NCBI GenBank assembly: GCA_002281555.1
Contig: NCGJ01000001.1
Span: 186,001-250,000 of the forward strand
From: Hydrogenophilales bacterium 28-61-23
GTDB taxonomy: Bacteria; Pseudomonadota; Gammaproteobacteria; Burkholderiales; Thiobacillaceae
DNA: 64,000 bases
Direction: 5' to 3'
Under the pieces are notes generated by a model, which did not search any database, had not been told where the DNA came from, and saw nothing but the letters and a program-made list of their open reading frames with translations. A program made the translations under genes and the position numbers. This document shows, one piece after another, positions 1-64,000 of the stretch. The stretch's first letter is position 1; each line of letters opens with the position of its first letter.

Positions 1-261
1 GGATAACGGGTCAGTCAGATCCGGATCGGCGACCCGGCCGAACATGGCTTCCAGCGGCAGCGTGGCGCGGTCGCACATGGCGAGAAACAAATCGGCCTTG
101 TTTTCGAAATGCCAATAAATCGCGCCCCGCGTCACCCCCGCCGCGCTGGCGATGTCGGACAGTGAAGTGCGTGTGACACCCTTTTCTCTGAACACGATCT
201 CCGCCGTATCCAGCAGGTGTGTGCGGGTTTCCTGAGCTGCTTCTTTTGTGCGTCTGGCCAT
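1..261 (-). CDS. acrR: AcrR-type TetR-family repressor (N-terminal 87 residues; gene runs off the window)
   Basis: This is the N-terminal DNA-binding half of a TetR-family repressor. The visible part starts [20 protein letters not shown] and carries the family helix-turn-helix at about residues 31-52, including [13 protein letters not shown], which closely resembles E. coli AcrR. The ligand-binding C-terminal half is beyond base 1. The gene diverges from the RND efflux operon that begins at 431, with an AcrR-box-like palindrome at 333-356 between them. This is the usual arrangement for a local, drug-responsive repressor of an acrAB-type pump. The role is inferred from sequence similarity and layout. 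Confidence 0.88.
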
Positions 262-330
262 AGCGAAATATTCAAATCTTTGGGAACTTAGCCGGAGTGT
301 TTTCAGTGTAATACCCATGTTCGACGCGAG

Positions 331-358
331 TTTACATACATTCTCGTATGTATATAAA
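331..358 (+). promoter_or_regulatory. Efflux operon promoter overlapping an AcrR-like operator
   Basis: An imperfect palindrome lies at 333-356: TACATACATT, then CTCG, then TATGTATATA. It resembles the known E. coli acrAB operator, which has TACATACATT on the left and AATGTATGTA on the right. It is overlapped by a plausible sigma-70 promoter reading right, with TTTACA at 331-336, a 16-bp spacer and TATAAA at 353-358. Repressor bound here would block polymerase on both the pump operon and probably the repressor gene itself. The palindrome is read directly; its binding protein is inferred. Confidence 0.7.
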
Positions 359-430
359 ATCGCCGTGCTTTTCGGCTTACCCCGGCCGAACCAGTCTCGC
401 CAGTCAAAGCCCACCTCGCCAGGAGCTATC

Positions 431-1609
431 GTGAATTCCGCCCCCCATGCCGCATTTGTCCGCACGCCCGTTCTCGCACTTGTGATGGTCGCTCTTTTTT
501 CCCTATCCGCCTGCAAGCCGCAATCCGGCCCGACCGGCGATGGCAAACCCGGTGGCAAACCCAGCGCGCCCGGTGGCGGTATGCCGCCGCCTGAAGTCGA
601 TGTGATCAATGTGGCGCCGCGCAATGTGCCACGCACGCTGGAGGCACCAGGACGTTTACAAGCGGTGCGCACGGCAGAGGTCAGGGCGCGTGTCGAGGGT
701 GTGCTGGAACGGCGCGGTTACACCGAAGGCAGCGAAGTCAAGGCGGGACAGGCTTTGTTTCACATCGATGCACGCAGTCTGGCGGCCAATGTGGAAGCGG
801 CGAAAGCAAGTCTGGCGCGGACTCAGGCGCAGAAACTGATCGCCGGCCAGAATCTGGAGCGCATGCAGGCGCTGGTGGCCGGCAACGCGATCAGCAAACA
901 GGAATTCGATCAAGCCATGGCCGCCAAAGCACAGGCCAATGCCGATGTGGCGGCGGCGCAAGCGGCGCTGTCGAAAGCCGAAATCGATCTGGCCTATGCC
1001 ACGGTGACCGCGCCTATTTCCGGCCGCATCGGCCGCGCGCTGGTCACGGAAGGCGCGCTGGTTGGCAAAGGCGAGGCGACGCCGCTGGCCAGCATCGAGC
1101 AATACGATCCGATCTGGGTCAATTTCTCCCAGTCCAGCGCGGATTTCCTCAATCTGCGCGAAGCAATGCGTAGCGGTAAATCGAAGGCCAGCCAGGCGCC
1201 GGTCAAGCTGGTGCTGGAAAACGGTCGTGAATACCCGCTGCCGGGCAAGCTGCTGTTCAACGATCTGGCGGTCGATCCGGCCACCGGTTCGGTCGGATTG
1301 CGGGCCGAATTTCCGAACCCGGATCGCATCCTGCTGCCCGGCCAGTTCGTCACCGTGCGCCTGCCGGTGGCGCTGGCCGAAAACGTCATCGTCGTGCCGC
1401 AGCGGGCGGTACAGGTTTCGCCACAAGGCCAGGCGGTGCTGCTGGTCGGCAAGGACGGCATGGTGATGCCACAGCCGGTGAAGACCGGCGGCCTGTCCGG
1501 GCCGGACTGGATCATCGCCGAGGGTTTGCGCGGCGGCGAGCAGGTCATTGTCAACGGCGTGCAGAAGGCGCGACCGGGAACCCCCGTCAAACCTGTCTTG
1601 CTCAAGTAG
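431..1609 (+). CDS. acrA: RND efflux periplasmic adaptor lipoprotein (AcrA/MexA family)
   Basis: This is the membrane-fusion (adaptor) subunit of a tripartite RND drug pump, linking the inner-membrane transporter to the outer-membrane channel. I chose the GTG at 431 because AGGAG sits at 421-425 and the resulting N-terminus is a clean lipoprotein signal with lipobox LSAC (Cys28). The protein is then 392 residues, normal for AcrA/MexA. After a Pro/Gly-rich linker come the lipoyl half-motifs, an alpha-helical hairpin rich in Ala/Gln/Lys, and beta-barrel and membrane-proximal domains. An open frame extends upstream to 248, but it would bury the signal peptide. The transporter gene starts 9 bases after the stop. 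Confidence 0.93.
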
Positions 1610-1618
1610 GAGCGCGCC

Positions 1619-4600
1619 ATGCTGCCCCGTTTTTTCATCGACCGGCCCATCTTCGCCTGGGTCATCGCGCTCGCAATTCTGCTCGCCGGCGTACTGGCGC
1701 TGCCCAAGTTGCCGATTGCCCAATATCCGGACGTCGCGCCGCCGGCGCTGGCCATCACCGCCGTCTACCCCGGCGCCAGCGCTCAGGTGGTGGAAGATTC
1801 GGTCACCACGCTGATCGAACAGGAAATGAACGGTCTGGAGCATCTGCTCTATCTGGAATCGAACAGCGATGCCTCCGGCGTGCTGACGCTGACGCTGACC
1901 TTCGCGTCCGGCACCAATCTGGATATCGCCTCGGTCGAGGCGCAGAACCGCATCAAGCGGGTTGAAGCGCGGCTGCCGGAAGAAGTGCGCCGCCAGGGCA
2001 TCACAGTGGCGAAGGCGCGGCGTAATTTCCTGATGTTCCTGACCGTTTTTTCGCCCGATCAAAGCCGTAACGCCATCGATCTGGGCAGCTACACGGCGGC
2101 CAACGTGCTGGAAAACCTGCGCCGGGTGCCGGGTGTCGGTGAAGCGACGCTGTTCGGCACCGAATACGCCATGCGCATCTGGCTGGACCCGCTCAAGCTG
2201 GCCAGCTTCAACATGACGCCGGGCGAGGCGCTGAAAGCGGTGCAGGCGCAGAACGTGCAGCTCGCCACCGGCGAACTCGGCCAGTTGCCGGCCGCGCGCG
2301 GTCAGGAATTCGCCGCCACGGTGATCACACGCGGCCGGCTGTCGACGCCGGAAGCATTCGGCAACATCCTGCTGCGCACCGATACGACCGGCGCCGCGGT
2401 ACGACTGAAGGACGTCGCGCGAGTCGAATTGGGCGCGCAGGATTACAGTATTCAGGCCCGCTTGAACGGCCGTCCGACCGCCGCCGTCGGCATCAAGCTG
2501 GCGCCGGATGGCAACGCGCTGGAAACCGCGGCCGCCGTGAAAGCGCGCATGGCCGAACTGGCCAAGCACTTCCCGAAGGGCGTCAGTTGGGATGTGCCTT
2601 ACGACACCTCGCGTTTTGTCGAGATTTCCATCCGCGAGGTGGTGAAAACCCTGGCCGAAGCCTTCTTCCTGGTCTTCCTGGTGATGTGGCTGTTCCTGCA
2701 GAACCTGCGCGCGGCCATCATCCCGACGCTGGTGGTGCCGATCTCGTTGGTCGGCACGCTGGTCGGCCTGTATCTGCTCGGCTATTCGGTCAACGTGCTG
2801 TCGCTGTTCGCCATGGTGCTGGCCATCGGCCTGGTCGTCGATGACGCCATCGTGGTGGTGGAAAACGTCGAACGCATCATGACCCAGGAAGGCCTGCCCG
2901 CGCGCGAGGCGACGTCGAAAGCGATGGGCCAGATTTTCGGTGCGATTGTCGGTATTACGGTCGTGCTGTCGGCGGTGTTCATTCCGATGGCGTTCTTCAG
3001 CGGCTCGGTCGGCGCGATCTACCGGCAGTTCGCGGTGACGCTGGTGATGACCATGATGTTCTCGGCCTTGCTCGCCATCAGCCTGACGCCGGCGCTGTGC
3101 GCGACGCTGTTCAAGGGCATGTCGACCGAACAGATGGAGCATCACACCGGTTTCTTCGGCTGGTTCACCCGCTTCTTCAACGGCGCGACCAACGGTTACA
3201 TGCGCGGCGCGACCGGCATGGTCAAGCGGCCTGCGCGCGCGCTGGCCTTGTTCCTCGCCATCGTTGGCGCGGCCGTGGTGTTGATGCTGAAACTGCCGAC
3301 CGGATTTCTGCCCGATGAAGACCAGGGCTATCTGATCAGCATCGTGCAATTGCCGTCCGGCGCGACGCAGGAACGCACCGTCGAAGTGCTGTCCGGCATG
3401 GAGAAGTACTACATGAAGCAGCCGGAAGTGGCGAAGGTGGTCGGCGTCGCCGGCTTCTCCTTCTTCGGCAAGGGCCAGGACGCGGCGATCGCCTTTGTCC
3501 GGCTCAAGGATTGGGATGAACGCACCGGCCCGAACGACCATGCGCTCAAGGTGGTGCAGCGCGCGAACATGGCGCTGTTCAGCGTCAAACAGGCGATGAT
3601 CTTCGCGCTCAACCCGCCGCCGATTCCGGAGCTGGCGGCGGTTGGAGGTTTCGATTTCCGCCTGCAGGATCGCGCCAGCCTGGGTCGTGAAAAACTGCTG
3701 GAAGCGCGCAACATGATGCTCGGCATGGCGTCGCAAGACCCGCGCCTGATCGGGGTGCGCCCGGAAGGCAAGGAGCCGGCGACGCAGTTGCTGCTGGATA
3801 TCGACCGCGTGCGCGCCAGCAGCCTGGGCATCGACCTGGCCGAACTCAACCAGACCCTGGCGGTGGCGCTCGGCTCGGCTTACGTCAACGACTTCATCCG
3901 CGAGGGGCGGGTGTTGCGCGTGGTCATGCAGCTCGACGCCAATGCCCGCGCCACGCCGGAAGGCTTGCTGAGTTTGCGCGTGCGTTCGTCCAAGGGAGGC
4001 ATGATTCCGCTGTCCGAAATCGCCACGCCGCTCTGGGTGGTGGGGTCGCCCAAGCTGGATCGCTACAACGGCGTGCCGGCCATGAAGATCGCCGGCTCGC
4101 CCGCGCCCGGCCGCAGCACCGGCGAGGCGATGGAGGCGATGCAGGAAATCGCCGCCAAACTGCCGCCCGGCATCGGCTACGAATGGTCCGGCACGTCGTA
4201 TGAGGAACGTCTGTCCGGCTCGCAAGCGCCGGTGTTGTTCGCGCTCTCGATCATCGTCGTGTTCATGTGCCTGGCCGCGCTGTATGAATCGTGGAGCGTG
4301 CCGCTGGCGGTGTTGCTGATCGTGCCGATGGGCGTGTTCGGCGCGGTGCTGGCGGTGACCCTGCGCGAACTGCCGAACGATGTTTACTTCAAGGTCGGCC
4401 TGATCGCCATCATCGGCCTGTCGGCCAAGAACGCCATTCTGATCGTCGAGTTCGCCCGGCAACTGGAAGCACGCGGCAAATCGACGCGGGATGCGGTGCT
4501 GGAAGCCTGCAAGCTGCGCTTCCGGCCGATCATCATGACTTCGATCGCGTTCATTTTCGGCGTGCTGCCGCTGGCCATTTCAACCGGCGCCGGCGCGGCC

Positions 4601-4759
4601 AGCCGGCAGGCCATCGGCACCGGCGTCATGGGCGGCATGATTGCCGCCACAGTGCTGGCCGTGTTCATCGTGCCGGTGCTCTACCTGATCGTGCGTCGAA
4701 TATTCCCCGGCCCGATTCACTATCACGGTGCCGCCATGAAGGGAGACGATCATGCGTAA
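1619..4759 (+). CDS. acrB: RND efflux inner-membrane transporter (AcrB/MexB, HAE1 family)
   Basis: This is a proton-driven drug exporter of 1046 residues, the usual length for AcrB/MexB. It has the N-terminal FFIDRPIFAWV signature, two large periplasmic loops and twelve expected transmembrane helices. The proton-relay aspartate pair lies in TM4 (Asp408-Asp409 in GLVVDDAIVVVENV). The second-half signature GLSAKNAILIVEFA is also present. Its ribosome-binding site (TAGGAG) overlaps the adaptor stop codon. Its 3' end overlaps the start of the outer-membrane gene by 8 bases, so the three genes are translationally linked. The substrate range cannot be read from sequence. Confidence 0.96.
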   Translation: MLPRFFIDRPIFAWVIALAILLAGVLALPKLPIAQYPDVAPPALAITAVYPGASAQVVEDSVTTLIEQEMNGLEHLLYLESNSDASGVLTLTLTFASGTNLDIASVEAQNRIKRVEARLPEEVRRQGITVAKARRNFLMFLTVFSPDQSRNAIDLGSYTAANVLENLRRVPGVGEATLFGTEYAMRIWLDPLKLASFNMTPGEALKAVQAQNVQLATGELGQLPAARGQEFAATVITRGRLSTPEAFGNILLRTDTTGAAVRLKDVARVELGAQDYSIQARLNGRPTAAVGIKLAPDGNALETAAAVKARMAELAKHFPKGVSWDVPYDTSRFVEISIREVVKTLAEAFFLVFLVMWLFLQNLRAAIIPTLVVPISLVGTLVGLYLLGYSVNVLSLFAMVLAIGLVVDDAIVVVENVERIMTQEGLPAREATSKAMGQIFGAIVGITVVLSAVFIPMAFFSGSVGAIYRQFAVTLVMTMMFSALLAISLTPALCATLFKGMSTEQMEHHTGFFGWFTRFFNGATNGYMRGATGMVKRPARALALFLAIVGAAVVLMLKLPTGFLPDEDQGYLISIVQLPSGATQERTVEVLSGMEKYYMKQPEVAKVVGVAGFSFFGKGQDAAIAFVRLKDWDERTGPNDHALKVVQRANMALFSVKQAMIFALNPPPIPELAAVGGFDFRLQDRASLGREKLLEARNMMLGMASQDPRLIGVRPEGKEPATQLLLDIDRVRASSLGIDLAELNQTLAVALGSAYVNDFIREGRVLRVVMQLDANARATPEGLLSLRVRSSKGGMIPLSEIATPLWVVGSPKLDRYNGVPAMKIAGSPAPGRSTGEAMEAMQEIAAKLPPGIGYEWSGTSYEERLSGSQAPVLFALSIIVVFMCLAALYESWSVPLAVLLIVPMGVFGAVLAVTLRELPNDVYFKVGLIAIIGLSAKNAILIVEFARQLEARGKSTRDAVLEACKLRFRPIIMTSIAFIFGVLPLAISTGAGAASRQAIGTGVMGGMIAATVLAVFIVPVLYLIVRRIFPGPIHYHGAAMKGDDHA

Positions 4760-6200
4760 GACTCTGATTATTCTGGCCGCGTTGACCGGGTTGACCTTAT
4801 CCGGTTGCGTGACCATGCCTTCGATGAAGCAGATAAAGCCCGATCTGCCCGCCGCATGGCGGGATGAGGCGGGCCAGGAACTGGGCCAACCCATGCCCCC
4901 CGTCGCCAGCGACTGGTGGAAGGCCTACAACGATCCCATGCTGAATCAATTGATAGGCGAGGCGCTGGAGCATAACCGCGACTTGAAGCTGGCCGCCGCG
5001 CGCATCGAGGAAATGCGCGCCAACCTGGGTCTGGCCGACGCCGACCGCTATCCGAGCTTGCAGGTTGCCGCAGACGCGGGCCGCTCCCGCGTCTCCAGCA
5101 AGGGCAGCATGCCGGTGACCACGCCGACAAACAATAAATTCAAGCTCAATTTGCTGGCCGCCTGGGAATTGGATATCTGGGGCCGCTATCGCGAAGCCAG
5201 CAAGGCCGCGCGCGCCGAACTGCTGGCCACCGAATATGGCCGCGCGGCGGTTCATTCCAGCCTGATCGGCGCGGTAGTCCAGAATTATTTCGCGCTGACC
5301 GCGCTCGATGCCAACATCAAACTGGCGCAAGACACGCTCGTCAACCGAAAAGAAGCGGTGGCGCTGCAGCGGGTGCGTTTTGAGGGCGGGGTCGCTTCCG
5401 AGTTGGTATTGCGCCAGGCCGAGGCGGAACGGGCCAGTGTCGAAATCAACCTGGCCCAGCTTGCCCGGCAGATTCGTCAGCAGGAATTGGCCCTGGCCGT
5501 GTTGCTCGGTCGAGAACCGCGCGCCATCATGCAGACATCGACCGGGCGAGGCGCAAGCCTCGACACAATTGCCCTGCCCCCGGCCGTGCCGGCCGGACTA
5601 CCGTCCGATTTGCTGTTGCGCCGTCCCGACTTGCGCCAGGCCGAACAAAAACTGCTGAGCGCGCAGGCACGCATTCGCGAAGCCGGAGCGGCCATCTATC
5701 CAAATCTGGCGCTGACCGCCAACCTGGGCACGGAAAGCAAAGCGCTCAGCGACCTGTTCTCCGGTCCGGCCGGCATCTGGGGTATTGGCGTCGGCTTAAG
5801 CCAGACCTTGTTCAACGCGGGCCGAACCGAGGCTGCGGTCAAGGCCGCCGGCGCGCGTCAGGATCAAGCGCTGATCGCCTATGAACAAGCCTTGCAAGCC
5901 GCATTCAAGGAAGTCCTCGACGCGCTGGTTGTGCATCGAGAGGCGCGGGAAACGGGCAGCGCCGAAGCGGGCCGGATCGTCGCGTTGAGACGCGCGGCGG
6001 AACTCGCGGACCTGCGCTACCGATCCGGCGTCTCGAATTACCTGGAAGCACTGGATGCAAACCGCGCTTTGTTGCAGGCGGAACAAGGTGGCATCGAGGC
6101 TCGGCGCGCTCAGCTTGCGGCGACGGCGGATCTGTTCAAAGCGCTCGGCGGCGGATGGGAGACGAAACTTGAAACGACCGACGCGAAACCCAAGGAGTGA
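4752..6200 (+). CDS. Outer-membrane efflux lipoprotein (OprM/CusC, NodT-type TolC family)
   Basis: This is the outer-membrane channel of the preceding RND pump. The 482-residue protein begins with a lipoprotein signal, lipobox LSGC (Cys19). The typical NodT/OprM start follows, with a P-A-A-W-R motif and DWWKAYNDPMLNQLI. Two outer-membrane efflux repeats follow, including the LLLRRPDLRQAE signature and the RYRSGVSNYLEALDANRALL segment near the C-terminus. The ATG lies within the last codons of the transporter gene (overlap 4752-4759), so the three subunits are probably made from one mRNA in stoichiometric amounts. Confidence 0.94.
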   Translation: MRKTLIILAALTGLTLSGCVTMPSMKQIKPDLPAAWRDEAGQELGQPMPPVASDWWKAYNDPMLNQLIGEALEHNRDLKLAAARIEEMRANLGLADADRYPSLQVAADAGRSRVSSKGSMPVTTPTNNKFKLNLLAAWELDIWGRYREASKAARAELLATEYGRAAVHSSLIGAVVQNYFALTALDANIKLAQDTLVNRKEAVALQRVRFEGGVASELVLRQAEAERASVEINLAQLARQIRQQELALAVLLGREPRAIMQTSTGRGASLDTIALPPAVPAGLPSDLLLRRPDLRQAEQKLLSAQARIREAGAAIYPNLALTANLGTESKALSDLFSGPAGIWGIGVGLSQTLFNAGRTEAAVKAAGARQDQALIAYEQALQAAFKEVLDALVVHREARETGSAEAGRIVALRRAAELADLRYRSGVSNYLEALDANRALLQAEQGGIEARRAQLAATADLFKALGGGWETKLETTDAKPKE

Positions 6201-6226
6201 AAACGCGGTTCGAGCCAGCCGGGATG

Positions 6227-6958
6227 CTAATCGGCCACCAGTTCAGCCTCGCCTTGCGCAAAGCGGTCGGTCAGCCGGGCTCGCGTCAATGTCATTGCAT
6301 CCAAGCCCTGTTCATTGCCGAACAAATACATGCCTCCAGCCGGGCTGATCCAGTTCAAAAACATAATCCGCGCCTGATTGCGCTGGCAAAAACGAACCCG
6401 ATCTCCGATTTTCAAGTCGGGCAACGGTAAACGCATGTCCGTGCCGCGCGGCAGCTCGAATTCCACAGGCTCTTTTTTCGGCGGCGTCAATACAGCCAGA
6501 TCGACGACTTCCTCCGCTTCGGCAAGGCGCGTTATGGCGGTTTCCCGCTCATTCCGACAGCGCAAACCCGCCCGCGCTACAGCCGCATGCATCATGGCCA
6601 GACGTTCAAACAGCCTGTCTCGCTCGACAAAAGGCATCGATAGCGCGGCACACCCCTCCTGCAGACGCGCAAGCAATGTCGGCAACATGCGTAACATTTT
6701 CTCGGTCTCGTCGCGGGAGGTCTTGGGCGCCAAGCTCCACAAAAGCGCATTCACGGTATCCCAGCCGGCCAACCAATCCGCATGCTGATTGCCTTTTGCC
6801 ATATAGATGCCGGTCAATAATCGAGCCCAATGATGGAGCAGGAATCCGAGAATTTCCTCCGGCGCGTCATGCTCAAGCAAATGGCGGTCCATCTCGGTCT
6901 GAATCCGATGCAATACGGATTGCTCATTGGCTTGTTTGCTGGCGATCGGTGTAGTCAT
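6227..6958 (-). CDS. DUF1631-like protein, C-terminal-type short form
   Basis: This 243-residue soluble protein has no signal peptide. Its residues 1-110 (ILGFLLHHWARLL, then WDTVNALLWSLAPK and MLRMLPTLLARLQEG) resemble the C-terminal half of DUF1631 proteins, which are common in Betaproteobacteria and are usually about 700-800 residues long. The C-terminal 80 residues form a beta-rich region (GDRVRFCQRNQARIMFLNWI) also seen at the end of that family. The much larger N-terminal portion is absent and no remnant was seen upstream, so this is either a genuine short paralogue or a truncated copy. It converges with the efflux operon, leaving 26 bases. Function is unknown. Confidence 0.7.
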   Translation of the reverse strand: MTTPIASKQANEQSVLHRIQTEMDRHLLEHDAPEEILGFLLHHWARLLTGIYMAKGNQHADWLAGWDTVNALLWSLAPKTSRDETEKMLRMLPTLLARLQEGCAALSMPFVERDRLFERLAMMHAAVARAGLRCRNERETAITRLAEAEEVVDLAVLTPPKKEPVEFELPRGTDMRLPLPDLKIGDRVRFCQRNQARIMFLNWISPAGGMYLFGNEQGLDAMTLTRARLTDRFAQGEAELVAD

Positions 6959-7086
6959 GGCTTGGTCTCATGGTTCAAGCCGGATATCGGCATACCGCCT
7001 TCTATCTTTAGCCTCAAGTTCTTGGCACTTTCTGCCGATAGGCAATCCTGCTACCCTCTTGCGGCTTTTTCCGGGAGTCTCAAACA

Positions 7087-8370
7087 ATGAATTTCGCTCT
7101 AAATCTGAACAAAAAGCGCATTTTCCTGGCGCTTGCCACCTTGCCTTTTTTGGGTGTAGTCACGGCTTTTGGCATCGCCCCTGACACAACCGCCCAGAAC
7201 ATTACGCAAGAAACCGTGATAGAGGCGCTGGCCTTGCCTGAAGCGCAGCCCACCGACAGCGGTGCATTCGATTTCTGGCGCGAGGAGCGAATCAGCCGCG
7301 GAGAAACCCTGTCCAGCCTGCTACAAAAGCTGGGCATCAACACCGAGGATCAACAAGGGATCATTTCCGCCGCGCCTCATTCGAAAGCCATGGGCAACCT
7401 GCTTCCCGGCCGGAGCGTGCTAGCCCGGGTCAGCTCAAGCGGACGCCTGCTGCTGCTTCGCTATTTGGTATCAGATACCACTTTGGTCAGCATCAATCGG
7501 ATCAACAATCGATTTGAAGTCGCGGAACAGACCATTCAGCCGGAAATGCGCCCGGTAATGCGCTCCGGCTCCATTCAAGGCTCATTATTCGGCGCGACGG
7601 ATGCCGCCGATGTGCCGGACAAAATCGCCTCGGAGATGGCGGAGGCGTTCTCGGGCGACATCGACTTTCACAAAGATTTACGGAGTGGCGACCATTTCTC
7701 GGTCATCTATGAGGCGTTCTATTTCGATGGCCGGCTGGTCAAAACCGGCCGTTTGCTGGCGGCGGAGTTCGTCAATCAAGACAAGCCATATCAGGCAATT
7801 TACTTCAAGGACGCGCAAGGCCACGACGGTTATTACAATGCCGGAGGACTTAGCCTGAAACGCGCATTCCTCAAGTCACCCATGCCATTCGACCGGATTT
7901 CATCGGGTTTCAGCACAGCCCGGCTGCATCCCGTCCTGAATATCTGGCGTTCCCATAAAGGCGTCGACTATGCCGCACCCACTGGCACACCGGTGCGCGC
8001 GATCGCCGACTCAATTGTCAGTTTCGCCGGAAAACAAGGCGGCTATGGCAACCTGGTCGTGCTCAATCACCAGGCGCCCTACAGCACGGCATATGGCCAC
8101 CTTTCCCGTTTCGGCAATGGCCTCAAGCGAGGTGCGAAAGTCAAACAAGGCCAAGTGATTGGCTATGTCGGTGCAACCGGTTTAGCGAGCGGCCCGCATC
8201 TGCACTACGAATTTCGAGTCAATGGCGATCAACGGAATCCGCTCGCAATGAAATTACCGACGGCATACCCCTTGGACAATCGTAGCAAGGCGGCATTTTC
8301 CACTCATGCGCAACCGCTCACCGCGCGGTTAACCCTCTTGCGCGACACGAATTTATCCAGACTGGATTAG
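7087..8370 (+). CDS. mepM: M23-family murein DD-endopeptidase (MepM-like)
   Basis: This is a zinc metallopeptidase expected to cut peptidoglycan cross-links in the periplasm. The 427-residue protein has an N-terminal membrane anchor (about residues 11-30), a LysM/OapA-like region with SRGETLSSLLQKLGI near 75-90, a linker domain, and a C-terminal M23 (LytM) domain. The zinc ligands are visible as His290 and Asp294 (SHKGVDYA) and His373 in HLHYEFRVNG, with His371 beside it, so it is predicted to be active rather than an EnvC/NlpD-like activator. A GGGAG ribosome-binding site precedes the ATG. It diverges from the DUF1631-like gene. Confidence 0.92.
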   Translation: MNFALNLNKKRIFLALATLPFLGVVTAFGIAPDTTAQNITQETVIEALALPEAQPTDSGAFDFWREERISRGETLSSLLQKLGINTEDQQGIISAAPHSKAMGNLLPGRSVLARVSSSGRLLLLRYLVSDTTLVSINRINNRFEVAEQTIQPEMRPVMRSGSIQGSLFGATDAADVPDKIASEMAEAFSGDIDFHKDLRSGDHFSVIYEAFYFDGRLVKTGRLLAAEFVNQDKPYQAIYFKDAQGHDGYYNAGGLSLKRAFLKSPMPFDRISSGFSTARLHPVLNIWRSHKGVDYAAPTGTPVRAIADSIVSFAGKQGGYGNLVVLNHQAPYSTAYGHLSRFGNGLKRGAKVKQGQVIGYVGATGLASGPHLHYEFRVNGDQRNPLAMKLPTAYPLDNRSKAAFSTHAQPLTARLTLLRDTNLSRLD

Positions 8371-8417
8371 TCGCTCCGACTGACCGCGGCCATCGACTTT
8401 GTTGCCGATGCTCAGCC

Positions 8418-9167
8418 TCAAAGGCTGCAGAATGTGAGTTCGAAATCAACGTCCTGATCGCAAGGCCGCGGCTTCTGGGAGGTTTCCGGCGTCAGAAACC
8501 GGATATTGAGTGCATATTTGTTGGCGCTGACTTCTGGAGCGCAGGGCGCATCAAGAGCAACGCGCAACAGATGCGCCGTACGCCCCCCCAGCATAAGCTG
8601 GAACGAACCCTGAAGCGCGGCATGCCGACTCAAATGGCCGCTTTCTCTCAAAATACGCAGGATGACATCGACCGCGCTTTTTAGTGGCAGCAATGGGTTG
8701 AGCCACTCCATCAAATCGGCATGTCTGCGTACTGCTGACTGGTTAAGCCAGAAGTGATACACCGGCAAATCAAAGCTACAAGCACCGCCGGGAATAACCG
8801 CCCGCCCTTTGATACCGGCAAGCCATTCATTGTCTCGGACATGCTGACCGATTTTTCCGGTCATGGCATGAACGTCTGTCAAAGCCGCGGAGATACGAGC
8901 GAGTATTTCATTTAGCCGGGTTGAATCGACAGCGGGGTTGGCGCGCAAGCCTTCCAGTGTGTTTTTTTGTCGATCCAACTCCTGGATCAGCTCGCTCTTC
9001 ATTTCCGATCGCGTCGTTACATCGACAATTTCGAAAATCCCCAGCAACGCTGCGTGATGTGAACGAGCGTCCTCAGCCCGGGCAAAAAAACTTGCCTTTT
9101 CAAATAAATCTTCCAAGCGCAACCAGGTACGGATGCGCTCACTGAGGGGGAATTCGTAGACGGTCAC
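8418..9167 (-). CDS. zapD: Cell division protein ZapD
   Basis: ZapD (YacF, DUF1342) cross-links FtsZ protofilaments and stabilises the Z-ring. The 249-residue protein begins TVYEFPLSERIRTWLRLEDL, the family signature, followed by the helical region. It then has a beta-strand C-terminal domain with GGACSFDLPVYHFWL and LNPLLPLKSAVDVILRILR. The length matches the family. It is the last gene after pilB-pilC-pilD-coaE, 95 bases downstream of coaE, an order common in Beta- and Gammaproteobacteria. It converges with the M23 peptidase gene. Confidence 0.94.
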   Translation of the reverse strand: MTVYEFPLSERIRTWLRLEDLFEKASFFARAEDARSHHAALLGIFEIVDVTTRSEMKSELIQELDRQKNTLEGLRANPAVDSTRLNEILARISAALTDVHAMTGKIGQHVRDNEWLAGIKGRAVIPGGACSFDLPVYHFWLNQSAVRRHADLMEWLNPLLPLKSAVDVILRILRESGHLSRHAALQGSFQLMLGGRTAHLLRVALDAPCAPEVSANKYALNIRFLTPETSQKPRPCDQDVDFELTFCSL

Positions 9168-9262
9168 CGGCTAATCCGACGAGTTAGATGAGAAATTCAG
9201 CGCAAGATCTTGAATAAGAAGCAATTTTGCAGGATCACACCAGTTTAGTGCAACGAATTGTT

Positions 9263-9904
9263 TTAAGTAGAGTTAAGTGAATGAATTGCCTGTTTTAAAT
9301 ACAAGGCATGCAACCGTCGCACCTGCATATCAAGACCGCCCAACTCCCCGCTGTTATCGATCAAATCGTCGGCAATGGCGATACGTGACTGGTTGCTGGT
9401 TTGCGCGGCAAGGATGGCTTTAGCCTGGTCAACATTCAATCCTGGCCGAGCGGCAGTACGTGCAAGTTGTTGGCTCTCATCACAATCAACGACGACGACA
9501 CGATCCAGCAAAGGCTGGTACGCAGCCAGATTTTCGACTAACAACGGCACCATCAGCAAAGCATATGATCGAGCGTTCGATACCCTCAGAGATTCAAGCC
9601 TCCGTACGACCTCGGCACGAATAAGCGGGTGCAGGATTGCCTGAAGTTTTTTTCTGGCGGCTGGATCGGAAAACACGAGAGTCCGCATGGCTGTCCGATC
9701 CAGCGCCCCCGCCTGGGTGGCAAATTCGCCGCCAAACGTATCGACGATAGCGGCCATCGCGGCGCCATTGGGCGCGGTCAGTTCATGAGAAATCGCATCG
9801 GCATCGATGACATCCGCCCCTAACCGCGCAAACAGCTCGGCAACGGTGCTTTTTCCGCATCCAACGCCGCCCGTGAGGCCGACACAGAACGGCCTGTGCC
9901 TCAT
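9263..9904 (-). CDS. coaE: Dephospho-CoA kinase
   Basis: CoaE catalyses the last step of coenzyme A synthesis, phosphorylating the 3'-hydroxyl of dephospho-CoA with ATP. The 213-residue protein has the P-loop GGVGCGKST at residues 12-20, the DADAISHELT segment that binds dephospho-CoA, HPLIRAEV and the LVPLLVE-type lid region (MVPLLVENLAAYQPL). I chose the ATG at 9904 because it makes MRHRPFCVGLTGG and overlaps the pilD stop codon by one base (TGATG). The open frame continues upstream in pilD but has no homologous sequence there. Confidence 0.95.
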   Translation of the reverse strand: MRHRPFCVGLTGGVGCGKSTVAELFARLGADVIDADAISHELTAPNGAAMAAIVDTFGGEFATQAGALDRTAMRTLVFSDPAARKKLQAILHPLIRAEVVRRLESLRVSNARSYALLMVPLLVENLAAYQPLLDRVVVVDCDESQQLARTAARPGLNVDQAKAILAAQTSNQSRIAIADDLIDNSGELGGLDMQVRRLHALYLKQAIHSLNST

Positions 9905-10782
9905 CACGCTACGCCAGACGTACCCAACCAGAATTGCAGCAAGCCATCGCCCCAGAACAGCGCGATTAACCCGCCCAAGGCCAGCCATGGACCGAACGGC
10001 ATGGGCTTGGATCGATCGCGGCCCGCGAACGTAATCATGACAATCCCGATCAAGGCGCCGGCAAGACTCGCCGCGAGCACAATGGGAAGCAACATTTTCC
10101 AACCCAGCCACGCCCCAAGCGCCGCAAGTAATTTGAAATCGCCGAACCCCATTCCTTCTTTGCCGGTAAGCACTTTGAACAGGTGGTAAATCGACCAAAG
10201 CGTGAGGTATCCCGCTACCGCGCCGATGACCGCTTGATCAAGCGGGCAGAACAACCCATTTAGGTTAACCAGAAGACCGACCCAGGCCAGCGGCAGGGTG
10301 ACACTATCCGGAAGCAGCTGTGTGTCCAGGTCGATGAAAGCCAGGGCAACCAGACTTGCCAGCAAGCCCCAGACAAACGGGGTTTTGATTTCCACGCCCC
10401 AGCGCCATGCGGCATAACCGAATAAAACACCGGTCAGTATTTCCACCAATGGATAGCGCCTCGAAATCGGTGTACCGCAGCTCGAACATCGACCTCGGAG
10501 GACAAGCCAGCTCAGAACGGGAATGTTTTCATACCAGGTAATCAAATGATCGCACTTAGGGCAAGCTGAGCGCGGGATGACAAGGTTGTACGCCTTGCTT
10601 TCGACAAGCGTCTCGCCATTTATCCAGGCGCATTGTTCGTGCCATTCGCGTTGCATCATGAGCGGCAGGCGATGGATTACAACATTGAGAAAACTGCCGA
10701 CCAGCAATCCAAACACGGCGGCAATCGACGTGAATAACGCGGGTTGGGCACCCAGCAAATCAAGCATCGGAGCAAAAATCAT
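9904..10782 (-). CDS. pilD: Type IV prepilin peptidase / N-methyltransferase PilD
   Basis: PilD is the integral-membrane A24 aspartyl peptidase that removes the leader from prepilins and N-methylates the new terminus. The 292-residue protein has the N-terminal GSFLNVVIHRLP motif. A cytoplasmic zinc-type tetracysteine follows (Cys74, Cys77, Cys99, Cys102), as do the active-site aspartate regions FIDLDTQLLPD (151-159) and GMGFGD (Asp215). Several hydrophobic helices are present. It starts 11 bases after pilC and overlaps coaE by one base, which places it mid-operon. No pilin gene lies in the window. Confidence 0.96.
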   Translation of the reverse strand: MIFAPMLDLLGAQPALFTSIAAVFGLLVGSFLNVVIHRLPLMMQREWHEQCAWINGETLVESKAYNLVIPRSACPKCDHLITWYENIPVLSWLVLRGRCSSCGTPISRRYPLVEILTGVLFGYAAWRWGVEIKTPFVWGLLASLVALAFIDLDTQLLPDSVTLPLAWVGLLVNLNGLFCPLDQAVIGAVAGYLTLWSIYHLFKVLTGKEGMGFGDFKLLAALGAWLGWKMLLPIVLAASLAGALIGIVMITFAGRDRSKPMPFGPWLALGGLIALFWGDGLLQFWLGTSGVA

Positions 10783-10793
10783 CAGGTCGATGC

Positions 10794-12020
10794 TCAGACC
10801 ACCGACCCCATCTTGAAGATGGGCAGATACATGGCGATAACAATGCCGCCGATAAGCGTGCCCAGAATCACCATGATGAACGGCTCCATCAAGCTGGAAA
10901 TTCCAGCCACGGCATCGTCGACTTCACGTTCGTAATAGTCAGCCACCTTGGAAAGCATCGAATCGAGCGCGCCGGATTCCTCCCCGATGGCCACCATCTG
11001 TATCAACATATTCGGGAATACGCCCGCGCTTTGCAGGCAGGAAGTCAAGCTGGAACCTGTGGATACCTGGGTTTTAATTTTCATCGTGGCTTCCATGAAA
11101 ACATTATTGCCAGCCGCGCCGGCGACGGAATCAAGCGCCTCGACCATGGGCACGCCAGCCGAAAACATGGACGAAAAAGTGCGAGCCCAGCGTGAAACCG
11201 TGGCTTTCTCGATCAACGGGCCGAAAACCGGGACTTTCAGAATCAGGACGTCCATCTTGTTGCGCAAGGCCGGCGATTGTTTCCAGGCCCGCAAGATCAC
11301 GTAAACCGATGCGCCGATAGAGCCGAAGATCACATACCAGTAATTCACGAAGGCATCGGAAATCGCCATCACCATCATGGTCAAAGCGGGTAGATCGGCG
11401 CCCGATTTCCCGTACAAATCCTTGAATGCGGGGATCACGAACAACATGATGCCGGCGGTGATGATAAAAGCCACCGTCAGCACAATGGCGGGATAAAACA
11501 GAGCCGATTTGATCTTGCCCTGGATGGCCAGCATCTTCTCCTGGTAGGAAGCGATGCGATCCAGCACGGTATCCAGAATGCCGGCCTGCTCGCCCGCATA
11601 GACCAGGTTGCAATACAGCCCATCGAAGTATTTCGGGTACTTGCGGAAAGCCACGCTCATGCTGGAGCCGGTCTCCACATCCGCTTTTATTTCACCTAAA
11701 AGCCGTTGCAACGCGGGGTTGGAATGGCTGCGCGCCGAAATATCGAAGGCCTGCAACAAGGGCACACCCGCCTTCAGCATGGTCGCAAGCTGTCGTGTAA
11801 ACAGCGCAATGTCCTTGCTCGTGATCTTGCCGCCGCGGCTGAATATGCCCTGCTTACGCACTTTAACAACGTTGATGCCCTGCCGCCGCAAAGTCTGGCG
11901 CACAAAAGCCTCCCCGGGAGCCAGCATTTCGCCTTTGACCTTCTTGCCGACCTTATCGGTTCCCTCCCATAAATAGGGTGCCTGTTTTATCGCTGCAGCT
12001 GGAGCCGGGGCCATCGCCAT
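10794..12020 (-). CDS. pilC: Type IV pilus inner-membrane platform protein PilC
   Basis: PilC is the GspF-family inner-membrane platform that couples the PilB motor to pilin insertion. At 408 residues it has the expected length. Two GspF repeats are visible, the first with FTRQLATMLKAGVPLLQAF and the second with FSSMFSAGVPMVEAL. Three transmembrane segments (around residues 175-200, 215-240 and near the C-terminus) and an ending in LPIFKMGSVV are also seen. The N-terminus (YLWEGTDKVGKKVKGEM) is typical of type IV pilus rather than type II secretion members. It lies 26 bases after pilB. Confidence 0.96.
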   Translation of the reverse strand: MAMAPAPAAAIKQAPYLWEGTDKVGKKVKGEMLAPGEAFVRQTLRRQGINVVKVRKQGIFSRGGKITSKDIALFTRQLATMLKAGVPLLQAFDISARSHSNPALQRLLGEIKADVETGSSMSVAFRKYPKYFDGLYCNLVYAGEQAGILDTVLDRIASYQEKMLAIQGKIKSALFYPAIVLTVAFIITAGIMLFVIPAFKDLYGKSGADLPALTMMVMAISDAFVNYWYVIFGSIGASVYVILRAWKQSPALRNKMDVLILKVPVFGPLIEKATVSRWARTFSSMFSAGVPMVEALDSVAGAAGNNVFMEATMKIKTQVSTGSSLTSCLQSAGVFPNMLIQMVAIGEESGALDSMLSKVADYYEREVDDAVAGISSLMEPFIMVILGTLIGGIVIAMYLPIFKMGSVV

Positions 12021-12046
12021 GAAGTGTGATCCTTATGCTCTTCGGA

Positions 12047-13768
12047 TTATTCGTTTGTAACCGCCAACACTTCTTCAAGCGAAGTGTGGCCTTGTTTGAC
12101 TTTGAGCAAACCGGCTTCGCGCAGATTGAGCACACCGTCGCGCTTGGCCTGTTCAGTGATATCTACCGCGGTTCCATTCTTCAGAATGATGCGATTGATC
12201 TCTTCGCTGACCGGCATGACCTGGTAGATACCCAAACGTCCCTTGTATCCAGTCTGCTTGCACGCATCGCAACCTACCGCGCCATAGGGTTGCCACGAAC
12301 CATCGAGATCCGCCTCGGAGTAGCCCGCATTGAGCAGGGCTTCCGGCGGGATATCGATGGGTTTTTTACAACTCGGACAGAGCCGCCGCCCCAGGCGCTG
12401 GGCGGTGATCAACTGCACGGAAGCCGCCACGTTATAACTTGGAATACCCATATTGATCAGACGTGTCAGCGTTGCCGGCGCGTCGTTGGTATGGAGCGTG
12501 GAGAGCACCATGTGGCCGGTCTGGGCGGCCTTGATCGCGATATCGCCGGTTTCATGATCGCGGATCTCGCCCACCATGATGATGTCCGGATCCTGGCGTA
12601 AGAAAGCTTTCATCGCCGCCGCGAAGCCAAGGCCCGCCTTTTCGTTGACGTTGACCTGATTGATGCCGGGCAACTGGATTTCAACCGGGTCTTCCACCGT
12701 GGCTATATTGACGTCGGGTTTATTCAGGATATTGAGACAGGCATACAGCGACACCGTCTTGCCGGAACCTGTCGGGCCGGTCACCAGCACCATGCCATAG
12801 GGCCGCTGCACGGCGTCCACCAACAATTTGAGCTGGTCTGGTTCATAGCCGAGTTTCTCGATGCCCATCGTCGCCGAAGTCGAATCGAGAATACGCATGA
12901 CGATTTTTTCGCCGTAAATCGTCGGCAAGGTGGAAACCCGGAAATCGACCGATTTTGAGCGTGACAGCACCAACTTCATCCGGCCGTCTTGCGGAACACG
13001 CTTTTCCGAAATATCCAGTTTGGAAATGACCTTGATACGCGATGCGATCTTGTCCTTGATCGCCAATGGCGGTTGAGCGACCTCGTAGAGAATGCCGTCC
13101 ATACGATAACGGATGCGATAGCTCTTCTCGTAGGGCTCAAAGTGAATATCCGACGCGCCGCTGTTGATCGCGTCGAGCAGCATTTTTTGCAGATACTTGA
13201 CGACAGGGGCATCGTCGATATCGATGGCCGCAGCGGTATCGGCGGCGTTTTGCGCCTCGTCATCGCTGAACTCAAGGTTCAGATCTTCCGTCTCGATGGT
13301 CTTGAGGATGCTGTCCTCAGTCACCTCGCCACAACTGTCGAGCCAGCGCCCGAGCTTGTCATCCTCGACGACTACGGGCTCGGCGGCCAGGCTGGTTTGA
13401 AACTTGATGTCATCCAGCGCTTTCAGATTGCTGGGATCGGAGATCGCGACAAACAAGCGGTTACCGCGCAAGGTGATCGGCAAGACCCGATGTTTGGTCA
13501 GCAGCTTGGGATCAACCGCCCCCTTGGGCATGACGTTTGGGTCGAGGGAGTCGAGATTGAAGAGCGGTATGCCGAACGTAACGGAAGCAAAAGCCGCAAT
13601 CTGGTCGGCCCGAAAGCGTCTGGTACGCAACAAGCTCGCGATAAAGGTCTCGCCTGAGCCGCGAGATTGGTTTTGCAGGCTCTCCCCCTCCTCGGGAGAA
13701 AGCAGCCCTTGGGTCACCATGGCCCTGCATAGCCCCGTAAGATTTGCCCCAACAGTGACAGCGACCAT
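12047..13768 (-). CDS. pilB: Type IV pilus extension ATPase PilB
   Basis: PilB is the hexameric ATPase that powers pilus extension. The 573-residue protein carries an N-terminal MshEN/GspE-N domain (GLLSPEEGESLQ, then FGIPLFNLDSLDP). It then has the secretion ATPase core with Walker A GPTGSGKT near residues 330-337, an Asp box, Walker B and His box (MVGEIRDHETGDIAI, then TGHMVLSTLHTND). The zinc tetracysteine is also present (CPSCKK and CDACKQTG). The start gives MVAVTVGANLTGL. It is the first gene of the pilB-pilC-pilD-coaE-zapD series. No PilT retraction ATPase is in the window. Confidence 0.97.
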   Translation of the reverse strand: MVAVTVGANLTGLCRAMVTQGLLSPEEGESLQNQSRGSGETFIASLLRTRRFRADQIAAFASVTFGIPLFNLDSLDPNVMPKGAVDPKLLTKHRVLPITLRGNRLFVAISDPSNLKALDDIKFQTSLAAEPVVVEDDKLGRWLDSCGEVTEDSILKTIETEDLNLEFSDDEAQNAADTAAAIDIDDAPVVKYLQKMLLDAINSGASDIHFEPYEKSYRIRYRMDGILYEVAQPPLAIKDKIASRIKVISKLDISEKRVPQDGRMKLVLSRSKSVDFRVSTLPTIYGEKIVMRILDSTSATMGIEKLGYEPDQLKLLVDAVQRPYGMVLVTGPTGSGKTVSLYACLNILNKPDVNIATVEDPVEIQLPGINQVNVNEKAGLGFAAAMKAFLRQDPDIIMVGEIRDHETGDIAIKAAQTGHMVLSTLHTNDAPATLTRLINMGIPSYNVAASVQLITAQRLGRRLCPSCKKPIDIPPEALLNAGYSEADLDGSWQPYGAVGCDACKQTGYKGRLGIYQVMPVSEEINRIILKNGTAVDITEQAKRDGVLNLREAGLLKVKQGHTSLEEVLAVTNE

Positions 13769-13815
13769 TACGCCCCAACGCTCCTTAAAGGAAATGCCTG
13801 TTTAGTACCGGAATC

Positions 13816-13847
13816 GGCCGGGGATATTGCCCCCCGGCCTTTTAAAT
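13816..13847. terminator. GC-rich hairpin between a CNNM-family gene and pilB
   Basis: The sequence here forms a stem of GGCCGGGG against CCCCGGCC around a short loop, followed on the plus strand by TTTT. Both neighbouring genes read on the minus strand, where the hairpin lacks a T-run, so it may act as a weak terminator or a processing structure upstream of pilB. Only the inverted repeat is directly seen. Confidence 0.45.
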
Positions 13848-13891
13848 GTAAAGAAACCGGAGACAATGCCACCGCCGCCGCATCAGCCGGG

Positions 13892-15157
13892 CTAAACACG
13901 GCGCGCGCCGATTTTGGCCGTCTTCACCATCCGGTCCTGAACTTGCACAATTTCGACCGGGTAACCGGCAATCATCACCCCGACACCGGCTTCCGGCATG
14001 GCCTCCAGATGTTCAAGCAATAAACCATTCAGCGTCCGGGGGCCATCGAGCGGAAATTGCAGTTTCAACTTGCGGTTCAATTCACGCAGCGACGCCGCGC
14101 CATCGACTAAATAACTGCCATCCGGAAACACGTTATTTGCGTTCTGTCCGCCCGGAAGAACCGCGGTGAACTCACCGACGATTTCTTCCAGAATGTCTTC
14201 TACGCTGACCAGCCCCAGTAATTCCCCATATTCGTCGACGACCAGGCCTAGCGACTGGCGAGTCGCCTGAAACTGGGCCAACTGGGCATAGAGCGAAGTG
14301 CCCGAAGGGATGAAATACGGCTCGCGCAGCCAGGTACGAAATAACTCCGGATCGAATTCCTCTTCCTGCAGACGTGCCAACGCGCGACGGACATGAAGAA
14401 TGCCAATGACATTATTCGGCTCGTCCTCATAGACCGGCAGGCGCGCGTGATGGCTGGTACCCAGTTGACGCACGATTTCCTCCGGTTCCGCGGCCAGATC
14501 TATCGCCTCGATCTGGCCGCGCGGCAACATCGCGTCATCGACCGTCACATCTTCAAGATCGAACAGATTGCTGAGTATGCTGCGATGCTGGCTGGGCAGA
14601 AAAGAGCCCGACTCCGCCAACAAGGTGCGCAGCTCTTCGACACCCATGCTGTGCTCTGTGGCCGCGCTTGGGTTCAGCCTGAACAACTTCAATTGCGCCC
14701 GCACGAACAGATTCACGAACCAGATCACCGGCCGCAACAGTTTGACCAGAAACGTCAACGGATAGCTGATCACCGGCACCAGGCGTTCCGGCCAGGACGC
14801 GCCAATCACCTTGGGGGTCACCTCGGAGAATACGAGAATCAGGAAAGTGACCAACAATGTCGCCATGGTCAGCGCCAGTTCACTCTCACCGAAAAGCCGG
14901 AACACAATCACCGTGACCAGCGCCGCCGCGGCGGAGTTGAGCAGGTTGTTGCCGATCAGAACCGCCGACAACAGCTTGTCGGTCTCGGCAAGCAGCTTTT
15001 CGGCCAGTTGCGCACCGCGATGACCAGATTTCGAGAGGGTTTTCAGGCGGTAACGGTTCACCGCCATCATGCTGGTTTCCGAGCCGGAGAAGAACGCGGA
15101 CACGACCAGCAGCAAGATCAAGGCGCCGATCAGCGCCTCTAAGGGAATGGAATCCAA
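13892..15157 (-). CDS. CNNM/CorC-HlyC family membrane protein with CBS domains
   Basis: This 421-residue protein has the standard layout of the HlyC/CorC/CNNM family. There is a four-helix DUF21 membrane domain (about 5-195, beginning SAFFSGSETSMMAVNRYRL), two CBS domains (about 210-340, with DYGELLGLVSVEDILEEIVGE at the end), and a C-terminal CorC_HlyC domain (PDGSYLVDGAASLRELN). Members are linked to magnesium or sodium/magnesium transport, though biochemical roles vary. The first codon is TTG with no obvious ribosome-binding site, but the next methionine would cut into the first helix. It is not the soluble CorC, because the DUF21 domain is present. Confidence 0.9.
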   Translation of the reverse strand: MDSIPLEALIGALILLLVVSAFFSGSETSMMAVNRYRLKTLSKSGHRGAQLAEKLLAETDKLLSAVLIGNNLLNSAAAALVTVIVFRLFGESELALTMATLLVTFLILVFSEVTPKVIGASWPERLVPVISYPLTFLVKLLRPVIWFVNLFVRAQLKLFRLNPSAATEHSMGVEELRTLLAESGSFLPSQHRSILSNLFDLEDVTVDDAMLPRGQIEAIDLAAEPEEIVRQLGTSHHARLPVYEDEPNNVIGILHVRRALARLQEEEFDPELFRTWLREPYFIPSGTSLYAQLAQFQATRQSLGLVVDEYGELLGLVSVEDILEEIVGEFTAVLPGGQNANNVFPDGSYLVDGAASLRELNRKLKLQFPLDGPRTLNGLLLEHLEAMPEAGVGVMIAGYPVEIVQVQDRMVKTAKIGARRV

Positions 15158-15207
15158 GCGAAAATTAAGTGAGTTGCGACCGTGTCAGTGTAGCAGCCGG
15201 ACAAGCC

Positions 15208-16539
15208 CTAGCGTTCGAACAGCGCGATGCTCTCGACATGGGCGGTGTGCGGAAACATATTGGCCACGCCGGCGGTTTTCAGTCGATAACCTTTTTGATG
15301 CACCAGCACCGCGGAGTCTCGCGCCAACGTGGCCGGGCTGCAGGACACGTAAACAATCCTGTGCGGCGCGCCGGAATCCGGCAAGGACTTGACCAGTTCG
15401 ATCGCGCCATCGCGCGGCGGGTCAATCAGCAATTTGTCGAATCCGCCCAGCTCCGCATAGCGTTCCGGCGTCATCTCGAACAGATTGGCGACGCGGAATT
15501 CACAGCGTTCCGACAAGCCATTGCGCGCGGCATTTTCAATCGCCCGCGCAACCAGCCCTTCGCTGCCCTCAATGCCGACGACATCGGCACCGCCGCGCGC
15601 GATCGGCAAACTGAAATTGCCCAGACCGCAGAAAAAGTCGGCGACCCGCTCGCCCGCGCGGCATTCGAGCAGGCGCATCGCACACCGAATCAGTATGCGG
15701 TTGATGCCATGATTGACCTGGGTAAATTCGGTCGGCCGGAACGGCATCCGCAGATTGAATTCGGGCAACGAATACGCCAACTCGGGCGCGTCGAGCGGAT
15801 GAAACGGATACGCGGTATCCGGCCCCTTGGGCTGCAACCAGAACTGAATGCCGTGGCGATCCGCGAAAGCGCGCACCTTGTCTTCATCCTCCGGCGTGAG
15901 CGGATCCATGATGCGCAACACCAGCACCGAAAGCGTCTCGCCGGCAGCCAGTTCGATCTGCGGCAGACGGTCGCGTATCGACAGGCTTTCCACCAACGCG
16001 CGCAACTTGGGCAAGAGCGCTGAAATATGCGGCAACAACACCTCGCAACTGGTCATATCGGCCACAAAACTGCTGCGCCGTTCATGAAATCCGACCAGCA
16101 CGCCGCCCTTCTTGGCCACATTGCGCACCGACAGCCGGGCGCGGGTACGGTAGCCCCAGGTCGGCCCGTGTATCGGCGGCAGGATGGTTTCGGGCTGAAC
16201 CTTGCCGATATGCTTGAAGCAGTCTTCCAGCACGCGCTGTTTGGCCGCGACTTGCGCCGCCTCGTCCAGATGCTGATGCGTACAACCGCCGCACACGCCG
16301 AACCAGACGCACTGGGGCGTTACCCGAAACGGACTGGATTTAAGAATTCGCGTCGCCTGCGCCTGTTCGAAGTCCGGCTTCTTGCGATAGCTGGAAGCCA
16401 TGACCACTTCGCCCGGCAGCGCGCCATCGACAAAAATCGTCTTGCCGTCGCGATGGCCGATGCCTTTGCCTTCGTGGTCGAGCGATTCGATCAGCAGTTC
16501 CGATTCAGCCTCCGGTTTGGACTGTCTATCGCGCCTCAT
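15208..16539 (-). CDS. rlmD: 23S rRNA (uracil-C5)-methyltransferase RlmD
   Basis: RlmD (RumA) methylates a conserved uridine of 23S rRNA (U1939 in E. coli) using S-adenosylmethionine. The protein has an N-terminal TRAM domain ([27 protein letters not shown]), an Fe-S cluster motif ([14 protein letters not shown] plus an upstream and a downstream Cys), the SAM motif [15 protein letters not shown], and the catalytic-cysteine region [13 protein letters not shown] near residue 400. I chose the ATG at 16539 because GGAGG lies 10 bases upstream and the start overlaps the preceding stop as ATGA. An ATG nine bases earlier would sit one base from that Shine-Dalgarno. Confidence 0.95.
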
Positions 16540-17315
16540 GCCGGCCATGCCTCCAGAAACTCGAACCAGTGATCGGCGCCGATTTCCTCCAGCGCGGCGC
16601 GCACCACACCGATTTCCTCCTCATATTGCGCGGCATTGAGCACACCACGCATTTTCTGGAAGCGCAAAAACACCAGATAGGTGTTGACCACATCGGTCTC
16701 GCAATAATCGCGGATGGCGGCGTGTTCGCCGCGCTGGAAGGCATCCCATACCGCGCCGCCGTCCATGCCCAGCTTGCCGGGGAAACCGAGCAGTTTCGCC
16801 AGCGCATCCAGCGGCGCATTGGCGCGCGCCTGGAAACCGGCCAGCACATCCATCAGATCGAGATGGCGGGTGTGATAACGATTGAGATAGTTGTTGTATT
16901 TGAAGTCGCGGTCGTCATCGCCCCAATCCCAGTAGCGCGGCGCGGTCACGCCATGCAGCAGGGAGCGGTAATGCAGCACCGGCAGATCGAAACCGCCGCC
17001 ATTCCAGGACACGATTTGCGGCGTGTATTTTTCGATGCCGTCGAAGAACCGTTGCAGCATCTCGGCTTCGCTCGCTTCGGGATGCGACAGCGACCAGACC
17101 TTGAAGGTTTTTTCGGTGCGCAGCACACAGGAAATGGTCACCACGCGCTGCAGGTAGTGCGGCAAAAAGTCGGAACCGCCGGTTTGCTGGCGGCGCATCA
17201 GCAGCCCCATCTCGCCCACCTCGTGATCGCTAGCCTCCGGGCCGACGTTGTGAAGACGACGCAGGCCGTCGATGTCCGGGATGGTTTCGATATCGAAGAT
17301 GAGAACGGGAGTCAT
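16536..17315 (-). CDS. Predicted 3'-5' exonuclease, PolB-like DEDDy family
   Basis: This 259-residue stand-alone exonuclease domain resembles the proofreading domain of family B DNA polymerases. The DEDD residues are visible in FDIETIPD (ExoI), [12 protein letters not shown] (ExoII) and [14 protein letters not shown] (ExoIII, with the Tyr of the DEDDy subtype). [15 protein letters not shown] lies between them. The family is predicted to act on single-stranded nucleic acid ends; its biological role is poorly defined. The stop codon overlaps the start of rlmD as ATGA, so the two are translationally coupled. It diverges from pgl. Confidence 0.87.
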
Positions 17316-17384
17316 GGGTGGTTTGCTCAGGAAGATACGCGGCTAAAATCCGGCTGATTTTATCCGCTTTCCCAGGACTAACCG

Positions 17385-18119
17385 ATGCACTCGCCTGCTC
17401 CGTCCGGAACTTCCTCCAACACATCGCGGATGCGCCGGCATGTCGTCGAAAAACAGGCTTGGCTGGATGCCGCCTTGAACCGGGTGAATCAGGCCGCCGC
17501 AACCGCGCTGGCCGCGCGTGGCGAATTCCATCTGGTGCTGGCTGGCGGCGGCACGCCGGAAAAACTGTATCGCGCGCTGTCCGGCCAGGAACAGGATTGG
17601 TCGCGCTGGCATCTCTGGTTTGGCGACGAGCGCTGCCTGCCGACCGGCGCCCCCCAACGTAACAGCCAGATGGCCGCCTCGGCCTGGCTCGATCGGGTCG
17701 CCATTCCCGCCGGCAACATTCATGTCATCCCGGCCGAACTCGGCCCGGACACCGCCGCGCGGGCTTACGCCCAGGCGCTGGACAAGCACGGCGTGTTCGA
17801 TCTGGTTTTGCTCGGCCTGGGCCAGGATGGCCACACCGCCAGCCTGTTTCCCGGGCACGATTGGGGTATCGAAAGCGACGCGCCCGCTGCGCTGCCGGTG
17901 CGCGATGCGCCGAAACCGCCGCCGGAACGGGTCACCCTGTCGGCGCGGCGACTGTCGCAAACACGCGGCGTCCTGTTCCTGATTACCGGCGCGGATAAAC
18001 GCGATGCCCTGAACGCGTGGCAGCGTGGTGTAGCCATTCCCGCCGCGGCCATCCAACCGGATGCCGGCATTGATTTGCTCATCGACACGGACGCCTGTCC
18101 GCCTGGAGAACCCGAATGA
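17385..18119 (+). CDS. pgl: 6-phosphogluconolactonase
   Basis: Pgl hydrolyses 6-phosphogluconolactone to 6-phosphogluconate, the second step of the oxidative pentose phosphate and Entner-Doudoroff routes. The 244-residue protein has the SugarP_isomerase-fold signatures LVLAGGGTPEKLYRALS, WFGDERCLP (about residues 76-84), and LVLLGLGQDGHTASLFPGH with the catalytic His. Near the C-terminus it has VLFLITGADKRDAL. It is not beside zwf or edd here. The stop overlaps the next gene start as ATGA, an unusual partner for a pentose phosphate gene. Confidence 0.95.
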   Translation: MHSPAPSGTSSNTSRMRRHVVEKQAWLDAALNRVNQAAATALAARGEFHLVLAGGGTPEKLYRALSGQEQDWSRWHLWFGDERCLPTGAPQRNSQMAASAWLDRVAIPAGNIHVIPAELGPDTAARAYAQALDKHGVFDLVLLGLGQDGHTASLFPGHDWGIESDAPAALPVRDAPKPPPERVTLSARRLSQTRGVLFLITGADKRDALNAWQRGVAIPAAAIQPDAGIDLLIDTDACPPGEPE

Positions 18120-19570
18120 AAAAGACCTTGCTAGCGCTTGCGCTGATTTCCGCCAACCCCGCCCATGCGCTGGATGAGCGTCCAAGCGGTTCCGCCGAGC
18201 AGACCGCGCTTGCGGTGACCATCTACAACGGCGACCTGGCGCTGGTGAAGGATGCGCGCAAGGTTCGCGTCGACAACGGCGACAACCTGCTCGCCTGGCG
18301 CGACGTCTCCGCGCAGATGCAGCCGGAAACCGCGCTGTTGCGTTCGACCGAGGGCAAGAAGCTCACGCTGCTGGAGCAAAACTTCGACTTCGACTTGCTG
18401 ACGCCGCAAAAACTGCTGGAGAAATCCGTCGGCGAAACGGTGCGCGTGCTGCGCACTCAGCCGATCACCGGCGTCGAGTTCAGCGAATACGCCACGCTGC
18501 TCGCGGCCAACGAGGGTACCGTCCTGCAATTCAAGGACCGGGTGGAAACCGGCATTCCCGGCCGCCTAGGATTCAACGCGGTCCCCGGCGCATTGCGCGA
18601 CCGCCCCACCCTATCCATGCTATTCAACACGGAAATACCCACCAGCGCCGGCCACCCCGGCGCCAACAGCGCGGCCGATATGGGACTGGAGCTGAGCTAT
18701 CTGACCGCCGGGCTGACCTGGAAAGCGGATTACGTCGCGGAGCTTTCCGCCAAAGAAGACAGCATCGATCTGAACGGCTGGGTCACGCTGACCAATACCA
18801 GCGGCACGACCTACCCGAAAGCGCGTTTGCAACTGGTCGCCGGCGAGGTCAACCGGGCCCAGCCGGAACGCGGGCGCATGCCGGTCATGATGAAGGCCAT
18901 GGCGATGGCCGACGCCGCGCCGCAAATGCGGGAGGAAAACCTGTTCGAGTATCACCTCTACACACTGGATCGCCTTACGACGCTGCTCGACAAACAGACC
19001 AAACAAGTCGCGCTTCTGTCCGCCCAAAACGTCAAAACCGACAAGGAATTCCGCTTCCAGGGCGCCGATTGGTACTACGGCAGCCAGCAAGGCGACCTGG
19101 GCCGCAAGCTGAAACCCGGCGTCTACATGGAGTTCAGCAACAAAGGCGGCAATCTCGGCGTTCCGCTGCCCAAGGGCATCGTCCGCGTCTACAAGAAGGA
19201 CAGCGCCGGTCGCGCCCAATTCATCGGCGAAGACCGCATCGACCACACCGCCAAGGGTGAAACAATCAAGCTGAAACTGGGCGATGCGTTCGACATTACC
19301 GCCGACAAGAAACAGAGCGATTTCCAGAAAATCAGCGCCGGCTTCAATAACCGTGGCGGCGTCATCGAAACGGCCTACGTCATGGAAATCCGTAACGCCA
19401 AGAACGAAAAAGTCACCGTTACCGTCATCGAACCGATGCATGGCGATTGGCAAATCCTGCAGGAAAGCCTTGCCCATAAAAAAGAAGCCGCGCATACCGC
19501 CGTCTGGGTCGTGCCGATTCCGGCCGAAGGCAAAACCACGCTGACTTGGCGCGTGCGGGCGAAATTCTGA
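18116..19570 (+). CDS. Exported DUF4139 domain protein
   Basis: This 484-residue protein has a signal peptide (cleavage likely after residue 18, AHA). The body is beta-rich: an N-terminal segment VTIYNGDLALVKDARKV typical of mucoidy-inhibitor A-like and DUF4139 proteins, then the DUF4139 domain from about residue 190 (LSYLTAGLTWKADYVAEL, then LNGWVTLTNTSGTTYPKARLQLVAGEVN). It ends in WVVPIPAEGKTTLTWRVRAKF. There are no transmembrane segments after the signal, so a periplasmic or surface location is likely. Function is unknown. It overlaps pgl by 4 bases and is followed 7 bases later by the oxygenase gene, suggesting one operon. Confidence 0.85.
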   Translation: MKKTLLALALISANPAHALDERPSGSAEQTALAVTIYNGDLALVKDARKVRVDNGDNLLAWRDVSAQMQPETALLRSTEGKKLTLLEQNFDFDLLTPQKLLEKSVGETVRVLRTQPITGVEFSEYATLLAANEGTVLQFKDRVETGIPGRLGFNAVPGALRDRPTLSMLFNTEIPTSAGHPGANSAADMGLELSYLTAGLTWKADYVAELSAKEDSIDLNGWVTLTNTSGTTYPKARLQLVAGEVNRAQPERGRMPVMMKAMAMADAAPQMREENLFEYHLYTLDRLTTLLDKQTKQVALLSAQNVKTDKEFRFQGADWYYGSQQGDLGRKLKPGVYMEFSNKGGNLGVPLPKGIVRVYKKDSAGRAQFIGEDRIDHTAKGETIKLKLGDAFDITADKKQSDFQKISAGFNNRGGVIETAYVMEIRNAKNEKVTVTVIEPMHGDWQILQESLAHKKEAAHTAVWVVPIPAEGKTTLTWRVRAKF

Positions 19571-19577
19571 TCCGCGC

Positions 19578-20192
19578 ATGAGTCCGGAAGCCATTGCCGA
19601 CGCCATTGCCGACACGATTGCAGCCGAATTAGCCGAACCGGGCTGGTGCGTCGTGCCCAACTATCTGGACGCGGCCGAAACCGCCGGCTTGCGGCAAGAA
19701 TGCCTCACGGCGCACGCCAAAAACACATTTCATCGCGCTGGCGTCGGGCGCGGCACGGCCGAAATTCGTGACGAAATCCGGGGCGATCAGGTGCTCTGGA
19801 TCGACGAAACCACGGCCGGGCCAGCATTAAAGACCGTGCTGTCGAAACTGGAAGCCTTGCGCCTGAGCGTCAACCGGCACTTGTTTCTCGGGTTGTTCGA
19901 TGTCGAGCTGCATTTCGCGGTCTACCCATCCGGCGCGGGTTATCGCCGCCATCTCGACCGCTTCCAGGATGACGACCGACGCACGCTGACGGTCATTCTG
20001 TATCTGAACGAAAACTGGTCCGCCGCCGATGGCGGCTTGCTGCGCTTCTGGCCGAACCAGGCCGAAGCCGCTCTGGAAATCGAGCCCTCGGGCGGAACCC
20101 TGGTGACTTTTCTGTCCGATCGCTTCTGGCACGAAGTCGCGCCCGCGCAGCGCCAGCGGCTGAGCTTGACCGGATGGTTCCGACGCCGCTGA
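19578..20192 (+). CDS. 2-oxoglutarate/Fe(II)-dependent oxygenase (SM-20/prolyl-4-hydroxylase type)
   Basis: This is a cytoplasmic double-stranded beta-helix dioxygenase of 204 residues. The iron ligands are read as His125 and Asp127 (YRRHLDRFQ) and His185 (SDRFWHEV), with Arg194 positioned to hold 2-oxoglutarate (RQRLSLTGWF). The LTVILYLNENW and DGGLLRFWP segments match the SM-20/EGL-9-like group, which hydroxylates proline or related residues on protein targets. The substrate here is unknown. It is the last gene of the pgl-DUF4139 group and is followed by strong hairpins. Confidence 0.88.
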   Translation: MSPEAIADAIADTIAAELAEPGWCVVPNYLDAAETAGLRQECLTAHAKNTFHRAGVGRGTAEIRDEIRGDQVLWIDETTAGPALKTVLSKLEALRLSVNRHLFLGLFDVELHFAVYPSGAGYRRHLDRFQDDDRRTLTVILYLNENWSAADGGLLRFWPNQAEAALEIEPSGGTLVTFLSDRFWHEVAPAQRQRLSLTGWFRRR

Positions 20193-20222
20193 AATCGTCA
20201 GCGCGGAACCGCATCGAGTCGT

Positions 20223-20240
20223 GGACGGGGTTAGCCCCGT
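20223..20240. repeat. Short GC hairpin after the oxygenase gene
   Basis: GACGGGG and CCCCGTC form a perfect 7-bp stem around TTAG. No T-run follows on either strand, so it is probably an mRNA-end structure rather than a full terminator on its own. Confidence 0.4.
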
Positions 20241-20280
20241 CGCCCTCTCACACCAGCGTCGGGATGCGCAGTGCGCCCAT

Positions 20281-20311
20281 AAAAAAAGCCGCGCTTCGGC
20301 GCGGCTTTTTT
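20281..20311. terminator. Bidirectional rho-independent terminator
   Basis: A stem of AAGCCGCGC against GCGCGGCTT with a TTCG tetraloop is flanked by an A-run on the left and a T-run on the right. It therefore works in both directions, ending the pgl-DUF4139-oxygenase transcript and the convergent aconitase transcript. Confidence 0.9.
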
Positions 20312-20325
20312 CATCGCGCCAGCGC

Positions 20326-22962
<2,637 letters not shown>

Positions 22963-23057
22963 GGGGATTCCTGTGAGCACCGGGACAACTCCGGCAATAG
23001 CCAAATTTTACCCATGGCGGCCAGGACAGTAGTGCGGGCATCGCAAATCGAGCAGAC

Positions 23058-23088
23058 AAAAAAAGGGCGCGGCTTTTACACCGCGCCC
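23058..23088 (-). terminator. Rho-independent terminator of the phospholipase transcript
   Basis: On the minus strand GGGCGCGG pairs with CCGCGCCC around an 8-base loop and is followed by a run of seven Ts. It lies between the phospholipase C gene and acnA, so it insulates aconitase from upstream transcription. Confidence 0.85.
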
Positions 23089-23109
23089 TGAATCAAGCCG
23101 TTTGACGCC

Positions 23110-23275
23110 TAGCAGCCTGTCGGGCTTTGGTCGTCGATAGCGAAAATCGGCCCCAGCGAGGCCATTTTTTGCCGGCTTCTTGCCTCATAGCCCAGCTATG
23201 GGGCAAGAAGCCGGTGAAAAAGGGGCCGCTGCGGTCGATTTGCAGCCGACGATTCCAAAGTCCGACAGACTGCTA
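23110..23275. mobile_element. MITE-like palindromic element (about 166 bp, 21-bp terminal inverted repeats)
   Basis: The ends TAGCAGCCTGTCGGGCTTTGG (left, less its last base to stay short: 23110-23129) and the complement of 23255-23275 match at 19 of 21 positions. A second, central inverted repeat pairs CCGGCTTCTTGCCTCATAG with CTATGGGGCAAGAAGCCGG (18 of 19) around a 5-base loop. The intervening arms are also partly complementary, so the whole element can fold into one long hairpin. Both ends carry TA, compatible with a TA target duplication. There is no coding capacity. It ends five bases from the phospholipase stop codon. The class is inferred from structure only. Confidence 0.65.
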
Positions 23276-23279
23276 GGGA

Positions 23280-25469
23280 TCAGGCGACGCGGTATTGATC
23301 CGCTATCGCCGCGCCCGCCATTGCCGGGTCGCTGAACGAGTGCTCGCCGATTTCCATGTGGCCGGCCAGACGGCGGCTGAAGTCGGCCTGCCCCCGCACC
23401 TTGACCGAGAAGTCGTACCAATAAGCGCTCGACGCCAGCGCCAGGGTCAAGGTGTGTTCACCATGTGCCTTGACGGTATGGTAGGCCGGTGTCGCCGGGA
23501 AATACTTGTTGGCGGTCACGCTGAACACGCAGGCTCTGCTGCCGGTGTTGATCAGCCTGATCTTCAACTCGCCGTTGGCGGCATCGTAGGTCGCCTCGAC
23601 ATCCGGATTGGGCTGGGTGGCCAAGATCACGCGCTTGGCATTGCCGGTGAAATGGCGATGGAAGCCGTTCGGGCCGAGTATCCACAGGTCATAAGCGCCG
23701 GTGGCGGCGGCATCCCAGACGCCGGCGAGCTCCTTGCCGGGTTCCACCGTGTAGCGGCGCGGGATGGCCGTCAGGTTGAGACGGTCATAAACGTGGAACA
23801 CCGCCGCCGCGTTGCCGGTGTTGCCGAACAGCAGGTTCACCTGATTGCCGGGCATGGCCTGGCTGGTCACATGCAGTTCGTAAGGCAGCGCGCGCGCGGG
23901 GCGTATCCCGGCGGCCTGCTCCGGCAACGTGATGGTGGTCGGGGCCGGCGGCGTGGTGCGTGACGGCAGCGCGCGCGCCTGGGTGGCCAGGGCGAGCGTC
24001 GGCGGCAGCTTGCTGAAGAACTCGGTGTCGTTGGGGTCGGCGAAGTTGAAGGCGGAGGTCAGATCGCCGCACACTGCGCGACGCCAGGCGCTGATGTTGG
24101 GTTCCATGACGCCGAATCGAGCCTCGATGAAACGGATCACCGAAACGTGGTCGAACACCTCGGAGTTGACCCAGCCGCCCTTGCTCCAGGGCGACACCAC
24201 GTACATGGGCACGCGCGGGCCGAGGCCATAGGCGCGGTGCAGCAATTTCTGCTCGGTGGTGTTGTTGTGGTAGCTGACCAGGTGCTCGTGGTATTCGCCG
24301 GTGGTGTCGACGGTGGAAGCGCCGGCCATGACGGCCTGGGCCGGATCGGCGTTCCAACTGGTGTAGGACGGCGCGGCCGGCGGCGGCATGTGGTCGAAGA
24401 AGCCGTCGTTCTCGTCGAAGTTGATGAACAGAACGGTCTTGCTCCAGACCTCGGGGTTGGCGGTCAGTGCATCCAGCACGCGCGAGGTGTAATCGGCGCC
24501 CTGGGCCGGGCTGGACGGTCCGGGATGCTCGGAGCCCTCGGCGGTGGCGACGATCCAGGACACCTGAGGCAAGGTGCCGGCCAGCACGTCTTCCTTGAGC
24601 TTGTCCAGGTCGCGCGTGCTGGTGCCGCGCTGGCGCAGGGCTTCGGAATAACCGGGGCTCTGGAACCAGGCGTCGCGGAAACTATGGAAGCCGGCCAGGG
24701 AGTTGTCGGTGAAGTTATCCGCCATGTTTTCGTAAACCTGCCAGGTGATGCCCGCGGCTTCGAGCCGCTCCGGATAGGTCGTCCAGTTGTAGCCGCCGTC
24801 ATTGCCGGGGTTGGCGTCGAACCAGTCGTAATCGTTGTAGGTGGCCGGGCCGTTGCCCAGGGCCAGGGGGTCGTTGCTGCCGGTCCACAGGAACAGGCGG
24901 TTGGTGTTGGTGCCGCCCTGGAACGAGCAATGGTAGGCGTCGCAGAGGGTGAAGGCGTTGGCCAGGGCGAACTGGAAAGGCATGTCCTCGGCGGCGAAAT
25001 ACCCCATCGAGTGGTTGTTCTTGGCCTTGGGCCAGGCATTCATGAGGCCGTTGTTCCAGGCATTCTGGGCATCGGTCCAGGAATGGGGCGTGCCTTCGAC
25101 GCGCATGTATTCGAAATGCTGCACCGTATTCAGGTGGAACGGAGCGACCGGTTGGCCCACGGCACGGACCGATTGATTGGGTTGCACCCAGACGTTCTTG
25201 CCGGTGATGCCGGTCGAGTTGGAAACCGGGATCGGGAACGGGTCGGCGAATCCACGTACGCCGGGCAGCGTGCCGAAATAATGGTCGAAGGAGCGGTTTT
25301 CCTGGGTCAGGATGACGATGTGCTCAACGTCCATGATCGTGCCGGTGCGGTTGTTGGCCTCGATGGCCAGGGCGCGCTGGATGGACAGGGGGAGCACGGA
25401 GAGTGCGGTTGCCGCGCCGGCGGTCGAGGCCAGGGAACGGAGAAAGTCGCGACGGTTTAGATTGCTCAT
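23280..25469 (-). CDS. plcN: Phosphocholine-specific phospholipase C, Tat-exported
   Basis: This 729-residue secreted phosphoesterase belongs to the PlcH/PlcN (AcpA-like) family and cleaves phosphatidylcholine or sphingomyelin headgroups. It starts with a twin-arginine signal (NRRDFLRSLASTAGAATALS) and continues with the catalytic domain (ILTQENRSFDHYFGTLPGVRGF, then WIVATAEGSEHPGPSSPAQG and LFINFDENDGFFDHM). It ends with two DUF756 beta domains from about residue 520. I chose the ATG at 25469 because GAGGA lies 9 bases upstream; the codon 12 bases earlier is TTG. The choline specificity and the non-haemolytic symbol are family assignments, not seen directly. Confidence 0.9.
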   Translation of the reverse strand: MSNLNRRDFLRSLASTAGAATALSVLPLSIQRALAIEANNRTGTIMDVEHIVILTQENRSFDHYFGTLPGVRGFADPFPIPVSNSTGITGKNVWVQPNQSVRAVGQPVAPFHLNTVQHFEYMRVEGTPHSWTDAQNAWNNGLMNAWPKAKNNHSMGYFAAEDMPFQFALANAFTLCDAYHCSFQGGTNTNRLFLWTGSNDPLALGNGPATYNDYDWFDANPGNDGGYNWTTYPERLEAAGITWQVYENMADNFTDNSLAGFHSFRDAWFQSPGYSEALRQRGTSTRDLDKLKEDVLAGTLPQVSWIVATAEGSEHPGPSSPAQGADYTSRVLDALTANPEVWSKTVLFINFDENDGFFDHMPPPAAPSYTSWNADPAQAVMAGASTVDTTGEYHEHLVSYHNNTTEQKLLHRAYGLGPRVPMYVVSPWSKGGWVNSEVFDHVSVIRFIEARFGVMEPNISAWRRAVCGDLTSAFNFADPNDTEFFSKLPPTLALATQARALPSRTTPPAPTTITLPEQAAGIRPARALPYELHVTSQAMPGNQVNLLFGNTGNAAAVFHVYDRLNLTAIPRRYTVEPGKELAGVWDAAATGAYDLWILGPNGFHRHFTGNAKRVILATQPNPDVEATYDAANGELKIRLINTGSRACVFSVTANKYFPATPAYHTVKAHGEHTLTLALASSAYWYDFSVKVRGQADFSRRLAGHMEIGEHSFSDPAMAGAAIADQYRVA

Positions 25470-25491
25470 GGGTGTCCTCAAAAATAAAAAC

Positions 25492-25542
25492 GCCGGAATG
25501 AAAACGGGAGATGCCGGGCATGCCCGGTTCCGTCATTCCGGC
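25492..25542. repeat. REP-like hairpin upstream of the phospholipase gene
   Basis: GCCGGAATGA at 25492-25501 is perfectly complementary to TCATTCCGGC at 25533-25542. Between them lies a 14-bp perfect palindrome (CCGGGCATGCCCGG, 25514-25527). The GGAATGA/TCATTCC arms recall repetitive extragenic palindromes common in Proteobacteria. Only one copy was seen in this window. Confidence 0.6.
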
Positions 25543-25579
25543 TGGATGGCGCTGCTTACGCCGCTATCGGCGCAAGGGT

Positions 25580-25602
25580 GGCGGCGGCACTAGGCCGCCG
25601 CC
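25580..25602. terminator. Hairpin just after the PEP-CTERM gene
   Basis: GGCGGCGGC pairs with GCCGCCGCC over a 5-base ACTAG loop, 16 bases beyond the PEP-CTERM stop codon. There is no T-run, so it may stall polymerase weakly or protect the mRNA end. Confidence 0.5.
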
Positions 25603-25617
25603 TGGCGCAGTCCGAAC

Positions 25618-26307
25618 TCAGCGAACGGCGCGGGAACGGCGGGCGGCGAAACCGACCAGACCCAGACCGGCCAGCATCAGCGCGTAAGTCTCGGGTTCCG
25701 GCACCGGGGTCAGCACGAAGGACAGGTTGTCGGCGTAGCCGTCGTTGTCGTTGCTGACCTGGCGCTCCATGTCCAGCAGGAACACCACTTGGGTGGTGGC
25801 GGTGGGCAGGAAACCGCTGGTTGCGCGGTAGTACAGGCCGGTCGTGTTGTTGCGGTCGGCGGGCTGGACCGGGCCGAGCTGGGCAACGCTCAGTTCGATG
25901 CCGTTGGTGTCCAGGAAGCTGACCAGCAGGATCGCGTTGTCGCCCTGGTTCGTCCAGCCACCCAGCCAGCCGGTCAATTGGAAGCCCTGGTTGCCGGTGG
26001 CGATGGCGGCGGTGTTGGCGCTCAGGTCCAGGATCTGGTAACCCGCGGAATAGCCGAAGCCGGACGTGCCGGCGAACATCATCGCGCCGCGATCGGCCGG
26101 GCCGGGTTCGCCAGGCATCACCCAGTTGTTGCCGTACTCGACGGATTGGAACAGGGGGAACGCCGGATCGAGCGCAGTCCAGCCGCTGACGCCGGACTCG
26201 GCGTCGCCGTTGACGATCAGGTTGGTGTTGTAGTCCGCAGCTTGAACGCTAAAGGAAGCCGTGGAGAAAGCCAGCGCCAAAAGGGCGTGAAGAAGATTCG
26301 ATTTCAT
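25618..26307 (-). CDS. PEP-CTERM sorting-domain protein
   Basis: This is a 229-residue secreted protein. It has a signal peptide (about residues 1-23, ending SVQA), a beta-rich body similar to carbohydrate-binding-like exosortase substrates (NLIVNGDAESGVSGWTALD, then YQILDL), and a C-terminal PEP-CTERM signal. That signal is VPEPETYALMLAG, a hydrophobic helix, then a basic tail (AARRSRAVR). Such proteins are processed by an exosortase of the EpsH type and tied to exopolysaccharide production; no exosortase is in this window. I chose the ATG at 26307 because a GAGAAA ribosome-binding site precedes it. The gene upstream of phospholipase C is on the same strand but is separated by hairpins. Confidence 0.9.
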   Translation of the reverse strand: MKSNLLHALLALAFSTASFSVQAADYNTNLIVNGDAESGVSGWTALDPAFPLFQSVEYGNNWVMPGEPGPADRGAMMFAGTSGFGYSAGYQILDLSANTAAIATGNQGFQLTGWLGGWTNQGDNAILLVSFLDTNGIELSVAQLGPVQPADRNNTTGLYYRATSGFLPTATTQVVFLLDMERQVSNDNDGYADNLSFVLTPVPEPETYALMLAGLGLVGFAARRSRAVR

Positions 26308-26742
26308 GTTGTTTCTCAAAGTTTTGATTAGAAGGGAAAGGTGTATCGCCCAACCTGCGCACCAGCCAGGTATGCCAGGGGATCTGGGCAGATCGAACCG
26401 ACAACGACGGTCTGATTCGATCCGGGGCGAGGATAGCCAGCCAACATGACAATCAAAATTGTCAAAAATGAGCCGTTCGCTCTATTTACTTTTCCAAGAA
26501 CACACTGAGAGACAATAAATCCATATAAATATCAATGGATTAGGATGCACCTCCGGAACGAGTCGGATTGGCCGAAATTTCATTGGGAAGCACAATCCAC
26601 CTTCTTTCCGATAAGCTTTGACCCAGTCTGACCCGCCCGGCAGGCAGTTAAGCTGTCGGGCTCGATACACGGGTTTATCCCTATCGATGGAACCAGACTA
26701 GCCCGCAAACTCGAGCTGATCGCCTACTTACCGAGACAACAA
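26308..26742. promoter_or_regulatory. Divergent regulatory region, PEP-CTERM gene and malic enzyme
   Basis: This 435-base region has no convincing gene and is locally AT-rich. Two inverted repeats stand out. TGACAAT and ATTGTCA (26447-26464) form a perfect 7-bp dyad with a 4-base spacer. AATCCAT and ATGGATT (26518-26541) form another 7-bp dyad with a 10-base spacer. Either could be an operator for the divergent genes. A GC hairpin-like segment (GCCCGGCAG and CTGTCGGGC, one G-T pair) lies near 26627-26653. No promoter consensus was strong enough to call. Confidence 0.5.
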
Positions 26743-27939
26743 ATGAACGACCTGAACCAGAAAGCCTTGGACTACCACGAGTTTCCCCGCCCCGGAAAAA
26801 TCTCCGTCGAATCGTCCAAACCCTGCGCCACCCAATACGAACTCTCGCTCGCCTACACCCCCGGCGTCGCCGAACCGGTGCGCCAGATCGCGAAAGACCC
26901 GGCCAACGCCTACCGCTACACCAACAAGGGCAACCTGGTCGCCGTGATCACCGACGGCACCGCCATCCTCGGCCTGGGCAACCTCGGCCCGCTCGCCAGC
27001 AAACCGGTCATGGAAGGCAAAGGTATCCTGTTCAAACGCTTCGCCGGCATCGACGTGTTCGACATCGAAGTCGCCGCGCCCAGCGTCGCCAGCTTCATCG
27101 AAACCGTGGTCAACATCTCCCCCACCTTCGGCGGCATCAACCTCGAAGACATCGCCGCGCCGCATTGCTTCGAGATCGAAGCAGCCCTGAAAGCGCGCCT
27201 CGACATCCCCGTCTTCCACGACGACCAGCACGGCACCGCCGTGGTCATGTGCGCCGGCCTGCTCAACGCGCTCGACGTGCAAGGCAAGAAACTGGACGAG
27301 ATCAAACTGGTCTGCCTCGGCGCCGGCGCCGCCGGCCTGGCCTGCATGCGCCTGCTCATCGCCATGGGTGGCAACAAAGCCAACATGACTCTGGTCGACA
27401 GCAAAGGCGTCATCCACAGCGGCCGCACCGACCTCAACGCCCACAAACAGGAATTCGCCAAAGACACCGACCAGCGCAGCCTGGCCGACGCCATGAAAGA
27501 TGCCGACGTATTCATCGGTGTCTCCGGCCCCAATCTGGTCAACGCCGACATGGTCAAGAGCATGGCCGCCAAGCCCATCCTGTTCGCCATGGCCAACCCG
27601 GATCCGGAAATCTCCCCCGCCGAAGTCCACGCCGCGCGCGACGACGCGCTGATGGCCACCGGCCGCTCGGACTACCCGAACCAGGTCAACAACGTCCTCG
27701 GCTTCCCCTATATCTTCAAAGGCACCTTCGACGCCCGCGCCAAAGCCATCACCCAACCGATGATGATCGCCGCCGCCCGCGCCTTAGCCGCCCTCGCGCG
27801 CGAACCGGTACCGCGGGAAGTGCTGGATGCCTACAAACTGGACAAGCTGGAATTCGGCCGCGAATACATCATCCCGAAACCGTTCGACCCCAGGCTGATC
27901 GAGCGGATACCACCGGCAGTGGCAGCGGCGGCTTCGTGA
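26743..27939 (+). CDS. Malic enzyme (short form without phosphotransacetylase domain)
   Basis: This enzyme oxidatively decarboxylates malate to pyruvate with NAD(P)+. The 398-residue protein has the malic N-domain ([18 protein letters not shown], then [15 protein letters not shown] and [14 protein letters not shown]), the metal/substrate site [12 protein letters not shown], and the Rossmann domain ([16 protein letters not shown]). The C-terminus has the typical [17 protein letters not shown]. It lacks the phosphate acetyltransferase-like domain that makes MaeB about 750 residues long. Cofactor preference cannot be settled by eye. A strong terminator follows at 28018. Confidence 0.94.
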
Positions 27940-28719
27940 CAAGCCGAACCGGGTTACGGAAAGCAACATAGCGGCGAGGGAAACAAAAACGAATCGCCAG
28001 GTTGCCGAAAATCAGCCAACCCCCGCGTGTCGGGGGTTTGTCGTTTCAGGGACGCGAAATGGCTGAAGAATATTGGCTATCAGGCAGCTGATATGGAAAA
28101 TGCTCTTTGTGCTTCTAGCTGGGTCGAAGTGCGAAATATTGAAAGTGGGTATCAGCACCGACTATCGACACGATCCAATCATCCAGGCTGACAGCATTGA
28201 ATGACGGGGGATCGGCCTAAACGGCCATTGAGCACCTGCGGCTTGGACGGCAGCTCCGCTTCGCACTACAGCCGTTCGACCATTTCCAAAAAGAAATCAG
28301 TGGCCTTTAGCGGGAATGACCGCTTATCGAAAATGCCTATTCACCCTTTCGACCCATTGCCGACGGTGACCAACATCGGGAGCTGCCGTTCGCCGGGAAT
28401 GCGCAGAATGGGAAAGCCGACGTTCGTTATGCCCTCGGTCGATTTTCACCTGAACTTCGACTGTGCAGCGGGAACGGCCAGTCGGATCGGTGACACCACA
28501 GACAAGCTCGGCCAATAGCCGAAGTTATCGCAGCAAGCCTGACCGTCTGCAGCTGCCAGGGTTCGCGCTATGTGGTCTAGCACACAGATCAGCACGCAAT
28601 GATTGGTGAGAATACTCCAGCAGCGCCCACAGGCAAGTTGCCTAACACCAGCTGGATTCGGGCAGCAAGACCGCCCGGTTACAGTCAAAGTACCCCAACC
28701 CAAACAGAGAGCTTTGGTG
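27940..28719. other. Long non-coding stretch after malic enzyme
   Basis: After the terminator at 28018-28045 I see no supported gene. Short open frames on both strands have atypical composition and no recognisable domain. The segment 28200-28600 contains phrases such as GGGAATGACCGCTT and GTGCAGCGGGAACGGCCAGT (28463-28482). The latter recurs in inverted orientation at 32342-32361 with 16 of 20 bases the same. This looks like decayed repetitive DNA at one edge of an accessory region. Confidence 0.5.
28018..28045 (+). terminator. Rho-independent terminator of the malic enzyme gene
   Basis: AACCCCCG pairs with CGGGGGTT over a 5-base loop, followed by TTGTCGTTT. It lies 79 bases after the malic enzyme stop codon. 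Confidence 0.8.
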
Positions 28720-29091
28720 ATGAAAAAAGGTAGGTACGCAACAGCCCGTGTGGTGCAGTGCGAAGTTATCCGCGTCGATTCCCCGTTCTTCCTGATCAAC
28801 TCACAACAGATGGCCTGCCGTTATGAAACGGCAGATGGTTCAGTACTGGCAAGAGGCTATTACCTGGCCGTGTGGCCTAAAGGTGCATGCCTTACATTAC
28901 ACGGCCGCGAACTTCGCTATCTTGGTCCATTCGTGACAAGGGTAGCGGCGTGTTTGCTGCAAACTAGTGTGCTGTATCTAGGTATTGTCGATCCGGGGAA
29001 GGCAATGAATGCAGTCAATGAACCCGGACGTTCAGATGACTTCGCGCAGAAGATGGCCACCGTCTCTTACAGACTGTCAACGGCCTGTTGA
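28720..29091 (+). CDS. Hypothetical protein, 123 residues
   Basis: This is a small open frame starting MKKGRYATARVVQCEVIRVD and ending in a run around ATVSYRLSTAC. A weak purine-rich ribosome-binding site (AGAGAG) lies about 10 bases before the ATG. The central part (GSVLARGYYLAVWPKGACLT, then RELRYLGPFVTRVAAC) has the alternation of a small beta-rich soluble protein and no signal peptide. I do not recognise a family. It sits in a poorly coding region between malic enzyme and the lipoprotein hydrolase, so it may be real accessory DNA or a chance frame. Confidence 0.4.
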   Translation: MKKGRYATARVVQCEVIRVDSPFFLINSQQMACRYETADGSVLARGYYLAVWPKGACLTLHGRELRYLGPFVTRVAACLLQTSVLYLGIVDPGKAMNAVNEPGRSDDFAQKMATVSYRLSTAC

Positions 29092-29171
29092 TAAATGCAT
29101 AACAAGGTCCCCCTCCCCCTCGGTTTGCTGCTCTCGACCCCGCCAATTGATTACCGGTTTGGACAAATTGA

Positions 29172-30002
29172 TCAGCGAGCGATGGTTTGCCAGATACTGC
29201 GCCACTCCTCCACCCAGCAGCACTGGTGATTGAAACCCGGCATGACTTTTACTGCCGGCCGCTGCGAGGACGGAAAGCGCTCGGCGAATGATGTAACCAG
29301 CGATGGTGGAATAACCCGATCCTCATCACCAACAAAATGAAATTGCTGTACGCGGCCTAATCTTTCAGTTTCCTCCGCCGGATTGAGCGAACCATTAAGC
29401 GGCTCGACATGATGATGTTTAGTCCAGGCTCTGTGATCCAGATTGCCGGCCACTGAAATCAGCATCTCGACATCGTCGCGGCGTGCCGCCAACAAGGCGG
29501 CAACCGCCCCGCCGCCCGAATAACCTACTAGCACCAACCGGCTTGCTCCAAAACGCGCCTTGAGTGTATCGATAGCCTGGCTGCTGGCAGCTATCACTTC
29601 CGGGGCAAAGCGTGCCTCCATCCAGTAGCGCTGCGAACAGCCTGTCCGTTCGGCGCCGACATACTGGCAAGGGCGGCCAAGGTAAGCAGCATTGCCCGTG
29701 GGATGCGCCAAGGCCAATTGCAAGGCCAACGGCTCGCGTGGCGTGGGATCGTCAGAAGGGGTCGAGCTACTCACCCAAGAAAAGCCATCCCCTTCGATGT
29801 ATACCGTCAGGAGTAAGGCTTGCCGGATGTTCTGCGGTGCATAGGCCAAGAGATCTAATGGGCCTGTGGGTATCACCTCAGCCCGCCAACCACGCGCGGC
29901 AGTCAGCGTATCGGCATGGGTGCGCCGTTCGATTGGTGTAGGAATGACAGCACAGGCCGAGAGGATGCTTACCACCAACAGGAGAGAGATACGTCTCAGC
30001 AT
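29172..30002 (-). CDS. Alpha/beta-hydrolase lipoprotein
   Basis: This 276-residue exported lipoprotein has a signal ending in lipobox LSAC (Cys17) followed by an alpha/beta-hydrolase domain. The nucleophile is Ser162 in GYSGGG, the acid is likely Asp226 or Asp228 in VGDEDRVIPP, and the base is His259 in PGFNHQCCW. A region with several cysteines (RPCQYVGAERTGCSQ) may form a disulphide. I chose the ATG at 30002 because it makes a compact signal peptide; an upstream frame adds 25 residues with no signal character. Substrate is unknown. It is the only neighbour of the autotransporter gene on the same strand. Confidence 0.8.
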   Translation of the reverse strand: MLRRISLLLVVSILSACAVIPTPIERRTHADTLTAARGWRAEVIPTGPLDLLAYAPQNIRQALLLTVYIEGDGFSWVSSSTPSDDPTPREPLALQLALAHPTGNAAYLGRPCQYVGAERTGCSQRYWMEARFAPEVIAASSQAIDTLKARFGASRLVLVGYSGGGAVAALLAARRDDVEMLISVAGNLDHRAWTKHHHVEPLNGSLNPAEETERLGRVQQFHFVGDEDRVIPPSLVTSFAERFPSSQRPAVKVMPGFNHQCCWVEEWRSIWQTIAR

Positions 30003-30108
30003 GGCTGGATTGTAGCGTTGCAAAAGTCGGCGCTGGCGGGACGGCGCGTGGGGGTTTAGATAACAAAAACCCGACACGCAGCTGGGTAGTTAGAGGAAAC
30101 AGAGCAGA

Positions 30109-32034
30109 CTAAAATGCCCAGCGCAGCTTGACGGAGGCAGTCTGGTTGAGGAAATCTTTGCGGTACTCAGCGTCGTAGTGGGCCAGAACTTCCATGCCAC
30201 TCCGGGTCGCTTTGGCAATACCCAGGCCGGCTCTGAGCAGCCATGGGCTGGGCTCCAGCCCCTTGGTCGTGAATGCGGCACCCGGTGCACCGGCAAAGGT
30301 CGCTGTGATGCTGGCCTGCTTGTTCAGCGCATCGTAACCCGCGCCCAGATTGGCGGTGACGGTCGTGCCTTTATCGATTTCATGGGCAATTTTGCCGTCG
30401 ATGGCGAGGGTCAGTTCATCGCTGCTGTGCCCTTGCACATTCAAGTTGAGCGCGCCGGCACCGGTCTCGGTATAGCCTGCATCCCTGATCCGGGTGTAAT
30501 CGACCCGTAGAGAGGGGGTGAGACGAGTTTGTTCCGAGAGTGTGTAGCGACGACCAACACCTACCCCTGCAGTGGCGGTCAGGCTGGCGTAGTTCGCCTT
30601 GGCCGTGGTGCCCGTTAAGAGAATGGAACGCTGGCCCTCGTTTTTATTCTGGCCGATACCGGCTTGAAAATTGAGTTCGGTGTTGGGATCGAGGCTATGA
30701 CTGCCGTAACCCACCAATTGATAAACATCGACGTAGGCGCTGTTAGGAGCCGTTGTGGCGTTGCCTGCGACATCGGCTTTGGCATAGGCGAAGGAAACGC
30801 CCAGCCGGGTGTCATCGGAAATAGTAGCGTCCGCACCGAAGGCGAGGCCGCCCGTCCTGCTCTTGAAGCCAGAGACACCCTTGCGGTCATTCTGGTCGGC
30901 CCAGGAGCCAAAGGGTTTCATCCAGAACTTCTGGTCGCCATAGAACGTATCGCCCGAGGACAGGCCACGATTTGATTCCTGACGGGTCTGCACTACGCCA
31001 TTGATGTTGTGCAACACCCCGGCAATGACCTGCCCCATTCCGCCGGTCATCAGCGGAAGCGTTTGTGTAACAGCTTTATTGAGGTCTGCCGCTGTAGACA
31101 GTTGCCCCATCGCGGTGATGACGGACGTCATGTCGGCGGTGGCAGTGATCTCGCCATTAGCGATGCGCTCAAGCACGCTGGCAGCACCCACTGCCGGCGT
31201 GTTACTGCTGCCGGTGATTGCCGCGACCAGTGATCGGCGCGAGAACGTCAGGTCCCAGTTGGTGGGCGTGCCCGCATTCGGGCTCAAGGTCCAGTCGAAC
31301 CAGCCAAACTGACCTGTGGTTGAATTCAGATTGCTGGCCGTGAAGCCGCTAAGAACAGTTGCGTACGTTCCCGTGGCAACAACCGAGGTGCCGTAGACGC
31401 CGAAGGTCGTACTTCCGGTTGCCCCGGAACTAGTGAGCTTGCCGTAGGTAGCCGCGCTGTTGATGATGATGTTGTAGTTGCTCGGCAGGGTGCCGGAATA
31501 AGTGACGGCGCCATTGCCATTGCCCGCACCTTGCAAATTGTTGAATGTCTGGATTGCCCCGCCGCTGACGGTGACACCCGCAAACGGTCCCGTAATAGAA
31601 CCCGTGTTGGTCAGCGTAACAATTGTGCCGCCATTGGTAATGACACCGCGCCGGACCCCCGAAGAAATCGTTCCGGCATTGACTAGGCTGGTCAAGGTGC
31701 CGTTAACGGTTACGCCCCATTGCGACGCAGTGGAAATGATGCCGTTGTTGGTCAGGGTTGAGGTAGTTGCGGTCCCCAGGATGGAAACCGGGTCGCCGTT
31801 CCTGCCACCGCCTGCATCGTTTGAAACAGTGACGCCGGCATTAACCGTAACGTTGGCACCGGTATCAAGCGACAGCGGCTTGGCACCTCCTCCAGCACAA
31901 CTCGCACTGATCGTGATCGTTGAAGTAACCGTGGTCCCGCCATTGCACTGGGCGGCCATTGCGTTGCCCCATGACAATAGGCAACAGTATGCGACGAGTG
32001 GAATCAATAAGCGGATGACGGAATTTACAGTCAT
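30109..32034 (-). CDS. Autotransporter (type V secretion) with a short passenger
   Basis: This 641-residue surface protein has a signal peptide (about residues 1-27, ending AMA). Its passenger of about 340 residues is rich in Gly, Thr, Ser and Asn, with repeated N-G-T-I and V-T-N-x-G units that suggest a beta-helix. A C-terminal autotransporter beta-domain follows (about 390-641), beginning near DQKFWMKPFGSWADQNDRKG and ending VKLRWAF with the typical terminal Phe. I chose the ATG at 32034 because it places the signal at the terminus; the frame stays open 123 bases upstream. No protease motif is visible in the passenger, so adhesion is more likely than enzymatic activity. Confidence 0.85.
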   Translation of the reverse strand: MTVNSVIRLLIPLVAYCCLLSWGNAMAAQCNGGTTVTSTITISASCAGGGAKPLSLDTGANVTVNAGVTVSNDAGGGRNGDPVSILGTATTSTLTNNGIISTASQWGVTVNGTLTSLVNAGTISSGVRRGVITNGGTIVTLTNTGSITGPFAGVTVSGGAIQTFNNLQGAGNGNGAVTYSGTLPSNYNIIINSAATYGKLTSSGATGSTTFGVYGTSVVATGTYATVLSGFTASNLNSTTGQFGWFDWTLSPNAGTPTNWDLTFSRRSLVAAITGSSNTPAVGAASVLERIANGEITATADMTSVITAMGQLSTAADLNKAVTQTLPLMTGGMGQVIAGVLHNINGVVQTRQESNRGLSSGDTFYGDQKFWMKPFGSWADQNDRKGVSGFKSRTGGLAFGADATISDDTRLGVSFAYAKADVAGNATTAPNSAYVDVYQLVGYGSHSLDPNTELNFQAGIGQNKNEGQRSILLTGTTAKANYASLTATAGVGVGRRYTLSEQTRLTPSLRVDYTRIRDAGYTETGAGALNLNVQGHSSDELTLAIDGKIAHEIDKGTTVTANLGAGYDALNKQASITATFAGAPGAAFTTKGLEPSPWLLRAGLGIAKATRSGMEVLAHYDAEYRKDFLNQTASVKLRWAF

Positions 32035-32767
32035 AGATGCAATCAAAGAGGCTGGCGTTAGTGTTCGATCCGCACAAGGGGTAATGCGCCTACTGGGCTC
32101 AGTCTGCGGCGGACCCTTCAGTACGCAACCAGTTTGACTGAGCCAGTCTACTATCAAACCCAGCGAAAGCGCTCTCCAGACTCATCGATGTTACGAAGCA
32201 ACTAATAATCAGAATGGCTGCAATGCAGAAAAATTTCGAGCAGCGGGTTGCGGTCGGGCACCTGAATAAAATTCGGCTTGCTGGAAAGGCATGACCACCC
32301 CAGACACCGGACGCATAACATCCACATGTTTCAGGGCCGTCAGTGACCGCTCCCACTGCACTCCTGCCCGTCAGGCTGAAGAGTTGATCACCCTCGGGCC
32401 AATGGCCGCTTCGGAGCGTTGCCCGAAATGAATGGCCGCATTGGAGCAGAAATCCCAGTGGCAGGTCATGGCCGATAACGGTCATGTCATGCTCGGATTG
32501 GGGATGGCTGCTTCGGCCGATTAAGTGGCATCGGCTTGTTTTGGCCTCAAGGTCGGCGATACGCTGAAGACCGGCCACCTGCTGAGAACGGCATCGGCCC
32601 TGGCCAATCCTTCTGCTGCGGTCTGTTGCTGGCGCGGCGAATGGACTAAAGCGTGCCTTTACTTGTAGCCAATATCCATAATTTGGATTGGGACCCGGAC
32701 GAGGCCAGCGCCATCGCCGCCGATCAAACCCAATCACAGCCGGGTTGGCGGCTCTGAGGCCGCCGCC
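32035..32767. repeat. Non-coding region with degenerate repeats
   Basis: I see no supported gene in these 733 bases. AATGGCCGCTTC-like phrases recur at about 32399 and 32433, with more diverged versions at 32478-32520. AGTGACCGCTCCCACTGCAC at 32342-32361 is the inverted counterpart (16 of 20) of 28463-28482 beyond the other side of the hydrolase and autotransporter genes. This looks like decayed repetitive DNA rather than a gene. Confidence 0.45.
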
Positions 32768-33460
32768 CTATCCCAGCCCGGAAACCGCGATCCATTCGAT
32801 CAAGTGATAGCGGTTCGGGCCCAGTTGCCAGATTGCGTACTGTCTGGGCAGGTCGGGCCGGATGCTGGCGCAGTCGTGGTCGTGTATTTCCAGTTCGCCG
32901 CCGCGCCAGAATTGCGCGATGACCTGATCCAACGCTTCCGCCGCCGGACGGGCCAGAGGCGGGAATCGATCCGGTCGGCGCGCGCTTGAAGCCAGGTCGT
33001 GCCAGCTCGCCCAGGCGCGCCCGCGTAGCGCGGCGTCAAGGCCCCGCAGCCAATTTCGGCGTTCCCGGTCTGGCGCCGCGCCCACCAGATGCTGGCCCAA
33101 CAAATTGCAGAACAGAAAAGCCGCATCCGGGTAGCGCCGGATCAGCATTTCAAATCCATGCGTGCCGGCCAGCCAGGCGGAGTCGGCGAATTGGAAACGC
33201 TGGCGCGGAAATCTGCGCCGCAGCAATAGTCGGGCCAGCGGGTCGGGTTCCAGTACGTCGATGCGCTCGAAGCGGGCCAGAAAATCGGCATTCAGCGCAT
33301 AGCCGGCGCTGGGGCCGATCAGCACCAGTCGCGTTGTGTTCGGTTGCCACTCCCGCAGCCAGCGTTCGACGAGCGCATGAAACGGCCGCCACAAGGTGCG
33401 CCGCCAGCGCCGGGCGCGCAGGTGGTAGACCAGGCCGCCGCTCGGGTGCAGCAGCGGCAT
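32768..33460 (-). CDS. Hypothetical protein, possibly a Rossmann-fold methyltransferase relative
   Basis: This 230-residue soluble protein is rich in Arg and Trp. The segment TRLVLIGPSAGYAL followed by ERIDVLEPDPLARLLLRRRF has the spacing of a SAM- or nucleotide-binding Rossmann start, a glycine-rich turn then an acidic residue at the end of the second strand. The usual methyltransferase motif IV is not convincing. The middle has FLFCNLLGQHLVGAAP, which could correspond to a post-strand-4 helix. The ATG overlaps the lon stop codon by one base (TGATG), so it is translated with lon. Function is unknown. Confidence 0.75.
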   Translation of the reverse strand: MPLLHPSGGLVYHLRARRWRRTLWRPFHALVERWLREWQPNTTRLVLIGPSAGYALNADFLARFERIDVLEPDPLARLLLRRRFPRQRFQFADSAWLAGTHGFEMLIRRYPDAAFLFCNLLGQHLVGAAPDRERRNWLRGLDAALRGRAWASWHDLASSARRPDRFPPLARPAAEALDQVIAQFWRGGELEIHDHDCASIRPDLPRQYAIWQLGPNRYHLIEWIAVSGLG

Positions 33461-35883
33461 CAGGCGCCGAAGACGAGTTTCGCGACATCCTTGTAGTGCT
33501 TGACGAAACTGACCGACAAGCCGGCTTTGACGTAGTCCGGCAAGCGGTCGAAATCCGGCTGGTTGGCGTTGGGCAGGATCAGTTCGTGGATGCCGACGCG
33601 CTTGGCGGCGATGACCTTTTCGCGGATGCCGCCGACCGGCAGCACTTGTCCGGTCAGCGTCAGTTCGCCGGTCATCGCCAGCGGGCGGTCAATCTTTTCG
33701 TTGCGCGCCAGCGAGAGCAGCGCGGTGGCCATGGTGATGCCGGCGGATGGGCCGTCCTTCGGCGTCGCGCCCTCAGGCACATGCAGATGCACGAAGGCTT
33801 CGTCGAAAAATTTGGCGTCGGCCTTGTGGTTTTTGAGGTGGCTGGAAATGTAGCTGTAGGCGATTTCGGCCGATTCCTTCATCACTTCGCCCAGCTTGCC
33901 GGTCAGTTTGAAGCCGCGATTCAGCGTGTGGACTTTGGTCGCCTCGATGGTCAGCGTGGCGCCGCCCAGCGCGGTCCAGGCCAGGCCGGTGATGACGCCG
34001 ATTCCCACCATCGGCTTTTCCTGGATGTAGGGCGGTTCGTTGATGTAGTCGGCCAGGTTGTCGGCGGTGACGTGCAGTTTCTCGGCCTCATGGCGGACGA
34101 TCTTGACCACGCCCTTACGCACCACTTTGCCCAGATTCATTTCCAGTTGCCGCACGCCGGCTTCGCGCGCATAGCCATCGACAATGTGGCGCACGGCGGC
34201 CTCGGTAATGGAAACCTGGCCGCGCTTGAGCCCGGCTTTCTTGATCTGCTTGGGCCACAGGTGATGTTTGGCGATGGCCAGCTTTTCCTCCATCAGATAG
34301 CCGGACAGGCGGATGACTTCCATCCGGTCCAGCAGCGGCGCGGGAATGGTGTCGAGCTGGTTGGCGGTGCAGATGAACAGCGTTTTCGACAGGTCAAAAC
34401 GCACGTCCAGATAGTGATCGAGGAATTCGGCGTTCTGTTCCGGGTCGAGCACTTCCAGCAGCGCCGAGGCCGGGTCGCCCTGGTAGCTGGCGCCGATCTT
34501 GTCGACCTCGTCGAGCATGATGATCGGGTTCTGCGATTCGACTTCCTTGATCGCCTGGATGAATTTGCCCGGCATGGCGCCGATGTAGGTGCGGCGGTGG
34601 CCCTTGATCTCGGCTTCGTCGCGCATGCCGCCGACCGAAAAACGGTAGAACTTGCGGCCCAGCGCGCGCGCCACCGAGCGGCCGATGGAGGTTTTGCCGA
34701 CGCCGGGCGGGCCGACCAGCAGCAGGATGGAACCGGCCACTTCGCCCTTCAGCGTGCCGACGGCGAGGAATTCGATGATGCGTTCCTTCACGTCGTCGAG
34801 TCCGTCGTGATCGGCGTCGAGTATCTTGCGGGCGCGCGTCAGATCGAGCTTGTCCTTGGTGAACTTGCCCCAGGGCAGGTTGGTCAGCCAGTCCAGATAA
34901 TTGCGGGTGACGGTGTATTCCGGCGAACCGTGTTCGAGGCCGGACAGCTTGTCCATTTCCTCGCCGATTTTCTTTTCCGCGTGCGGCGGCAGCTTCAGCT
35001 TCTTGATGCGGCCCTGGTAAAGCTCCAGGTCGGCGGTGCGGTCGTCCTTGGCGATGCCGAGCTCTTTCTGGATCGCCTTCAACTGCTCGCGCAGAAAGAA
35101 TTCCCGCTGCTGCTGGGTCATCTTTTCTTCGACTTTTTCCTGGATATGGCTTTGCAGCTTGGCGACTTCCAGTTCTTTCTTGATCAGCAGCAACACCTTC
35201 TGCATGCGTTTGCGCAGGTTCAACGCCTCCAGCACTTCCTGCAGCTTTTCCTTCGGCGCGGTGGTCAGGCTGGCGGCGAAGTCGGCCAGCAAAGCCGGCT
35301 CGTTGGGCGAAAACCGGTTCAGAAAGAACTTCAACTCCTCGCTGTAAAGCGGATTGAGCGGCAGCAAGTCCTTGATCGAATTGATGATCGCCAGCGCATA
35401 GGCCTTGATTTCCTCGCCGCTGGTCGCCTGCCGGGTTTCCGCCGGATATTCGACCCGGGCGTAATACGGCGCCTTGGCGGATAGCCATTCAGCCACTTTG
35501 AAACGGGTAATGCCCTCGGCGATGAACTGAATCTTGCCATCCGAACGCATCGGGTGATGCATGCGCACCAACGTACCGGTGCCGTAGAAATCCTCCGGCC
35601 GCGCGTCGTCGGAGATGTCGCCATGCACCATGACCAGTCCGACCAGATGATGCCCGGCATCGCCGATGCGCTTCACCGTCTCCATCCAGGGCGGCTCGTT
35701 CATGATCAATGGCAGGGTCTGCGCCGGGAAAAACGGCTTCTCGGTCAGCGGCAGGATGTAGATCGTCGCCGGCAAGGTCTGCGCGGGTAAATTGGGGGTC
35801 GTCGTCCCGCTTCCGGGCTCATTCGGCTCGACGATTTCGCCTTCGATCAGCATATCGCTCGTTTCCCCATGTTCATCGTTCAT
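33460..35883 (-). CDS. lon: ATP-dependent protease Lon
   Basis: Lon degrades misfolded and regulatory proteins. The 807-residue protein has the N-terminal substrate-binding LAN domain ([17 protein letters not shown]), the AAA+ module with Walker [10 protein letters not shown] (391-399) and the Walker B segment [11 protein letters not shown]. The C-terminal Ser-Lys protease domain has catalytic Ser713 in KDGPSAG. The partner Lys is expected about 43 residues later, near REKVIAAKR. It is slightly longer than the E. coli enzyme owing to an acidic N-terminus. A heat-shock-like promoter is visible upstream. Confidence 0.97.
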
Positions 35884-35913
35884 CGCAATTTTCCGTTAAC
35901 AAGCAGAGTGACT

Positions 35914-35941
35914 TGGTGCGGCCGTAAGTCTGAATTTCAAG
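35914..35941 (-). promoter_or_regulatory. Possible sigma-32 (heat-shock) promoter of lon
   Basis: On the minus strand CTTGAAA (35941-35935) matches the sigma-32 -35 consensus exactly. After 13 bases comes CCGCACCA (35921-35914), a partial match to the -10 consensus CCCCATNT. The position, about 30 bases before the lon start, fits. The -10 is imperfect, so confidence is moderate. Confidence 0.45.
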
Positions 35942-35951
35942 CTAAAGCGTA

Positions 35952-35980
35952 ATGCCACGAAAAATCGTCTTCGTTATACT
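35952..35980 (+). promoter_or_regulatory. Possible sigma-70 promoter of the outer-membrane protein gene
   Basis: TATACT at 35975-35980 is a good -10, with ATGCCA at 35952-35957 as a weak -35 at 17-base spacing. The start codon lies 30 bases further on. Confidence 0.4.
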
Positions 35981-36009
35981 GGAATCCCCCTATTCCGAAG
36001 AGTCCCGCC

Positions 36010-36723
36010 ATGAAACGTGCCCTGCTCCCCGCCCTGTGTTCGGTTCTGTTTACCGGTACGGCTTTTGCCGGCGACCTTGACCAGATCAACGCGCTTGCAC
36101 AAGCTGAATTCAAGAACCTGTCGAAAGACCTGACCGCCGCGCTGAGCTACAAACCGCTGCAACCGGCCGAAGCGATGGGCATTACCGGATTCGACATCGG
36201 CATCGGCCTGGGCGTCACCGAGATGAAGCACAGCGCGGTCTGGGACAAGGCCAGCAGCGGCGGTGATTTCGGCTGGATGCCGGTACCCAAACTGCACGTC
36301 AGCAAAGGGCTGCCGTTCAATATCAATATCGGCGGCTTCTACACGCAAGTGCCCACCACCAACATCAAACTGTGGGGCGCGGAAGTCAGCTATGCCATCC
36401 TGCCCGGCACCACGTTGGTTCCCGCTCTGGCGGTGCGTGGCGCATACACCAAGCTGTCCGGCGTCAACCAACTGGACTTCGACACCAAGAGCATCGACGT
36501 CTCGGTTTCAAAAGGCCTCGCCATGTTCACCCCGTATGTCGGCGTCGGCTACGTCTGGGCGGACAGCACCCCGAACGTGGGCGGACTGGTCTCGGAAAGC
36601 ATCAAGGAATCAAAAATCTTCGCCGGCCTCAACTTCAACATCCTGACCGGCAATCTGGCCTTTGAAGCCGACAAAACCGGCGACAGCATGACTTACAGCG
36701 CCAAAGTGGGCATCCGTTTCTGA
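36010..36723 (+). CDS. Predicted outer-membrane beta-barrel protein
   Basis: This 237-residue exported protein has a signal peptide (residues 1-20, ending AFA). The mature part shows alternating hydrophobic strands (FDIGIGLGVTEMKH, LPFNINIGGFYTQV, LVPALAVRGAYTKL, FTPYVGVGYVWADS) and ends with a strand finishing in Phe (YSAKVGIRF), the usual outer-membrane barrel signature. It has no recognised enzyme or transport motif. A clear terminator follows. The gene stands alone between lon (divergent) and trpS (convergent). Confidence 0.75.
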   Translation: MKRALLPALCSVLFTGTAFAGDLDQINALAQAEFKNLSKDLTAALSYKPLQPAEAMGITGFDIGIGLGVTEMKHSAVWDKASSGGDFGWMPVPKLHVSKGLPFNINIGGFYTQVPTTNIKLWGAEVSYAILPGTTLVPALAVRGAYTKLSGVNQLDFDTKSIDVSVSKGLAMFTPYVGVGYVWADSTPNVGGLVSESIKESKIFAGLNFNILTGNLAFEADKTGDSMTYSAKVGIRF

Positions 36724-36751
36724 TCCGGACTTTTCGCGCTAAGCGGCAACG

Positions 36752-36785
36752 AACAAGGGCGACTGGGTCGCCCTTGTTTATTTAC
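36752..36785 (+). terminator. Rho-independent terminator after the outer-membrane protein gene
   Basis: A 12-bp perfect stem (AACAAGGGCGAC with GTCGCCCTTGTT) and a TGG loop are followed by TATTTA. It is 28 bases after the stop codon and also separates the convergent trpS gene. Confidence 0.88.
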
Positions 36786-36811
36786 CCCGTAACAAGCCCC
36801 GCAACAGTAAC

Positions 36812-38014
36812 TCAGCCGTAACTCAAGCCCATCGCCTCGCGCACATCGCGCATGGTTTCCCGGGCCAGATCGCGGGCTTTTTCGCAACCGTCGTCGATGA
36901 TGTTTTTCACGGTATCCGGCTCTTCGGTGTAGGCGCGGGCGCGTTCCTGAATCGGCGCCAGCTCTTTCAGCACCGCGTCGATCACCGGCTGTTTGCATTC
37001 GATGCAGCCTATGCCGGCGGTGGTGCAGCCTTGCATGACCCAGCCGCGCACATCGTCGCCGCTATAGACCTGATGCAGTTGCCAGACCGGGCATCGGTCC
37101 GGCGACCCGGCATCGGTGCGTCTTACCCGCGCCGGGTCGGTCGGCATGGTGCGTATCTTCTTCGACACCGCATCCGGTTCCTCGCGCAAGGAAATCGTGT
37201 TGTTGTAGGACTTGGACATCTTCTGCCCATCCAGGCCGGGCATCCTGGAAGCCGCGGTCAACAAGGCCTGCGGTTCGGTCAGAATCATCTTGCCGCCGCC
37301 TTCCAGATAGCCGTACAGACGCTCCTTGTCGCCAAGCGACAGGTTCTGCGTTTCGCCCAGCAAGGCGTGCGCCGATTCCAGCGCTTCTTCAACGCCTTCC
37401 TGTTGGTAGCGGGTTCTCAGCTCCTGATACAGCTTGGCTTTTTTACCGCCCAGCTTTTTCACGGCGGCTTCGGCCTTTTCTTCGTAACCCGGCTCTTTTC
37501 CGTACAGATGGTTGAAGCGGCGCGCGATCTCGCGCGAAAACTCGATATGCGGCACCTGGTCTTCGCCGACCGGCACCTGGTTGGCGCGATAGATCAGGAT
37601 GTCCGCGCTTTGCAGCAGTGGGTAACCGAGGAAACCATAGGTGGAGAGATCTTTCTCGGTCAGCTTTTCCTGCTGGTCTTTGTAGGTCGGCACCCGCTCC
37701 AGCCAGCCCAGCGGCGTCATCATCGAAAGCAGCAGATGCAGTTCGGCATGCTCGATGACTTGCGACTGGATGAACAAGGTCGCCTTGGATGGATCGACAC
37801 CCGCGGCCAGCCAGTCGATCACCATTTCCCAGGTCGCCTGCTCGATGCCGAGGGGATTGTCGTAATGCGTGGTCAGCGCGTGCCAGTCGGCGACGAAGAA
37901 CAGGCATTCGTACTCGTGCTGCAATTTGGTCCAGTTCTTGAGGACGCCGTGGTAATGACCCAGATGCAGGCTACCCGTGGGGCGCATGCCGGAGAGAACG
38001 CGGTCTGCATACAT
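36812..38014 (-). CDS. trpS: Tryptophanyl-tRNA synthetase
   Basis: This class I synthetase charges tRNA-Trp. The 400-residue protein has the HIGH-type motif SLHLGH (residues 15-20), the KMSKS loop (DGQKMSKSYNNTISL) and the tryptophan-site region. It is about 65 residues longer than the E. coli enzyme because of a basic insertion (around LGGKKAKLYQELRTRYQQEG) ahead of the KMSKS loop, a form seen in Betaproteobacteria. It follows the M50 protease gene by 12 bases on the same strand. Confidence 0.96.
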   Translation of the reverse strand: MYADRVLSGMRPTGSLHLGHYHGVLKNWTKLQHEYECLFFVADWHALTTHYDNPLGIEQATWEMVIDWLAAGVDPSKATLFIQSQVIEHAELHLLLSMMTPLGWLERVPTYKDQQEKLTEKDLSTYGFLGYPLLQSADILIYRANQVPVGEDQVPHIEFSREIARRFNHLYGKEPGYEEKAEAAVKKLGGKKAKLYQELRTRYQQEGVEEALESAHALLGETQNLSLGDKERLYGYLEGGGKMILTEPQALLTAASRMPGLDGQKMSKSYNNTISLREEPDAVSKKIRTMPTDPARVRRTDAGSPDRCPVWQLHQVYSGDDVRGWVMQGCTTAGIGCIECKQPVIDAVLKELAPIQERARAYTEEPDTVKNIIDDGCEKARDLARETMRDVREAMGLSYG

Positions 38015-38026
38015 GGAGTGATTCCG

Positions 38027-38731
38027 TCAGTTCAAAACAATTTGGATGAGGGCGAGCAATTCGACTGGATTGATCGCGAAAATGAAAGCGGCAAGTTGAA
38101 TCAGCGCCTGAATCAGTGGCCACATGAAAAAACCCAGCAGGCCCATGAACATCAGGCCGAGCAGGATGAACAAGCCGTAGGGTTCGACCCTGGCCAACTG
38201 ATAAGCCATGCGCGCGGGCAACAGACTGACCGCGATGCGGCCGCCATCCAGCGGCGGCAACGGAATCAGATTGAGCGCCATCAAAACCGCGTTGATGAAG
38301 ATACCCGCAGCGCCCATCAAGGCCAGCGGCATCGCGAATGCGGCGCCCGGCATGCTGAAAGCCAGTTTGATCAGCCCCGCCCAGATCAGCGCCATCAACA
38401 GATTGGCGCCCGGACCGGCGGCAGCGACCCACAGCATGTCCTGTTTGGGATGGCGCAAATTAGCAAAGTTGACCGGCACGGGTTTGGCCCAGCCGAACAA
38501 GATGCCCGCGCCACCGGAAAGTTTGCTGATGATCAGGATCGACAGCGGCACGATCAGCGTGCCCATCAAATCGAAATGGCGAATCGGATTCAGGCTGATG
38601 CGACCCAACATTTTCGCGGTGCGATCGCCGAATTGAAACGCAACAAAACCGTGCGCGGCTTCATGCATGGTGATCGCGAACACCACCGGCAATGCGAACA
38701 CGGATATCTTTTGTATTAGATTAAGTTCCAA
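38027..38731 (-). CDS. Site-2 protease family (M50) membrane metallopeptidase
   Basis: This 234-residue membrane protease has the zinc motif HEAAH (residues 23-27) in the first helix and the second motif NLIPLPPLDGGRI in a later helix, both typical of the compact M50/YwhC-type group. Five or six hydrophobic segments are present. It lacks the PDZ domain of RseP. The start codon is TTG, preceded by AAGAG, because no ATG lies before the active-site helix. It is likely cotranscribed with yciO upstream and trpS downstream, an order common in Betaproteobacteria. Substrate is unknown. Confidence 0.88.
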   Translation of the reverse strand: MELNLIQKISVFALPVVFAITMHEAAHGFVAFQFGDRTAKMLGRISLNPIRHFDLMGTLIVPLSILIISKLSGGAGILFGWAKPVPVNFANLRHPKQDMLWVAAAGPGANLLMALIWAGLIKLAFSMPGAAFAMPLALMGAAGIFINAVLMALNLIPLPPLDGGRIAVSLLPARMAYQLARVEPYGLFILLGLMFMGLLGFFMWPLIQALIQLAAFIFAINPVELLALIQIVLN

Positions 38732-38758
38732 TTATTACTCTTTGTTTTATAAAAGTTT

Positions 38759-39385
38759 CTAATCGAAACCAAGCAACTGGACAGGGCCTGTTCCGCGCCG
38801 GATCAACTCCGGCGCAGCCCCGGTCAAATCGACCACCGTGGTCGATTCAATGCCGCAGAAACCGCTATCCAGTATCACATCGATACGATTGCCGATACGC
38901 AGCGAAATTTCTTCCGGGTCATTGAGCGGGTACTCGTCTTCGGGCAATTGCAGGGTCATCGACAGGATCGGCTCATCGAGTTCCGCCAGCAGAGAAGCCA
39001 CCACGGTATGTTCCGGCACGCGCAATCCGATAGTACTGCGCTTCGGATGTTGCAACCGGCGCGGCACTTCCTTGGTCGCTTCGAGAATGAAGGTATAGCC
39101 GCCAGGCGTGGCGGCCTTGAGCAGACGGTACTGTTTGTTGTCGACCCGGGCATAACGGGCGATTTCCGACAAATCCCGACAGATCAGGGTGAACATATGT
39201 TTGTCGTCCACGCCGCGAATGGCGCGAATGCGCTCCATGCCGTCCTTGTTGCCGATCATGCAACCGATGGCATAGCAGGAGTCGGTGGGATAAACCATGA
39301 CACCGCCCGCTTTGAGCAGTTTTACCGTCTCACGCAAATAGCGCGGCTGCGGGTTATCCGGGTGCAAGTGGAAGTGCTGGCTCAT
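38759..39385 (-). CDS. yciO: YciO/Sua5/YrdC-family protein
   Basis: This 208-residue protein belongs to the family that includes threonylcarbamoyl-AMP synthase. It carries the P-TDSCYAIGC, FTLICRDLSEI, TPGGYTFILEATKEVPRR and IGLRVPEH motifs and matches E. coli YciO, which also starts MSQ-F-HPDNPQ. That match is why I chose the ATG at 39385 over one 21 bases upstream. YciO itself is less active in tRNA modification than TsaC. Three ATGAGCC-like repeats crowd the start region. It sits between rnm and the site-2 protease. Confidence 0.92.
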   Translation of the reverse strand: MSQHFHLHPDNPQPRYLRETVKLLKAGGVMVYPTDSCYAIGCMIGNKDGMERIRAIRGVDDKHMFTLICRDLSEIARYARVDNKQYRLLKAATPGGYTFILEATKEVPRRLQHPKRSTIGLRVPEHTVVASLLAELDEPILSMTLQLPEDEYPLNDPEEISLRIGNRIDVILDSGFCGIESTTVVDLTGAAPELIRRGTGPVQLLGFD

Positions 39386-39423
39386 ATTGCTTGGCTCATG
39401 TTGCATGGCTCATATCTCGAGGC

Positions 39424-40260
39424 CTACAAATTCCAGGCTTGCCAGATGGGTTTGCATCGCTCAGGCAAGCCGGTCAAACGGCCCAACTCGCGCCCGCCTT
39501 CGCCCGGTGCGTGGAAGTCCGACCCGATTGAAGCGAGCAAGTCGAACTCGAGCGCCAGATCGGCATAGATGGGAACCTGATCGGGCGTGTGGCTGCCGGT
39601 GACCACTTCAATTCCGGCTCCGCCCAGCGCCCTGAATTCGCCGAGCAGCAAGCGCATTTTTTCGCGTCCGATCTGATAACGCCCCGGATGCGCGATTACC
39701 GCGACACCGCCGGCGGCCTGGATCCAGTTCAATGCCTCGCTCAAACTGGCCCATTCATGCGCGACGTAACCCGGCTTGCCCTTGACCAGAAATTTTTTGA
39801 ACACCGCTTTCATGTTTTTCGCCACCCCGCGCTGGATCAGGAAGCGGGCAAAGTGGGTACGGCTGATGAGTTCCTTGTTTTCCGCCAGCGCGCTGGCGCC
39901 TTCGAATGCGCCCACGATGCCCAGCCGCGCCAGTTCCGCTCCGATGCGCCGCGCACGCTCGGTTCGACCGCCCCGATTGCGCGCCAATCCATGCAGCAAC
40001 ACCGGATCGTACGGATCGACATTCAAGCCCACGACATGCAGCGTCACGTTGCCCCAGGTCACCGAGATTTCCACCCCGTGGATCAGGCGCAGGCCGACTT
40101 CCTTGGCCACGGCATCGGCCTCAGCTTGGCCGCTCAACTCATCGTGATCGGTCAAGGCCAGCACATGCACGCCCATTTCGCTGGCGCGACGCACCAGTTC
40201 GCTGGGCGACAGCACGCCATCGGAAGCGGTTGAGTGGCAATGGAGGTCGTAAATAGTCAT
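39424..40260 (-). CDS. rnm: PHP-domain phosphoesterase RNase AM/YciV type
   Basis: This 278-residue cytoplasmic metal-dependent phosphoesterase has the PHP signatures YDLHCHSTASDGVLSP near the N-terminus and ALTDHDEL. It also has IHGVEISV, AVIAHPGRY and SIGSDFHAPG. In E. coli the homologue (TrpH/YciV, now Rnm) hydrolyses 3',5'-nucleoside bisphosphates and trims 5' ends of rRNA. The reaction here is inferred from the family. It diverges from yciB and is followed on the same strand by yciO. Confidence 0.92.
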   Translation of the reverse strand: MTIYDLHCHSTASDGVLSPSELVRRASEMGVHVLALTDHDELSGQAEADAVAKEVGLRLIHGVEISVTWGNVTLHVVGLNVDPYDPVLLHGLARNRGGRTERARRIGAELARLGIVGAFEGASALAENKELISRTHFARFLIQRGVAKNMKAVFKKFLVKGKPGYVAHEWASLSEALNWIQAAGGVAVIAHPGRYQIGREKMRLLLGEFRALGGAGIEVVTGSHTPDQVPIYADLALEFDLLASIGSDFHAPGEGGRELGRLTGLPERCKPIWQAWNL

Positions 40261-40453
40261 TGAAAGTGTGTTCCCCGGCGAGTCGATTGCTTGGAGTTGT
40301 TAGGCATCCGGGTTGAGCCTATGCCGGGAATCATAGCAAAATGCCTGCCGCTGTTCTTTTGCCCGATGTCTCGCCAGTTGTTTGTGCTGCTGTTTCATCT
40401 GTGACCGACCCGCTTTTTCCCATCCCCCGGAGGCCGTTCAAAACGGCGCGCCA

Positions 40454-41059
40454 GTGAAAATCCTTTTCGACCTGTTCCCGATCATTCTGTTTTTTGTCGC
40501 CTATCAATATGGCGCTTCACACCCGGAAAATGCGACCGCATGGCTGGCGGCGCTTGGCATCGCGCTCGACAGCAACGCCAAACCGGGCGTTTTCCTCGCC
40601 ACCGTCGTCGCCATAGGCGCCACCTTTGTGCAGCTTGCATGGGCTTGGTTGAAGTATCGCAAGATCGACACCATGCTCTGGGTTTCGTTGGTGTTGATTG
40701 TCGTCTTCGGCGGCGCGACGCTTTTCCTGCACGATGAAACCTTCATCAAATGGAAACCGACCGTGCTTTACTGGTTGTTCTCTTTGTCGCTTGGCCTTGC
40801 ACCGATGCTGTTCGAGCGCAATCTGATCCGTCTGATGATGGAAAAGAATGTCACCCTGCCCGATGCGATCTGGGCCCGACTGAATATGGCCTGGGCGGCG
40901 TTCTTCCTGTTGATGGGCGTTGCCAACCTGTGGGTTGCGATGAATTTCTCCACCGACGACTGGGTCAATTTCAAGATGTTCGGCTCGATCGGCTTGATGC
41001 TGGTCTTCATTATTGGGCAGACTGTTTATCTGTCGCGCCACATCAAGGAAGAACCATGA
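40454..41059 (+). CDS. yciB: Septation protein A / inner-membrane protein YciB
   Basis: This 201-residue inner-membrane protein has five predicted helices and begins [17 protein letters not shown], the conserved YciB/IspZ start. I chose the GTG at 40454 for that reason; the upstream open frame starts at TTG and has no family similarity. YciB affects septation and envelope integrity in several bacteria. A ribosome-binding site is not obvious. Its stop overlaps the yciI start as ATGA. Confidence 0.92.
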
Positions 41060-41361
41060 ATCTGTTTTATGCCATCACCGGCGAAGATGTGCCGAATAGC
41101 CTGGAGAAACGGCTGTCCGCCCGCCCCGCCCACCTGGCCCGGCTGAATCAGCTCAAAGACGAAGGCCGCTTGCTGCTGGCCGGCCCCTTTCCCGCCATCG
41201 ACAGCCCGGACCCAGGCCCGGCCGGTTTCAGCGGCAGCCTGATCGTCGCCGCCTTCGATGGCCTTGAAGCGGCGCAAACCTGGGCCGATGCCGACCCCTA
41301 CGTCGCCGCCGGGGTTTACGCCCACGTCAGCGTCAAACCGTTCAAGAGAGTACTGCCATGA
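41056..41361 (+). CDS. yciI: YciI-like protein
   Basis: This 101-residue small protein of the YCII family has a dimeric alpha-beta ferredoxin-like fold. The sequence begins [20 protein letters not shown] and has the conserved [21 protein letters not shown] segment and [17 protein letters not shown]. The molecular role is unclear, although a His-Asp pair is conserved. It overlaps yciB and bolA by 4 bases on each side (ATGA), so the three are translated as a unit. Confidence 0.92.
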
Positions 41362-41624
41362 ATGACACCATCAGCGAAATCAAAGCACGCCTGGCGGTAC
41401 TGTCGCCGCAACAGATCGAACTGGTCGACGAATCCGCCCTGCATGCCGGCCATGCCGGCGCCAAATCGGGCGGTGGCCATTACCAGCTCACCATCATCTC
41501 GCCCACCTTCACCGGCCAGAACACCGTCCGCCGCCATCGCGCGATCTACCAGGCCTTGGGCGATTTGATGAGCACGCGCGTGCATGCCTTGTCGATTAAC
41601 GCCTATGCTCCCGATGAACTTTGA
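41358..41624 (+). CDS. bolA: BolA-family protein
   Basis: This 88-residue BolA/IbaG-type protein shows the family pattern of an N-terminal helix ([11 protein letters not shown]) and a conserved [29 protein letters not shown] region. The end is [14 protein letters not shown]. BolA proteins pair with monothiol glutaredoxins in iron-sulphur handling, with the His of that loop as the likely cluster ligand. It is in the yciB-yciI-bolA-PPIase order widespread in Betaproteobacteria. Confidence 0.94.
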
Positions 41625-41703
41625 GAGGGCCCGATGCCCCGCATCGGGAACTCAACACCCGGCCAGTACCCTAATTCACCCCTGTCAACCACCTGGAATA
41701 GCA

Positions 41704-42540
41704 ATGAAACTGAAACTTCTGATCGCCGCCCTCTCCGCCAGCCTGATACTGCCCGTTGTCTCGGCCTATGCCGCCGAAGCCGAATCGGCGCCCGCTCCCG
41801 CAGCCCCGGCTGCCGAGGCCGACAAGCCCCTGGCCGTGGTCAACGGCGTCGCCCTGCCGCGGATATTCGCCAACTTCGTGCGTCAAGACCGGGTAAACCG
41901 GGGTGCGGCGCCGGAAACGCTGACCGACGAAGCGATTCGGGATGCCACCATCACGGCGGAGATACTGGCTCAGGAAGCCATGCGCAAAGGCCTGGATAAA
42001 GGCCCCACCCTGCTGGCCGCGCTGGAGTTTCAGAAAAAACAGCTGCAGAGTCAGGCAATGATCGAAGATTTCGTGCGCAACCATCCGATCAGCGAAGAGA
42101 CCCTTAAAACCGAGTACGACAGAGCGCAAGCCAAGGCCGGCAATACCGAGTATCGCGCGCGCCACATTCTGGTCAACGACGAAAAAGAGGCGAAGGCCAT
42201 CGTCGCAAAACTGACGGCGGGCAAAAAAGCCAAGTTCGAGGATCTGGCCAGGAAAGAATCCAAAGACACCTCCGCCGGCAATGGCGGCGACCTGGGCTGG
42301 ACCTTGCCGGCAAATCTGGTGCCGGAATTCGCCAACGCGATGGTCAAGCTGAAAAAAGGCGAGATCACCAAAGAGCCGGTACAAACCCAATTTGGCTGGC
42401 ATGTGATTCGACTGGAAGAGACTCGCAAACTGGATTTCCCCGCCTACGACAAGATCAAAGGCCGTATCGCCAACCAGTTGCAACAGCAGCAATTGCGCAA
42501 GTACGTTCAGGAACTGCGCGCGGGCGCCAAGATCGAGTAA
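41704..42540 (+). CDS. Periplasmic parvulin-type peptidyl-prolyl isomerase
   Basis: This 278-residue foldase has a signal peptide (about residues 1-23, ending AYA), an Ala/Pro-rich linker, a SurA-like N-terminal helical region and a parvulin (PPIC) domain at about residues 150-245. Conserved elements are YRARHILVNDEKEAKAIV, SAGNGGDLGWTLPANLVPEF and VQTQFGWHVIRLEE. It resembles PrsA/PpiC-type chaperones and lacks the second PPIase domain of SurA. The start is the ATG at 41704, 79 bases after bolA. Confidence 0.92.
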   Translation: MKLKLLIAALSASLILPVVSAYAAEAESAPAPAAPAAEADKPLAVVNGVALPRIFANFVRQDRVNRGAAPETLTDEAIRDATITAEILAQEAMRKGLDKGPTLLAALEFQKKQLQSQAMIEDFVRNHPISEETLKTEYDRAQAKAGNTEYRARHILVNDEKEAKAIVAKLTAGKKAKFEDLARKESKDTSAGNGGDLGWTLPANLVPEFANAMVKLKKGEITKEPVQTQFGWHVIRLEETRKLDFPAYDKIKGRIANQLQQQQLRKYVQELRAGAKIE

Positions 42541-42571
42541 GGCCTAAGGCGACTGAAACAGGCTGCCGGGT

Positions 42572-42796
42572 TCAGGCATATTCATCGATCGAACCCGGGT
42601 ACTTGTCGTCTTCCAGAACCGCCGGACTTACCGGCGGTTCTGTTTTTTGCCGCTCGCGCTGACGTTTTCGCCTCAGATGTTCGCGCCAGTGCTTCAGCGG
42701 CGCATCGGAATGTTCATCCAGCCCGGGCGCAATTCGCCCATCGTCGTAAACGGGGCCGATCCGGTCGAGTGGCGCGGCGACTCGGGCTTGGGTCAC
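42572..42796 (-). CDS. Hypothetical small protein at the end of the flagellin glycosylation island
   Basis: This 74-residue frame begins at GTG 42796 and gives a basic, Arg-rich protein (HWREHLRRKRQRERQ) with an acidic C-terminus ending GSIDEYA. The frame is open further upstream, inside the glycosyltransferase gene. No Shine-Dalgarno is visible and no family is recognised. It lies 10 bases after the stop codon of the giant glycosyltransferase on the same strand, so it may be the last cistron of that operon. Confidence 0.4.
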   Translation of the reverse strand: MTQARVAAPLDRIGPVYDDGRIAPGLDEHSDAPLKHWREHLRRKRQRERQKTEPPVSPAVLEDDKYPGSIDEYA

Positions 42797-42806
42797 GGGG
42801 ATCGAT

Positions 42807-45800
42807 TCACGGCAACCAGGCCTTGGCCCAGACGTCCAGGTTGTCCTCAAGAATCCAGTTGGCATTGATGTAGTCGCGCAACGCATCGCCGCGCCGCGCC
42901 AGTTCATCGCGGTCGGCAACATGGCCGCGGATGGCATCGACCCAGTCCTTGAAGCGGTTGGACACGCGGGTCACCGGATAGTCGCCGCGATAGGGCGTGA
43001 GGTCGGTGCAGATCACCGGGTAACCCAGCACGCCATATTCCAGCAGCCGCAAATGGCTCTTGCCATGATTGAACGGGACATCCTCCAGCGGCGCGACAGC
43101 CAGATCGAGGTCGAGACTGGCCAGTTTGGCGGGGTATTCGTCGAGGGCGACACCGGCATGGAATTCCGCCACATACGGGCGGATATTCGCCGGGCACATG
43201 CCCAGAAACACCCAATCCACCTCTTTTGCCGTGGCCTTGACCACATCGAAAATCACGGCCAGATCGCCATCGTGGGTCACGCTGCCGGCCCAGCCGACGC
43301 GGGCTTTCTTGCGATGCATGCGCTCAGGCTGCAATTTCCCCCAGCGGCTGCGTTCGATGTAGTTCTGTACCACGACAATGTCCGCGCAATAGCCCTTGTA
43401 TTCCTCGGCCAGGAATTCGGTCGAAACAATGAATCGGTGGCACAGGGAAATACCCTTGCGGAAGCGCTTGTGCAGATCTTTCTGCTCGACAAAATGCTTC
43501 TTGCGGATGCTGCGGATCGGGATATTGGTAATCAGGTCGTCGATCTCGTAAACCCTGAAAGCCTGGCTGTGGCGTATGTAGCGCGCGATGAAATCGAGCT
43601 GGTGCGGGTCGACCTGGCGTTGCAACAGGATGACATCGGGCTCCATGCGGAACAGTTCGGGCGGGGTCAGGTAGTTGCCGGTGTCCCAGCCCATGATTTT
43701 CCCGGCGTCGTTCAGCGCCCGCATCGGCGCGACGATGCGGTACTCGCCGCAGCCGAAGCGGTCGGCGGGGTGCGCCAGAATGCGCGGACGCGGGCGCCAG
43801 TCCGGATCCCAGGCCAGAGCCGGGGCGATCTCGATCAGGAAATCGCGTCCATGGGTGGACAGGTTGCGGTTGTAGGCCGGATCGAAGGCGACATCGTGCC
43901 GCCAGGTGTCGAAGAAACGATTCTGCTCCTCGCTGAAACGCGCCACCTTGGCGGCATGCGCGCTGGCTTCGGTGGCGCCCTTCTGGCTGACCGAACCTTC
44001 ATGCAGAACGCGTGCATGCGGAGTGAATACGGTGCGATAGCCCTTGCGGCCCAAGCGCTGGCAGAAGTCGGCGTCGTTGTAGGAAACCGCGAAGCGGGTC
44101 TCATCGAAACCGTCCAGTTCCAGATACAGCGAACGCTTCACCAGCATGCAGGCCGCGGTTACCGCGGAAAACTCCTGAGCCAGTTTGAGACGGCCGAAAT
44201 AGCCGTTGTCGTCGGCCGGATGGTCGATGAACGGATGGTCGGCGGGCGCATCGTTCATGCCCAGAATCACGCCGGCGTGCTGAATCTTGCCATCCGGATA
44301 GAACAGCTTGGCGCCGACCGCGCCGACATCCGCTTGTTGCGCGATACCCAGCATTTCCTCCAGCCATTCCTCGTGCAGGATCGCGGTATCGTTGTTCAGC
44401 AGCAGCAGGTATTCGCCTTGCGCCTCGCGCGCGGCGCGGTTGTTCATGGCGGAGAAATTGAACGGCCCGGCGCAATCCAGAACACGCAAGCGCGGCGAAT
44501 TGAGCGCGCGCAATTCGTCCAGATAGGCCACCGCCTCCGGCTCGTCGCTGCCGTTGTCGAGCACCAGGATTTCGCAGTTGGAATAGCCGGTGCCTTCGAT
44601 CAGCGAGGTCAGACAACGGCGCAGGAATTCGACCTGGTTTTTGCTCGGAATCAGGATGGACACCAGTGGGTTGCCGAGCACCGGGTAACGCACATGCAGC
44701 GTTCCGGGCAGCAGGCCCTCATCCAGGCTTGCCAGCAGCCCGCAACGGGCCAGATGCGCCGCCAGCGCGCGCCGATGCACATCCCCGATTTCTTCCGCGC
44801 CGTCCCGCTTGCGTCCGCCTTCGGCATGGCGGTGATAAAGCACATCGGCCAGATGGGCGATACCGGCATGGCCGACTTGCTCCCACGCGCGCAGGACCAG
44901 ATCGAATGCTTCGACGCCTTCCAGATTCAGATCGAAACCGTTCAATTGCGCGAACAGATCGCTTCGACACAACAGCAATCCGCCCACCGCGAAGGGCGCG
45001 CCACGCAGCATTTCCAGATTGAAATCGGTCTTGAAAAACGGCGTGGAATGCGCGTCCTCGGCATCGACCTGATCTTCATCGCTGTACAGCACGCGCAGTT
45101 CGTGATGCCGGTCGGCCTTGTCGGCAAAGGTGAACAAGGCGTGCGGCGCCAGCTTGTCGCCGGCCTCCCACATGCCCACCCATTGCGCGGGCGTTTCCAG
45201 CAAGGCGCGGTTGGCCGCCGCCAGTTGCTTGTCCGGCGTGGCCTGGATCCATTCGATCGATGCCACCTCCTGGTAGGCGGAATGCGCCGGGCCGGTCGCG
45301 ACGATGCTCAGATGCCAGTCCGGGTAGAACTGATGGCCGAGCGACTTGATGTTGTTGGCCAGATGTTCTTCCCGGCCCTCGGGCACGATGATGGCGAGAT
45401 GGAAGCGCGGCCGGCTTGCGAACGCTTCCATGCGTTCCGCGATCCAGAGCGCATCCCGCTTCAGATAGGAATGGCCCAGTTGCCAGAGTTGATAGAAGTC
45501 CTGCTCCACGCCGGCTGTCGCGCCCGCGGGCAGCGGCTTGGCCAGCAGCATGATCTGCAACGCCTTGAGATCCTCGAACTCCTCGTCGCCGACATCCTTC
45601 AGGATGATTTTGTCGGTTTCCACCGTGCTGCAACCGGGCGGGCGGGTCAGATTTTCGAATCCGGCGGCAAGGGTGCGGGCGGTGCGGCTGACTTCGTAGC
45701 CGGTCTCGCGGAACATGCGCAACATCTCGGCGCGGGTGAACCAGCGGATATGGGTGATGTCGAGCAGGCCTTCCTTGGCATACGGAAAGCGGCCGCCGGC

Positions 45801-47570
45801 GAGTTCGTTCAGCAGCCATAGATTGCGCGCATTGGGAATGCTGGCGAGCACCTGGGCATCGTCGGTCAATAACGGACGCAAATGCAGCAACGCCGACCAG
45901 GGATCGTAAATATGCTCCAGCACATCGGCGACGATCACCGTGTCGATGCTGCCGGGCAGGATGCCATGTTCGGCGAAATCGACGTCTTCCAGCTTCTGCT
46001 CCAGCACCAGATCGATGCGCTCGCGCGCCTTTTCGGCCGCCGGCGCCGACAACTCGATGCCGCCGACCCAGCAATCGGGATGCCGAGTCTTGAGGTATTG
46101 GCCGGTAGCGCCAGCCGCGCAGCCGATATCCAGCACCCGGCGCGGTATATGTTCCATCAGCTCGAGCAGGTCGCTGCGCGGACGGTCGTGATAAAGCCCC
46201 ATCAGCTCGGCGTCTTCCAGATTGGACAAACGCTCCCAGACGTAGCCATCGGCCGGACGCTGGGCATGCTCCGAAGCCGCGTCGGCGAAAGGACGCGCCA
46301 TATCGCACATCAGTTGCGCGACCCGCTCGCTGCCGCTGCCATCGACGCTGACGTTGTAATTGGGCGCTTTGAGCGCCATCAGTTCGAGCAGGCTGGCGCG
46401 CAATTCGGCGTCGGACAGCACCATCTCCAGCATCGGGGCCAGTTCGTTCGGGGCGGCTTCCAGAATGCCGGACTCGGCGTCGAAGCTGGGGCCCATGCGC
46501 AGGCCCAGTTCGTTCATCAGATTGATCGCCGGCGTTCCGGCCAGCATGGCTTCCACGGACAGATTGGAGTCGACCGAGACCAGTACATCGGCGGCGGTGA
46601 CCAGCAATTTGGTGTCGTCCTGGGTATAGACGTATTGCGCCGGCCCAAGGCCGGCGGCGCGCGCCAGACGATCCGTGCTGTCACGGCCATGCGCGACATT
46701 GGAGGGACGGTCCTTGATGACGATATTGATCGCGCGCCCGGCGTCGATCAGCGCGCGGCAGGCGAGCAGAAACGTCGCCAGCGTCTCATCGTAAATGGCG
46801 GCATAGGAAGCCGCCGTGTAAAACGCCGCCCAGGTGGTGCCGAATACCAGCAGCGGCGCGCTCGGATCCAGACCGAACTTCTCGTTCAGCGCCTCGCGCA
46901 CGCGTGGTTTCTCGGCCTTGAGACCGGCATAGACATCCCAGGCCGGATTGCCGGTCACGCGCAGCCGATCCGGGCTGATCCCGATATCGCGATAGCCTTC
47001 GCCGCCGCGTTCGCCGAAGACCGCCAGCACGTCCGCCGTGAGCGCGGCATGCACCGTATAGGGCGTGGCCAGCGCAATCCCGTGCGCCAGGTGCAGGCTG
47101 GGCACCTGATGCGCTTTTGCCCACTCGGCGGCCATGCGCCCGCCAGGCATCAGGTCCTCGTTGATCAGCAGCAGTTCAATGTTGTAAATGGCGGCGGCGG
47201 CATCCAGCGCCTCCACCAGGCACATGACTTGCTTCAGCCGCGCGACCAGATCCTTGCCCAGAACCGCGTCGAAACCTTCCGCCGCGAAGCCGTGCAGTTC
47301 GCAAAATGTCCGCCAGATCGCCTCGTTTTGCACTTCCGCGAGCTGGGCGACTTTGGCCGCCGCCGCTTCGGCGATGGCGGCGCTACGTTCCGCCGGCAGC
47401 AACTCATCCAGCGCCACCAGGCTGCTGCCTGTTTTTGCCACGATGCGCCGCAAGCTGTCGGAGCAGAAGCTGGCCGGCGCCAGCACCACGCGCGGACGAT
47501 TGGCCAGATAGCGGGGCAGGACATGCACGTTCTTGTCCCAGAGCAGGTAGATCAGCGCGGTCTGTTTCAT
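42807..47570 (-). CDS. Multidomain glycosyltransferase-methyltransferase fusion, 1587 residues
   Basis: Reading from the N-terminus, residues 1-430 resemble a GT-B-type polysaccharide transferase (HLAHGIALATPYTV, then VIKDRPSNVA and SVDSNLSVEAMLAGTPAINL). Residues 440-675 are a class I methyltransferase (VLDIGCAAGATGQYLK at 479-494, then VIVADVLEHIYDPWSA). Residues 720-1200 are tandem GT2 domains, with a DxD-like YSDEDQVD at 829-836 in the first and LVLDNGSD and LLLLNNDTAI in the second. Residues 1262-1587 are a second GT-B-like domain, ending in a GT4-type core (HGKSHLRLLEYGVLGYPVI). The gene overlaps the preceding methyltransferase gene by ATGA. By context it probably builds or transfers the flagellin glycan; acceptor and sugars are not shown by sequence. 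Confidence 0.85.
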   Translation of the reverse strand: MKQTALIYLLWDKNVHVLPRYLANRPRVVLAPASFCSDSLRRIVAKTGSSLVALDELLPAERSAAIAEAAAAKVAQLAEVQNEAIWRTFCELHGFAAEGFDAVLGKDLVARLKQVMCLVEALDAAAAIYNIELLLINEDLMPGGRMAAEWAKAHQVPSLHLAHGIALATPYTVHAALTADVLAVFGERGGEGYRDIGISPDRLRVTGNPAWDVYAGLKAEKPRVREALNEKFGLDPSAPLLVFGTTWAAFYTAASYAAIYDETLATFLLACRALIDAGRAINIVIKDRPSNVAHGRDSTDRLARAAGLGPAQYVYTQDDTKLLVTAADVLVSVDSNLSVEAMLAGTPAINLMNELGLRMGPSFDAESGILEAAPNELAPMLEMVLSDAELRASLLELMALKAPNYNVSVDGSGSERVAQLMCDMARPFADAASEHAQRPADGYVWERLSNLEDAELMGLYHDRPRSDLLELMEHIPRRVLDIGCAAGATGQYLKTRHPDCWVGGIELSAPAAEKARERIDLVLEQKLEDVDFAEHGILPGSIDTVIVADVLEHIYDPWSALLHLRPLLTDDAQVLASIPNARNLWLLNELAGGRFPYAKEGLLDITHIRWFTRAEMLRMFRETGYEVSRTARTLAAGFENLTRPPGCSTVETDKIILKDVGDEEFEDLKALQIMLLAKPLPAGATAGVEQDFYQLWQLGHSYLKRDALWIAERMEAFASRPRFHLAIIVPEGREEHLANNIKSLGHQFYPDWHLSIVATGPAHSAYQEVASIEWIQATPDKQLAAANRALLETPAQWVGMWEAGDKLAPHALFTFADKADRHHELRVLYSDEDQVDAEDAHSTPFFKTDFNLEMLRGAPFAVGGLLLCRSDLFAQLNGFDLNLEGVEAFDLVLRAWEQVGHAGIAHLADVLYHRHAEGGRKRDGAEEIGDVHRRALAAHLARCGLLASLDEGLLPGTLHVRYPVLGNPLVSILIPSKNQVEFLRRCLTSLIEGTGYSNCEILVLDNGSDEPEAVAYLDELRALNSPRLRVLDCAGPFNFSAMNNRAAREAQGEYLLLLNNDTAILHEEWLEEMLGIAQQADVGAVGAKLFYPDGKIQHAGVILGMNDAPADHPFIDHPADDNGYFGRLKLAQEFSAVTAACMLVKRSLYLELDGFDETRFAVSYNDADFCQRLGRKGYRTVFTPHARVLHEGSVSQKGATEASAHAAKVARFSEEQNRFFDTWRHDVAFDPAYNRNLSTHGRDFLIEIAPALAWDPDWRPRPRILAHPADRFGCGEYRIVAPMRALNDAGKIMGWDTGNYLTPPELFRMEPDVILLQRQVDPHQLDFIARYIRHSQAFRVYEIDDLITNIPIRSIRKKHFVEQKDLHKRFRKGISLCHRFIVSTEFLAEEYKGYCADIVVVQNYIERSRWGKLQPERMHRKKARVGWAGSVTHDGDLAVIFDVVKATAKEVDWVFLGMCPANIRPYVAEFHAGVALDEYPAKLASLDLDLAVAPLEDVPFNHGKSHLRLLEYGVLGYPVICTDLTPYRGDYPVTRVSNRFKDWVDAIRGHVADRDELARRGDALRDYINANWILEDNLDVWAKAWLP

Positions 47571-48829
47571 GCGGGGTTCACGGAGGTAGCCAGGAAGGCG
47601 ATCAATTCACGGGTCAGGTCGTATTCCAGACCGCCAGCCAGCGGAATGCCACGGTGGCTGAGGACTGTCGACAGTTCAGGCAGCGCGGCCAGGTCATGCA
47701 GCGTGCCGCTGGCGACCTGATCGAGCGCGTCCTGGTGCCGCCAGGTCAGCAGCGCGCGGGCATGGCGCTGGTCGAGCCATTCGACCGGATCGAGGCGGCC
47801 CGGGAAATCTCGCCAGGCCGACAACAGGAAATGCATCAGCACCCGGTTGCGCGGCCAGTCGAGCAGGCTGTTGAGGCGGCCGCGCCAGCCTTCGTCGAAG
47901 GCGGGAACCAGATGGGCCAGCTCGGACGCCGCCGGCTGGCTGGCCAGCAGGCGATTCAGTTCTCGGTCACGCGCCAGCCAGCGCTGATTCGATTCAGTGG
48001 CGGATTCGGCGTCGGCGGAGCGATCCAGCACCACCATGAAACGGCCGGTGCTGACGCTGGTGAGGTGGGCGAAGACCTCGCGCTCGATGAACAAGGCGAA
48101 ATCGAACAGGGCCTGATCGCTCGACAGCCAGGACAACAAACGGTCGAAACGGGTGCCGTCGGCCAGCGTATGTTTCAGCCAGAGATTGGGATTGCCGCCC
48201 GAGAACAAACCGGAATAAGGCACCACGGCGGCGATGCGCAAACCCAGCGCGGACGCCGTTTCGGCCAGTTCCTCAACCCGGATGCGGCAGGAGTAATTGC
48301 CGAAATCCTCGCTGCTGTCCGGCCGCGGCGGCAGGCCCTTGGCGGCGCAAACGGCATCTTCGTGGTCTTGCGAGTGGATATCGAACACGATGCGTCCATC
48401 CGCCCGCACCACGCGCTTCCATTCGGCCAGAATGTCGCGCCAGTGCGGGAAATGCACCATGACGTTGAGCGACATCAGGGTGTCGAACTCGCCATCGGCA
48501 AAACCCAGTTCGGCGACATCGCGTTGCAGCAGCGTGATCGGCGCGGCGCTGGCGGCGGCCAGCGCGCGGGTCTGATCCAGCATCGCCTGGGAGCTGTCCA
48601 CCCCGGTCACGACGTAACCATCGCGCGCCAGCGGTAACGAGGCCCGGCCGGTGCCGATGCCGACATCGAGCACTTTCTTGCCGACCGCGAAACGGCGGCA
48701 CAACTCGACTTCGACTTCGTTCTTGAGCCGGTTGCTGCCCCGGTTCTCCACCATGCGCCGGTGATACCAGGCGACCATGCCCGGGTTTTTCCAGGCATCG
48801 GTTTTCCAGTCGATCAGGTCTCGTTCCAT
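47567..48829 (-). CDS. SAM-dependent methyltransferase with an unrecognised C-terminal region
   Basis: This 420-residue protein has an N-terminal class I methyltransferase (about residues 30-200) with motif I VLDVGIGTGRASLPLA and post-I GVDSSQ. Motif IV is LMSLNVMVHFPHW and motif VI-like is RIVFDIHSQD. The C-terminal half, from about 230, is helical with no family I recognise. It is encoded between pseI and the giant glycosyltransferase, overlapping the latter by ATGA. Methylation of the nonulosonate or of a flagellin glycan is the simplest inference, though methylation of another sugar is possible. Confidence 0.85.
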   Translation of the reverse strand: MERDLIDWKTDAWKNPGMVAWYHRRMVENRGSNRLKNEVEVELCRRFAVGKKVLDVGIGTGRASLPLARDGYVVTGVDSSQAMLDQTRALAAASAAPITLLQRDVAELGFADGEFDTLMSLNVMVHFPHWRDILAEWKRVVRADGRIVFDIHSQDHEDAVCAAKGLPPRPDSSEDFGNYSCRIRVEELAETASALGLRIAAVVPYSGLFSGGNPNLWLKHTLADGTRFDRLLSWLSSDQALFDFALFIEREVFAHLTSVSTGRFMVVLDRSADAESATESNQRWLARDRELNRLLASQPAASELAHLVPAFDEGWRGRLNSLLDWPRNRVLMHFLLSAWRDFPGRLDPVEWLDQRHARALLTWRHQDALDQVASGTLHDLAALPELSTVLSHRGIPLAGGLEYDLTRELIAFLATSVNPA

Positions 48830-48848
48830 TCCGGTTTTCCTTGCGTTG

Positions 48849-49913
48849 TCAGGCCAACAAATCCCAGGACATCGGTGTGCCGCGCCGAACGTCGCGCCCG
48901 ACCCGCTTGCCGATCAAAGTGTCGTACAGGCCCGGCGCCAGGCCATAGCCGGGACGGATGGCGCGCAGATTGGCCGCGCTCAGCACGTCGCCGGCGCGCA
49001 CATCGGCCACGATATAAAGCGAGCGGCGGAACACCAGGGAATTCTTCTCCGCTTCGCTCGGGCCGTAGCTCACCTGGCCCAAAGCCCGCCAGGCGCGTTC
49101 GCTTTCAACCCGCAGTTGCGCGAACTCTTCCGGCTCCAGCGAGAAGGTGGAGTCGACACCGCCATCGTCGCGACGCAGCGTGAAGTGCTTTTCGATCACC
49201 GTCGCGCCCAGCGCCACGCTGGCGACCGCCACGCCGAGACCCATGGTGTGGTCGGACAGGCCGACTTCGATGTTGCCAGCCGCGCAAGCGAACAAGTCGC
49301 GCAGATGCGGAATGGTGAGCAGATTGGTGTTCTCGGGCGTGGCCGGATAGGTGCTGGTGCATTTGAGCAACACCAGATCGCGGCAACCGGCGGCACGGGC
49401 GGCGCGCACGCTCTCGTCCAGTTCCGCCACCGTGGCCATGCCGGTGGAAATGATCATCGGCTTGCCGGTGGCCGCCACCTTGCGTATCAGCGGCAGGTCG
49501 GTGTTCTCGAAAGACGCGATCTTGTAGGCGGGAACGTTCAGTTGTTCCAGGAAATCGACGGCGGTTTCGTCGAACGGTGTGGAAAACGCCAGCATGCCGC
49601 GTTGCCGCGCCCGTTCGAATATCGGCTGGTGCCATTCCCACGGGGTGTAGGCCTGTCGATACAGCGCGTGCAGCGACTGCCCGCCCCACAGGGGATGCTC
49701 GACATGGAACTCGCCTTCATCCAGATCCAGCGTCATGGTGTCGGCGGTATAGGTCTGAATCTTCAGCGCATGCGCGCCGGCCTGGGCGGCGGCATCGACG
49801 ATGGCCAGCGCCCGCTCCAGCGACTGGTTGTGATTGCCGGACATTTCGGCGATCAGGAAGGGCGGCTGGCCGCGGCCGATGGCGCGTCCACCGATGGCGA
49901 TCTCAAGACTCAT
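48849..49913 (-). CDS. pseI: Pseudaminic acid synthase PseI
   Basis: This enzyme condenses the 2,4-diamido-hexose with phosphoenolpyruvate to form pseudaminic acid. The 354-residue NeuB-family protein has the TIM-barrel signatures FLIAEMSGNHNQSLERA, ALKIQTYTADTMTLD, PYK-like VPAYKIASFENTD, GKPMIISTGMA and SDHTMG. A C-terminal SAF antifreeze-like domain follows (SLYIVADVRAGDVLSAANLRAIRPGYGL). The GGQSLHALYRQAYTPWEWH stretch is characteristic of PseI rather than NeuB or LegI. It overlaps the formyltransferase gene by 11 bases and follows pseB, pseC, pseF and pseG. Confidence 0.93.
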   Translation of the reverse strand: MSLEIAIGGRAIGRGQPPFLIAEMSGNHNQSLERALAIVDAAAQAGAHALKIQTYTADTMTLDLDEGEFHVEHPLWGGQSLHALYRQAYTPWEWHQPIFERARQRGMLAFSTPFDETAVDFLEQLNVPAYKIASFENTDLPLIRKVAATGKPMIISTGMATVAELDESVRAARAAGCRDLVLLKCTSTYPATPENTNLLTIPHLRDLFACAAGNIEVGLSDHTMGLGVAVASVALGATVIEKHFTLRRDDGGVDSTFSLEPEEFAQLRVESERAWRALGQVSYGPSEAEKNSLVFRRSLYIVADVRAGDVLSAANLRAIRPGYGLAPGLYDTLIGKRVGRDVRRGTPMSWDLLA

Positions 49914-50550
49914 GGGGTTCGACTTTTCTCAGGGTGATTTCGTAACGATGGCCAAGGTAATCGAAGAATGCCGGATATCTGTCCGCATCCGCCACCCGCA
50001 GCAGGTTGAACTGTTCCGCAATACTGCGTTGAACATCAAGCCGACTATCCTCGGGCGTGCGTTTTCGATAGTAACTGGGTTCGCCGGCCTGAGTCCGGGG
50101 CTGGATGGTGTCCAGATGCGCGATGGCGAAATCCATCAGCGCCAGTTCCGCGTCGAACAGCGCGGCATTGATCTCATCGACCAGTTCATGCCCGGCAAAA
50201 TGCAGCCGGATTTGATGCCAGATTGCGCCGCTATCGACCTTGTCGCCGGCTTCCAGCAGCGTGACCGGAATGTCGGCGCACCCGGCCAGAATCTGCCAGA
50301 CCAGGGGCGACCAACCGCGTCCTTGCGGCAGATCGCTGGCATGGATCACCAGACTGGCGCGATAACGGGCGCGCGTATCGGCATCAATGACTTCATTGCA
50401 GGAAATCAAAAACAACATTTCCCCGCCGCTCAATTGGGCCCGGCCTTGCGCCAGTTCCACCGTGTGGGCCGGGCGCCGGGCGGCGCACCATTGCAGCAGG
50501 CGGGGGTAAATCGGGTGTCCGGAATCCGAACACAAGACTGAAATTCTCAT
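49903..50550 (-). CDS. Formyltransferase-fold protein in the position of PseH
   Basis: This 215-residue protein resembles the catalytic domain of methionyl-tRNA formyltransferase and sugar N-formyltransferases. LVIHASDLPQGRGWSP corresponds to the N10-formyl-THF-binding LPxxRG loop with the active-site His. GDKVDSGAIW carries the likely catalytic Asp, and SCNEVI may hold the partner Asn. It lacks the C-terminal tRNA-binding domain. In known pseudaminic acid pathways this slot is filled by PseH, a GNAT acetyltransferase; none is present here. I infer N-formylation of the 4-amino group of the altrose intermediate, giving a 7-N-formyl nonulosonate. It overlaps pseG and pseI. Confidence 0.85.
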   Translation of the reverse strand: MRISVLCSDSGHPIYPRLLQWCAARRPAHTVELAQGRAQLSGGEMLFLISCNEVIDADTRARYRASLVIHASDLPQGRGWSPLVWQILAGCADIPVTLLEAGDKVDSGAIWHQIRLHFAGHELVDEINAALFDAELALMDFAIAHLDTIQPRTQAGEPSYYRKRTPEDSRLDVQRSIAEQFNLLRVADADRYPAFFDYLGHRYEITLRKVEPHES

Positions 50551-51563
50551 CCCGACAGAGCCTCCACCACCCTGCCGCAGCCGGCCCCATCGACCATTTC
50601 CAGACAGGCCTGCCGCATGGCTTTGCGTTGCGCGGGTGCGTCGAGCAGCGCGACGATGGCTTCGGCCAAGCGTTCGGCGCTCACCGCGCCGGCATCACCG
50701 ACCCAGGTCAACATCCCCGCCGCCTGGGCCGCCGCGGCGATGGGACGCTGGTTGTCGGCAAAGGTAATCGCCAGCGCGGGCAGGCCGACGCAGGCGCGCT
50801 CCCAGGTCACCACGCCGGACGCACCGATAGCCAGATCGGCGCGCGCCATCAACCCGGCCAGATCGTCGGCCTGACAGTGGAAGTGCGTGCCGGGGCGCGT
50901 GGCGCAGCGGGCTTTCAGCCGGTCGCAATACGGGTAAGCCTGGCCGACGACCACCTCCACGAGCAGATCGAATCGTTCAAGGCGATCCAGCGCGTCCAGC
51001 GTCAAACCGGTCAGGTCGAGCGGATCGCTGCCACCGAAACAGACCAGGATATTGCCGACGCTGTCCAGGCCTGGCGCGATCGCGACTCGGGCGCGCTGAA
51101 ACTCCGGGCGCAGCAAGGCATAACTCGGGCCAAGCAGGACACGGCAATCGGCTGGCAGCAACCCGTCATAGCGATGACCGGTTTGCAGGTTCTGGTCCAG
51201 CAGCACGTCGCAATCGTGCATGCGGTCGGCCAGATCGTCGATGGCCAGGATGGATTCCACCAGACCGCGCTGTGCCCGTTCCCAATCGGCACCCAGCGCG
51301 TAGTGGTCCACCACCAGCCAGTCGTGCGGCGCGCCGACGGCGAGCGCCTGGCTGCTGGCGGCGGCATCCGGCATCGCATCCGGCAGCCAGTCGAGCGCAT
51401 GGCCGCGCGCGAGGATCAGGTCACCCAGATGGCCGGGCGAGGGCCGGCAAAGAAATCGCGTCCGCGCGCCGCGCTCGAGCAATTTATCGGCCAGAGTCAG
51501 GCAGCGCATGACGTGGCCGGCACCTATCTGGACCGACGCATCGGCACGAAAGGCCACCTTCAT
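50547..51563 (-). CDS. pseG: UDP-2,4-diacetamido-2,4,6-trideoxy-L-altropyranose hydrolase PseG
   Basis: PseG removes UDP from the diacylamido-altrose before condensation by PseI. The 338-residue GT-B-like protein begins KVAFRADASVQIGAGHVMRC, the family start with the G-x-G-H motif, and has VVDHYALGADWE. C-terminal signatures are VCFGGSDPLDLTGL and GASGVVTWERACVGLPAL. I chose the ATG at 51563 because it overlaps the pseF stop as ATGA; the longer upstream frame runs inside pseF. With formylation instead of acetylation the true substrate would be the N-formyl analogue. Confidence 0.93.
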   Translation of the reverse strand: MKVAFRADASVQIGAGHVMRCLTLADKLLERGARTRFLCRPSPGHLGDLILARGHALDWLPDAMPDAAASSQALAVGAPHDWLVVDHYALGADWERAQRGLVESILAIDDLADRMHDCDVLLDQNLQTGHRYDGLLPADCRVLLGPSYALLRPEFQRARVAIAPGLDSVGNILVCFGGSDPLDLTGLTLDALDRLERFDLLVEVVVGQAYPYCDRLKARCATRPGTHFHCQADDLAGLMARADLAIGASGVVTWERACVGLPALAITFADNQRPIAAAAQAAGMLTWVGDAGAVSAERLAEAIVALLDAPAQRKAMRQACLEMVDGAGCGRVVEALSG

Positions 51564-52264
51564 GCGCCGAGTTCTCCGTTTTCGTGCAGCGCGGTAAACA
51601 TCAACTCGGCACGCCGCCAATCTTCCTCGGTGTCGATATCCTGAACCCGATGCCGGGGCAGGATCAGCGGCAGCGATAGCGGCGAGAACAGGATTTCGTC
51701 GTCGAGAAACGCCCTCGCCCGTCCCCAATAGAACTGGCCGGCGTCATGCCATGCCGGCTCCAGGTCTTGCGAGCGGGTGGCTCGATATTCCGGGTACATC
51801 GCCTCCACTTCGCCCCGCGCGTTCAGCCGCAAGGCGCGTTGAATGGGAAAGGGAAAACTGGTGACGGAGAAAACAAAGGATTTACCGGAATCGAGCAGAC
51901 GGTCATGGCCCGCACGCAGATCGCTGGCTTGCACGAATGGCGCGGTGGCATAGAGACAACAGGCGACTTCCACCGGCATGCCATGATCGTCATGCCAGCG
52001 GATGGCCTGTTTGACCACGGCGTTGGTGCCGGTGTGGTCGTCGGCGAGATCGCGGGGGCGCGTGAAAGGCGTTTCCGCGCCGTGCTTGCGCGCCACTTCG
52101 GCAATCTCTTCATTGTCGGTGGACACCATCACCCGGTCGAACAAGCCGGTCTCCAGCGCGGCCTGGATCGACCAGGCGACGATCGGCCGGCCGGCGAACA
52201 GGCGGATGTTCTTGCGCGGTATGCGCTTGCTGCCACCGCGTGCCGGAATCACACAGAGTTTCAC
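51560..52264 (-). CDS. pseF: Pseudaminic acid cytidylyltransferase PseF
   Basis: PseF activates the nonulosonic acid with CTP, giving the CMP-sugar donor. The 234-residue protein has the NeuA/PseF signature PARGGSKRIPRKNI, the DTNEEI-type region (STDNEEIAEVARKHGAE) and the TFVSFPFPIQRAL-like segment FSVTSFPFPIQRAL. The start codon is GTG at 52264, overlapping the pseC stop as GTGA. In Campylobacter and Helicobacter this is the last enzyme before flagellin glycosylation. Confidence 0.93.
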   Translation of the reverse strand: MKLCVIPARGGSKRIPRKNIRLFAGRPIVAWSIQAALETGLFDRVMVSTDNEEIAEVARKHGAETPFTRPRDLADDHTGTNAVVKQAIRWHDDHGMPVEVACCLYATAPFVQASDLRAGHDRLLDSGKSFVFSVTSFPFPIQRALRLNARGEVEAMYPEYRATRSQDLEPAWHDAGQFYWGRARAFLDDEILFSPLSLPLILPRHRVQDIDTEEDWRRAELMFTALHENGELGA

Positions 52265-53421
52265 GCCAAAGCCTCGCGCAGCGCAGCCACCACCCGGTCT
52301 TGTTCGGTGTCGCTCAGACCGGGATAGAGCGGCAAGGTGATGGCCCGGACGTAGTAGTCCTCGGCGACCGGAAAATCACCGGCGGAAAAACCGAGGCGCC
52401 GGTAATCCGGCTGCAAATGCACCGGAATGTAATGAACGTTGACGCCGATGCCCGCCGCGCGCAGCTGCTCGAACACGGCGCGACGGCGACTGGCGGCGTG
52501 CAACCGGATGACATAAAGATGCCAGGCGCTGGCGCTAGCCGGGTCGCGCCAGGGCGTCGTCAACGGCAGATCGGCAAGCAAACGGTCGTAACGGTCGGCC
52601 AGACGCCGACGCGCGTCGACGAAGCGGTCCAAACGCCGCAACTGAGATTCGCCCAATGCGGCTTGCAGATCGGTCATCCGATAGTTGAAACCGAGTTCGA
52701 CCTGTTCGTAGTACCAAGGGCCGTGCGCCGCCTGTGCCGCGGCATCGCGGGCGATGCCGTGGCTGCGCAGGCGGGCCATGCGCTCAGCCAAACGCGGATC
52801 GTTGGTCAGCGCCATGCCGCCCTCGCCGGTGGTGACGATCTTGACCGGGTGGAAACTGAACACGGTAATGTCGGCGTAGCGGCCATTGCCGATGGGCTGG
52901 TCCTGGTAACGCCCGCCGATGGCATGCGAAGCATCTTCGACGATGCGGAAACCGTAGCGTTGCGCCAGCGCGTTGATCGCGGACATGTCGCAACTCTGGC
53001 CGGCGAAATGAACCGGCACGACCACTTTGGGCAATTTGCCCGCCTTTTCGGCCTGTGCCAGTTTGGCCGCCAGTGCGGCGGGAGACAGGTTGAGGCTGTG
53101 CGGATCGATATCGACGAAATCGATTTCCGCGCCGCAATAACGGGCACAGTTGGCGGATGCGACGAAGGTGTTTGGGGTCGTCCAGAGGCTGTCGCCCGGC
53201 CCCAGGCCCAGCGCCAGGCAGGCCAGATGCAGCGCCGACGTCGCGCTGTTGACGGCGACGGCATGCCGCGCCCCGCAACAATTCGCCACGGCTTTCTCGA
53301 ACCGAGGCACGGCCGGACCTTGTGTCAGCCAATCGGATTGCAGTACCGCCACGACCGCGGCAATGTCTTCACTGCTGATGTCCTGACGGCCGTAGGGAAT
53401 CACGCTAGGACCTGGATTCAC
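52261..53421 (-). CDS. pseC: UDP-4-amino-4,6-dideoxy-N-acetyl-altrosamine transaminase PseC
   Basis: PseC is a PLP-dependent aminotransferase that puts an amino group on C4 of the PseB product. The 386-residue DegT/AroH-family protein has IPYGRQDISSEDIAAV at the start and VAVNSATSALHLACLAL. The internal-aldimine lysine is in SFHPVKIVTTGEGG, and ELGFNYRMTDLQAALG and NVHYIPVHLQPDY follow, all matching PseC. I chose the GTG at 53421, two bases after the pseB stop; the open frame extends upstream within pseB without similarity. Confidence 0.93.
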   Translation of the reverse strand: MNPGPSVIPYGRQDISSEDIAAVVAVLQSDWLTQGPAVPRFEKAVANCCGARHAVAVNSATSALHLACLALGLGPGDSLWTTPNTFVASANCARYCGAEIDFVDIDPHSLNLSPAALAAKLAQAEKAGKLPKVVVPVHFAGQSCDMSAINALAQRYGFRIVEDASHAIGGRYQDQPIGNGRYADITVFSFHPVKIVTTGEGGMALTNDPRLAERMARLRSHGIARDAAAQAAHGPWYYEQVELGFNYRMTDLQAALGESQLRRLDRFVDARRRLADRYDRLLADLPLTTPWRDPASASAWHLYVIRLHAASRRRAVFEQLRAAGIGVNVHYIPVHLQPDYRRLGFSAGDFPVAEDYYVRAITLPLYPGLSDTEQDRVVAALREALA

Positions 53422-53423
53422 GC

Positions 53424-54437
<1,014 letters not shown>

Positions 54438-54486
54438 TTAGTGCGACAGCATTATTCGGTTGCCTGGGAACACGGCTTGCCAGAGT

Positions 54487-54861
54487 TCAGACTTCCCCTC
54501 TCAGACCGGCAGCCACGTTTAGATTAATGTTGATCAACGCATCCAGTTTTTCCGGTGCGGGATAAGCCAATGTCTCGAATGTACGTCGGTCAACAAAAAA
54601 GCTCAGCGCCAGAATGTTGCGCTTGATTTCATCCGGAAGCGGATTGTCCTGCATTGAAATTTCGGCTTGAAAAAAAGTCCAGACGCGCTGGTTATAGCTA
54701 AGGGCGTCTTCGAGCTCGGCGTCATGGTTATCTCGAGCCCAATTTTCTTTGATGGATTGCAACTGCACTGCGGCTTTAGTTAAAACAGTCGCTTCGATAT
54801 CACGTTGGGACAACGTCGCTTTTTCTACGTTGCGGTATGCATCAAGCGGATTTGCGGGCAT
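54487..54861 (-). CDS. flaF: Flagellin regulator FlaF
   Basis: FlaF promotes flagellin translation or secretion in Alphaproteobacteria, acting against FlbT. The 124-residue protein has the family pattern NPLDAYRNVEKATLSQRDIEATVL, LYNQRVWTFFQAEI-type ALSYNQRVWTFFQAEI, LPDEIKRNILALSFFVDRRTFE and INININ-type LININLNVAAGL. It overlaps flbT by 20 bases and lies between flbT and the pseudaminic acid genes. The assignment is by recognisable family pattern; function is taken from the family. Confidence 0.9.
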   Translation of the reverse strand: MPANPLDAYRNVEKATLSQRDIEATVLTKAAVQLQSIKENWARDNHDAELEDALSYNQRVWTFFQAEISMQDNPLPDEIKRNILALSFFVDRRTFETLAYPAPEKLDALININLNVAAGLRGEV

Positions 54862-55240
54862 TGCTGACCAACTCCTGTTCGTAACGAATCAATTCACGCG
54901 CCACTTTCAGCGCCTGGTAATACTGACCGTCAAGCACATAATTACTCACTTTTCCAATGAACTCCACCGTACTGGGCGCGGCTTGAATAACTGCTTTGAC
55001 TTCATCCCAGTAGAACTGGTGATAGCGCGCCATGTTTGGCGTATCCATGTACATCATCTGGACAGCCAGGTATATCCGTTTACAAGGCGTGTCGGCATCG
55101 CTCTCCTTCAAGATATCTTTTTCACGCAGGACGGGTACGTCATTCAAAACCGCCAATTGGCAACGGCTGTCACCATTAACAAGAACGGCCCCACCGAGAA
55201 AAATCTTCTCGTGGGGCCGCAGATCTAGTTTAAGAGGCAT
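54842..55240 (-). CDS. flbT: Flagellin mRNA regulator FlbT
   Basis: FlbT binds the leader of flagellin mRNA and represses or destabilises it in Caulobacter when flagellum assembly is incomplete. The 132-residue protein begins PLKLDLRPHEKIFLGGAVLVNGD, the family start, with KRIYLAVQMMYMD in the middle and the YYQALKVARELIRYEQELV helix near the C-terminus. It lies 18 bases after the gene of unknown function and overlaps flaF. A likely target is the flagellin leader at 57011-57085. Confidence 0.9.
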   Translation of the reverse strand: MPLKLDLRPHEKIFLGGAVLVNGDSRCQLAVLNDVPVLREKDILKESDADTPCKRIYLAVQMMYMDTPNMARYHQFYWDEVKAVIQAAPSTVEFIGKVSNYVLDGQYYQALKVARELIRYEQELVSNARKSA

Positions 55241-55258
55241 GGAGGCCCATCACTTCGG

Positions 55259-56044
55259 TTACTTGGACTCCGCCGCTTGCACCAGTTGGTATCCATTACC
55301 ACCGATACCACGTTTTCCTAGTTCAGCAATTTGTTGACGGACGCCGGTCGCTTCGCTTTTTGATTCAGGTGAGTCCGCCTGCCTCACGAAGCCAACCACA
55401 TCCTTCCACATCCCAGTCTGAAAATCTTCCAGAGAGGAATTCAAGGCTTTGACTTGGCCAAGCACTTTGCTGACGTCCGCATCGGTTGCCACAGACGGAT
55501 CAAGTACAGGTATTTCCCATAACCGATCCTTGATAGCCTTAACCGCATCGGATGAAACAGCCGTAACAGCCGTATCGCCCGCCTTGGTTACAGCATCACC
55601 CCGAGTGCCCAATAGTTGCCCAACCGTATCGACAGCATCAGGACGCGGGAAAGTCAGCGCATCGATCTGCTTGCGCAGACCAGTTAAATCGTTGAGCAAC
55701 AAGACACGTTCCGGACTGCCGATCGGGTAAGGCGGATACATCTTAACAATCGCGCTCAAACTACTCTCGACCTTGTCCAGCAGTTGCCCTGCTTTCTCAA
55801 CGGCATTACCCACTTCCCGCACAACTGACGCCGCTTTATTCAGCGAATCCTGGCCCACTTGCAATTGAGCAAACACCCCAGCCACTTGCGTAGCCACAGT
55901 AGCCTGCCCTTCACGCGCGACCCCGAATTCCGGCACCACAGCATCTTCCGGGCGTACCAGACCGGTTGAACGATGAATAGGCGCCGCACCAGATTGACCA
56001 ACCACCGAGTAACCTAGGCCAGCCCCTGAGATTTCAGTGACCAT
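55259..56044 (-). CDS. Protein of unknown function in the flagellin operon, 261 residues
   Basis: I do not recognise this family. The start is the ATG at 56044, preceded by a strong GGAGGGGG ribosome-binding site. The protein is soluble, with no signal peptide. It is helical and rich in Val/Ala/Gln in the first half (VATQVAGVFAQLQVGQDSLN, then VVREVGNAVEKAGQLLDKVE), suggesting a coiled coil, and has a Pro-rich turn YPPYPIGSPERVLLLNDL. It ends GIGGNGYQLVQAAESK. It sits between flagellin and flbT on the same strand, so a chaperone, cap or flagellin-secretion role is possible. Nothing in the sequence shows this directly. Confidence 0.75.
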   Translation of the reverse strand: MVTEISGAGLGYSVVGQSGAAPIHRSTGLVRPEDAVVPEFGVAREGQATVATQVAGVFAQLQVGQDSLNKAASVVREVGNAVEKAGQLLDKVESSLSAIVKMYPPYPIGSPERVLLLNDLTGLRKQIDALTFPRPDAVDTVGQLLGTRGDAVTKAGDTAVTAVSSDAVKAIKDRLWEIPVLDPSVATDADVSKVLGQVKALNSSLEDFQTGMWKDVVGFVRQADSPESKSEATGVRQQIAELGKRGIGGNGYQLVQAAESK

Positions 56045-56058
56045 TTTTACCCCCTCCC

Positions 56059-56082
56059 CGCGCGGATCCATGAACCCGCGCG
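56059..56082 (-). other. Hairpin in the flagellin intercistronic region
   Basis: CGCGCGG and CCGCGCG form a 7-bp stem around a 10-base loop, 26 bases after the flagellin stop codon and just before the ribosome-binding site of the next gene. There is no T-run. It could protect the 3' end of flagellin mRNA and keep flagellin more abundant than the downstream genes. Confidence 0.5.
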
Positions 56083-56107
56083 AGTCAAGTTACCGAGCAT
56101 TTCTAAA

Positions 56108-57010
56108 TTAGAACAGTCTCAAAACAGACTGCTCAGACTGCGAGGAAATACTCAGTGCCGTAGATCCCAATGATTGCTTGGTTTGCAGCGAGAGCATGTT
56201 GGCGCCCTCTTCATTGGTATCGGCCTCAGTCAACTTGGTTGCGCCAATAATCAGCGAATTCACCATTTCACTGATAAACGTCTGCCGTGAAGTAAGCGTA
56301 CTCAGGTTAGCCGACAACTCGGAGGCTTTGGTTTGCAGCGTAGCGATAGCCGCATTCAGCGTCGTTTCAGCCGCATCCAACTCACCTCCAGAATCCAGAT
56401 TCGCGGATGTGATGTTTCCGGTCGTCCCAGCAACGGTGAGCGTACTGCCGCCACCGGAGATTCCCAGGCCGCTTGCACCGGAGTTGAAGCCAGACATCAC
56501 AATCTTCGTCGTGGCGTTTTCGTTGAAGTTGACTGACAGGGTCACGCTTCCGCTGGTCAGGAAGTTGGTACCCTTGTAGCTGGAGTCGGTTACCAGATTG
56601 TTCAACTGCTCGACCAGGCGGTTATATTGCCCGGTCAAACCACTGGCGCCGCCCGCAGCCGCACCACCCAGGGTGACAGCGCTGTTAACGGTGTCATTGA
56701 TCGCCGACCGTGCTTGCGTAAGAACACCACGCAACGCTTCAATCGTTGTCAAAACACCTTTGATACCCGAGTCAGCAGCTTTGACGGTTTGAATCGCCTC
56801 ACTGATACCGTCTTTGAGGCCGGTTAATTGATTGGCACGTGAAGTATGGCCTTGTGCCGCAAAAAAGTTGGCAGGATTGTCAACTGCAGTGTTGACGCGC
56901 TTGCCGGTGGAAAGACGTTCTTCGGTTTGCCCCAACAAGCGTGCAGTAGACTGCAAGCTGATCAGGTTGGAACGCATGGATGATGATAGGCCGATTTCGC
57001 CGATTGCCAT
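56108..57010 (-). CDS. Flagellin, short form
   Basis: This is the flagellar filament subunit. The 300-residue protein has the conserved D0/D1 N-terminus (SLQSTARLLGQTEERLSTGKRVNTAVDNPANFFAAQ) and C-terminus (ISEMVNSLIIGATKLTEADTNEEGANMLSLQTKQSLGSTALS). The middle is short and Gly/Thr/Ser-rich (about residues 150-215). Its length and pattern are closer to the compact flagellins of Alphaproteobacteria than to long gammaproteobacterial ones. The Ser/Thr-rich centre is where O-linked nonulosonate would be attached, by analogy with Campylobacter. A ribosome-binding site AAGGAG precedes the ATG. Confidence 0.93.
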   Translation of the reverse strand: MAIGEIGLSSSMRSNLISLQSTARLLGQTEERLSTGKRVNTAVDNPANFFAAQGHTSRANQLTGLKDGISEAIQTVKAADSGIKGVLTTIEALRGVLTQARSAINDTVNSAVTLGGAAAGGASGLTGQYNRLVEQLNNLVTDSSYKGTNFLTSGSVTLSVNFNENATTKIVMSGFNSGASGLGISGGGSTLTVAGTTGNITSANLDSGGELDAAETTLNAAIATLQTKASELSANLSTLTSRQTFISEMVNSLIIGATKLTEADTNEEGANMLSLQTKQSLGSTALSISSQSEQSVLRLF

Positions 57011-57090
57011 GATGAAACTCCTTTTCTAGGGTCGATTGGTGAAGGTCTTCTGCCTCCAGAACAAAGCTAGATATACCTTGCTCAGGTTGT

Positions 57091-57117
57091 TTTACGGCAC
57101 ATCTCAAAAAAACTTTA
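57091..57117 (-). promoter_or_regulatory. Sigma-28 (FliA) promoter of the flagellin gene
   Basis: On the minus strand TAAAGTTT (57117-57110) and GCCGTAAA (57098-57091) are separated by exactly 11 bases. The sigma-28 consensus is TAAAGTTT-N11-GCCGATAA, so the -35 is perfect and the -10 matches at 6 of 8. It would give a leader of about 75 bases before the flagellin ATG, room for an FlbT-binding site. Confidence 0.85.
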
Positions 57118-57238
57118 GCTCGAATTCAAGTTTTTTTACCAGGCAAGCATCGAATTGCTTGTTTAGCGGCGAGCCTACCGAACCATGAACGGAATATAGC
57201 CCATAAAAACATGGCTTTGCGATGCAATATTACATAAA

Positions 57239-60200
57239 TCACTTTGCGACCCCCAATTCCAGCTTGACTTGAACCACATGTCCATCCGCCTCTACCGCGG
57301 CAACTTCACCGAGCTTTATGCGCTGGCTCGGCGCGCCGGCGGCGGCAAGCCCTTTGGCTAACGCCTCGCCTCGACGTGCGGCCAGATTTTTCAACTCATC
57401 GTCGCTGACCGTTTCCTTATCGAGTAGACGTTGATAAAGCAAAGCATGCAGATCGGCATCCTTGAGTTGCGCCGTTTCATCGGCTGAAAGCGGCTGTTCG
57501 GTTTTCAGCAGTCCCTTCAAACGCGAGAGCATCTTGCCGGCACCGCTGTCCAGCTTCTTGTCCGGATTGGCTTGGCGCCATTTGGCGCTGAGCGCAGCCC
57601 ATTCTTCTTTGCCGAAGCGTTGCGCGTAAAGCGCTTCCAGTGCGGCCTGGCTCTTCGGGTTGCCGGTGGAAACCGGGCCGGGGTCTTCAGTCGGGGCCAG
57701 TTTCACGCCCATCGTTTCAGCGACCGCGCGCCGCAACTGCGTTTCCTTCATCACTGGGCGATCAACCGCAGCTGCCCAAACACCGTGAACACCCAGCGCC
57801 AGACCTGGGCGTTTGTTGAGGATCTGGCTGATCTGCTTGAATTTCTCTTTTTCAGGTGGGGTCAGCGCATCCTCGCCGGCTTCAAAAGCCACCTTCTCCA
57901 GTTTCTCGCCGCCACCGCCAAACAGAGCGCCCAATGCGCGGAACGGCGCGGTGACAATCTTGGTCAGGATATTGCCGATGGCTTTCCAGATGATCCTGCC
58001 GTAGCTGAATTGAGGATCATCCAGGCTGCCGGAAACCGGCAAACCCAGGTCGATCTTGCCGTCGCTGTCTTGCAATATGGCGATAGCCAGATCGAGCGGC
58101 AGATCCTTCGCGCCCGGGCTTTCCACCCGTTCGCCCAGCGTCAGCTTGTCCATGACGATCTGGTTTTCACCCAGCAACTGACGTTGCTTGATCTTGTATT
58201 CCAAGTCGAGCGAGAGCTTGCCGGAGGCGATCTTGCGGCCGGCGAAGGTAGCGGAATACGGCGTCAGATTAGTCATCTCGACGTTGCGGAACACGGTTTT
58301 GATATCCATGAAGTCAGTCGGATTGAATAAATCAACCTGACCCACCGCGCGCGCCAGGCCGAACTCATCGACCTGGCCGTCGATTTCCAGCTCCGCTACC
58401 GTGCCGGGCTTGGTCGAAATTCCGTTGAAAGCGCCTTTGAGAGCGTGGATGCGGGTGCCGAACGGCAAAGACAACGAGTAATCGGCGAAATCCAATTCGC
58501 CGTTTTCGATCCGGATACGATCTATCGCGACCTGGAATGCGTCGGCGTCCGGTTTGGCTTTGGGAATCGGTTCCGCTGCTGGCGCTACCGGCACAGTTGA
58601 TGCCGGCGCTTCCGGCGCGGATTTCATGATCCGCTTCAGATTGACCGTCTTGTCTTTGAAGATGACCAGCTTGGCGCCGAGTCGATCGAACCGCAGTTCA
58701 TCGATATTCAGCGCGGACTGGCTGGCGCGGACGCTGTTACTGCCAAGCCGCTTCCAGGCCAGGAAGCGCGCGCCGCCTTCGCTTTCGTTGAGCAGCAGGT
58801 CGGCCACCTCGAAGCCGCCCCGAAACCCGACCTTGGGCGCGGCGTTTTTCCCGCCTTCGAATTTGACCTGGCCGTGCGTGGAAATATGACCGGACGCCAT
58901 GACCAGGTTGGCGGCTTGCCCCAAATAGGGCTGCGCCGGCAGCAAGGACAGCTTGTTGAGCTTCAGTTTCACCTCGGCCGAAGGCGCGGCAGGCACGACT
59001 TTGCCTTCGGCTTGGAAGCTGCCACCTTGTTTGACCTGAAAACCCAGATGAACCGGCAACGGCGTTTTAAGGTTTTCGCTGACGCCGGAAGCCGATGCCT
59101 CAACCTTCTCCAGCGTCAATCCGGCGGCGGGTTGTACGCTTTCGTCGCGCACACCGATCTGAAAGCCGGCCAGATCGATGCGGTTCACGTTGTAGCGCCA
59201 GCCAGGCTCGGAATCCGTGTTTTTCGTGGCCGAGGCTACGGCTGGCGCGGCCGATTTTCCCGCCGCCGGCTTGAACGCTTCCAGCAAGGCCATGTGTCCG
59301 CGCGCATCGCGCACTGCATCGACCTTGCCATTGCTCAGACTGATCTTGCCGATCTTCGCCTGGCGCGCGGCGAGGTCGATATGGCCTTCACTCAGCGCGA
59401 CGCCGCCGAGCACGAACAGCGGCGCGGCTGCATTGCCGGAAAGCAGGCGGATTCCGGAGATATCGATGCCCAATCCTTCCACCACGGCCTGGGTTTGCGC
59501 GCCACCGGCTTCGGCCTTCGCGGCAAAACCGATTTGCACATTGCCCACTTCCGCTTGCAACGGCGAGGAAAAACCGGCATCGCTGAATTGAATACCCAAT
59601 CCATTCAAAGCGAAGCGATTCAGGTTGATGCGCCAGGGCGCGTCCCGCCCTGCCTGTGCCGACTTTTGCGTTTGCGCGACAGGCTGAGCCGATGGCGCGG
59701 CCGGCGGGAACCAGTCTTGAATGTCCAGGCGTCCTGCTTTGTCCCGCCGCAGCGCGATCTTGCCGCCATTCAGGGCGATGTCGCCGATACTGAATTCGCG
59801 CTTTTCCAGGTCGAAGCGGCCGCCGCTCAAGGCGAGCTTGTCCAGTTTGATGGCGGGTTCCTTGGCGTGCAGGCCTTTCAGTGCCAAGCCGTCGAGGCTG
59901 AAACTCAGCTTGTCGAGCAGCAAGGAAAATTTTTTGTTGGCCTTGGTGTTGACATACGCGGCACGGTAACTCAGCGCCAACGCGGCGGTCCCTTCGGGTG
60001 GCGCCATCGCCAGATTGCCCTTCACGTAAGGCCAGAAGCGCGTCAGCGTGAGTTGGTCTATCGCCAACTCGCCGGTGGCCAGAACCGGTTTCAGTGTGAC
60101 ATCGCCCTTCCAGCGGATACGCGCGCCCAATTGTGTGGTGGCGACAAGGGAATAGGCGCCCTTGTCATCCGGCAAGGTCGAGATGTCGGCCAGACTCAGG

Positions 60201-60736
60201 TCAAGCGGGTTGAACGTGGTTTCAAACCCCACTTTACGGTCCGCCACAGCAACGCGGCCTTGCTCAAGCGCAATACGACGAATCAACAGGCGCGGCAGCG
60301 GCTTATCTTCTTCCTCGTCCTTGCTCTTCAACGCTTCGATCAGCGCGGCCCAGTTCAGGCTGCCGTCGGCGCGCAATTCGAGTTGCGCATCGGGCGCGCT
60401 GAGACGGATGTTGTCGAAGGCGTAAGCCCATTTGAACAGACTGCTGGCATCGAAATCGACGAACAATTCGCCGAATGCGAGCAGCGGTTTGCCATCGGGT
60501 TCCGCCAGTTTCAGGCCTTTGATCGAGACGGACAGCGCAAACGGGTCGAAACGCGCCTCGGCAATCTGCAGTTTGTGTTGACTCTTGTCGGCGATGTACT
60601 TGGGCGCGGCCCATTTAACCAGCGGCTCGAAGCCGAACCAGGCGAACAGGAAGTAGGCGGCAAGCAAACCCACGGCAATTTTCGCTGGGGTTTTCAGCAA
60701 GACACTACGAACGAAGGCAAACAATCGAGCCCGCAT
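57239..60736 (-). CDS. DUF748 (AsmA-like) inner-membrane-anchored protein
   Basis: This 1165-residue protein has one N-terminal transmembrane segment (about residues 20-39) and a long periplasmic part of beta-rich repeats typical of AsmA/DUF748 proteins (FDPFALSVSIKGLKLAEPDG, then FARFDVD-like LFVDFDASSLFKWAYAFDNIRL). It ends in an OmpA-like peptidoglycan-binding region (FEAGEDALTPPEKEKFKQIS). This family is thought to take part in lipid movement between membranes. A strong AGGAG precedes the ATG. It is the last gene of a four-gene minus-strand series beginning at 63493. Confidence 0.9.
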   Translation of the reverse strand: MRARLFAFVRSVLLKTPAKIAVGLLAAYFLFAWFGFEPLVKWAAPKYIADKSQHKLQIAEARFDPFALSVSIKGLKLAEPDGKPLLAFGELFVDFDASSLFKWAYAFDNIRLSAPDAQLELRADGSLNWAALIEALKSKDEEEDKPLPRLLIRRIALEQGRVAVADRKVGFETTFNPLDLSLADISTLPDDKGAYSLVATTQLGARIRWKGDVTLKPVLATGELAIDQLTLTRFWPYVKGNLAMAPPEGTAALALSYRAAYVNTKANKKFSLLLDKLSFSLDGLALKGLHAKEPAIKLDKLALSGGRFDLEKREFSIGDIALNGGKIALRRDKAGRLDIQDWFPPAAPSAQPVAQTQKSAQAGRDAPWRINLNRFALNGLGIQFSDAGFSSPLQAEVGNVQIGFAAKAEAGGAQTQAVVEGLGIDISGIRLLSGNAAAPLFVLGGVALSEGHIDLAARQAKIGKISLSNGKVDAVRDARGHMALLEAFKPAAGKSAAPAVASATKNTDSEPGWRYNVNRIDLAGFQIGVRDESVQPAAGLTLEKVEASASGVSENLKTPLPVHLGFQVKQGGSFQAEGKVVPAAPSAEVKLKLNKLSLLPAQPYLGQAANLVMASGHISTHGQVKFEGGKNAAPKVGFRGGFEVADLLLNESEGGARFLAWKRLGSNSVRASQSALNIDELRFDRLGAKLVIFKDKTVNLKRIMKSAPEAPASTVPVAPAAEPIPKAKPDADAFQVAIDRIRIENGELDFADYSLSLPFGTRIHALKGAFNGISTKPGTVAELEIDGQVDEFGLARAVGQVDLFNPTDFMDIKTVFRNVEMTNLTPYSATFAGRKIASGKLSLDLEYKIKQRQLLGENQIVMDKLTLGERVESPGAKDLPLDLAIAILQDSDGKIDLGLPVSGSLDDPQFSYGRIIWKAIGNILTKIVTAPFRALGALFGGGGEKLEKVAFEAGEDALTPPEKEKFKQISQILNKRPGLALGVHGVWAAAVDRPVMKETQLRRAVAETMGVKLAPTEDPGPVSTGNPKSQAALEALYAQRFGKEEWAALSAKWRQANPDKKLDSGAGKMLSRLKGLLKTEQPLSADETAQLKDADLHALLYQRLLDKETVSDDELKNLAARRGEALAKGLAAAGAPSQRIKLGEVAAVEADGHVVQVKLELGVAK

Positions 60737-60750
60737 GGTTTATCTCCTGT

Positions 60751-61983
60751 TCATGCCGTTGCGCCAAAGAACAAATACGCCGCCAGAACCGCCGCGACGA
60801 AACCGCCCAGATCGGCGATCAAACCACCCGCCACGGCATGGCGCACACGTTTGATGCCGACCGAGCCGAAATAGACGGCCAGCACATAAAAAGTCGTCTC
60901 GCTGCTGCCCTGAACGATGCAGGCCAGACGGCCGGCGAAGGAATCCGCGCCGGAAGCCCGCATGGTTTCTATCATCATCGCGCGCGCGCCGGAACCGGAC
61001 AGCGGTTTCATCAGCATGGTCGGCAACGCATCCACCCAGGCGGCATCGAAACCCAGCAGCAAAACCAGCGCGCGCATGGCTTCGACAAAAGCCGGCAATG
61101 CGCCGCTGGCGCGCAACATGCCTATCGCCACCAGCATCGCAACCAGGTAGGGAATGATGGTGACGGCGGTGTGGAAACCTTCTTTTGCGCCTTCGATGAA
61201 GGCTTCATAAGCATTGACCCGTTTGATCGCCGCGCCGATCAGAAACACCGCCAGCAGAGCAAGCAGCAGGAAATTGGACAGCACCGACGACTCCGTCGTC
61301 ATCCGCGCCGCCGGCAGACTGGCGAAATACAGCGCCAGACCGCCGACCACGGCGGTAATGCCGCCCAGCCAGGCCAGCACGACGGCATCGAGTCGAATGC
61401 GCTGCACCGCCGCGACGAACAGAAAACCGGCCATGGTCGAACAGTAAGTCGCCATCAGGATGGGGATGAACACATCGGTCGGATCGACCGCGCCCAATTG
61501 CGCGCGGTAAGTGAAGATGGCAACCGGCAGCAAAGTCACCGATGACGCGTTGATGACCAGAAACAGGATCTGCGCGTTGCTGGCGGTGTCCTTGACCGGA
61601 TTCAGTTCCTGCAATTCGCGCATCGCCTTGAGTCCCATCGGCGTCGCGGCGTTATCGAGGCCCAGCACGTTGGCAGCCATGTTCATGGTGATCGAACCCA
61701 GCGCAGGATGACCACGCGGCACATCGGGAAACAGACGCGCAAACAGCGGCGCCAGCCAGCGTCCCAGCGCGCTCAGAAAACCGGCCTGTTCACCGATTTT
61801 CATGACCCCCAGCCAGAGGCACATCACGCCGGTGAGCCCGAGGGCGACCTCGAACGCGGTTTTCGCGGAGTCGAACGCGGCCTTCATGACCAGCGAGAAG
61901 ATGGCCTGATCGCCGCCGAAATATTGCAGCAGCGCCGCGCCGAAGGCGGTAAGAAAGAAGCCGATCCAGATCGCGTTAAGCAT
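60751..61983 (-). CDS. SpmA-SpmB fusion, nucleoside-recognition membrane protein
   Basis: This 410-residue membrane protein joins two nucleoside-recognition (Gate) domains that in Bacillus are separate spore maturation proteins A and B. The first half holds GSITMNMAANVLGLDNAATPMGLKAM (SpmA type). The second half holds ASGALPAFVEAMRAL and PLSGSGARAMMIETMRASGADSF and ends with SETTFYVLAVYFGSVGIK (SpmB type). About ten hydrophobic helices are visible. The organism is Gram-negative and not expected to sporulate, so it is probably a transporter. It follows the CbiB-like gene by 9 bases and precedes DUF748 by 14 bases. Confidence 0.88.
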   Translation of the reverse strand: MLNAIWIGFFLTAFGAALLQYFGGDQAIFSLVMKAAFDSAKTAFEVALGLTGVMCLWLGVMKIGEQAGFLSALGRWLAPLFARLFPDVPRGHPALGSITMNMAANVLGLDNAATPMGLKAMRELQELNPVKDTASNAQILFLVINASSVTLLPVAIFTYRAQLGAVDPTDVFIPILMATYCSTMAGFLFVAAVQRIRLDAVVLAWLGGITAVVGGLALYFASLPAARMTTESSVLSNFLLLALLAVFLIGAAIKRVNAYEAFIEGAKEGFHTAVTIIPYLVAMLVAIGMLRASGALPAFVEAMRALVLLLGFDAAWVDALPTMLMKPLSGSGARAMMIETMRASGADSFAGRLACIVQGSSETTFYVLAVYFGSVGIKRVRHAVAGGLIADLGGFVAAVLAAYLFFGATA

Positions 61984-61992
61984 GCCGGTCAG

Positions 61993-62901
61993 TTACAAAC
62001 TACCCAGCCAGAACAGGCCAGCGACCGATAGCCACAGCAACACCGCGCGCCAGATCAGTGCAACGCCGGCTTCGATGCTGTCCGGGCCGGGCTGTTCGTC
62101 CAGACCGAGATCGGGACGCAACACCTCGCCGCCCGCGGTCTGAATTGCCCCGCCCAGTCGAACGCCCAGCGCGCCCGCGCCGGAAGCGAGAATTGCGGCT
62201 TCGTTGTCGTCGCGTCCCATCGCTGTCCAGAGTGGCCCCTGGCTGCGCCAGCACTCCGCCGCATCCTGAAAATTGCCGACGATGGCGAAGCTGAAGCCGA
62301 GCGCGCGCGCCGGCAACCAGTCCATCCAATAAACGACCCGAGCGGAAAATTCGACGAATTCGGCCTCGGCCCGCCATTGATCGCGACAGGAATGGCTGAG
62401 GAAATACAGCGCCGCCCCCGCGATACCGGCGACCCAGTACCAGAAAAGAATGCCGAACAGCGTGGTCAGCGCCGCTTTGATCGTTTCTTCCAGGCATTGC
62501 CGGGCCAGATCGTTCTGGTTGTCGCCCGAAAGAAGTTCCGGATGCCATTCATTCAACAACGTGCGCGCAAGTGGCGGATCGCTAGCCGTCAAGGCGCGCG
62601 CAACGCTGGCCGCCTGGAATGAGGCATGGCGAAACCCGAACAGGAAATACAGCACCATCACTTCGAACGCCCAACCCAGCAGCTCCAGCAATCCCCCCGC
62701 CACACCCGCAATCAATCCGAGCGCAAACGCCGGCAGAAGCGCCGCCAGAAGCCAAGCCAGCATGCCGTGCCGAACGCCGCCGGCATTGAAGTGCTCCAGC
62801 AACCAACGCTGGCCGCGAGCGATTTCCTTTGCCGGCAAATCCGGCACTTGCGGCCGGAACCGTTCCCAGGCCAGTGCGGCGAGCGGAGCGAAAGGGCTCA
62901 C
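61993..62901 (-). CDS. CobD/CbiB-family membrane protein
   Basis: This 302-residue membrane protein has several hydrophobic helices and the CbiB/AmpE-like elements LTASDPPLARTLLNEWHPELLSG and VVYWMDWLPARALGFSFAIVGNF. The region near the end (GVRLGGAIQ) is also typical. CbiB makes adenosylcobinamide in cobalamin synthesis, but no other cob gene is near. Betaproteobacterial copies in this setting are annotated by similarity only. The start is GTG at 62901. It precedes the SpmA-SpmB fusion by 9 bases. Confidence 0.83.
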   Translation of the reverse strand: MSPFAPLAALAWERFRPQVPDLPAKEIARGQRWLLEHFNAGGVRHGMLAWLLAALLPAFALGLIAGVAGGLLELLGWAFEVMVLYFLFGFRHASFQAASVARALTASDPPLARTLLNEWHPELLSGDNQNDLARQCLEETIKAALTTLFGILFWYWVAGIAGAALYFLSHSCRDQWRAEAEFVEFSARVVYWMDWLPARALGFSFAIVGNFQDAAECWRSQGPLWTAMGRDDNEAAILASGAGALGVRLGGAIQTAGGEVLRPDLGLDEQPGPDSIEAGVALIWRAVLLWLSVAGLFWLGSL

Positions 62902-62911
62902 AACTCGCCTT

Positions 62912-63493
62912 TCATTTGAGCTCCATCTCCACGCTGAGTTGGCCCATGCTCAGACTGGAATCGGCGGCTTGATAGATTTCGACGGTCGGCATCTGAATAC
63001 CCTTGCCGCGCGCCTGCAAATATTTATCCAGAGCGGCATAGGCACGCCCTGGAGCAAGCATGCCACCGGCACGCACGCGCACCACCAGCACCCGCCGCTG
63101 GGGAATCGTGTCGACCTCGAGCGGGAAGGAAACCTTGCTGCCACGCGGGATGAGGAAACCGGTGCGAGCATGCCGTTCGCCGACATCGACCAGATCGGGA
63201 TTGGAATACAGCACCGTGATCGGATTGCCCGCTTCAATCCCGGCCGCCCGCAATGCCGCGCGCGCTTCTACCGCCTTGTCGGGCAACTTGGAGTAATCGC
63301 CCTTGCTCTCAACATAGGCATAGGAATAGGGACCGGCGGCCGACTCCTCGATCACAACCGGATTGAAACCGCCCCACCAGGCGTAAACAGCCAGCAGGGG
63401 CAAAACGAAAGCAAGCAGGAATGGCAGGAATTTCTTGAGAGTCACAGTACGGGCGGGGCAAAAAAGACGTGCCGAAGATACTACAGATGGCAT
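62912..63493 (-). CDS. GyrI-like domain protein with an N-terminal membrane anchor
   Basis: This protein has one N-terminal hydrophobic segment (FLPFLLAFVLPLLAVYAWWG) and a C-terminal GyrI-like small-molecule-binding domain. Its signatures are YAYVESKGDYSKLPDKAVEA, PITVLYSNPDLVDVGERHAR and RVRAGGMLAPGRAYAALDKYL. I chose the ATG at 63493 because AGGAAG lies 9 bases upstream, giving about 193 residues. A GTG at 63445 is an alternative. It leads the series that runs through the CbiB-like, SpmA-SpmB and DUF748 genes. Ligand is unknown. Confidence 0.7.
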   Translation of the reverse strand: MPSVVSSARLFCPARTVTLKKFLPFLLAFVLPLLAVYAWWGGFNPVVIEESAAGPYSYAYVESKGDYSKLPDKAVEARAALRAAGIEAGNPITVLYSNPDLVDVGERHARTGFLIPRGSKVSFPLEVDTIPQRRVLVVRVRAGGMLAPGRAYAALDKYLQARGKGIQMPTVEIYQAADSSLSMGQLSVEMELK

Positions 63494-63551
63494 GGCGGCT
63501 GGCTTCCTATAATCCCGCTTCACTAAATTTCAAACGACTCGAGGAGCAACC

Positions 63552-64000
63552 ATGCGCGCCCTACTCTGCTTGTTTGTGTTGATGTTCGCCGGCGCAAGCT
63601 TTGCCGCGCCGAAATACCCGGCCCCGACGGTCAAGGTTCATGCTGAAAAACTGACCGCATACAGCTACTACATTCCGGGTCTGGCGGGTGCGGCCAGCAC
63701 CAAAAACGAAGGCTTCATGTCGAATGCGGGCTTCGTGATTACGCCGGCTGGCGTTGTCGTGTTCGATACGCTGGGCTCGCCCTCGTTGGCGCAGGAAATG
63801 GTCAAACGCATCCGCGCCCTGACCAAACTGCCGATCAAACGCGTCATCGTCAGCCACTATCACGCAGATCACTACTACGGCATACAAGTGTTCAAGGAAC
63901 TGGGCGCGGAAATCTGGGCGCATGAAGGCGGCAAAGGCGTGGTCGGTTCGGATGCCGCGAAACTGCGCTTCGAGCAACGCAAACAGATATTGGGCAAGTG
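63552..64000 (+). CDS. Exported metallo-beta-lactamase-fold hydrolase (5' part; runs off the window)
   Basis: This is the start of a periplasmic metallo-hydrolase, about 149 residues visible. The N-terminus is a signal peptide (MRALLCLFVLMFAGASFA), and the zinc motif HYHADHYYG is clear, preceded by PIKRVIVS. It has GFVITPAGVVVFDTLGSPSLAQEM before that, as in SoxH-like and quinoprotein-relay MBL proteins. A GAGGAG ribosome-binding site lies at 63541-63546. The C-terminal part with the remaining metal ligands is beyond base 64000. The substrate cannot be judged. Confidence 0.87.
   Translation, partial: MRALLCLFVLMFAGASFAAPKYPAPTVKVHAEKLTAYSYYIPGLAGAASTKNEGFMSNAGFVITPAGVVVFDTLGSPSLAQEMVKRIRALTKLPIKRVIVSHYHADHYYGIQVFKELGAEIWAHEGGKGVVGSDAAKLRFEQRKQILGK

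Follow-up and report, generated by a model that had tools for sequence, protein, structure and literature searches.

The window analysed here, a 64,000-nucleotide stretch of DNA from Hydrogenophilales bacterium 28-61-23, contains a set of pseudaminic acid (Pse) biosynthesis genes next to flagellar genes. Within this set lies a gene for a 215-aa formyltransferase-fold protein that, together with its relatives, is called FT1 below. The features of the region are as follows:

42807–47570, minus strand: protein of 1587 aa combining methyltransferase and family-2 glycosyltransferase domains, likewise downstream of pseI in the PseH-bearing loci L130, L131 and L134
47567–48829, minus strand: methyltransferase-domain protein of 420 aa that follows pseI in L130, L131 and L134 as well
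48849–49913, minus strand: pseI, pseudaminic acid synthase (TIGR03586, 488.9 bits)
49903–50550, minus strand: FT1, 215 aa, ATG start, in the pseG-pseI slot, which is the PseH slot
50347–50349 (Val68, at the position of the catalytic Asn), 50341–50343 (His70) and 50233–50235 (Asp106), minus strand: residues of FT1 considered below, together with Cys51
50547–51566, minus strand: pseG, UDP-sugar hydrolase, 339 aa (TIGR03590, 284.5 bits), in which no PseH domain was found
51560–52264, minus strand: pseF, pseudaminic acid cytidylyltransferase (TIGR03584, 326.5 bits)
52261–53436, minus strand: pseC, aminotransferase (TIGR03588, 568.2 bits)
53424–54419, minus strand: pseB, inverting 4,6-dehydratase (TIGR03589, 549.6 bits)
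54487–54861, minus strand: flaF, flagellar protein (PF07309)
54842–55240, minus strand: flbT, flagellar protein (PF07378)
55259–56071, same strand as the Pse genes: 270-aa ORF between flagellin and flbT, no Pfam match above cut-off
56108–57010, minus strand: flagellin (PF00669, PF00700)

PseB, PseC, PseF, PseG and PseI all exceed the curated NCBIfam cut-offs and are encoded on one strand in the order pseB-C-F-G-FT1-I, which bears out the initial annotation's description of five Pse enzymes in overlapping genes. The FT1 reading frame itself shares 4 bases with pseG and 11 bases with pseI. With flagellin, FlbT and FlaF adjoining, the flagellar setting of the operon is firm, and flagellin is the likely glycan acceptor. 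A search of the source genome with PF01973, which we take as a stand-in for Maf transferases, gave no match, a weak test in that its control matched only in archaea.

By several measures, FT1 resembles formyltransferases. The Pfam family Formyl_trans_N matches it with an E-value of 9.7e-6 and 25.9 bits, 0.2 bits short of the cut-off of 26.1, and a phmmer search of PDB sequences ranks ArnA first (E 1.6e-13). In Foldseek, the predicted structure (pLDDT 94.8) matches 1zgh first (7.9e-16) and ArnA second (3.4e-15), with VioF also among the matches, all at E ≤ 6e-14; the structural comparison with VioF and ArnA that had been proposed earlier thus comes out as anticipated. On the strength of this model, FT1 can be assigned a formyltransferase fold with confidence, in line with the initial reading of the protein between pseG and pseI. 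Eleven aligned relatives share 40–78% identity, and dN/dS across the three copies from the same genus is 0.12–0.21, at a dS close to saturation. FT1 is under purifying selection; the possibility of a chance ORF was discarded on the grounds of this dN/dS and the conservation in relatives.

The window contains no match to the GNAT PseH family TIGR03585, and a profile built from 11 PseH sequences finds nothing there at E ≤ 1. The earlier statement that the window lacks a GNAT acetyltransferase thus holds for the PseH type, the type for which it was searched. Neither NCBIfam nor the PseH profile detects a PseH fused to PseG of the window. The initial annotation had also named a PseH elsewhere in the genome as a finding that would speak against it: across the whole source genome (98% complete, 30 contigs), TIGR03585 yields nothing above its cut-off, and the best match, a 390-aa ORF on another contig, was rejected at just 22.2 bits, on a scale on which, within the genus, PseH domains fused to PseG reach 37–54 and separate PseH genes 135–136 bits.

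The position of FT1 in the operon recurs in its relatives. Among the 20 FT1 loci without FT2, the sister lineage of FT1 described below, pseG lies directly before FT1 in 16 and pseI after it in 15, in one of these with an intervening gene (L067 and L068, halves at contig ends, are tallied as one locus); in L062, a PseI-like gene is found 4 kb beyond FT1. The same pseG-pseI slot is occupied by PseH in the PseH-bearing operons L097 and L098. Within the genus, sampled as 23 genomes (the source genome and G001–G022), PseI is above cut-off in 13, of which three have FT1 without PseH, seven PseH without FT1, three neither and none both. The FT1 carriers are the source genome, G005 and G006, with PseH above cut-off in none of them; PseH lies beside PseI in G007, G008, G010, G011, G012, G016 and G017, standing alone in some and forming the C-terminal part of PseG in others; and both are missing in G001, G019 and G022. 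The genus test of FT1/PseH exclusion alone gives p 0.07.

A comparison of the flanks shows how far the exchange extends. G012 and G017, both with PseH, have the flanks of the window, with flagellin on one side and the methyltransferase and glycosyltransferase genes on the other. Among the other genomes with PseH, G008 keeps the downstream methyltransferase and glycosyltransferase genes, G007 and G016 match on the flagellin side only and have different downstream genes, in G010 a fragment of the methyltransferase gene is seen, a long way downstream, and G011 shows none of the window's flank genes. The FT1-bearing G006 has flagellin upstream and lacks the downstream methyltransferase and glycosyltransferase genes. 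The swap therefore concerns the pathway slot, the flanks being retained in some genomes only.

In wider samples, FT1 was found in 7 of 369 genomes of the class and 6 of 398 of the phylum, the source genome included in both counts. Across the 39 PseI loci of the class sample, PseH (TIGR03585, E ≤ 1e-8, within 6 kb) is present at 1/6 loci with FT1, a fusion, versus 20/33 without (Fisher p 0.077). The PseH profile adds one genome, G136 (L085), whose PseH-like domain is fused to PseG (92 bits), making it 21/33 (p 0.068); L091 and L096 match the profile only weakly (20 and 18 bits). With class and genus combined and the source genome counted once, PseH occurs at 1/8 loci with FT1 versus 28/43 without, at a p of 0.015 that is to be read with small counts, shared ancestry ignored and p > 0.05 for class alone and genus alone. 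PseH is also missing at 12/33 class and 3/10 genus PseI loci without FT1, and since such loci are common, the absence of PseH by itself is weak evidence. When the PseH profile was run on 27 FT1 loci, in which the two halves of the single split FT1 (L067 and L068, from one genome) count as two entries, it returned one strong match, the fusion in L061, and one weak match in L075 (27 bits, 4.7 kb off).

Other genes are found at these positions as well. At the pseG side of pseI, L132 (5476–7127) and L084 (7542–9241) have neither PseH nor FT1 and carry genes that probably encode a phosphoesterase and an NAD-dependent epimerase, a pair that is perhaps a third alternative, going by labels guessed from sequence. 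In L128 (7291–8013) and L129 (8442–9164), what we take to be a WbqC-like protein adjoins pseI where PseH or FT1 would sit. Immediately upstream of pseG, three Pse loci of the same genus share a 149-aa gene, presumably of the PIN-domain type (L127:10230–10679, L131:5817–6266, L135:5764–6213), and the Pse cluster L066 of G424 includes a second, broken PseI-like gene (9724–10793).

In N10-formyl-THF formyltransferases, catalysis is attributed to an Asn-His-Asp triad, of which the Asn is considered necessary. The initial annotation had pointed to formyltransferase motifs in the protein, and it is right about the LPxxRG loop (LPQGRG) and about Asp106, but it had passed over the triad Asn, which in the window is Val68. 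This substitution is found in 26/26 FT1 sequences (the entries G005/L014 and L003, judged by length and place, being treated as one contig and counted once), so that none of the 26 has the full triad; His70, Ser72, Pro75 and Asp106 are invariant in all of them. By comparison, Asn is present in 8/8 aligned canonical sequences, namely the PurN-, Fmt- and PurU-like proteins and FT-A of the source genome and ArnA, Fmt, PurN and PurU of E. coli. At position 51, 24/26 FT1 sequences have Cys where the canonical enzymes carry an aromatic residue. The window protein has both the lineage motif, Val-x-His-x-Ser-x-Leu-Pro-x-Gly-(Arg/Lys)-Gly, and the pseG-pseI position that goes with it.

Loss of the Asn extends to FT2, where Cys, Val or Ile takes its place in 9/9 readable sequences (L086 is excluded from these counts) with His and Asp kept. 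A tree of 41 sequences, which leaves out the truncated and frame-broken FT2 of L086 and the half-gene FT1 of L068, splits FT1 plus FT2 from the rest with a bootstrap of 100. Five further sequences labelled FTB have Gly at this position in three cases and Asn in two, the latter ArnA-like. A separate cluster of the legionaminic acid type in the source genome (C4, about 144–154 kb; L070), with LegB, LegC, NeuB and NeuC, encodes two formyltransferase-like proteins, in which the motif reads Asn-x-His and Gly-x-His, respectively, beside a PIG-L-like protein.

Such an active site raises the possibility that FT1 works at the PseH step but differs from N10-formyl-THF formyltransferases in the group transferred, in the donor or in the mechanism, in which case an Asn that steadies the formyl group would not be needed. 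The consistent loss of Asn with retention of His and Asp in both lineages, the Cys at position 51, the roughly 34 residues by which FT1 is shorter than ArnA ahead of the motif and the variety of N-acyl groups known on Pse all fit this alternative. However, the solved relatives of FT1 with a named activity are formyltransferases or other formyl-folate enzymes, and the Gly in three of the five FTB sequences indicates that Asn has been lost elsewhere among formyltransferase-like proteins and may be dispensable. We therefore regard a different group, donor or mechanism as unlikely. That FT1 has no transferase activity, being degenerate or regulatory, as the incomplete triad could also suggest, is highly improbable: beyond His70 and Asp106, about 20 further positions are invariant in FT1, the dN/dS values are low and FT1 exactly replaces an enzyme gene. 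The retained His and Asp together with the purifying selection rather suggest that FT1 is probably an active enzyme with a triad one member short. The missing Asn in turn offers a direct way to test how far the classical formyltransferase triad can be dispensed with.

FT2, the Asn-less sister lineage, tends to occur with a deacetylase. A PIG-L deacetylase is present in 7/9 FT2 loci versus 2/20 loci with FT1 only (p 7e-4), in a tally made by eye that counts L067/L068 as one locus, leaves out L126 and includes L008, which ends 0.6 kb past the FT2 start, where PIG-L could not show. In L126, FT2 again occurs with PIG-L, and in the class sample FT2 is found in 3/369 genomes, each time clustered with PIG-L and PseI. 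Clusters combining FT2, PIG-L and PseI were noted in L061, L075, L082, L086, L110, L111, L112 and L126. FT2 is partnered by either FT1 or a PseH-like gene in 9/10 loci, while L086, the remaining one, is cut by the contig end; the PseH partners in L082, L112 (G278) and L126 fall below the curated PseH cut-off. This pairing is what one would expect if FT1 and PseH carried out one and the same step.

The gene content of the FT2/PIG-L/PseI clusters suggests an N-acyl exchange at the other amine, and with it a modular code in which FT1 or PseH would serve N-7 and FT2 plus deacetylase N-5. A wider version of this idea, in which FT1 and FT2 form a separate, mostly nonulosonate lineage without the Asn, with a different active-site solution or acyl donor, that makes up such a modular Pse N-acyl code, is put forward only tentatively. 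If it were true, the genes of an operon would tell whether Pse5Ac7Fo, Pse5Fo7Ac or Pse5Fo7Fo is to be expected. As the window has FT1 alone and no FT2, the sugar predicted for it is Pse5Ac7Fo.

Not all FT1 relatives fit a simple replacement of PseH. In the distant genome G149, a single 406-aa ORF consists of a PseH domain (148 bits, above cut-off) followed by FT1. This PseH-FT1 fusion is followed by an FT2-GNAT fusion, the two lying at L061:7640–9972, and the same Pse operon holds PIG-L. The earlier proposal that a formyltransferase-fold protein replaces PseH accordingly stands for the slot and for the alternation within the genus, but not as a universal rule. The fusion could also mean that the target of FT1 is a different position, N-5 for instance, or an intermediate further along the pathway, with the C-4/C-7 amine acylated by an enzyme other than PseH or left free. 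The PseI loci with neither FT1 nor PseH are compatible with such a reading, as is the report that Shewanella flagellin bears a Pse-like sugar carrying only one acetyl (PMC3765264). Set against this are the alternation of FT1 and PseH within the genus, the better fit of FT2 plus PIG-L, which occur together with FT1, to a role at N-5, and the placement of FT1 beside DegT-type aminotransferases where PseI was not seen; a different position or a later intermediate is thus quite unlikely.

The last of these observations comes from loci outside recognisable Pse operons. In one of the 20 FT1 genome entries searched (G432), no PseI match was obtained at E ≤ 1e-30, and its locus, L007, shows neither pseG nor pseI around FT1. 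Five contigs of the virus collection IMG/VR carry FT1 relatives; L075 has a full Pse operon, while neither pseG nor pseI was seen on L074, L076, L077 and L078. A DegT-type aminotransferase lies near FT1 in L074, L077 and L078, an arrangement consistent with an enzyme whose substrate is an amino sugar and not the finished nonulosonate, and L076 has FT1 together with FT2 and a phage capsid gene. Judging by these neighbours, FT1 can apparently serve other amino sugars too. The formyltransferase relatives in annotated collections (163 plasmid records, 5 phage records) are only remote, below 60% identity throughout and below 32% among the matches listed; with a second FT1 as query, 184 plasmid records were retrieved, with identities of at most 31% among the best 15 of the 184.

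Taken together, the fold, the operon, the slot, the alternation with PseH in the genus, the selection and the conserved His and Asp make it on balance likely that FT1 is the third-step N-acyltransferase of the Pse pathway, replacing PseH and giving Pse5Ac7Fo for flagellin. That FT1 acts at the PseH step is very likely; that the modified sugar ends up on flagellin is quite likely; and that the group transferred is formyl is likely, a reading supported by the named solved relatives of the fold, which are formyltransferases and their kin. From the same evidence we infer substrate, donor, product and acceptor. PseB and PseC would produce UDP-4-amino-4,6-dideoxy-beta-L-AltNAc, onto whose 4-amino group FT1 would move a formyl group, most likely from N10-formyl-THF. 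PseG would then strip the UDP, PseI would add phosphoenolpyruvate and PseF would yield CMP-Pse5Ac7Fo, from which a transferase would place the sugar on flagellin. The 5-N-acetyl, 7-N-formyl product named in the initial annotation stays the best prediction, the formyl group and its attachment to flagellin being putative. If this is true, the acyl group of flagellar Pse would be set by the exchange of one gene in a fixed pathway and could be read from the genome.

Several published observations provide a context for such a sugar. A polysaccharide of Pseudoalteromonas is known to contain 5-acetamido-7-formamido pseudaminic acid, in agreement with the earlier remark on N-formylated Pse in surface polysaccharides. 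Published reports likewise note flagellin glycosylation islands with formyltransferase genes, suggest a formyltransferase for 5-N-formyl legionaminic acid in Halorubrum and mention other N-acyl groups on Pse, e.g. hydroxybutyryl and lactyl. In the open-access literature searched, no account was found of the FT1 lineage, of the term ‘Pse5Ac7Fo’, of the PseJ enzyme or of the function of 1zgh.

Four PDB entries, 6ci2, 6ci4, 6ci5 and 6edk (192–217 aa), are named ‘formyltransferase PseJ’, and we take them to be the Anoxybacillus sugar formyltransferase of the 7-formamido-Pse pathway. PseJ of Anoxybacillus has reportedly been shown to formylate the PseC product, yielding 7-formamido pseudaminic acid and replacing PseH. 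A formyltransferase in place of PseH is thus already known, and the idea behind the initial annotation is not new. The window resembles such a system in having a Pse operon with a formyltransferase gene and without PseH, and both FT1 and, by that report, PseJ are formyltransferases at PseH's place in the pathway. Close kinship of the two proteins was considered and rejected: phmmer with FT1 finds no PseJ at E ≤ 1, and an FT1 profile matches PseJ at 7e-7 to 1e-6 as against 2e-17 for E. coli ArnA, so that PseJ, ranked below 1zgh, ArnA and many others, is only a remote relative. A profile of residues 1–75, meant for the PseJ alignment, gave no match.

The nearest solved structure is 1zgh, a ‘methionyl-tRNA formyltransferase’ of Clostridium thermocellum, which is the best FT1 profile match (E 5.9e-19) and the best fold match and likewise has Val-x-His instead of Asn-x-His, but which groups by sequence with FT2 (E 2.6e-60 to an FT2). 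With the N-terminal domain of ArnA, VioF and other sugar N-formyltransferases, FT1 has the fold in common and keeps the active-site His and Asp and the Leu-Pro loop; unlike ArnA, it lacks the Asn, has Gly after LPx and Cys for the aromatic residue at position 51 and is shortened on the N-terminal side of the motif. PseH (TIGR03585), finally, shares the operon slot and presumably the pathway step with FT1, whereas it is a GNAT enzyme with acetyl-CoA as donor and belongs to another family and fold. Viewed against these systems, a gene swap of a known kind, carried out by a catalytically odd lineage, is fairly well supported.
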